From contig DASQJL010000003.1 in assembly GCA_035631035.1 (NCBI GenBank), forward strand, positions 1 through 33,362: 33,362 nt of DNA. Direction: 5' to 3'. The position numbers were made by a program, and so were the translations under genes. Position 1 is the stretch's first letter. The number at the start of each line of letters is the position of its first letter. The stretch comes from Candidatus Binatia bacterium. GTDB lineage: Bacteria; Eisenbacteria; RBG-16-71-46; SZUA-252. Below are positions 1 through 33,362 of the stretch, piece after piece. The notes beneath the pieces are model-generated. The model ran no database searches. It was not told the DNA's origin and saw only the letters and a program-made list of their open reading frames with translations.

Positions 1-27
1 CGGATCGTGAAGATCGAGGTGAAGTGA
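1..27 (+). CDS. C-terminal tail of an unidentified protein (partial)
   Basis: The first 27 bases read in frame 1 as eight codons (RIVKIEVK) and a TGA stop. They could be the end of a gene that starts before the window. Eight residues are too few to name a family. The next 217 bases hold no gene, which fits a gene end here, but a chance open frame is equally possible. Confidence 0.35.
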   Translation, partial: RIVKIEVK

Positions 28-149
28 GCGACACCACGTCTGGATCCCCGACCCTCCGGACACCCCCCACGACCGCCTGAACCCTCCCTTTGGCGGTTAC
101 GAAGGGCTGCGCTCGAGCCGATAGATAAGAGGTCCCCTTGCCGCGGATC

Positions 150-169
150 AACATGCTCCAGAGCATGTT
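150..169. repeat. 9-bp inverted repeat (possible operator) upstream of small exported protein
   Basis: AACATGCTC and GAGCATGTT are exact reverse complements separated by two bases. This near-perfect 20-bp dyad lies about 75 bp before the ATG at 245. It is not GC-rich and has no following T-run, so a protein-binding operator is more likely than a terminator. A TTGACT at 182-187 lies just downstream, but I see no acceptable -10 at the proper distance. The rest of 28-244 shows nothing recognisable. Confidence 0.45.
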
Positions 170-244
170 CACCGTGCCGTTTTGACTCGCATGAATCGGT
201 GGTGTTTTGGGCGGCGCTAGATCAACCGGAAGCGGAGGTCGGTG

Positions 245-811
245 ATGAGAAACCGTCGTGAGCGCAGCCGGCAGCTTCTCCTGACGACCGTCCTGCTTCT
301 CGCGGCCTTCGGGACCGCGCGGGCCAAGAGCTTCGAGTCGGCGCTCGATCCGCCGCACTGGGCGGTCAAATCGCTGCTCGCGAGCGGCATCGAGGTGTGG
401 CCCGGAGACCTGGGCGGAGCCGCGTACACCGTGTCACGACACCTGAGCCCGAACTACGTCGAGGGTGACTTCGACGGCGACGGGAAGAGCGACCTGGCCA
501 TCCTCATCCGCCGAAAGGCGGACGACAAGTTCGGCATGGCGATCCTCCTTCGCGCGCAGTCCAAGTCCGGCGCGAAGGCGACCATTCTCGGGGCGGGAGC
601 AAGCTTCGGAACCTCGGGGACCGACTTCCGCCGAATGGACGCGTGGTCCGTCCAGAGCCAGGAGAGCTTCCCCCCGAAGATCCAGAGCGCCTGGAAGGGA
701 CCGCAGCCCAAGGCCAAACGGGACGGCCTGATCCTCCAGAAGCGGGGATCGACGGAAGCGCTCGTGACCTACGACGGCGCCAAGTTCGTGTGGACCCCAT
801 ACGGCGGCTGA
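245..811 (+). CDS. Small exported protein with a DxDxDG (FG-GAP/VCBS-like) motif
   Basis: This 188-residue protein matches no family I can name. Its N-terminus (basic residues, then LLLTTVLLLAAFGTARA) is a typical Sec signal peptide with probable cleavage after ARA near residue 27, so the product should be periplasmic or secreted. Residues about 74-85 read GDFDGDGKSDLA, a calcium-loop motif typical of FG-GAP/VCBS repeats, but only one copy is present. The rest looks like a small beta-rich domain. ATG at 245 is preferred over the adjacent in-frame GTG at 242 because GGAGG at 234-238 is six bases upstream. It is convergent with the purine nucleoside phosphorylase gene and stands alone. The exported location is well supported; the function is unknown. 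Confidence 0.75.
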   Translation: MRNRRERSRQLLLTTVLLLAAFGTARAKSFESALDPPHWAVKSLLASGIEVWPGDLGGAAYTVSRHLSPNYVEGDFDGDGKSDLAILIRRKADDKFGMAILLRAQSKSGAKATILGAGASFGTSGTDFRRMDAWSVQSQESFPPKIQSAWKGPQPKAKRDGLILQKRGSTEALVTYDGAKFVWTPYGG

Positions 812-915
812 GGTGGAACGGCCGGCGTTCGTCGACAGAGTCGGAATTTCCTCGGCACCCACCACTGAGTCGCTGCCGGCACTGTCCATCAAGGCGGACA
901 TCTCCTCCCGGAGGT

Positions 916-932
916 CGTGCCAGGACGGCACG
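916..932. terminator. GC hairpin between convergent genes
   Basis: CGTGCC and GGCACG form a 6-bp stem around a 5-base loop in the 145-bp gap between the stop of the exported protein (811) and the stop of the minus-strand phosphorylase gene (957). No T-run follows on either strand. With the adjacent palindrome at 936-955 it could end transcripts from both sides. Confidence 0.35.
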
Positions 933-935
933 AAT

Positions 936-955
936 TACGTTCCCCGGGGAACGTA
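936..955. terminator. Perfect 20-bp palindrome directly after the phosphorylase stop
   Basis: TACGTTCCCCGGGGAACGTA is a perfect palindrome ending one base before the minus-strand stop codon (957-959). As RNA it folds into an 8-bp stem with a CCGG loop on either strand, which suits a bidirectional terminator between convergent genes, although a U-tract is missing. A dimeric-protein binding site cannot be excluded. Confidence 0.45.
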
Positions 956-956
956 G

Positions 957-1841
957 CTACGCCAGCGCCAGGATCAGCCGCTCCATCATGCTCTTCATCG
1001 GCGCTGCGGCCGCGCTCACCGCGGCGGTCACCTCCCCGTGCGACAGGCGCGCGCGGCTTCGTCCCGTCGCCCAGTTCGTGACGCAGGAGATCGCCACGGC
1101 CGGGATGCCGAGCGCCGCGGCGATCGCCGCCTCGGCGCCGGTGGACATGCAGACCGCGTCGGCGCCCATCCGCTCCAGCATCGCGATTTCGGCCGCCGTC
1201 TCGTAGGAAGGCCCGAGCACCACGCCCAGCGCGCCGCGCTCCAGGCGCACCCCGGCGACCACGGCCGCGCGCGCCGCCTTCGCCATCAGCTCCTCGGAAT
1301 ACCCAGCCCGGGACGACAGCCCGCGCGGACCGCGAGGCAGCTCCAGCGGCGGCTCCAGCTCCACCGGCACCCGCATCGGCGAGCGCCACTGCAGATTCAC
1401 CTGGTCTTCGACCAGCATCAGCGTGCCCGGCGTCATGCGGGGGGCGATGCCGCCCGCCGCGTTCGTGAGCACGAGCGACTTGATCCCGAGCGCGGCGAAG
1501 AGCCGGACCGTGCGCGTCGTCTCCTCGGCGCTGTGCCCCTCGTAGAGATGCGAGCGTCCCTGCGCGACGGCGACGGGGCGCCCCGACCAGCGGCCGATCA
1601 GGATCCTGCCCGGGTGGCCGGCCACGGTGGGACGCGGAAGCCCCGGGATGTCGGTCGTCGGGAACGCCGCGTCCCACGCCACGCCGTCCGCCACGACTCC
1701 AAGACCGCTGCCCAACACGAGACCGGTGCGCGGGGCGATCGGCGTGCGCTTGCGGATGACGCGGATCGCGGCCTCGGCGTCGAACGGCTCGGGACCCTCG
1801 GGCTCGGCGGGTTTCGGCTTGAAGCGGGGGAGCGGACTCAC
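957..1841 (-). CDS. Purine nucleoside phosphorylase (trimeric PNP/MTAP family)
   Basis: Cleaves purine nucleosides with phosphate to free base and (deoxy)ribose-1-phosphate in the cytoplasm. The 294 residues fit the trimeric PNP family. The phosphate-site loop is VLGSGLG (Ser45). GRSHLYEGH follows (Arg96, His98, Tyr100), then TNAAGG at 126-131, GPSYETAAE (Glu214) and MSTGAE (Met232). TNWATG gives Asn256, and SHGEV gives His268. These mirror the human PNP set S33, R84, H86, Y88, E201, M219, N243 and H257, and the Asn predicts preference for 6-oxopurines (inosine, guanosine). The start is a GTG 39 bp after the permease stop; no clear Shine-Dalgarno precedes it, so the exact start is uncertain. 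It is last in a salvage operon with HPRT, which would use the hypoxanthine or guanine released. Confidence 0.93.
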   Translation of the reverse strand: MSPLPRFKPKPAEPEGPEPFDAEAAIRVIRKRTPIAPRTGLVLGSGLGVVADGVAWDAAFPTTDIPGLPRPTVAGHPGRILIGRWSGRPVAVAQGRSHLYEGHSAEETTRTVRLFAALGIKSLVLTNAAGGIAPRMTPGTLMLVEDQVNLQWRSPMRVPVELEPPLELPRGPRGLSSRAGYSEELMAKAARAAVVAGVRLERGALGVVLGPSYETAAEIAMLERMGADAVCMSTGAEAAIAAALGIPAVAISCVTNWATGRSRARLSHGEVTAAVSAAAAPMKSMMERLILALA

Positions 1842-1880
1842 GCGGGGCTCATGACGGAAGGCGACACACGTTGCGACGGC

Positions 1881-2768
1881 TTACAAAACGTCCGGGTCCA
1901 CCCGCGTCCGGCGGGTCTCCGGCATCCGGAGCGCGCGGCGCGACAGGAAGACGAGATAGGCGAGCGCGAGCACGTAGGGCGCGATCTCGAGCGGCACGGC
2001 CAGCGGGGTTCCCAGCACGGCGGGCTCCGCGGCGCGCAGCAGCGCGGGGCCGAGCGCGAGGAGGATCGCGAACGCGAAGGACCAGCGCGACGCCACGACG
2101 CAGGCCAGCGCGAGGAAGCCGACGCCGACGGGCGGACTCGGACGATGGGCACCCAAAAGGAGCGCCGCGCCGGGCACGGCCCAGACCGCCCCCAGCACCA
2201 GTCCCGTCAGGCGAACCAGGGATGGACGCGCGCCGGGAAGCCGGAGCGAGGGAGCCTCGCCGAATGCGCGAAGCCGGAGCCCGAAGGGCGTCTGCCAGAG
2301 AATCCAGGCGGCCAGCGCGACGACGAGCGGCGCGGCCCAGAGGATCGGATTCATGAGGAGATCCTCGGAAGGGGTGCCGCCGAGCACCGTGCCGTGCACG
2401 ATTCCCGGGAGCGGCTTCACCTCGAGGAGCCGGTAGGGGCCGGCGCGCGTCAGAAGGCCCAGCGCCGCGGCGGGGACGAGGCTCAGGCAGAAGGATCCGA
2501 CCGCCGGATCGGACCGGAGCGCGCGCAGCAGGATCCCGGCGATCACCGCGAAGAGCGCGGCCGCGCCCAGCGCGGCGAGCAGCGCGAGCCCCCAGCTCTC
2601 GCTCCACTCATAGCCCAGGATCAGCCCGATCATGGCCGACGCGACGCACCCCTCGACGCCCAAGCCGGAGGCGCCCGCGCGCTCCCAGAAGAGGCAGGAG
2701 GCCACAAAGAGCGCGAGCGCGGCCCACTCGAGGGGAAAACGGAGCAGCGGCGTCCAGTCGAACGTCAT
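1881..2768 (-). CDS. ABC transporter permease, simple-sugar/nucleoside (BPD_transp_2) type
   Basis: A very hydrophobic 295-residue membrane protein with about eight predicted transmembrane segments. Family marks are ERAGASGLGVEG near residues 29-40, TPFGLRLRAFGE near 165-176 and a GVGFLALACVVASRW stretch. These resemble the second permease of BMP-type nucleoside importers (NupQ/YufQ-like), where the consensus reads ERAGVxNLGxEG and TPFGLRxRAxGE. A typical transporter has two permeases, an ATPase and a lipoprotein, but none of the partners is in the window. The ATG overlaps the uridine-kinase stop by four bases (ATGA), so translation is coupled to salvage enzymes, which favours a nucleoside substrate. 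The protein family is fairly sure; the substrate is inferred from neighbours. Confidence 0.8.
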   Translation of the reverse strand: MTFDWTPLLRFPLEWAALALFVASCLFWERAGASGLGVEGCVASAMIGLILGYEWSESWGLALLAALGAAALFAVIAGILLRALRSDPAVGSFCLSLVPAAALGLLTRAGPYRLLEVKPLPGIVHGTVLGGTPSEDLLMNPILWAAPLVVALAAWILWQTPFGLRLRAFGEAPSLRLPGARPSLVRLTGLVLGAVWAVPGAALLLGAHRPSPPVGVGFLALACVVASRWSFAFAILLALGPALLRAAEPAVLGTPLAVPLEIAPYVLALAYLVFLSRRALRMPETRRTRVDPDVL

Positions 2769-3400
2769 CGCGTCTCGCTGAGCAGGGCGCGGATCTTCGT
2801 TTTCAAGAGATCGATCGCGACGAAGTTGTAGCCCCCCTCGGGAACGATGAGGTCGGCGTACCGCTTCGAGGGCTCGACGAACTGCAGGTGCATCGGCCGG
2901 ACGCTCGATTCGTACTGGCGGATGATCGAATCGAGAGTGCGGCCGCGCTCGGTCAGGTCGCGCTTCATGCGCCGGATGAAACGGATGTCGGGATCGGCGT
3001 CGACGTACAGCTTGATGTCCATGAGCTGGCGGATCGAGGGATCCTCCAGGATCAGGAGGCCGTCCAGGATGATCACGCGGCGCCCGGCCGCCCGGCGACC
3101 CTGCGCCAGGCGCGTGTGCGTGCGCATGTCGTAGATCGGGATGTCGACGGAGCCTCCCGAGAGAAGCGTTTCGAGCTGGGAGCGGAGGAGGTGGCCGTCG
3201 AACGCGTCGGGATGGTCGAAGTTCCGGTTCTCGCGCTCGCCCAGCGGGATCGCCTGGAGGTCCTTGTAGTACATGTCCTGCTCGAGGATCAGGACCTCGT
3301 CGTTGCCCAGGTCCTCGGCGATCGTCTGGGCGACGAGCGTCTTGCCGGCGCCCGTGCCGCCCGCGATGCCGATGAGGATCCCGCGACGCCCGTCGGCCAC
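2765..3400 (-). CDS. udk: Uridine kinase (uridine/cytidine kinase family)
   Basis: Phosphorylates uridine and cytidine to UMP and CMP in pyrimidine salvage. The 211 residues carry the P-loop GGTGAGKT at 14-21, then DMYYKD (42-47), NFDHPDAFD (60-68) and PIYDMRTHTR (88-97). The LDGLLIL segment stands where most homologues have an EGIL motif; Asp113 replaces the usual Glu. RDLTERGR and SVRPMHLQFVEPSKRYADLIVPEGG near the C-terminus are hallmark Udk segments. The start is a GTG that abuts the HPRT stop TAG with no gap; a GGTGGG a few bases upstream can serve as ribosome site. It sits between HPRT and the permease in one transcript. Confidence 0.93.
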   Translation of the reverse strand: MADGRRGILIGIAGGTGAGKTLVAQTIAEDLGNDEVLILEQDMYYKDLQAIPLGERENRNFDHPDAFDGHLLRSQLETLLSGGSVDIPIYDMRTHTRLAQGRRAAGRRVIILDGLLILEDPSIRQLMDIKLYVDADPDIRFIRRMKRDLTERGRTLDSIIRQYESSVRPMHLQFVEPSKRYADLIVPEGGYNFVAIDLLKTKIRALLSETR

Positions 3401-3955
3401 CTAGCGGCTGCCCACCTGTCGCCGGGAGGGGTCCGATTCGATCTCACTCGCGGTGAGCGCGGCGACGTAGGGGAGATGGCGGTAGCGCTCCGCATAGTCC
3501 AGCCCGTAGCCGACGACGAAGCGGTCGGGCACGGTGAATCCGACGTAATCGAGCGGCACCTGGCGCTCACGGCGCCCTGGCTTGTCGAGCAGGGTCGCGA
3601 TGCGCAGCTTCCGCGGCCCGCGCTGGAGCAGGGTCTCGCGCAGGAACGCCAGGGTGTGCCCGCTGTCGACGATGTCCTCGACCAGCACGACGTCCTTGCC
3701 CAGGATCTCCTTCTCGACGTCCTTGAGGAGGGCCGGGGAGCGGTTCGACTCGGAGGCCGAGCGATACGAGGAGACGCTCACGAAATCGATCTCGTGCGGG
3801 ATCGGAATCGCCTTCATGAGGTCGGCGACGAACATGACGCAGCCGTTCAGGACCCCGATGAGGAGCGGGCTGGTGTCGGGATGATCGCGCGCGATCTCCT
3901 TGGCCACCTCGCAGACTCGTCGCTGGATGTCCGCCGCGCTGATCAGCACTTCCAT
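3401..3955 (-). CDS. hpt: Hypoxanthine phosphoribosyltransferase
   Basis: Converts hypoxanthine or guanine plus PRPP to IMP or GMP. With the start at ATG 3955 the protein is 184 residues, the usual bacterial HPRT length. The PRPP-binding loop VLVEDIVDSGHTL lies at 90-102, GVLNGCVMFVADL at 34-46, and the C-terminal VGYGLDYAERYRHLPY is diagnostic. The flexible-loop region reads SSYRSASESNRS rather than the common SSYGxxTxS. A frame extends 20 codons further upstream, but GGAGG nine bases before 3955 and the promoter at 3987-4015 place the start at 3955. It is the first gene of the salvage operon. Confidence 0.94.
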   Translation of the reverse strand: MEVLISAADIQRRVCEVAKEIARDHPDTSPLLIGVLNGCVMFVADLMKAIPIPHEIDFVSVSSYRSASESNRSPALLKDVEKEILGKDVVLVEDIVDSGHTLAFLRETLLQRGPRKLRIATLLDKPGRRERQVPLDYVGFTVPDRFVVGYGLDYAERYRHLPYVAALTASEIESDPSRRQVGSR

Positions 3956-3986
3956 GGGGTGGGGCCTCCGGTGCGGTTTCGGGCGC

Positions 3987-4015
3987 ACTCTAGCATCGGT
4001 CCCGGGGGGTGTCAA
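3987..4015 (-). promoter_or_regulatory. Sigma70-type promoter of the nucleoside-salvage operon
   Basis: Read on the minus strand, TTGACA (4015-4010) is followed by exactly 17 bases and then TAGAGT (3992-3987). Transcription would start near 3980, giving a leader of about 25 bases before the HPRT ATG at 3955, with room for its GGAGG ribosome site. A perfect -35 and ideal spacing make this a confident call. Confidence 0.75.
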
Positions 4016-4092
4016 TTCGGGCGCAAGTTCCGACTCCTCTTGCCGATAATGGGCGGAAGCGGGGAGCCGTCCAGGGAGGGAAAGGGAGGGTC

Positions 4093-4479
4093 ATGGAGCG
4101 ACCGAAGTCGGAACGCCGGGGCACTCAGCGCCGGCGCCGCGACCGCCGGGCCGAAGGGCGGATGGAGCGCCAGCTCTTCTGGATGCTCTGGGGCGTCGCC
4201 TTCATGAACTACCTGGACGCCGGGCAGACCGTGTACCTCCTCAACGTGAAGCTGATGGTCGAGGCCAACCGGCTCATGGCCTGGATCCTGGACCACTCTC
4301 CCTACGCTTTTTGGCTCTACAAGACGCTCGTCCCTTCGCTCGGCTGCTTCCTCCTCTGGAAATTCCGCAGGCGCGTGCGCTGGATGTACGGCGCGGTGCT
4401 CACCGTCTTCGCGGTCTACTTCACGGTCGTGCTCCGCAGCTTCCTGTACATGCTGCTGCCGATCGGTCCCCCGATCTAG
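4093..4479 (+). CDS. DUF5658-like small membrane protein
   Basis: A 128-residue protein with an Arg-rich cytoplasmic start (ERRGTQRRRRDRR) and then three probable transmembrane helices. NYLDAGQTVYLL, VEANRLMAWIL and FWLYKTL follow the DUF5658 pattern of N-x-x-D....T, E-A-N-x-x and a later lysine. That family has no known biochemical role. ATG 4093 is chosen because GGGAGGG at 4084-4090 sits two to three bases upstream, although it is close; an upstream start at 4009 would run through the promoter area of the divergent HPRT operon. A GATAAT at 4045-4050 may be its -10. The last codons lie in a 34-bp tandem duplication. Confidence 0.65.
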   Translation: MERPKSERRGTQRRRRDRRAEGRMERQLFWMLWGVAFMNYLDAGQTVYLLNVKLMVEANRLMAWILDHSPYAFWLYKTLVPSLGCFLLWKFRRRVRWMYGAVLTVFAVYFTVVLRSFLYMLLPIGPPI

Positions 4480-4527
4480 GCCCCCATCCAGGCCGATCGG
4501 TCTCCCGATCTAGGCCCCCATCCAGGC
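4461..4527. repeat. 34-bp tandem duplication spanning a stop codon
   Basis: Bases 4461-4493 and 4495-4527 are the same 33-base sequence with one mismatch (TCCCCC versus TCTCCC), a period of 34. The first copy holds the last codons and TAG stop (4477-4479) of the DUF5658 gene; the second repeats them out of use. Each copy contains GATCGG and CCGATC around four bases, a 6-bp hairpin, so the 3' end of this transcript would carry two tandem hairpins. Confidence 0.85.
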
Positions 4528-4805
4528 GGCCAAAAACCACCCGCTGGGCGCGATCGGGCATATCGCAACGTCCCCCAGTTCCTGAGGCCTCTTGCCACAG
4601 TTGAGGCCCCCCGGTCGCCCCAGAACCCCACTCCCTCCGACGGCCTCAATGGACGTAACTAACCATATTACTTCAATTTACAGGCAACGAAGGCTGGAGC
4701 GGGCAATGTACCATTTCGTGCATTTTCCAATGGCATGCTCGGTGCATGAACGTACCTCCCGGTAGCCCGCCGAGGTGCCGAGGGCGGGATGAAGGAGGGA
4801 GCGAA
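4528..4805. other. Non-coding gap, AT-richer in its second half
   Basis: Between the tandem repeat and the next start nothing is recognisable as a gene. Bases about 4650-4735 are clearly richer in A and T than the surroundings and include TTTACA at 4677-4682 and a CCATT/AATGG inverted repeat near 4710-4735. I could not pair the TTTACA with a convincing -10 at normal spacing. It presumably carries the promoter of the gene at 4806. Confidence 0.4.
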
Positions 4806-5612
4806 ATGGGCGGAACGTACGGCGGTTCCTACCTGCGTTTGGCGATCGATCCTGCGGCTCGCGGCCCGGTGGCGCGCGAAGACGTCGGCTATTTTTTCAT
4901 CAACTCGTTTCTCCTTTCGCGTATCGATTCCGATCTCCCTTCCGACCTCGCCGAATTCGACGAGGACGTGAACATCTATACGGCGGCGCTCCTCGCCGGC
5001 GTCGTGTCGGGCCGTGAGGACCTCCTTCGCGCGGACCTGGTTTCCACTCGGGATGCGGACGTCTTCGCTCGCGTGCAGGACAGCAAGGACCAGCGGCTCC
5101 GGTATCAGGTGTACAAGGCGAACGCCGACTTCCTGTACGTGTCGCTCGGCGTGTTCTCGGAGGCGGTCGCGGCGGATTCGGGCACGGTCGAGCCCGACGC
5201 CGTCCGCCTGACGGGTCGTGGCAAGTCCTACTACCAGTTCGCCTCGGCGTACGCCGAGCGCCTCTACGGCTCGCGCGCCGGAATCGCCGAGGTGATGGAC
5301 AAGCTCTCGCGCCACTTCGAGGCCTACACCCGGGTCATGTCCTGGATGAGCGGCGAGTATTTGAACCTGGTCCGCCGCCTGAGCGAGGGCGAGGTCTTCC
5401 ACATCGAGCGCGACGCGCAGGTCCGCTTCGAGGACGCGCACAAGACGCATACGTGGGACGACCTGCTCGATTCCTACGTGGAGTGGCAGAAGACCCACGC
5501 GATCGAAGCGCGCCGCCGCCTCGCGCGCGCCGCGCGCGAGCTGAAGCGCGTGGATCCCGACTTCTCGCTCCGCGCCTTCCGCGCCAAGTGGGGCCCGCCG
5601 CGCCGCTCGTAG
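4806..5612 (+). CDS. Protein of unknown function, soluble, helix-rich
   Basis: I do not recognise this 268-residue protein. It has no signal peptide or membrane segment and is rich in charged residues, suggesting a cytoplasmic helical protein. Notable stretches are YFFINSFLLSRIDSDLPS near the N-terminus, a middle part rich in tyrosine (KSYYQFASAYAERLYGSR) and an Arg/Ala-rich end (IEARRRLARAARELKRV). ATG 4806 is preferred over ATG 4746 because AGGAGGGA at 4793-4800 is correctly placed before it, and residues 1-20 of the longer version are low-complexity. It is a single gene between DUF5658 and the threonine operon. Base composition resembles its neighbours apart from the AT-rich upstream region. 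Confidence 0.75.
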   Translation: MGGTYGGSYLRLAIDPAARGPVAREDVGYFFINSFLLSRIDSDLPSDLAEFDEDVNIYTAALLAGVVSGREDLLRADLVSTRDADVFARVQDSKDQRLRYQVYKANADFLYVSLGVFSEAVAADSGTVEPDAVRLTGRGKSYYQFASAYAERLYGSRAGIAEVMDKLSRHFEAYTRVMSWMSGEYLNLVRRLSEGEVFHIERDAQVRFEDAHKTHTWDDLLDSYVEWQKTHAIEARRRLARAARELKRVDPDFSLRAFRAKWGPPRRS

Positions 5613-5624
5613 CAGCCCTCCCGT

Positions 5625-5653
5625 TTGACAGCCTCGGAGCGGTCCAGTAGGTT
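5625..5653 (+). promoter_or_regulatory. Promoter of the threonine operon
   Basis: TTGACA (5625-5630), 17 bases, TAGGTT (5648-5653). A start site six to eight bases further on falls at about 5660, only some four bases before the hom ATG at 5664, so the mRNA would be leaderless or nearly so. This agrees with the lack of any Shine-Dalgarno before hom. Confidence 0.7.
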
Positions 5654-5663
5654 GGGCCGCCTC

Positions 5664-6980
5664 ATGTCGGCGCGCATCCGCATCGGTCTCCTGGGCTGCG
5701 GGGTGGTCGGCGCAGGCTTCCTGCGTCTCCTGGCCGCGCGCTCGCGCGCGGTGGAGTCGGCCGCCGGCGCTCCGCTCCGCGTGACGCGGCTGGCGGTGCG
5801 CGATCCGGGCCGGCGTCGCGAGGTGGATCTCTCGGGCGTGACGGTCGGCACCGATCCCCTGGCGGTCGCTTCCGCCGACGACGTGGATCTGCTCGTCGAG
5901 CTGATGGGCGGGGCCGAGACGGCCCGCCCGGCGGTGGAGCGCGCGCTCGAGCGCGGCATCCCCGTCGTCACCGCGAACAAACACCTCATCTCGATCCATG
6001 GCGCGGCGCTCGAGGCCGCCGCCGCGGCCTCGGGCGCCCCGATCCTCTACGAGGCCGCCGTCGCGGGCGTGATCCCGGTCCTCCAGGCGCTCGATCACGG
6101 CCTGCGCACCGAGCGCTTCACGCTCCTCGTCGGAATCCTGAACGGCACCACGAACTACATCCTCTCGACCATGGAGCGCGAGGGGCGCTCCTTCGAAGAG
6201 GCGCTCGCCGCCGCGCGCGAGCTGGGCTACGCCGAGGCCGATCCCACGCTCGATCTCTCGGGCGCCGACACCGCGCAGAAGCTCACGATCCTCGCGCGCC
6301 GCGCGTTCGGCGCGCCGGTGCCGCACGACTCCATTCCCACCGAGGGGATCGTCGGCTTGGAGCTGGAGGACCTGCGCCAGGCCGACCGGTTCGGCTACAT
6401 CGTGAAGCTCCTGGGCATCGGCATCCGCTCGGCCGAGGGGCTCGACCTGCGCGTCCATCCGGCGTTCATCCCGAAGCGCTACCTGCTCGCCTCGGTGCGC
6501 GACGAATTCAACGGGGTCTATCTGCGCGGGGACGCTTCGGGCTCGATGCTCCTGTACGGGAAGGGGGCCGGCGCGCTTCCCACGGCGCAGGCGGTGCTGG
6601 GCGACGTGATCGCGGTCGCGCGCGAGCTCCTGCTCCGGGGCGGCGCCCCCGCCGGAGCGCGGCGCGCGCACGCCCCCCGCGTCCCCGCGCCGGGACCGGA
6701 GGACGAGCGGCTCCCGCTGGACGAGGTGCGCACCAAGTACTACCTGCGCCTCATGGTCGAGGATCAGCCCGGCGTCCTCGCGCAGATCGCCCACCGGCTC
6801 GGCGCCTCGCGCGTGAGCGTGGCCCAGATGCACCAGGCGCAGGCGGTGCGCGGGCAGGCCGCGATCACCATGCTCACGCACGAGACGCGGGACAAGGACG
6901 CGCGCGAGGCGGTGGCGGCCATCGCCTCGATCCCGTCCGTCCTCAAGGGACCGCGCGCCGTGCGGATCTTCGACCTGTGA
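5664..6980 (+). CDS. hom: Homoserine dehydrogenase with C-terminal ACT domain
   Basis: Reduces aspartate semialdehyde to homoserine, the branch point to threonine and methionine. The 438 residues start with a Rossmann loop GLLGCGVVGAGF (8-19). VVTANKH supplies the conserved lysine, GILNGTTNYIL the family signature, and EADPTLDLSGADTAQKL the catalytic acidic segment. The C-terminus (about 350-438, YYLRLMVEDQPGVLAQIA) is an ACT domain, normally the site of threonine feedback. An in-frame TTG at 5625 is rejected because it is the promoter -35. The stop overlaps thrC by four bases (GTGA). Confidence 0.95.
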   Translation: MSARIRIGLLGCGVVGAGFLRLLAARSRAVESAAGAPLRVTRLAVRDPGRRREVDLSGVTVGTDPLAVASADDVDLLVELMGGAETARPAVERALERGIPVVTANKHLISIHGAALEAAAAASGAPILYEAAVAGVIPVLQALDHGLRTERFTLLVGILNGTTNYILSTMEREGRSFEEALAAARELGYAEADPTLDLSGADTAQKLTILARRAFGAPVPHDSIPTEGIVGLELEDLRQADRFGYIVKLLGIGIRSAEGLDLRVHPAFIPKRYLLASVRDEFNGVYLRGDASGSMLLYGKGAGALPTAQAVLGDVIAVARELLLRGGAPAGARRAHAPRVPAPGPEDERLPLDEVRTKYYLRLMVEDQPGVLAQIAHRLGASRVSVAQMHQAQAVRGQAAITMLTHETRDKDAREAVAAIASIPSVLKGPRAVRIFDL

Positions 6981-8077
6981 GCCGGGGCGCGCCCGCCGGC
7001 CCCGGCGCGGCACGAGTCGCGGCCCGTCCCTGGCGCGGGGTCGTGCGCGAGTTCCGGGAGCTCCTCCCGCCGATTCCCGAGGACGCGGTCGTCACGCTGC
7101 TCGAGGGGAACACGCCGCTCGTGCCCGCGCCGCGCCTGGCGGCGCGCATCGCTCCGGGGCTCGAGCTGTACGTCAAGATCGAGGGGCAGAACCCCACGGG
7201 GTCGTTCAAGGACCGCGGCATGACCGTCGCGGTGTCGCGCGCGGTCGCGGCCAACGCCCGCGCGGTGCTCTGCGCGTCGACCGGGAACACCTCCGCCTCC
7301 GCGGCGGCCTACGCGGCGCGCCGCGGGCTCCGCTGCGTCGTCGTGATCCCCTCGGGGCAGATCGCGCTCGGAAAGCTGGCGCAGGCGATGATGTACGGTG
7401 CGCGGGTCGCGGCGATCGAGGGGAACTTCGACCGCGCGCTCGAGCTGGTCCGCGCGATGGCCGACGACGGCGTCGCGGTCGTGAACTCCATCAACCCCGA
7501 CCGGATCGAGGGTCAGAAGACGATCGCCTGGGAGATCGCCGACGCCCTCGGCGGGCGCGTCCCCGACGCGCACGCGCTCCCCGTCGGCAACGCGGGCAAC
7601 ATCACCGCGACCTGGAAGGGCTGGACCGAGCGCGCCGCGGCGCTCGGCGGACCCCGTCCGCGCATGCTCGGCTTCCAGGCCGAGGGCGCGGCGCCGATCG
7701 TGCGCGGGGAGCGCGTGCTCGAGCCGAAGACGCTGGCCACGGCGATCAAGATCGGCAATCCCGCCTCCTGGGAGGGAGCCCTCCGCGCGCGGGAGGAATC
7801 GGGAGGACGGATCGAGATGGTCTCCGACGACGAGATCGTGGCCGCCTACAAGACCCTCGCCGAGACCGAGGGGCTCTTCGTCGAGCCCGCCTCGGCCGCC
7901 GGGATCGCGGGCCTGTTGAAGCTGGGCGCCGCGGGCCGCCTGGGCGGCGTGCGGCTCGCGGTCGCCACCGTCACCGGCCACGGCCTCAAGGACCCCGAGC
8001 GGGCCGTGACGGTCTCCCCCGCTGTCACCACCATCGGCGACGACGAGGGAGCGCTCCGGAGGCTCCTCCTCGAGTGA
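6977..8077 (+). CDS. thrC: Threonine synthase
   Basis: PLP enzyme that converts O-phosphohomoserine to threonine. At 366 residues it is the short (Bacillus-like) class. LLEGNTPLVPAPRLA opens the fold, and GQNPTGSFKDRGM carries the Schiff-base Lys78. STGNTSASAAAYAARRG binds cofactor and substrate, and PVGNAGNIT is the phosphate-binding loop. The start is a GTG overlapping the hom stop (GTGA). The first 30 residues are Ala/Arg/Pro-rich and poorly conserved in appearance, so a slightly later start is possible, but coupling to hom favours this one. Confidence 0.93.
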   Translation: MSRGAPAGPGAARVAARPWRGVVREFRELLPPIPEDAVVTLLEGNTPLVPAPRLAARIAPGLELYVKIEGQNPTGSFKDRGMTVAVSRAVAANARAVLCASTGNTSASAAAYAARRGLRCVVVIPSGQIALGKLAQAMMYGARVAAIEGNFDRALELVRAMADDGVAVVNSINPDRIEGQKTIAWEIADALGGRVPDAHALPVGNAGNITATWKGWTERAAALGGPRPRMLGFQAEGAAPIVRGERVLEPKTLATAIKIGNPASWEGALRAREESGGRIEMVSDDEIVAAYKTLAETEGLFVEPASAAGIAGLLKLGAAGRLGGVRLAVATVTGHGLKDPERAVTVSPAVTTIGDDEGALRRLLLE

Positions 8078-8988
8078 TCCGCTGGTCGGCGACGGCGCCC
8101 GCCTCCACGTCCAACCTCGGACCGGGCTTCGACTGCCTGGGGCTGGCGCTTCGGCTGCCGCTCACGGTGACCGCTACGCGCATCCCGGACGGCTTTCGGA
8201 TCGAGCGGCGGGGCGAGGGAAGCGACCTGGCGCTGGATCCGAACCGGGACGCGCTCCTCTCCGCCTACCGCCGGCTCTTCCGCGAGGCGAAGCGCCCGGT
8301 GCCCACCGTGGCGCTCGCGATCCGCTCCGCCATTCCCGTCGCGCGCGGGCTGGGCTCGAGCGCCGCCGCGATCACGGCGGGGCTGGTGCTCGCCAATCAC
8401 TGGCTTCGGGGACGGTTCCCGCGCGAGGAGCTGCTCGGGCTGGCGGTGGAGCTGGAGGGCCACCCCGACAACGTCTCGGCCTCGCTCCTCGGAGGGCTCA
8501 CCCTCTCGATGCCGCGCGCCGACGGAACCACGACCTCCCTGGCGCTGCCCGCGCCGCGGGGCCTGGCGATGACGCTCGTCATCCCCGAGGTGCGCGTGAG
8601 CACGGAGAAGGCGCGCGCGATGCTGCCCAAGACCGTGCCGCTCGCCGCCGCGGCGGCGAATACGGCGCGCGCGCTGGGCCTTCTCTACGCCTTCGATCGG
8701 AAGCGGCCGGATCTGTTGGCCGATGCGCTCCTCGACGTGTACCATGTGCCGCACCGCGCGCGTCTCATCCCCGCCTACGCTCGCGTGGCCGAGGCGGGTC
8801 GGCGCGCGGGCGCCTACGGCGTGACCATCAGCGGCAGCGGTCCCACGCTCCTCGCCCTGCACCGGCCGGGAGCCGGCGGGCGCATCGGAGCCGCGATGGT
8901 GCGCGCCTTCGCGCGCGCCCGCGTCCGCGCGCGCGCGATCCCGGGACGGATCGAGCCGCGCGGGGCCAGCGCGCGCACCCTACGGTAA
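8074..8988 (+). CDS. thrB: Homoserine kinase (GHMP family)
   Basis: Phosphorylates homoserine at the step before threonine synthase. The 304 residues show the three GHMP motifs: APASTSNLGPGFDCLGLAL at the N-terminus, the ATP loop PVARGLGSSAAA (89-98), and the C-terminal GAYGVTISGSGPTLLAL. The start is a GTG overlapping the thrC stop in GTGA, so it is translationally coupled. Gene order hom-thrC-thrB-lysC groups the whole branch apart from aspartate-semialdehyde dehydrogenase, which is not in the window. Confidence 0.94.
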   Translation: MIRWSATAPASTSNLGPGFDCLGLALRLPLTVTATRIPDGFRIERRGEGSDLALDPNRDALLSAYRRLFREAKRPVPTVALAIRSAIPVARGLGSSAAAITAGLVLANHWLRGRFPREELLGLAVELEGHPDNVSASLLGGLTLSMPRADGTTTSLALPAPRGLAMTLVIPEVRVSTEKARAMLPKTVPLAAAAANTARALGLLYAFDRKRPDLLADALLDVYHVPHRARLIPAYARVAEAGRRAGAYGVTISGSGPTLLALHRPGAGGRIGAAMVRAFARARVRARAIPGRIEPRGASARTLR

Positions 8989-9005
8989 GGAGACCAGCGC
9001 CCCGA

Positions 9006-10223
9006 GTGTCGTTACTCGTCCAGAAGTACGGCGGCACCTCCGTCGGCAGTCCCGAGCGGATCGCGGCCGTCGCCGAGCGGATCGTCGCGTCGCGCCGCCA
9101 GGGCGCGGACCTCGTCGTGGTCGTATCGGCCATGGGCGATTCCACCGACGATCTCATCCAGCTCGCCCACAAGGTCACGACCCGCGCCCACCCCCGCGAG
9201 ATGGACATGCTCCTCACGGCGGGAGAGCGGATCTCGATGGCCCTCGTCGCCATGGCTGTAAACGACCGCGGCGCCGAAGCGGTCTCATTTACCGGTAGCC
9301 AGAGCGGCATCGTGACCGATACATCCCATACGCGCGCCAAGATCCTCGAGGTCAAGGCGGACCGGATCCGGGAAGAGCTGAAAAAGGGGCGCGTCGTGAT
9401 CGTGGCGGGGTTCCAGGGGGTGAGCCGGGATCGCGAAGTCACGACCCTCGGGCGCGGAGGGTCGGACACCACGGCGGTCGCCCTCGCGGCGGCCCTCCAG
9501 GCGACGTCCTGCGAGATCTACACCGACGTGGACGGGGTCTACACCGCCGATCCGCGGATCGTGCCCCAGGCGCGGAAGCTCGCGGCGCTCTCCTACGACG
9601 AGATGCTGGAGCTGGCCTCGCTGGGCGCCCGGGTGCTGCACAACCGCTCGGTCGAGATCGCCCGCCGCTTCGGGGTGCCGATCCACGTCCGCTCCAGCTT
9701 CAACGCCAACGAAGGCACGCGCATCGCGAAGGGAGCCTCCATGGAGCAAGTCGTCATACGCGGCATCGCCCACGACGCCGACGTGGCCAAGATCGCCCTG
9801 CTCGGCGTGCCCGACCGTCCCGGGGTCGCCTCGGAGATCTTCCGGGAGATCGGCGGGCGCGGGGTCAACGTGCGGATGATCGTGCAGGCCACGGGCGCCG
9901 AGGGACGGAACGACGTGACGTTCGCCGTCGGCGCGCACGAGGCCCAGACGGTGCTGCCGCTGATCGAGCAGATGCGGAAGCAGCTCGGCGCGCGCGCCTT
10001 CCTCTACGATCCCGACGTGGCGGTCCTCTCGGTCGTGGGCGAGGGGCTGGCCACGTCGCCGGGCACGGCGGGGCAGGTCTTCGCGGCGCTGGCGCAGGCC
10101 GGGGTCAACATCGACCTGATCAGCACCTCCTCGATTACCATCACCTGCATGGTGCGCGAGAAGGACGTGGAGCGCGCGGTGCGCTCCCTCCACGAGGCGC
10201 TGGCCCTGGAGCAGGAGACCTAG
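9006..10223 (+). CDS. lysC: Aspartate kinase (monofunctional, two ACT domains)
   Basis: Phosphorylates aspartate, the first step to lysine, methionine and threonine. The 405 residues begin MSLLVQKYGGTSVGS, the family start. TLGRGGSDTTAVALAAAL and YTDVDGVYTADPRIV complete the kinase domain (1 to about 245). Two ACT units follow: VPDRPGVASEIFREIGGRGVNVRMIVQ and SPGTAGQVFAALAQAGVNIDLISTSSI, the usual allosteric sites. The start is GTG at 9006; AAGGAG at 8987-8992 is 13 bases away, longer than ideal. It is 17 bp after thrB, and the TolA-like gene begins 19 bp after its stop, so transcription may continue. Confidence 0.95.
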   Translation: MSLLVQKYGGTSVGSPERIAAVAERIVASRRQGADLVVVVSAMGDSTDDLIQLAHKVTTRAHPREMDMLLTAGERISMALVAMAVNDRGAEAVSFTGSQSGIVTDTSHTRAKILEVKADRIREELKKGRVVIVAGFQGVSRDREVTTLGRGGSDTTAVALAAALQATSCEIYTDVDGVYTADPRIVPQARKLAALSYDEMLELASLGARVLHNRSVEIARRFGVPIHVRSSFNANEGTRIAKGASMEQVVIRGIAHDADVAKIALLGVPDRPGVASEIFREIGGRGVNVRMIVQATGAEGRNDVTFAVGAHEAQTVLPLIEQMRKQLGARAFLYDPDVAVLSVVGEGLATSPGTAGQVFAALAQAGVNIDLISTSSITITCMVREKDVERAVRSLHEALALEQET

Positions 10224-10242
10224 TGGACGGAGGCCCTCCTCG

Positions 10243-10992
10243 ATGCGGGTTCTCGAGTCGTCGGCCCGGCTCCGGCGCGGCGCGGCGCCGCCGGGGGAGC
10301 GTGCGAGCGCGTTCTTCGTGGGGGCGTCGTCGCTCCTCCACGCGGCGCTCCTCCTCCTGTTCGTGACCTGGGCCAAGCCGCCGATCGACGTGGCCATCCC
10401 GGGCGGCAACAGCCGCCCCTCGGGGCCGCGGTCGCAGCTGGTGAAGCTCTCGCCGCTGCGCACGTTTCCGGCGGCCGAGGCGACGCCGCCCGAGGCCGAG
10501 AAATCGCGGCCGCGGCCGGCCCTGGTGAAGCGCTACACGCCGGGCGCGCCGATCGTGCCGCGCCCGGAGCACGGCCCGCAGAAGAAGAGCGCCAACGACG
10601 AGGCCCGCTCGGGAGCCCGCGAGGTGGCCACGACGGCGGCCTCGGACCGCGCGCAGCGGTGGTGGTCGCCCGATTCGTCGGCCAGCGTCGGCGTGCGCGT
10701 CGACGGCGATTTCCGCTGGGCGTACTACCTGGCCTCCATTCGGAACAAGATCGGCCAGCATTGGGTACCTCCTGCAGGGATCGGTGGACGGGCGGTGCGC
10801 GCCACGGTGTATTTCCGGATCGGTAAGGACGGATCGGTGTCCCTGGCGCGGCTGGAGGATGGGTCCGGCGTGACCTTCTTCGATCAGACCGCGATGCGAG
10901 CGCTCCAATCGGCGACCCCGCTCCCCCCGCTTCCCGCGGGGTACGGCGGAGAATGGCTGGGGGTTCATTTTGGCTTCGAATTCCAGCAGTAG
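10243..10992 (+). CDS. TolA/TonB-like energy-transducing protein
   Basis: A 249-residue protein built like TolA: a short cytoplasmic start, one transmembrane helix (SSLLHAALLLLFVTWA, about 28-43), a Pro/Arg/Lys-rich periplasmic linker, and a C-terminal TonB-C domain from about 160 (WAYYLASIRNKIGQHWVPP, then a VYFRIGKDGSVSLARLEDGSG core). It should link inner-membrane proton flow to the Tol-Pal complex. The linker is much shorter than in E. coli TolA. CGGAGG lies nine bases before the ATG. The following gene is TolB, with which it overlaps by 23 bp. TolQ and TolR are not in the window; their genes must lie elsewhere if the system is complete. Confidence 0.82.
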   Translation: MRVLESSARLRRGAAPPGERASAFFVGASSLLHAALLLLFVTWAKPPIDVAIPGGNSRPSGPRSQLVKLSPLRTFPAAEATPPEAEKSRPRPALVKRYTPGAPIVPRPEHGPQKKSANDEARSGAREVATTAASDRAQRWWSPDSSASVGVRVDGDFRWAYYLASIRNKIGQHWVPPAGIGGRAVRATVYFRIGKDGSVSLARLEDGSGVTFFDQTAMRALQSATPLPPLPAGYGGEWLGVHFGFEFQQ

Positions 10993-12301
10993 ACCCGGCA
11001 CGCGTCCCACGCGGCGCGCGGCCTCTCTTCGCGTCCTGACCGCGGTCCTCGTGCTCGCGTCGGTGCTCGTGCCGATGCGCGCGCGCACGCAGACCGACGT
11101 GCGGACCGGCATCAAGGCTTCCGGCACGGTCAAGGCACCCCTCCTGCTCGCCTCCTTCCGCGGCGGTGGCGCGGCGCAGGACGCCCACGACGTCGCGCGG
11201 CACGATTTCGACCTCTCCGGCGTCTTCGCGGTCGCCGACGTGGAGCCGCTCGCCAAGAAGCTCGAGCCCGATCCCGGGGCCCAGGGCGCGGTGCGCGTCG
11301 AGGGGATGGTCGAGGCGAGCGGGGACGGTTTCCAGTTCACCGGCGAGGTGTTCGACCTGGCCACGGCCGAATCGATGTTCAAGCGGAGCTACCCGTTCCA
11401 TCGCGCCGACGTGCGCGAGACGATGCACCGCTTCGCCGACGACGTGCTCGAGGCGCTGACCGGCGAGCGGGGCATCTGCGAGACCAAGGTCGCCTTCATC
11501 CGCTCGACCGGGCGCGTGAAGGAGGTCTGGGTCATGGACTACGACGGCCTGAACCCCTACCAGCTCACCCACGACCGCAGCCTCGCGCTCTCGCCGGCCT
11601 GGGCTCCCTGGGGCACCGAGCTGGTGTTCACGACCTACAAGCGGGGCAATCCCGATCTCTATCTCTTCGATCTGCGGCGCGGGGCCTCCTATCCCTTCTC
11701 GACCCGCCCCGGCCCCAACATCGCGCCCTGCTACTCGCCCGACGGCAAGTGGATCGCCTGCTCGCTCTACCGCGACGGCAACGCCGAGATCTACCTGATC
11801 AGCCGCGACGCGCAGACCGCGAAGCGGCTCACGCGGAATCCGCGCATCGACTCCGGACCCTGCTTCAGCCCCAGCGGCGACCAGATCGCTTTTTCCTCGG
11901 ACCGGTCGGGCTCGCCCCAGATCTACGTGATGGACGGCGACGGGGTGAACCAGCGGCTCCTCACCCAGGAGGGGAAGTACAACGACTCGCCGCGGTGGTC
12001 CCCCAAGGGGGACCGCATCACGTACGCCGCGCGCCACGATGGGATCTTCGACGTCGTGGTGATGGACGCCAACGGGCAGCGCCCCTTCCAGATCACCTCC
12101 GGGGCGGGGCACAACGAGAACCCCCAGTGGTCGGCGGACGGCCGAAAGATCTACTTCTCCAGCACGCGCTCGGGTCGCCGTCAGGTCTACATGATGAACG
12201 CGGACGGGAGCGACGTGGTCCAGCTCACCCGCGGCGACGAGTGCTTCAACCCGGCGGCCGGACCCCGTCCCAAGCGCCCCGGGGTGAGCCGGGCGGGTTG
12301 A
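10970..12301 (+). CDS. tolB: TolB, periplasmic beta-propeller of Tol-Pal
   Basis: A periplasmic protein that docks with Pal and TolA. The 443 residues have an Arg-rich signal peptide (cleavage probably near residue 40), an N-terminal alpha/beta domain (about 45-160) and a C-terminal PD40 propeller with repeats such as PCYSPDGKWIAC, PCFSPSGDQIAFSSDRSG, PRWSPKGDRITYAA and PQWSADGRKIYFSSTRSG. The frame has no early ATG or GTG; the likely start is TTG at 10970, inside the end of the TolA-like gene, with GGGGG a few bases upstream. An exact N-terminus needs experiment. Confidence 0.92.
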   Translation: MASNSSSRPGTRPTRRAASLRVLTAVLVLASVLVPMRARTQTDVRTGIKASGTVKAPLLLASFRGGGAAQDAHDVARHDFDLSGVFAVADVEPLAKKLEPDPGAQGAVRVEGMVEASGDGFQFTGEVFDLATAESMFKRSYPFHRADVRETMHRFADDVLEALTGERGICETKVAFIRSTGRVKEVWVMDYDGLNPYQLTHDRSLALSPAWAPWGTELVFTTYKRGNPDLYLFDLRRGASYPFSTRPGPNIAPCYSPDGKWIACSLYRDGNAEIYLISRDAQTAKRLTRNPRIDSGPCFSPSGDQIAFSSDRSGSPQIYVMDGDGVNQRLLTQEGKYNDSPRWSPKGDRITYAARHDGIFDVVVMDANGQRPFQITSGAGHNENPQWSADGRKIYFSSTRSGRRQVYMMNADGSDVVQLTRGDECFNPAAGPRPKRPGVSRAG

Positions 12302-12326
12302 CGCTCCGCACCCCCTGTGCTAGGTT
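12298..12326 (+). promoter_or_regulatory. Promoter for pal
   Basis: TTGACG (12298-12303), 17 bases, TAGGTT (12321-12326), overlapping the tolB stop. The -10 and next four bases, TAGGTTGGGC, are identical to those at the hom promoter (5648-5657). A second candidate lies just below: TTCAGA (12331-12336), 16 bases, CATAAT (12353-12358). Either would let pal be expressed apart from tolB. Confidence 0.6.
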
Positions 12327-12385
12327 GGGCTTCAGACTGGAAGTCGTTGCGGCATAATGAACTTGAACCCAACGGAGGTCCGCAT

Positions 12386-12916
12386 ATGAGCCGATCCTCT
12401 CGCACGCCGGTGCTCCTGGTCACGGCGCTGCTCGCGATGATCCTGATGGCGCCCGGATGCTCCTCGCGGAAGAAGGTTTCGGGCGGCGCCGAGCCGGCTC
12501 CCCCGCCCAGCACGTCCGAGAACGCGCCCCCGACCGAGACGCCGCCTCCCCCGCCGACCACAGGCGGAGGCGAGGAGACCACCGCGTCGAACCTTCGCGA
12601 CGCCTACTTCGACTTCGATGACGCCGGGCTCCGCGAGGACGCCAAGGCGGCCCTGGACGGAGACGCGAAATACATGGAGTCGCACAGCGGCATGAACGTC
12701 GTGATCGAGGGGCACTGCGACGAGCGCGGGTCGGTGGAGTACAACCTGGCCCTGGGCGAGAAGCGGGCGCGCGCCGCCAAGGACTACCTCGTCGCCTACG
12801 GCATCCCGGCCGCGCGCTTGACGACCATCTCCTACGGCAAGGAGCGGCCGTTCGACACCGGGCACACCGAAGAGGCCTGGGCCCAGAACCGCAGGGCCCA
12901 CTTCGTCTCCAAGTGA
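12386..12916 (+). CDS. pal: Pal, peptidoglycan-associated lipoprotein
   Basis: An outer-membrane lipoprotein of 176 residues that anchors the membrane to peptidoglycan. The signal peptide ends in a lipobox LMAPGC (Cys25). A Pro/Thr/Glu-rich linker (about 33-60) leads to an OmpA-like domain: AYFDFDDAGLREDA, VVIEGHCDERGSVEYNLALGEKRA, and NRRAHF at the C-terminus. These are the peptidoglycan-binding motifs of Pal. ATG 12386 is supported by GGAGG at 12374-12378, seven bases away. The stop overlaps the next gene by GTGA. Confidence 0.95.
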   Translation: MSRSSRTPVLLVTALLAMILMAPGCSSRKKVSGGAEPAPPPSTSENAPPTETPPPPPTTGGGEETTASNLRDAYFDFDDAGLREDAKAALDGDAKYMESHSGMNVVIEGHCDERGSVEYNLALGEKRARAAKDYLVAYGIPAARLTTISYGKERPFDTGHTEEAWAQNRRAHFVSK

Positions 12917-13683
12917 GGACGCCCGCTTCCCGGCACGCCGCGCCGCTCGCTCTCGCGCTCGTTCTTGCGGGGGCCGCGGCCGGCTGCGCCCCGGGCAACT
13001 ACTACCGCGACACCCAGGCGCAGCTCGACAGCCTGCTCACGACGCAGGCGGACCTGGTCCGCCGCGTCGACCGGCTGGACCGGAAGCTGGAGGAGACGCG
13101 CGGCGGGATGTCCTCGACCCGCGCCTCCACCGAGACGAACCTGGCCAAGCTGAGCGAGCGCCTCGACGTCGTGGTGAGCCAGCTGGAGCGGAACCAGGAA
13201 CGGATGCAGGATTTCGGTCTAAAGATCGACACGGTTCGCCAGCGGATGAACGCGGCCGACAGCGCTCGGGTCGCGCAGGGGATGGCGCCCGCCGACACCA
13301 GCGGGATCCTCGATCCGGAGCAGGCCTATCAGGCCGCGTACTCCGACTACGCCGCGGGCCGCTACAAGCTGGCGGGGGAGGCGTTCCGCGAGTTCCTGCG
13401 CCACTATCCCAACACCGAGGTCTCCGACAACGCGCAGTACTGGATCGGCGAGTCGTTGTACGCTCAGGGGGATTTTCCGTCGGCGATCATCGAATTCCGC
13501 GCGGTGGTGGACAACTATCCCAAGGGGGACAAGGTCCCGGCCGCGCTCCTGAAGATCGGGATCGCGAACGCGCGGCTCAACAACACCGCCGAAGCCCGGA
13601 AGAGCTTCGATCAGGTCATCCGGAAGTACCCGAGAAGTCCCGAGGCCGCGCTGGCCAAGGAGCGCCTGGCCCAGCTTCGCTAG
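12913..13683 (+). CDS. CpoB/YbgF-like protein, predicted lipoprotein
   Basis: A 256-residue cell-envelope protein that coordinates Tol-Pal with cell-wall synthesis in relatives. A coiled coil (about 33-110, rich in Leu heptads) is followed by tetratricopeptide repeats (about 135-256: AYQAAYSDYAAGRYKLAGEAF, AQYWIGESLYAQGDFPSAI and so on), the standard CpoB layout. Unlike E. coli CpoB, a soluble periplasmic protein, its signal peptide ends LAGAAAGC, a lipobox with Cys25. The start is a GTG in a GTGA overlap with pal. Confidence 0.88.
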   Translation: MRTPASRHAAPLALALVLAGAAAGCAPGNYYRDTQAQLDSLLTTQADLVRRVDRLDRKLEETRGGMSSTRASTETNLAKLSERLDVVVSQLERNQERMQDFGLKIDTVRQRMNAADSARVAQGMAPADTSGILDPEQAYQAAYSDYAAGRYKLAGEAFREFLRHYPNTEVSDNAQYWIGESLYAQGDFPSAIIEFRAVVDNYPKGDKVPAALLKIGIANARLNNTAEARKSFDQVIRKYPRSPEAALAKERLAQLR

Positions 13684-13726
13684 CGCTGACGATAGAATTC
13701 CCGGGCCGCAATGAAGGGTCGCGGGC

Positions 13727-16341
<2,615 letters not shown>

Positions 16342-16345
<4 letters not shown>

Positions 16346-16371
16346 CCCTGGACGACGCGCGACGGTAGCGT
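16342..16371 (+). promoter_or_regulatory. Promoter of the EIIA gene
   Basis: TTGACC (16342-16347) overlaps the clpB stop and is followed after 18 bases by TAGCGT (16366-16371). A start near 16378 would put the inverted repeat 16372-16410 at the very 5' end of the transcript. Confidence 0.5.
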
Positions 16372-16410
16372 GGCGGGTCGCGATTTTCCGGACGTTTCGG
16401 TCGACCCGCC
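16372..16410 (+). promoter_or_regulatory. 9-bp inverted repeat at the 5' end of the EIIA transcript
   Basis: GGCGGGTCG (16372-16380) and CGACCCGCC (16402-16410) are exact reverse complements around a 21-base, T-rich loop. It lies directly after the -10 of the EIIA promoter and 27 bp after the clpB stop. It may be a hairpin ending clpB transcription, a 5' stabilising hairpin, or an operator. No T-run follows. Confidence 0.45.
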
Positions 16411-16446
16411 GCACACCGCCCCATCCGACGGCGACCCGGGGACTAC

Positions 16447-16917
16447 ATGCGCTTGTCCGAGCTGTTGAACGAGAAGTCGATCAGCCTCTCGCTTCAAGCC
16501 CGTGACAAGGAATCCGCCATCAAGGAACTGGTCCAGCTCCTCGAGTCGGCCCACGGCGTCAACACGCGCGGGGAGATCCTGAGCAAGGTCCTCCAGCGCG
16601 AGTCGATGATGTCCACCGGCATCGGCAACGGCGTCGCCATCCCGCACGGCAAGACCCGCCTCCTGGACCATCTCCTGGGCGCCTGCGGCGTCTCCCCCAT
16701 GGGGATCGACTTCGATTCGATGGACGGGGAGCCGGCGACGCTCTTCATCCTTCTGGTCTCGCCGGAGAGCCTCCGCGGCCCGCACGTGAAGGCGTTGGCC
16801 AACGTCTCCCGGCTGCTCAAGGAAGAATCGGTCCGGGCCGCCCTCCGGCAGGCCCCGACCCCCGCCGACTTCCTGCGCATCCTCCGGGAGGCTGAGGAGC
16901 GCTACCTGGTCGCCTGA
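16447..16917 (+). CDS. PTS EIIA domain protein, PtsN/fructose type
   Basis: A single-domain EIIA of 156 residues. The phosphorylated histidine is in TGIGNGVAIPHGKT (His67). The fold is framed by a LLNEKSISLSLQARDKESAI start and LFILLVSPESLRGPHVKALANVSRLL. With no EIIB or EIIC gene nearby, a regulatory nitrogen-PTS role (PtsN) is more likely than sugar uptake; its partners (EI-Ntr, NPr) are not in the window. The Shine-Dalgarno is weak (GGGGA just before the ATG). It lies between clpB and a PD40 lipoprotein and has its own probable promoter. Confidence 0.88.
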   Translation: MRLSELLNEKSISLSLQARDKESAIKELVQLLESAHGVNTRGEILSKVLQRESMMSTGIGNGVAIPHGKTRLLDHLLGACGVSPMGIDFDSMDGEPATLFILLVSPESLRGPHVKALANVSRLLKEESVRAALRQAPTPADFLRILREAEERYLVA

Positions 16918-16919
16918 AG

Positions 16920-16934
16920 GGCCCGTTTCGGGCC
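16920..16934 (+). terminator. Hairpin after the EIIA gene
   Basis: GGCCCG and CGGGCC form a 6-bp GC stem with a TTT loop two bases after the stop. No U-tract follows. Confidence 0.45.
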
Positions 16935-16988
16935 GTCCTGGGCACGGTCCGGGGAGGTCCGACCCCCGTTCGGAGCGCCAAAACCCCT

Positions 16989-17017
16989 TTTCCGCCCGGC
17001 GAGCCCATGGTACCGTT
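16989..17017 (+). promoter_or_regulatory. Weak promoter candidate for the PD40 lipoprotein
   Basis: TTTTCC (16989-16994), 17 bases, TACCGT (17012-17017). The -10 is the same hexamer as at 23294-23299, but the -35 is poor. Transcription would begin near 17024, before the ATG at 17064. Confidence 0.3.
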
Positions 17018-17063
17018 CCCTCGAACTACCGCCGTGTCCCCCAGAAAGGAGCTTTTCCCTTCC

Positions 17064-18395
17064 ATGAGGCTGCATCGTGGACTATGGGCGGGGGCTTTTG
17101 CGCTCCTGGCCCTCGTCGGCTGTGGCAAAGACAACGGAACGATCAAGGACACCGGGGTCTACTCCCCGATTCTCACCGGCATCGCCTCCAATCACGAGCC
17201 CGCGGCGCGCGGCACGGAGAATCTGCTCACGGCGCAGGTGACCAACGTGAACGGCATGCCGATCCGGTATCACTGGAAGGCCGCGGCGGGGACCCTTACC
17301 GATTCCACCAGCGCCACCGCGAAGTGGACGCCGCCCGATTCGATCGGCGCCTATAACGTCACCGTCTCGATCGAGGCGGACGACGCCGGCAAGCATTTCT
17401 TCAAGACCATGACCGTGCTCTTGTCGGTGGACAACGAGTTCACCCGGTGGACCAACACCGAGGCGGTGAAGTTCGACCCGGCTCCGACTTCAGGCGGCGG
17501 TGTTCTCTTCGCCCAGTACCGCGATCCCATCGTCAAGAGCTCGGACGCCTTCCGGATCGACACGCCGCTCGGGCCGGCGATTCAGCTGACCACCGACTTC
17601 TTCAGCGTGGCCTCTCCCACGGCGAACGCGGGTCAGACCGACATCGCATTCACGGCCAGGAAGAACCAGACCGATTCCATCTCGATCTATCTCCTCCCCT
17701 TTGCGGGCGGGGACACGTCGATGACCCGGGTGTTCGAGCTGCGCCGCGCCTCCCAGACGTTTCTCGCGAGCCCGCGGTTCGCCCCCGTCGGCACCCGGCT
17801 CGCGTACGCGTCGGATTCGACCAACGGCGGAACGGGTGCCAACACGGCAATCTACTTCCGCGACGGCAGCGACTTGAATGTCGGGCCCGTCGCCGCGATC
17901 GACCCCAATGTGGCCGGGAGCACCTACCTCTTCAATCCGAACTGGGGCCCGGACAAGAACGGCGACGGATCCCCCGATTCCCTCATGATGGCGGCCGTCG
18001 ATTTCCCGGGGACCTTCTTCGAGACCCGGCACGGCATGTACATCGCACCGCTCGCGCCCCCTGACGGCGCGGCGTCGTACTCGCAATGGCTGGATGGACA
18101 GCTCCTGGAAACACCCGATTGGTCGCCGGACGGGCAGTACGTGACGTTCGTGAAGCGGAACGCGGGCGCCAATGATCGCGACATCTGGATCATCAACCGC
18201 TCGGCCGCCGACATCAGCCAGGCGGTGCGCGTGACGTCGGGACCCGCGGACGATTCGCAGCCCCGGTTCAGCGCTGACGGGAATTCGATCATCTTCATCT
18301 CCAACCGGGTCGACCGGTATGGAGTGACCGGAGTCTATGGAACCGAGCGACGCGGCACGAACATCTGGAGCGTCGCTCATTTTGATCGGCCCTAG
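17064..18395 (+). CDS. PD40/beta-propeller lipoprotein
   Basis: A 443-residue predicted lipoprotein: the signal peptide ends LLALVGC with Cys20. Residues about 45-130 look like an immunoglobulin-like domain (GTENLLTAQVTNVNGMPIRY, GAYNVTVSIEADDAG). The rest carries TolB-like PD40 strands such as SPRFAPVGTRLAYASDSTNGG, TPDWSPDGQYVTFVKR and QPRFSADGNSIIFISNRVD. It is probably tethered to a membrane and binds a protein or glycan, but no enzyme motif is visible. ATG 17064 is chosen over ATG 17007 because it gives a perfect lipoprotein signal; AAGGAG at 17046-17051 is 12 bases away. It is a single gene, closed by the hairpin at 18405. Confidence 0.78.
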   Translation: MRLHRGLWAGAFALLALVGCGKDNGTIKDTGVYSPILTGIASNHEPAARGTENLLTAQVTNVNGMPIRYHWKAAAGTLTDSTSATAKWTPPDSIGAYNVTVSIEADDAGKHFFKTMTVLLSVDNEFTRWTNTEAVKFDPAPTSGGGVLFAQYRDPIVKSSDAFRIDTPLGPAIQLTTDFFSVASPTANAGQTDIAFTARKNQTDSISIYLLPFAGGDTSMTRVFELRRASQTFLASPRFAPVGTRLAYASDSTNGGTGANTAIYFRDGSDLNVGPVAAIDPNVAGSTYLFNPNWGPDKNGDGSPDSLMMAAVDFPGTFFETRHGMYIAPLAPPDGAASYSQWLDGQLLETPDWSPDGQYVTFVKRNAGANDRDIWIINRSAADISQAVRVTSGPADDSQPRFSADGNSIIFISNRVDRYGVTGVYGTERRGTNIWSVAHFDRP

Positions 18396-18404
18396 GCCGG
18401 TTTG

Positions 18405-18436
18405 CGGCGGAGGCGCGCCCCGGCGCGCCCCCGCCG
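18405..18436 (+). terminator. Large GC hairpin between PD40 lipoprotein and PLP-enzyme genes
   Basis: CGGCGG and GGCGCGC on the 5' side pair with GCGCGCC and CCGCCG on the 3' side: 13 pairs with one A-C mismatch and a 4-base loop (18419-18422). It begins ten bases after the stop of the lipoprotein gene. It has no T-run, so it may be a U-less terminator or a pause/stability element. Confidence 0.6.
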
Positions 18437-18458
18437 AACCCCACTCGAAGCCAGGAAG

Positions 18459-19658
18459 ATGAGCGCGCCGGATCCGTCTCGCCTCAGCTTCAACACGCGC
18501 TGCGTGCACGGCTTTGGCGGACTCGATCCCTCCACCGGCGCCGTCTCCGTCCCGATCTATCAGAGCAGCACCTTCGCGTTCCACAACGCGGCCGAGGGCG
18601 CGGCCATCTTCGCGGGCGAGCGCCAGGGCTACTTCTACACGCGCCTGGGCAATCCGACGCAGGCCGCGTTCGAGCGCGAGATGGCCTCCCTGGAAGGCGG
18701 CGAGGCGGCGCTCGCCACCTCGAGCGGCATGGCGGCGACGACCACCGCCGTCTTCGCGCTGGTCGGGGCGGGCGACAACCTCATCGCCTCGGGCACCCTC
18801 TACGGCGGGACGCACAAGCTCTTCCAGGAGCTATTGCCGCGCTACGGCGTCCAGACCCGCTGGGTGGACGCCAACGACCCGTGCGCGATCGCGAAGGCGG
18901 TGGACGCGAAGACGAAGCTCTTCTACGTCGAGACTCCGGCCAATCCCAACCTGAACATCGTCGACCTGAGGGGGGCGGCGGCCGAGGCGAAGCGGCACGG
19001 CATTCCCCTCCTCGTGGACAACACCTTCGCGACCCCCTACTACCAGCGCCCCCTCACCCTCGGCGCCGACGTCGTGATCCACAGCGCGACCAAGTACATC
19101 GGCGGACATGGCGACACCGTGGCCGGCGTGATCGTCGGCTGCAGGGAATTCGTGGACCGCTGCCGCATGGAGATCCTGCGCGACCTGGGAGGCGTGATCA
19201 GCCCCTTCAACGCCTGGCTCCTCCTGCGGGGGCTGAAGACGCTGCCCGTGCGCATGGAGCGCCACTCAGAGAACGCGCTCCAGATCGCTCAGTTCCTCGA
19301 CTTCCATCCCCGCGTGGAGCGCGTGTGGTATCCGGGGCTGCACACGCACCCCCAGCACGCCGTCGCCGCCGGCCAGATGTCGGGGTTCGGAGGGATGATC
19401 GCCTTCGAGCTGCGCGGCGGTCACGACGCGGGCGTCAAGCTGATGGACTCGGTCCGCCTGATCACTTTGGCCGTGAGCCTGGGGGACTGCGACACGCTGA
19501 TCGAGCACCCCGCCTCGATGACCCACTCGACCTACACGCCCGAGGAGCGCGCCTGCTGCGGCATCTCGGACGGGCTCGTGCGGCTCTCCGTCGGGATCGA
19601 GGGTGTCGAAGACCTCATCGCCGACCTGGACCAGGCGCTCGAGACGGTACCGGCTTGA
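18459..19658 (+). CDS. Cys/Met-metabolism PLP enzyme, methionine gamma-lyase-like
   Basis: A 399-residue fold-type I PLP enzyme that acts on sulfur amino acids. Cofactor residues align with P. putida methionine gamma-lyase with an offset of one: Tyr60 and Arg62 (YFYTRLGNPT), Tyr115, Asp187 (LLVDNTFATP) and Schiff-base Lys212 (SATKYIGGHGD). The cysteine that marks methionine gamma-lyase (C116) is Gly117 here (LYGGTHKLF), so a cystathionine gamma-synthase/lyase or O-acylhomoserine sulfhydrylase activity is as likely. It shares homoserine metabolism with the thr operon. ATG 18459 follows AGGAAG closely; a frame extends 19 codons upstream into the hairpin and is rejected. Confidence 0.9.
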   Translation: MSAPDPSRLSFNTRCVHGFGGLDPSTGAVSVPIYQSSTFAFHNAAEGAAIFAGERQGYFYTRLGNPTQAAFEREMASLEGGEAALATSSGMAATTTAVFALVGAGDNLIASGTLYGGTHKLFQELLPRYGVQTRWVDANDPCAIAKAVDAKTKLFYVETPANPNLNIVDLRGAAAEAKRHGIPLLVDNTFATPYYQRPLTLGADVVIHSATKYIGGHGDTVAGVIVGCREFVDRCRMEILRDLGGVISPFNAWLLLRGLKTLPVRMERHSENALQIAQFLDFHPRVERVWYPGLHTHPQHAVAAGQMSGFGGMIAFELRGGHDAGVKLMDSVRLITLAVSLGDCDTLIEHPASMTHSTYTPEERACCGISDGLVRLSVGIEGVEDLIADLDQALETVPA

Positions 19659-20071
19659 CCGGAGGTTTCGCCCGCTACTGGCTCCCCGTCATCGCCTATG
19701 TGGCGATGATCTTCTCCCTCTCGTCCATTCACGGCTCGTCGGTCCCCAACTTCTTCCCGGGCGTGGACAAGCTGGAGCACTTGTTGGAATATTCGCTGTT
19801 CGGTCTCCTGGCCGGGCGCGCCATCCGCTTCACCCTGGGCCCGACGAAGCGCCGGCTGGCGGCCTCGCTCGGCACGATGGCCCTGGGCGCCATGGTGGGC
19901 GCGCTGGACGAGCTGTACCAGCGCGGGGTGCCGGGCCGCAGCTCGGACGTCCGCGACTGGATCACCGACGTCGGGGCCGTCGCCATCTCGGTGCTCGTCA
20001 CCCAGCTCATTCACACGCGGCCGATCATCCGGCCCGCATCCGACAAGAACCTGGAGAAACGCGCGCCGTGA
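19655..20071 (+). CDS. VanZ-like membrane protein
   Basis: A membrane protein of about 138 residues with three to four hydrophobic segments. VDKLEHLLEYSLFGLLAGRA and ALDELYQRGVPGRSSDVRDWITDVGA are the defining VanZ motifs (D-K-x-x-H-x-x-x-Y, and D-E-x-x-Q-x-x-x-P-G-R-x-x-x-x-x-D). VanZ proper gives low teicoplanin resistance; most homologues have no assigned role. The start is probably TTG at 19655, which overlaps the previous stop in TTGA; no in-frame ATG comes earlier than the first helix. The stop overlaps hisS by GTGA, so it is embedded in a coupled group. Confidence 0.8.
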   Translation: MTGGFARYWLPVIAYVAMIFSLSSIHGSSVPNFFPGVDKLEHLLEYSLFGLLAGRAIRFTLGPTKRRLAASLGTMALGAMVGALDELYQRGVPGRSSDVRDWITDVGAVAISVLVTQLIHTRPIIRPASDKNLEKRAP

Positions 20072-21363
20072 GCTTTCAGGCCCCCAAGGGGACCCACGAC
20101 ATCCTTCCCGGCGAGTCCGAGCGGTGGAACTGGCTCGAGGCGCGGCTCCGCGACATCCTCGAGCGCTACGGCTACCGCGAGGTGCGCACGCCGATGTTCG
20201 AGTCCACCGACCTCTTCGTCCGGAGTGTCGGGGAATCGACCGACATCGTCCGGAAGGAGCTCTACACCTTCGAGGACAAGGGCGGCCGCTCGCTGACGCT
20301 GCGTCCCGAGGGGACCGCGCCGCTCGTGCGCGCCTACCTCGAGCACTCGATGGGCCACGGCCAGCCGATGGCGCGCCTCTACTACATCGGCGCGATGTTC
20401 CGCTACGAGCGGCCCCAGGCCGGGCGCTTCCGCCAGTTCGCCCAGGTCGGCGCCGAGCTCCTGGGGCCGGGCGGCCCCGCGGCGGACGGCGAGATGATCG
20501 ACCTCTTCGTCGCGGTCATGCGCGGCGTCGGGCTCGAAGACCCGACGGTGCTCCTGAACTCGCTCGGCGATTCGGTCTGCCGGCCCGTGTATCGCGAGAA
20601 GATCCGCGAATACTTCGGAGGCCGCGTGGACGAACTGTGCGGCGACTGCAAGGAGCGGCTCCGGACGAACCCGCTCCGGATCCTCGACTGCAAGGTGCCC
20701 TCCTGCCAGCCGGTGCTGGCGGGCGCGCCGCGCATGCTCGATTTCCTCTGCGACCCCTGCCGGGAGCACTTCGAGGGGGTTCAGGCCGCGCTTCGCGCGC
20801 TCTCCATCCCCTTCGAGATCGCGCCGCGGCTGGTGCGGGGGCTGGACTACTACACGCGGACCGTTTTCGAGGTGCACTCGGGCTCGCTCGGCGCGCAGAG
20901 CGCGGTGGGCGGTGGCGGGCGCTACGATCTCCTCGTCGAGGAGTTCGGCGGCCCCTCGGTGCCGGCGCTCGGCTTCTCGATCGGGCTGGAGCGGCTGCTG
21001 CTGGCGGCGGCTCCCGCGGCATCGGGAATGGGCGCGCCCGACATCGCCGTGGTCGCGCGCGACCCCTCCGCCGCGCTCGGGGCGCTGGTTCTCGCGCGCG
21101 AGCTGCGCGGCCTGGGGCAGGGCGCGAGCGGCCCCACGGTGGTGGCCGACGTCGCCGGCCGGAGCGCGGGCGCGCAGATGAAGTGGGCCTCCAAGATGGG
21201 CGCGCGCTACGCGGTGTTCGTGCCCGCCGACGCCGAGGGCTACGCGGTCCGGAACATGCGCGAGGGTACGGACGAGCCGAAAGCGAAGGACGCCGCGGCG
21301 CTCCGCGCGATGCTCGCGGCCCGGCTTGCCGCCTCCCGCGCGGGCGAGCGGGTTCCCTCGTGA
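20068..21363 (+). CDS. hisS: Histidyl-tRNA synthetase
   Basis: A class II synthetase of 431 residues. FQAPKGTHDILPGE is the family start, RTPMFESTDLF motif 1, and AMFRYERPQAGRFRQFAQVGAE motif 2. The histidine-binding pieces are LVRGLDYYTRTVFEV and GGGGRYDLLVEEFGG, and PALGFSIGLERLLL is motif 3. The last 90 residues form the anticodon-binding domain. The start is a GTG in a GTGA overlap with the VanZ-like gene; the stop overlaps aspS the same way. The hisS-aspS pair is common in bacteria. Confidence 0.96.
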   Translation: MSFQAPKGTHDILPGESERWNWLEARLRDILERYGYREVRTPMFESTDLFVRSVGESTDIVRKELYTFEDKGGRSLTLRPEGTAPLVRAYLEHSMGHGQPMARLYYIGAMFRYERPQAGRFRQFAQVGAELLGPGGPAADGEMIDLFVAVMRGVGLEDPTVLLNSLGDSVCRPVYREKIREYFGGRVDELCGDCKERLRTNPLRILDCKVPSCQPVLAGAPRMLDFLCDPCREHFEGVQAALRALSIPFEIAPRLVRGLDYYTRTVFEVHSGSLGAQSAVGGGGRYDLLVEEFGGPSVPALGFSIGLERLLLAAAPAASGMGAPDIAVVARDPSAALGALVLARELRGLGQGASGPTVVADVAGRSAGAQMKWASKMGARYAVFVPADAEGYAVRNMREGTDEPKAKDAAALRAMLAARLAASRAGERVPS

Positions 21364-23153
21364 TCGAGCCGCTCGCCGGTCGCCGGCGCACCCACTCGTG
21401 CGGCGACCTCCGCCCCGAGGACGCCGGCAAGCGCGCGCTCCTCATGGGATGGGCGCACCGCGTGCGGGACCACGGCGGCGTGCTCTTCCTGGACCTGCGC
21501 GACCGCTACGGCATCACGCAAGTCGTGTTCCGCCCGCAGGCCTTGAACGAGGCCACGATGCTCCGCGCCCGCGAGATCGGAAGCGAGTGGGTGGTGCTCG
21601 TCGAGGGCACCGTGCTCAAGCGCCCGAAGGGGAGCGAGAACGCCGAGCTTGCGACCGGCGGCATCGAGCTCGAGGCCGACACGCTGGCGGTCCTGAACAC
21701 CAGCAAGACGCCCCCCTTTCCGATCGACGACGTGGTCACGACCGCGTCCGAGGACCTGCGGCTCAAGTACCGCTACCTCGACCTGCGCCGCGCGGCGCTC
21801 CGCGACTCGATCGTCTTCCGCCACCGGCTGACCCGGAGCGTGCGCGAGTACCTCTCGGACCAGAACTTCCTCGAGATCGAGACGCCGCTCCTCGTGAAGC
21901 CGACCCCCGAGGGGGCGCGCGACTACGTCGTGCCCGCGCGGCTCCATCCCGGGAAGTTCTACGCGCTCCCGCAGTCGCCGCAGCTCTACAAGCAGATCCT
22001 CATGGTGGCGGGGTTCGACCGCTATTTCCAGATCGCGCGCTGCCTGCGCGACGAGGACCTGCGCGCCGACCGCCAGCCCGAATTCACGCAGATCGATCTC
22101 GAGATGTCCTTCCCGACCGAGGACGACGTCTTCGCCGTGGTCGAGGGGATGCTCGAGAGCGTCTTCCGGCGCGACCTGGCCCGCGCGCTCCCGGTCCCGT
22201 TCCCACGAATGACCTATCGCGAGGCGATGGAGCGGTACGGCACCGACAAGCCCGATCTCCGGATTCCCTTCGAGATCAAGGACGTCACCGCCGCCGCGGG
22301 CGCGAGCGCGTTCGAGGTTTTCCGCGCGACCGCCGCCGCCGCTCCGCGGTGCATGACGGCGGCGCTGGCCGTGCCGGGCCAGGCGGGCGCGTCGCGGAAG
22401 GAGATCGACGCCTGGGAAGCCGCGGCGAAGCAGATGGGCGTGGCGGGCATGGCCTGGACGCGCGTCAAGGGAGGCGCCCTGGACGGCGGGGTGGGGAAGC
22501 ACTTCCCCGGCCCCCTGGCGGCGGCGCTGATCGACGCGGCGGACGCGCCCGAGGGATCGCTCCTCCTTCTCGTCGGCGGGGTACGCGCCGTGGCGCAGCG
22601 CGCGCTGGGGTTCCTGCGCACGCAGATCGGAAACCAGAAGTTCACGCTGGATCCGAACGACTTCCGCTTCGTCTGGGTGCACCAGTTTCCGCTCTTCGAG
22701 TGGGACGAGGGGCACCAGTCCTGGGCGCCCGCGCACCACATCTTCACGATGCCGCTCGACGAGCACATCGCGCACCTCGAATCCGACCCGGGCCGCGTGC
22801 ACGGCCAGCTCTACGACCTGGCCGCGAACGGAAACGAGCTCGCTTCGGGGAGCATCCGGATCCATCGAAAGGACATCCAGGAGCGCGTCATGCGCGTGAT
22901 CGGGATGCAGCCCGAGGAGCTGGCCGCCAAGTTCGGCTTCCTGCTCGAGTCCTTCGAGTACGGCGCGCCGCCGCACGGCGGGATCGCGCTCGGGTTGGAC
23001 CGGCTCGTGGTCCTCTTCCACGGCGGCGATTCGATCCGCGACGCGATCGCCTTCCCGAAGACCGCCAGCGCCACGTCGCTCATGGACGGCGCCCCCGCAC
23101 CGGTCGATCCCGCGGACCTGCGGGAGCTGAAGATCCGAGCCCTCCCGGACTGA
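21360..23153 (+). CDS. aspS: Aspartyl-tRNA synthetase (bacterial type, possibly non-discriminating)
   Basis: A class II synthetase of 597 residues: OB-fold anticodon domain (1 to about 115), catalytic core with ETPLLVKPTPEGARDYVVPAR, SPQLYKQILM and FQIARCLRDEDLRADRQPEFTQ, a GAD insertion (about 300-420), and motif 3 GGIALGLDRLVVLF. The anticodon domain reads VRDHGGVLFLDLRDR (His38) and later RPKGSEN. The His and Gly correspond to residues that in Pseudomonas-type enzymes allow charging of tRNA-Asn as well, whereas E. coli has Leu. If so, the organism should make Asn-tRNA through GatCAB. The GTG start overlaps the hisS stop (GTGA). Confidence 0.96.
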   Translation: MIEPLAGRRRTHSCGDLRPEDAGKRALLMGWAHRVRDHGGVLFLDLRDRYGITQVVFRPQALNEATMLRAREIGSEWVVLVEGTVLKRPKGSENAELATGGIELEADTLAVLNTSKTPPFPIDDVVTTASEDLRLKYRYLDLRRAALRDSIVFRHRLTRSVREYLSDQNFLEIETPLLVKPTPEGARDYVVPARLHPGKFYALPQSPQLYKQILMVAGFDRYFQIARCLRDEDLRADRQPEFTQIDLEMSFPTEDDVFAVVEGMLESVFRRDLARALPVPFPRMTYREAMERYGTDKPDLRIPFEIKDVTAAAGASAFEVFRATAAAAPRCMTAALAVPGQAGASRKEIDAWEAAAKQMGVAGMAWTRVKGGALDGGVGKHFPGPLAAALIDAADAPEGSLLLLVGGVRAVAQRALGFLRTQIGNQKFTLDPNDFRFVWVHQFPLFEWDEGHQSWAPAHHIFTMPLDEHIAHLESDPGRVHGQLYDLAANGNELASGSIRIHRKDIQERVMRVIGMQPEELAAKFGFLLESFEYGAPPHGGIALGLDRLVVLFHGGDSIRDAIAFPKTASATSLMDGAPAPVDPADLRELKIRALPD

Positions 23154-23154
23154 G

Positions 23155-23173
23155 CGGCGGCCCTGGGCCGTCG
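23155..23173 (+). terminator. Hairpin after aspS
   Basis: CGGCGGCC and GGCCGTCG form eight pairs (one G-U) with a CTG loop, starting directly after the aspS stop. No U-tract follows. Confidence 0.5.
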
Positions 23174-23270
23174 GTGCCCTGGCCCGCACAGGGGTTCACG
23201 TTGGACCCGCTGCGCCGCGCGCGGGGGGTGGCATCCCTCCTGCATTGAACCCCTCCGCGGGCGGCCCCCC

Positions 23271-23299
23271 TTGACTTGCCGCCCGCGTATCCCTACCGT
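23271..23299 (+). promoter_or_regulatory. Promoter of the lipoprotein-phoH-...-glyS operon
   Basis: TTGACT (23271-23276), 17 bases, TACCGT (23294-23299). A start near 23306 gives a leader of about 70 bases before the ATG at 23378. That leader includes an AT-rich stretch (23340-23361, containing TTATCTTATTGATA) unusual for this genome. The remainder of 23174-23270 shows nothing recognisable. Confidence 0.55.
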
Positions 23300-23377
23300 G
23301 ATCGGAGGCAGCGCGCGCCCCATTCCAGGGTCCGCGACCAAATTATCTTATTGATACAAAAGCGGTTACTTCCAGAG

Positions 23378-23767
23378 ATGCAGATCCGGAGCAAGGGGTT
23401 GCCGCAGGCGAAGGCACCCCCTTCCGGCGCCGCCCTGGCCGGCAGCGTTTGGCCGGCCGCCCGGCGTTCGACCGCCCGCGCGTGGGCCTCCGCCAGCCTG
23501 GTGGCCGTCCTGGCCTGGGCTCCCGCCGCGGGATGCGGCCACGCCAACGCCCCCTGCCCGACCCCGGTCTCGACCCTGGACGCCCACCGGCAGCAGTCCG
23601 AAGCGCTGCAGCGGGATCTGGGGCAAACGTCCGAGGCGGCCTCGGCCCTGGAAGCCCGACGCGAAGAGGCGGCTGCCCGCATCCAAGCAGCCAAGGCCCT
23701 GGAAGACTCGCTGGCGCATGCCGGGCGGCCCGCACCGACACCCCCGCATCGGAAGACGCGCCGGTGA
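23378..23767 (+). CDS. Small predicted lipoprotein with coiled coil
   Basis: 129 residues, no family recognised. A long Arg/Ala-rich N-terminus leads to LVAVLAWAPAAGC, a lipobox with Cys53; 52 residues before the cysteine is unusually long. The mature part is mostly one charged helix (HRQQSEALQRDLGQTSEAASALEARREEAAARIQ split over residues about 70-105), probably a coiled coil, then a Pro/Arg/Lys tail. The Shine-Dalgarno is poor (AGAG). The stop overlaps the LysM lipoprotein gene by GTGA, and the two may form a periplasmic pair. Confidence 0.6.
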   Translation: MQIRSKGLPQAKAPPSGAALAGSVWPAARRSTARAWASASLVAVLAWAPAAGCGHANAPCPTPVSTLDAHRQQSEALQRDLGQTSEAASALEARREEAAARIQAAKALEDSLAHAGRPAPTPPHRKTRR

Positions 23768-24300
23768 AGGACCTTTTCCTGTGGATGATGGCCGGTCTCA
23801 TCGCCGGAGGCGCGGCCGGCTGCAGCAAGCCCGTCCTTCGCGTCGCGGACGCCTCGCTCGGCGACTACTACTCGGAGAAGGAGTTCTCCAGGCTGAGCCG
23901 CGAGCAGCGCGACGACTACTGCAACGAGCTCGCCATGCAGGACTCCCTGTACCAGGACGAGATCCGCGAATCGGAGGCCTCGCTGGCCGAGGCCAAGGCG
24001 CGCCGCGCCGCGCTGGGCGGCGAGGTGGATTCGCTTCTGGCGGAGGCCGGGCGGCACGAGCAGAATATCCGGACCCTCCTGGCCGCACGCGGCGGGACCG
24101 AGGCGCGGCCGCGGCCGGCCTCCGGGGAGGGATCGAGCCGCTGGAGCGTGCGCCCGGGCGATTCGCTCTGGCGCATCAGCAGCCGCGAAGAGGTCTACGG
24201 CAACGGCGCGGAATGGCGCCGCATCTACGAATCGAACCGGGACGCCCTGCGCGATCCCGACCGCATCTTTCCAGGACAGGAGCTCAGCATTCCTCGATGA
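23764..24300 (+). CDS. LysM-domain lipoprotein
   Basis: 178 residues. The signal peptide ends AGLIAGGAAGC, a lipobox with Cys20. A helical, acidic middle (about 40-105: REQRDDYCNELAMQDSLYQDE and a following Ala/Glu-rich helix) is probably a coiled coil. The C-terminus from about 127 is a LysM domain (WSVRPGDSLWRISSREEVYG, then IYESNRDALRDPDRIFPGQ), which binds peptidoglycan glycan chains. It likely ties an outer-membrane or periplasmic complex to the wall. The GTG start overlaps the previous gene and the TGA overlaps phoH (ATGA). Confidence 0.85.
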   Translation: MKDLFLWMMAGLIAGGAAGCSKPVLRVADASLGDYYSEKEFSRLSREQRDDYCNELAMQDSLYQDEIRESEASLAEAKARRAALGGEVDSLLAEAGRHEQNIRTLLAARGGTEARPRPASGEGSSRWSVRPGDSLWRISSREEVYGNGAEWRRIYESNRDALRDPDRIFPGQELSIPR

Positions 24301-25301
24301 CGAATCCCGCCAAGGACGAAACGACGCGCTCCGTGGATATCGAGGGCGTCGACCCGCTTTCTCTGTTTGGACGCAACGACGCAAACCTCCGGCTGGTGGA
24401 GCGGAGCTATCCGGTGCACGTGACCTATCGCGAAGGGAAGCTCGCGGTGAAGGGGGACCCCGCGGCGGTGGACGAGGTGAGCGCGATCCTGACCACGCTC
24501 TCCGATCTCGTGCGGCGCGGCGCCGTGCTCGAAGAGCACGACGTCCATAACTTCATCGGACTGACCGACGCCGGTGACCGCGAGGAGTCGCGCACGCTGT
24601 ACGAGCGGCCCGTGCTCTTCTCCTTCGACAAGCGCACCGTGCGCGTGAAGACGCTGGGGCAGGCCCGCTACGTCGCCGCCCTTCAGCGGCACGACATCGT
24701 GTTCTCGATCGGTCCGGCCGGGACCGGCAAGACCTACCTCGCGGTGGCGGCGGCCGTGAGCGCGCTCAAGTCGCGGCAGGTCGAGCGGATCGTGCTGGTC
24801 CGCCCGGCGGTCGAGGCGGGGGAGAGCCTGGGGTTCCTTCCCGGCGACATGAAGGAGAAGGTCGATCCCTATCTCCGGCCGCTGTACGACGCCTTGAACG
24901 ATCTCCTCTCCTACGAGAAGATCCGCCGGTTCCTGGACCTTGGCGTGATCGAGGTGGCGCCGCTCGCCTACATGCGGGGCCGCACGCTGAACAGCGCCTT
25001 CGTGATCCTGGACGAGGCCCAGAACACGACGCTCGGGCAGATGAAGATGTTCCTGACGCGCCTGGGCTATGGCTCGAAGGCGGTCATCACCGGCGACGTG
25101 ACCCAGATCGACCTGGGCGCGAGCATGGTCTCGGGGCTGGTCGAGGTGCAGAACATCCTGAAGGGCGTGCACGACCTCTCGTTCGTCTACCTGAACGAGC
25201 GCGACGTGGTGCGTCACCATCTGGTGCGCGAGATCATCCGCGCCTTCGAGGAGCATGAGGAGAACGGCCGCGAGCAGAAGCGCGGCGGTGAAGGAGGCTG
25301 A
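24297..25301 (+). CDS. PhoH-like ATPase (YbeZ)
   Basis: A cytoplasmic P-loop ATPase of 334 residues, thought to act with YbeY in RNA handling. An N-terminal KH-like segment (about 30-100) precedes the PhoH domain: Walker A GPAGTGKT (139-146), VRPAVEAGESLGFLPGDMKEKVDPYLRPLYDAL split across 170-205, the Walker B stretch SAFVILDEAQNTT, and ITGDVTQIDL. The order phoH, 7TM-HD protein, ybeY is widely conserved. ATG 24297 overlaps the LysM gene stop (ATGA). The C-terminus is a charged tail. Confidence 0.94.
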   Translation: MTNPAKDETTRSVDIEGVDPLSLFGRNDANLRLVERSYPVHVTYREGKLAVKGDPAAVDEVSAILTTLSDLVRRGAVLEEHDVHNFIGLTDAGDREESRTLYERPVLFSFDKRTVRVKTLGQARYVAALQRHDIVFSIGPAGTGKTYLAVAAAVSALKSRQVERIVLVRPAVEAGESLGFLPGDMKEKVDPYLRPLYDALNDLLSYEKIRRFLDLGVIEVAPLAYMRGRTLNSAFVILDEAQNTTLGQMKMFLTRLGYGSKAVITGDVTQIDLGASMVSGLVEVQNILKGVHDLSFVYLNERDVVRHHLVREIIRAFEEHEENGREQKRGGEGG

Positions 25302-25327
25302 TCGCGCCGCCGTCTTGGGCGCAACCT

Positions 25328-27598
25328 ATGCCAGACCGATTACAGATCCTCGAGCCGAAACGCAAGGAGCGGCGCTCGCCGTCCTCGCGCTGGGCGAAGC
25401 GCTTCGGCCCCAAGCTTCGGCGCGCCGCGCTCTTCGCCGGGTTCCTCGCGTTCGCCTGCTTCCTGGTGCCGCGGGACCCCGCGTTCGAGGTCATGACGCT
25501 GCGCGAGGGCTTTCCCGCGAAGCGGGACCTGATCGCGCCCTTCCAGTTCTATCTCCTCAAGGACCGCGCCGTGCTCCGTCACGAGCAGACGCTCGCGGCG
25601 CGCGGCGTCGCCCCGGTCTATTCCGTGGATCCCGCCGCGGCGCGCGGCACGACCGACCTCCTCGATTCCCTGCGCGCCGCCGAGAGCGGCGCCGGCGAGC
25701 GGGGCGGATGGCGGCTCCAATCCCTGGGCCTCTCCGCCGAGGGCGCCCGCGCGCTCTCGGGACCCGACGGCAAGCGGATCCTCGTGCTCGCGCGGGGCAT
25801 CGCCGAGACCGTCTATTCCAACGGCGTGCTGCCCGATCTGGAGAGCGCGAAAGCATCCACCGACGCCAACGGCATCGCCCTCGAGCGCGACGGCATGCGC
25901 TTCGAGAAGCCCTGGTCGGCGCTCGCCGACCCCACCACGCTGCGCGACCGCGCCTGGGAGGAGGGGCAGCGCGCCTTCCCCAGCCGCCCCGAGGCCACGC
26001 AGGCGCTTCAGGAGCTGCTCGATGTCGCGATGCGGCCCAATCTCCGGTTCGAGGCCTCCACGACCGAGCGCCTCCGGGCCGAGGCGCGGGACGCCGTGAA
26101 CCCTTACGACGGTCTGGTCCGCAAGGACGAGAAGATCATCGGAAGCCACGAGCTCGCGACCGCCGACGACATCCGGAAGCTGGAATCGCTGCGCGCGTGG
26201 CGGAGCCGCATGCACGCGGAGAACAACTGGCGCGAGGGGATCGCGACGGTGCTGGGCCGCGTGGTGCTGCTGGCCTTCCTGGTGATCGGCTTCCTGGGCT
26301 ACGTGAAGCTCCACCACCCGGCGGTCTACCGCGAGACGCCCCACCTCTTCCTCCTCGCGATCCTGACCGCGCTGGTGATGAGCGTCGGGTGGGTCGTGGT
26401 GAACCAGCTCCGCGGCTACGAGATGCTGATCCCGATCACCATCCTCTCGCTCACGGCCGCGCTTCTCTGGGGCAACGCGCTCGCGTTCGCCGCGACCTTC
26501 ACCGCCTCGCTCTTCACGGGCGTCGTGTTCGGCCTGGGGCTGCCCTTCCTGACGGGGAGCGCGCTCGCGGGCATCGCCGCGATCGGCTCGGCCACCGGCG
26601 TGCGCCGGCGGCGCGACTTCTACCGTCCGATGCTCGTCGTCGCGGTGGCCTACATGGTGGCGATCGGCGCCATGGGGCTCGTGGACGGCGCGCGCTGGGA
26701 CGTGCTGCTCCGCCGGTCGCTCTGGGGCGTGGTCTCGGGATTCGGCTCGGTCCTCGTCGTGACGATCCTGCTTCCGCTTCTGGAGTCGCTCTTCTCGGCC
26801 ACGACCGACATCACGCTGCTCGAATTGGCCGACCTGAACCGGCCGATCCTGCGCCGCCTCATGCTCGAAGCGCCCGGCACGTACCACCACAGCCTGGTCG
26901 TGGGGAGCCTGGCCGAGGCGGGCGCGGCGGCGATCGGCGGCAATCCGCTGCTCGCGCGCGTCAGCGCCTACTATCACGACATCGGCAAGATCGACAAGGC
27001 GGAGTACTACGTCGAGAACCAGTCGAGCGCGCGGAACCGCCACGAGAAGCTGTCGCCGACCATGTCCTGCCTCATCATCGAATCGCACGTGCGCGAGGGG
27101 GCCGAGATCGCGCGCAAGGAGAAGCTCCCGCGCGCGATCGTGGACGGCATCCAGGAGCACCACGGCACCACGCTCATGAGCTTCTTCTACCAGAAGGCGC
27201 TCAACGCGCCGAAGGCGCCCAACGCCGAGCGCGACATCGAGGAGCGCGACTTCCGCTATCCCGGCCCCAAGCCCCGGTCCAAGGAGACCGCGGTGCTCAT
27301 GCTCGCCGACTCGGTCGAGGCGGCGGCGCGTTCGCTCACCGAGCCCACGCCCAGCCGGATCCGCGGCGTCGTGACCCGGATCCTCGACGCGAGGGTCAAG
27401 GACGGCCAGCTCGATGAAAGCCCGATCACGTTCGAAGATCTCGCGAACATCCGCGAGAGCTTCATCCCCATCCTCACCGCGCTCTTCCACGCGCGCGTCC
27501 ACTACCCGGGCAGTCCGGCCAACGAAGAGCGCCGCCGTCCCGCCGACCTCGGTGTCGTGCACGGAGAGAAGTCCCGGCTTAAGATCGACCACTCTTAG
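25328..27598 (+). CDS. 7TM-HD phosphohydrolase (PgpH type, cyclic-di-AMP phosphodiesterase family)
   Basis: A 756-residue membrane enzyme. An N-terminal helix (RAALFAGFLAFACFLV, about 33-48) is followed by a large extracytoplasmic 7TMR-HDED domain (about 55-300), seven transmembrane helices (about 305-500) and a cytoplasmic HD domain with YHHSLVVGSLAEAG near 517 and YYHDIGKIDKAEYY near 548. Metal ligands HH, HD and later EHHGT are present. PgpH of Listeria degrades c-di-AMP; that substrate is established there and inferred here. The start has no clear Shine-Dalgarno, 26 bp after phoH. Confidence 0.9.
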   Translation: MPDRLQILEPKRKERRSPSSRWAKRFGPKLRRAALFAGFLAFACFLVPRDPAFEVMTLREGFPAKRDLIAPFQFYLLKDRAVLRHEQTLAARGVAPVYSVDPAAARGTTDLLDSLRAAESGAGERGGWRLQSLGLSAEGARALSGPDGKRILVLARGIAETVYSNGVLPDLESAKASTDANGIALERDGMRFEKPWSALADPTTLRDRAWEEGQRAFPSRPEATQALQELLDVAMRPNLRFEASTTERLRAEARDAVNPYDGLVRKDEKIIGSHELATADDIRKLESLRAWRSRMHAENNWREGIATVLGRVVLLAFLVIGFLGYVKLHHPAVYRETPHLFLLAILTALVMSVGWVVVNQLRGYEMLIPITILSLTAALLWGNALAFAATFTASLFTGVVFGLGLPFLTGSALAGIAAIGSATGVRRRRDFYRPMLVVAVAYMVAIGAMGLVDGARWDVLLRRSLWGVVSGFGSVLVVTILLPLLESLFSATTDITLLELADLNRPILRRLMLEAPGTYHHSLVVGSLAEAGAAAIGGNPLLARVSAYYHDIGKIDKAEYYVENQSSARNRHEKLSPTMSCLIIESHVREGAEIARKEKLPRAIVDGIQEHHGTTLMSFFYQKALNAPKAPNAERDIEERDFRYPGPKPRSKETAVLMLADSVEAAARSLTEPTPSRIRGVVTRILDARVKDGQLDESPITFEDLANIRESFIPILTALFHARVHYPGSPANEERRRPADLGVVHGEKSRLKIDHS

Positions 27599-27995
27599 AC
27601 GGCTGGCGAAGGAGGCCCTGCGCCTCCTGAGGCGCCCACGGGCCTCGGTCTCCATCGTGCTCACCGACGACGCGGCCGTGCGCGCGCTGAATCGCGATTT
27701 CCGCGAGGTGGACAAGCCCACCGACGTGCTGTCGTTCCCGCTGGCCGATCCGGCCGCGCTCGAGGATCCCGCCGCCCCGGTCTTTCTGGGTGAGATCTAC
27801 ATCTCGCTCGACACCGCGCGGGCCCAGGCACGCTCCGCTCGCCGGCCGTTCGCGCGCGAGGTGGCGCACCTCACCGTCCACGGCATCCTTCATCTTCTGG
27901 GCCACGACCATCACACCGCGCGGGAGCGCCGGCAGATGTGGGCGGAGGAGCGGCGGGTGATGCGGGGATTGTCCGAGCTCGTCGGGACTCTGTAG
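27552..27995 (+). CDS. ybeY: YbeY endoribonuclease
   Basis: A metal-dependent RNase for 16S rRNA 3'-end maturation and ribosome quality control. DFREVDKPTDVLSFP and the metal motif HGILHLLGHDH (His110, His114, His120) are diagnostic. The start is uncertain: GTG 27552, inside the end of the HD gene, gives 147 residues, near the normal 150. The open frame continues further upstream, but that part is a Ser/Arg-rich shadow of the HD gene. It lies in the conserved phoH-pgpH-ybeY order. Confidence 0.92.
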   Translation: MSCTERSPGLRSTTLRRLAKEALRLLRRPRASVSIVLTDDAAVRALNRDFREVDKPTDVLSFPLADPAALEDPAAPVFLGEIYISLDTARAQARSARRPFAREVAHLTVHGILHLLGHDHHTARERRQMWAEERRVMRGLSELVGTL

Positions 27996-28022
27996 CCCGC
28001 GTCGTGATATCTTCTCAAGCTC

Positions 28023-28682
28023 ATGATCTCCCGCTTGCGCACCCATTTCCTCACCGGGCTCCTCGTGCTCGCGCCCGTCGCGATCACGGGCTACGTCGTC
28101 TGGCGCCTCTTCACCTGGGTGGATCACCTGCTCGGGACGACGCTGCGCGGCGGCTACATCCGGCCGGGAGGCGTGCCGGGGCTGGGCTTCCTCACGGTCA
28201 TCGTGATCATCATGTTCGCGGGCGCGCTCGCGGAGAACTTCGTCGGCCGGCGTCTGGGGAAGCTGGTCGACACGGGGCTCCTCCGGATCCCCCTCCTGCG
28301 CGGGCTCTACTCGACGGTCAAGGACATCGGCACCGCGGTCCTGGGCGACCGCAAGATCGCCTTCAACCAGGTCGTGCTCGTGCCGTTCCCGATCCCCGGC
28401 GTCTACTCGATCGGACTGATGACCTCGAACGCTCCGGCCTCGCTGTCGGACGCGGCGGGGAAGCCGCTTCGCGGCATCTTCCTTCCGACGCCGCCCAATC
28501 CCACCACCGGGCCGCTCCTCTATTACCCGGAAGAGATGGTGATCCCGACGACGATGAGGGTGGATCAGGCGATCAAGATCGTGGTCTCGGCGGGGGCGGT
28601 GGTGCCGCTCGACGCGGTGCCCGGCGTCGAGGCTCCCCGTCCCGAGCCGGACGCCCGCGCCACGCTGGAGAAGGGGCGCTAG
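28023..28682 (+). CDS. DUF502 membrane protein
   Basis: 219 residues. Two transmembrane helices near the start (LTGLLVLAPVAITGYVVWRLF and FLTVIVIIMFAGALA) are followed by the typical DUF502 sequence: IPLLRGLYSTVKDI, NQVVLVPFPIPGVYSIGL, FLPTPPNPTTG and PEEMVIPTTMRVDQAIKIVVSAG. The family is widespread and its function is unknown; it is usually chromosomal and near housekeeping genes. It begins 27 bp after ybeY; recO starts one base after its stop. Confidence 0.9.
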   Translation: MISRLRTHFLTGLLVLAPVAITGYVVWRLFTWVDHLLGTTLRGGYIRPGGVPGLGFLTVIVIIMFAGALAENFVGRRLGKLVDTGLLRIPLLRGLYSTVKDIGTAVLGDRKIAFNQVVLVPFPIPGVYSIGLMTSNAPASLSDAAGKPLRGIFLPTPPNPTTGPLLYYPEEMVIPTTMRVDQAIKIVVSAGAVVPLDAVPGVEAPRPEPDARATLEKGR

Positions 28683-28683
28683 G

Positions 28684-29463
28684 ATGGCCATCGTCCAGAC
28701 CGACGCGCTCGTCCTGCGCTCCCACCGCCTCGGCGAGACCAGCCTGATCGTGACGCTGTTCACGCGCGACTTCGGGCTTCTCCGCTGCGTCGCCAAGGGA
28801 GCGCGCGGAGCCAAGAGCCGCTTCGGCGCCTCGCTGGAGCCGGGGGTCTCGATCGCCGCGGTCATCTATCGCAAGCTCACGCGCGACCTCCAGCTCCTCT
28901 CCAAGGCCGACATCGTCGCGTTCTGGCCCTCCCTCTGGGAGGATCCCGACCGCTTCGCCCGCGCGGGGTCGGTGCTCGAGTTCCTGGAGCGCGCCGCCTA
29001 CGGCGAGCAGGGGGACCCCGAGCTGATCGACCTCGCCGTCGAGACGCTCGGCGCGATGAGCACGGCGCCGCCCCCCGCCCTGGAGGCGATCCTCCGGGCG
29101 TTCGAAGTCCAGGCCTGCCGCCGTCTCGGCTACGCGCCGGAGCTTTCGTCCTGCCTGGAGTGCCGCGCCCCCCTGGGAGAGGGAGGCCTGTTCCATCCCC
29201 AGAAGGGCGGCCTTCTCTGCGGCGCCCCCTGCGGGAATGACGGCGGCGCGTTCCGCCTGTCCGAGAAGGCCCGACGCACCCTCCTCGCCCTGGCCGAGCA
29301 TCCGCTGGCGTCGATGGCGGGCTGGGCCATGGAGCGCTATCCGACCGTGGAGATCGCCCGCGCGATCGAGCGGTTCCTCACCTCGCACCTGGAGCGCTTC
29401 GAAGGGCTGCGCGCCCAGCGCGTCGGCGAGGCGCTCGCGCGCTACGCGGAGGGGGCACGGTGA
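28684..29463 (+). CDS. recO: RecO, recombination mediator
   Basis: Helps load RecA on SSB-coated single strands with RecR. 259 residues: the N-terminal OB-fold ([28 protein letters not shown]), a helical domain, and a four-cysteine zinc site (Cys157, Cys160, Cys179, Cys183). recO next to glyQ-glyS is a common arrangement. The ATG follows the DUF502 stop by one base, with GGAGAAGGGG upstream. The stop overlaps glyQ (GTGA). Confidence 0.92.
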
Positions 29464-30434
29464 CCGAAGGGAAGAAGCCGCAGACGTTCCAGGAGATCCT
29501 GCTCCGGCTGGAGCAGTTCTGGTCGGACCAGGGGTGCACCCTCGTCCAGCCGTACGCGGGCGAAGTGGGCGCGGGCACGTTCAATCCCGCGACCTTCTTC
29601 CGCGTGCTCGGCCCCGAGCCGTGGAGGGCCGCCTACGTCGAGCCCTCGCGCCGCCCCAAGGACGGCCGCTACGGCGAGAATCCCAACCGGCTCCAGAACT
29701 TCTACCAGTACCAGGTCGCGCTGAAGCCGGCGCCCGCCGACGTGCTCGACGTCTATCTCCAGAGCCTGCGCCACATCGGCATCGACCTCGCGAAGCACGA
29801 CGTGCGCTTCGTCGAGGACGACTGGGAATCGCCCACGCTGGGCGCCTGGGGTCTGGGCTGGGAGGTTTGGCTGGACGGGCAGGAGATCACGCAGTTCACC
29901 TACTTCCAGCAGTCGGGCGGCTACGATCTGGAACCGATCACCGCCGAGATCACCTACGGCATCGAGCGGATCGCCTGCTACCTCCAGGGGGTCGAGCGGA
30001 TCATGGACCTCCAGTGGTCGCGCGAGCACACCTGGAACGACCTCTTCCTCCAGGGGGAGATCGAGTGGTGCCGGTTCAACTTCGAGAAGTCGGATCCGGC
30101 GCTCCTCTTCGAGCTGTTCGAGAAGTTCGAGCGGGAGGCGATGCGGCTCTTGAACGAGGGGCTGGTCCTGCCGGGCTACGACTACGTCGTGAAGTGCTCC
30201 CACGCGTTCAACCTGCTCGAGGCCCGCGGCGCGATCAGCGTGACCGAGCGCGTCGGAACGATCGCGCGGGTCCGGAAGATGGCCCGCGCGGCGGCCGGCG
30301 CCTATCTCAAGCAGCGCGAGGAGCTGGGCTATCCGCTCCTGCGCGGCCAGGGCGCCGCGGCGCCCGGCGAGCCTTCCGAGGGCGCCCCGGCCGGCCCGAA
30401 GAAGAAACCGCTCGCGAAGGCCGCCCGTGGCTGA
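29460..30434 (+). CDS. glyQ: Glycyl-tRNA synthetase alpha subunit
   Basis: The catalytic subunit of the bacterial alpha2beta2 GlyRS. 324 residues with near-invariant stretches: [66 protein letters not shown] and [12 protein letters not shown]. It is longer than the usual 290-305 because of a C-terminal Ala/Pro/Lys-rich tail (about 297-324). The GTG start overlaps recO (GTGA); the stop overlaps glyS by eight bases, consistent with making equal amounts of the two subunits. Confidence 0.97.
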
Positions 30435-32559
30435 GCCCAAGAAGGAATCGCTCCTCCTGGAGATCGGCTGCGAGGAGCTGCCCGCGTCGTTCGTCGCTCC
30501 CGCGCTGGAGGAGCTTCGCGCGCTGGCCGAAGCCGGGCTTCGCGAGGCGCGGCTCGGCTTCGCCGGCGCCCGCACGTACGGAACGCCGCGCCGCCTCGCG
30601 CTCATCGTGGACGAGGTGGCCCCGCGCCAGGAGGACCGCACGCTGGAGGTCTACGGACCGCCGGCCGCGGTGGCCTTCGATGCGAGCGGCAAGCCGACCC
30701 CCGCCGCGCAGGGATTCGCCAGGCGCGTGGGGAAGCCGGTCGAGTCGCTCGAGCGGCGTCCCGGTCCCAAGGGAGAGGTCCTCTACGCCAGCGTGCCCGA
30801 GCCCGGCCGCGCGTCGGCGGAGGTCCTTCCCGAGCTTCTGAGCGGCTGGATTCACGGCCTCCATTTCCCGAAGACGATGCACTGGAGCGGCACGGACCGT
30901 TTCGCCCGTCCGGTGCGGTGGCTGGTGGCGCTCCTGGGCGGGGAGGTGCTGCCGGTCGAGGTGTTCGGCGTTCGCGCCGGCCGCCGCACGCAGGGGCATC
31001 GGATCCATGCGGCCGGATGGGCCGACGTGCCACGCCCGGACGACTACGTCGGCACGCTGCGGGAGCGTGTGGTCATGGTCGTTCCGGACGAGCGCCGCGC
31101 GGCCATCGCCGAGGGGCTGACCCGCTCCAGCGGCGGCATCGGCGGGGCGCCCGTTCCCGATCCCGAGCTCCTGGAGGAGGTCGTCCAGCTGGTCGAGTGG
31201 CCCGAGCCGGTGGTGGGCTCGTTCGATCCGGTCTATCTCGAGCTTCCGCGCCCGGTCGTCGTGACCGCGATGCGCGCGCACCAGCGCTACTTCGCGGTCG
31301 AAGGCAAGGACGGCGCGCTCCTTCCGAACTTCGTCATGATCCGGAGCGGCCGCGGCGAGGGGCACGACGAGATCCGCCGCGGAACCCAGGCGGTGCTTCG
31401 CGCCCGTCTCGAGGACGCCCGGTTCTACTGGCGCAACGACATGAAGGAAAGCCTCGACGCCAAGGTCGCCGCCCTGAAGGGAATCGTGTGGCACGAGAAG
31501 CTGGGCACGATCCACGACCGGACGCTCCGCATCGTCCAGACGGCGGAGGACCTGGCGCGGGCCCTCGCGCCGTCGGCCCGCGGCACCGCCTCGCGCGCGG
31601 CCTTCCTCTCCAAGGCCGACCTGGCCTCGGAGATGGTCCGCTCGGGGAAGGAGTTCGCGACGCTGCAGGGAATCATCGGGGCCGAGTACGCCGCGGCCTC
31701 CGGCGAGCCCCGGGAGGTGGTCGAGGCGATCCGGGAGCACTACCTCCCGCAGGGCCCGTCCGACCCCCTTCCCTCGACGATCGCCGGCATGCTGGTCAGC
31801 CTGGCCGACCGCCTCGAGGCGGTGGTCGGCGGCTTCCGGGCCGGGCTCGAGGTGACGGGATCTCAGGATCCCTACGGACTTCGCCGGGCCGGGAACGCGA
31901 TCGTTCGGATCCTCCTGGAGAAGAACCTCCGCCTCGACGTGCTGGCTGCCGCTTCCCGGACGGACGCCCTTTTCGCGCAGGCGGGGCTGGGGACGGAGCG
32001 GGCGGCGGATTTTCGCGCATTCTGGTCACTGCGGGTCGAGTCGGCCCTTGAAGAGGCTGGAATCACGCACGATACGGCCGTGGCCACCCTCGCGGTTCGG
32101 CCGGGGGACCCCCTCGACGTGCTGGCGCGGGCCAGGGCCGTGGACGCGGTGCGGCAGAGTCCCGATTTCGAGGGTCTCCTGACCGGCTACCGGCGCGCCG
32201 CCAATCTGGTGCGGTCGGCGAACCCCGAGGACGTGCCCGTCCAGGACCGTCCGATGGCCGAGCGGGCCGAGAACTTCGGCGATAAGGTCGAGGCAGATCT
32301 GCACTTGGAAACCAAGATGGCCCGGCAGGCGATGGAAACCTACCTTCAGGCGGACAACCCCGACTACGGGGCGGCCCTGAAACACCTCCTGGGGCTGCGG
32401 CCCGCCATCGACGCCTTTTTCGAGGGTGTCATGGTGATGGTCGATGATGCTACAATCCGCAGGCGCCGGCTGGGGCTGCTTGACGCCGTGCGCCAAACCT
32501 TCCTCAGAATCGCCGATTTCTCGGCCCTCCCATCCGCTCCAGGTCAAAAATCCGTTTGA
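30427..32559 (+). CDS. glyS: Glycyl-tRNA synthetase beta subunit
   Basis: The tRNA-binding subunit of alpha2beta2 GlyRS, 710 residues, typical length. [20 protein letters not shown] is the family start, FPKTMHWSG and [13 protein letters not shown] follow, and an HD-like domain ([12 protein letters not shown], then [10 protein letters not shown]) and a C-terminal anticodon-binding domain complete it. The start is GTG 30427 inside glyQ. The last codons are part of the inverted repeat and promoter at 32541-32584, so the end of this gene doubles as regulatory DNA. Confidence 0.96.
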
Positions 32560-32579
32560 CTTTGCCGGGTTTTTGACCT
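32541..32579. promoter_or_regulatory. 14-bp inverted repeat bracketing a promoter -35 (candidate operator)
   Basis: AGGTCAAAAATCCG (32541-32554) pairs over all 14 positions with CGGGTTTTTGACCT (32566-32579), 13 exactly and one as G-U. The 11-base centre holds the -35 TTGACT, and the right arm ends on the first base of the -10. The left arm is inside glyS. It could be an operator for a dimeric regulator or, less likely, a weak intrinsic terminator of glyS (short CG stem then T5). Confidence 0.65.
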
Positions 32580-32584
32580 ATACT
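32556..32584 (+). promoter_or_regulatory. Near-consensus sigma70-type promoter at the end of glyS
   Basis: TTGACT (32556-32561), 17 bases, TATACT (32579-32584): five of six matches in each box at ideal spacing, the best promoter in the window. The start is expected at about 32591. It reads into a leader of about 420 bases before the secreted-protein gene at 33012. Confidence 0.75.
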
Positions 32585-32594
32585 GGGTCGGTAA

Positions 32595-32618
32595 AGGAGG
32601 CAAAATAACTTGCCTTCT
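32595..32618 (+). promoter_or_regulatory. 5' hairpin masking a Shine-Dalgarno sequence
   Basis: AGGAGGCAA (32595-32603) pairs with TTGCCTTCT (32610-32618), nine pairs including one G-U, with a 6-base loop. It starts four bases after the expected transcript start. The left arm is a full Shine-Dalgarno; the right arm begins with TTG, which opens an 8-codon frame (LPSNSRNR, stop at 32634-32636). It may control a leader peptide or just protect the 5' end. Confidence 0.5.
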
Positions 32619-32849
32619 AACAGCCGCAACCGCTAGAACCGATTGATTTTACACCAGATGCGCGACAACGCGTGGGCTACGGGTGCGGCTCATTGCGTTT
32701 AATGGACTGAAAAATAAGAAGATACAGCAATACGCAGGCAGCTCGAAGGGGGTGAGAGGGCTAAGCGGAAACTTCTCTACTATCAGATTATTTTACAACT
32801 ACTTACCACTAAAAAAACGAGAGAAAGGAGGTCGGTCGAAGCCGCGAAC

Positions 32850-32899
32850 AGGGTCGCCCAAGATGCTCGAGCACTGTCCCAGCGAGCGGGCGGAACCCT
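32850..32899 (+). ncRNA. 50-base nested stem-loop in the leader
   Basis: AGGGT pairs with ACCCT, CGCCC with GGGCG and GCTCG with CGAGC in nested order: 15 pairs interrupted by bulges AAGAT (32860-32864) and GA (32893-32894), with a 13-base loop. It may be a structured domain of a leader RNA. No known riboswitch class is recognised. Confidence 0.4.
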
Positions 32900-32959
32900 C
32901 TTGCAGCGCTCCAAGCTCAACCGGATGTACCAGACCCGTGTCAAATCGGTTCCAGAGTT

Positions 32960-33004
32960 AGTCCTCCCGAACTAGGACTTCGAGTCAGGAAACGCTAAGG
33001 AGGA
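32960..33004 (+). promoter_or_regulatory. Candidate translational switch before the secreted-protein gene
   Basis: TCCTCC (32962-32967) is the exact complement of GGAGGA (32999-33004), the Shine-Dalgarno of the gene at 33012. AGTCCT (32960-32965), which contains part of TCCTCC, can instead pair with AGGACT (32974-32979). The latter overlaps a third hairpin, GACT-TCG-AGTC (32976-32986), that fits inside the masked form. So two exclusive folds exist, one hiding and one freeing the ribosome site. Confidence 0.45.
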
Positions 33005-33011
33005 TGTCAAA

Positions 33012-33362
33012 ATGCGGAAAACCCTAATTGCCATGCTGGGGCTTGCGGCTCTTGCGGTGTGGGCATTGCCCGTACTTGCAGGGGTTGCGAGCGACCCGCC
33101 CAAGGCTCAGCAGTGGGTGCCCCTCGATGGGCGCGCCGGAGCCATTGGAGCATTGGCTAAGAGTGGGAACTACACGGCGACGCTCAGCGGAACGGTCGTG
33201 AAGCAGGCGTCGGCGACCACCACGTGGTTCCTCTACCCGGGCGCCTGCCAGGACCGGGCCGGTGGAACGTGGGCGCCGAAGACGGCGATTCAGGCCGACA
33301 GCCTCGATACGTACACGAACGGAACGCAGGGCGGCTACACGGCCGTCGACCTGTCCCTCAAG
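33012..33362 (+). CDS. Secreted protein of unknown function (partial, runs off the window)
   Basis: The frame stays open for all 117 codons to the window end. It begins MRKTLIAMLGLAALAVWALP, a clear Sec signal peptide with cleavage probably after VLA near residue 23. The mature part is Thr/Gly/Ala-rich with WVPLDGRAG, NYTATLSGTV and TTTWFLYPGACQDRAGG; a single cysteine (in PGACQD) is visible so far. No family is recognised; a beta-rich secreted or surface protein is likely. ATG 33012 is fixed by AAGGAGG at 32997-33003, eight bases away, the best ribosome site in the window. The strong promoter, long leader and strong ribosome site suggest high but controlled expression. Confidence 0.8.
   Translation, partial: MRKTLIAMLGLAALAVWALPVLAGVASDPPKAQQWVPLDGRAGAIGALAKSGNYTATLSGTVVKQASATTTWFLYPGACQDRAGGTWAPKTAIQADSLDTYTNGTQGGYTAVDLSLK

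Follow-up and report, generated by a model that had tools for sequence, protein, structure and literature searches.

The stretch of about 420 nucleotides that precedes a family-specific secreted-protein gene at the end of this contig is a conserved, structured RNA, a conclusion strongly supported by the compensatory changes that its H1, H2 and H4/H3 helices carry. This leader is real and conserved, and it looks more like a ribosome landing strip than a proven switch. The most economical reading, which we advance tentatively and at a little less than an even chance, is that it would stabilise the mRNA and load ribosomes onto it, in the manner of the ompA hairpin, the STAB-SD element and standby leaders. 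A switch that hides or frees the true Shine-Dalgarno sequence (SD), as proposed in an initial annotation of the same DNA, is a conserved possibility in the predicted pairings and unproven as a device.

Locus, promoter and conserved structure

The window, by which we mean the whole 33,362-nucleotide stretch analysed here, is one contig end (G000:C3, where G000 is the window's own genome). Upstream of the leader lie glyQ, named from sequence, and glyS, named by Pfam. A near-consensus promoter, TTGACT-17-TATACT (32556-32584, plus strand), agrees with the consensus at 10 of 12 positions (0.1 such matches expected). Its -35 element overlaps the glyS stop codon, and the promoter is kept in all seven of the leaders that we compared. 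From the promoter spacing we infer a transcript start at about 32592, and positions ~32592-33011 would then form the untranslated 5' part of the mRNA for the secreted protein, transcribed from its own promoter. The distance from predicted transcript start to start codon is 420-438 nt across the seven leaders; in the window, ~420 nt separate the promoter from a gene for a protein of ~1,270 amino acids.

That gene begins at 33012 (33012-33362, plus strand), and 117 amino acids of its product are visible before the contig ends. Complete homologues reach ~1,270-1,310 amino acids and have a FlgD_ig/Por_Secre_tail C terminus and a signal-peptide-like N terminus, in agreement with the initial annotation, which had called the product secreted. 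The protein body matched no Pfam model, NCBIfam model or solved structure, and the codon usage of the gene gave no sign of unusually high expression. When we searched 47 genomes of the phylum, the protein was confined to one family of Candidatus Eisenbacteria. In G006:C10 (L015, 2774-4258), the gene is split into two frames after ~494 codons, which reflects either an assembly error or a real break. The family also encodes a second, paralogous secreted protein of ~1,240 amino acids with a different N terminus (L023, G003:C13; L024, G004:C35; L025, G000:C80; L028, G005:C310; L029, G001:C72), and these paralogous genes, from the same genomes, lack the long leader.

Seven of the nine family members keep the leader, at 70-75% nucleotide identity. 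The two from which it was not recovered are G004, where the gene runs off a contig end, and G008, whose assembly is 81% complete and 1.4 Mb long. Our comparative sample consists of only seven leaders, all from Candidatus Eisenbacteria and from a single family. Models built from the leader's 5' and 3' portions found no credible copy outside the family in the 47 phylum genomes (hits below 19 bits were set aside); the plasmids searched held none, and pattern hits in viral contigs were chance matches. Rfam returned no match in the window at the gathering score and, for the window leader and the six homologous loci, nothing credible at relaxed thresholds, just as the initial annotation had recognised no known class. 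A T-box, considered because glyQS lies upstream, had no Rfam match, and searches for tRNA and tmRNA found none.

The structural evidence comes from three parts of the leader. H1 (32595-32618, plus strand), a 9-bp 5'-terminal hairpin with an invariant AAUAAC loop, begins ~3-4 nt from the promoter-predicted transcript start; 96.8% of its cells are paired, four of its pairs have changed on both sides, and its RNAalifold z-score is -9.4 against shuffled columns. H2 (32622-32690, plus strand) is a long second domain closed by AGCCGCA-CC / GG-TGCGGCT. Here 98.4% of cells are paired, two pairs have changed on both sides, the z-score against shuffled columns is -4.1, and the single-sequence folds of all seven leaders share this outer stem. 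The mid-leader hairpin H4/H3 (32850-32899, plus strand) pairs AGGGTCGCCC with GGGCG(ga)ACCCT, has an inner GCTCG/CGAGC helix and carries an invariant CTGTCCC loop motif. The mid-leader sequence alignment had misregistered the arms of H4, hiding its covariation, and we corrected this with single-sequence folds. In the resulting hand structural alignment, 65 of 65 cells are paired and six of ten pairs carry changes on both sides; such an alignment is biased toward structure, and the safeguard is that independent folds recover the helix in all seven leaders. We also observed that the C-rich blocks CTGTCCC, CTCCAAGCTCAA, GTACCGAATCCCGTG and GTCCTCCCGA, at 32875-32970 of the window, are strongly conserved in the seven leaders, among which no covarying partner for them was identified.

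Given its own promoter and conserved structure, the stretch could instead be an independent non-coding RNA gene located between glyS and the secreted-protein gene. However, no terminator-like site precedes the protein gene, conservation continues unbroken through the SD and the start codon, and the stretch is seen only alongside the secreted protein, never apart from it. We consider a separate RNA gene highly unlikely, and treat the stretch as the leader of the secreted-protein mRNA.

Shine-Dalgarno-like sites without start codons

Far upstream of the true SD, the leader holds two SD-like sites. SD1 (AAGGGGGTGA, 32746-32755, plus strand) lies ~268 nt before the ATG, and SD2 (GAAAGGAGGT, 32823-32832, plus strand) lies 188-191 nt before it in all seven leaders, with ten of its ten letters invariant. 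The window's genome does carry the 16S tail GGATCACCTCCTTTC. Duplexes with this tail are predicted at ~-17 kcal/mol for SD1, in all seven leaders, and at ~-17.3 kcal/mol for SD2, making these the two best 16S-tail matches in each leader (~-17 versus -11.2 to -11.8 kcal/mol for the true SD). The mean is 0.02 such sites per shuffled leader, and in 300 shuffles per species no case with two was seen. In predicted full-length folds, both sites are only partly unpaired (0.11-0.72). Elsewhere in the same genome, a perfect SD (L076, G000:C36:15017-15026, GAAAGGAGGTGGTCCAGTGCACGATGGTATCGGC) stands before an apparent, very short ORF of ~15 codons.

If SD1 and SD2 served to start conserved small upstream ORFs, whose leader peptides would control the gene, then start codons should follow them. 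This is so for SD2 in G001 and G006, the only two leaders in which an ATG lies 8 nt after it and opens a 47-codon ORF. Across the seven leaders, however, no start codon is conserved at a usable distance from either site: one is missing near SD2 in four and near SD1 in six. Moreover, the frames are broken by stops and by 1-2-nt indels in G001, G002 and G006. Control by leader peptides thus appears to us a slim prospect.

Pairings around the true Shine-Dalgarno sequence

The initial annotation had singled out three elements immediately before the gene, and we verified the letters and coordinates of each. An anti-SD, TCCTCC (32962-32967), sits inside the longer invariant block GTCCTCCCGA and is complementary to the true SD, GGAGGA (32999-33004), which is itself inside the invariant block ACGCTAAGGAGGATGT. 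A competing stem, AGTCCT/AGGACT, would pair 32960-32965 with 32974-32979, and a small hairpin, GACT-TCG-AGTC, occupies 32976-32986 (all on the plus strand). TCCTCC, which is invariant, GGAGGA and the GTCC/GGAC core occupy the same places in all seven leaders, and both of the mutually exclusive pairings can form in every one. The competing stem keeps the four pairs of its core throughout, its outer A-U pair in five leaders (U-U in two) and its inner U-A pair in two (U-U in five); the window and G002 alone have the full 6 bp, and the other five have 4-5 bp. In the small hairpin, three pairs are kept in all seven leaders, one of them with a G-U exchange, and the loop-closing pair is kept in six.

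The initial annotation read these alternatives as the logic of a regulatory switch. In such a switch, TCCTCC would alternate between masking the SD and forming the AGTCC/GGACT hairpin, under the control of a small RNA, a protein or a metabolite. In its favour, TCCTCC is invariant, as are GGACT and the CCCGA loop, the masked state is dominant in most homologues, and the upstream H1, H2 and H4 domains could act as a sensor. However, neither helix covaries. All six pairs of the masking helix TCCTCC:GGAGGA are invariant, giving zero covariation, and the competing stem varies only by unpaired cells. Two of the checks that had been suggested for homologues point in different directions, as the anti-SD is present in all seven but the masking helix shows no compensatory change. 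Partition-function folding, also suggested, gave a masking probability of 0.11 to 0.96 for the full leaders, with the favoured state differing by species. Likewise, in a forced two-state comparison, E(mask) minus E(hairpin) ranged from -4.2 to +3.6 kcal/mol and switched sign between species. The SD is mostly paired in predicted folds, yet no more than in shuffles, and for each species its native accessibility falls within the spread of the shuffles (10th to 78th percentile). The SD can also pair with CTCC at 32908-32911, in a weakly populated state (at most 0.21). As covariation is lacking, the balance of states varies and SD accessibility is shuffle-like, a regulated switch or thermometer is unproven. 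The switch, which matches no Rfam class, seems to us rather improbable.

The thermometer, which the initial annotation had offered as an option, fares worse. Short stems can bury an SD, but the predicted exposure of this one between 10 and 65 °C has no cooperative rise: it declines in both the window and G002 and is low up to 65 °C elsewhere. Opening with heat is thus not predicted, and we give an RNA thermometer almost no credence.

A doubtful, though possible, explanation is that the local pairings are incidental and that the C-rich segment is kept for another reason, for example because a protein or another RNA recognises the GTCCTCCCGA loop. When 90-nt upstream segments are shuffled, 16-41% of them contain a 6-mer that complements the SD core; of 100 shuffled windows, 17 have TCCTCC..GGAGGA at similar spacing one or more times; and the local fold does not exceed shuffles in stability (z +0.6). 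The early caution that, from one sequence, such short stems could arise by chance was well placed. Furthermore, the competing stem is not kept at full length, and the conservation of GTCCTCCCGA is not explained by pairing alone because the invariant block reaches beyond either helix; CCCGA, for example, is invariant though neither pairing wholly uses it. Against purely incidental pairing, both partners are retained in all seven leaders at nearly fixed spacing.

The SD also falls within AGGAUGU, which is near the CsrA consensus, and further GGA motifs occur in the leader. Repression by CsrA would fit the presence of this protein in six of the nine family genomes, the window's included. However, no CsrA turned up in G002, G005 or G007, all of which have an intact leader (these assemblies are incomplete, and the absence is not absolute), and SD-like sites would contain GGA motifs regardless. 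We regard a CsrA-repressed leader as very improbable.

A putative stabilising and ribosome-loading leader

Our preferred reading, under which the leader would stabilise its mRNA and load ribosomes onto it, assigns roles to several of these elements. Like the ompA leader, H1 and H2 would close off the 5' end of the transcript and protect it from 5'-end-dependent RNase E/G decay; matches to RNase E/G occur in all nine family genomes, over the cut-off in eight. SD1 and SD2 would dock 30S subunits, shielding the mRNA in a STAB-SD-like manner, and/or keep standby ribosomes ahead of a start site that local structure partly conceals. TCCTCC may be one segment able to hide the true SD in the cell, a local lid to which the AGTCC/GGACT hairpin would be the alternative; this masking, which is weakly supported, may be the last layer of the leader. 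Counting against this reading are the codon usage, which does not mark the gene as unusually highly expressed, the only partial availability of SD1 and SD2 in the predicted folds, the failure of RNase J to pass its cut-off in the nine genomes and the small, one-family sample. We also consider it conceivable, if not likely, that the leader represents a new multi-domain class, in which two high-affinity, startless docking sites would form a built-in 30S reservoir and TCCTCC would gate delivery to the weaker true SD.

The arrangement suggests dedicated post-transcriptional control of a giant, family-specific secreted protein in Candidatus Eisenbacteria. Startless SD sites that stabilise or load mRNA are known from few cases, best studied in Bacillus. 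A conserved leader from an uncultured phylum that combines covarying helices and possible SD masking with two sites that pair with 16S rRNA better than the true SD does would be a natural test of far-upstream docking as a driver of translation.

The STAB-SD of cry3A in Bacillus thuringiensis is a 5' mRNA stabiliser that blocks RNase J (PMC4113751). Like it, SD1 and SD2 are SD-like sites in a 5' untranslated region, with strong 16S complementarity and without a translation start (except that G001 and G006 have the ATG after SD2). In contrast to STAB-SD, there are two sites here, 190 and 270 nt upstream, within a longer structured leader; RNase J had no match over the TIGR00649 cut-off in the nine family genomes, and the stabilising effect is putative. 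In Escherichia coli, the ompA 5' stem-loop guards against RNase E/G, and SD-dependent stability without start codons has been described (PMC7509114). The present leader shares with ompA a hairpin at the predicted mRNA 5' end, an exported-protein gene and the presence of RNase E/G, but it is far longer and has further domains, with no sequence relation shown between the two. The E. coli tisB standby leader sequesters its SD and offers 30S a site further upstream (PMC7708055), and a similar order of 5' structure, candidate upstream 30S site and downstream sequestered SD is predicted here. However, tisB docks ribosomes through a single-stranded region and protein S1, whereas the candidate sites here are SD-like, and no antitoxin or processing is known for the present leader. 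Translational riboswitches and anti-SD switches also have alternative pairings that hide or free the SD; unlike them, this leader has no known aptamer and no covariation in the switching helices. Collectively, these comparisons place the leader as a new, family-restricted variation on known stabiliser and standby leaders.
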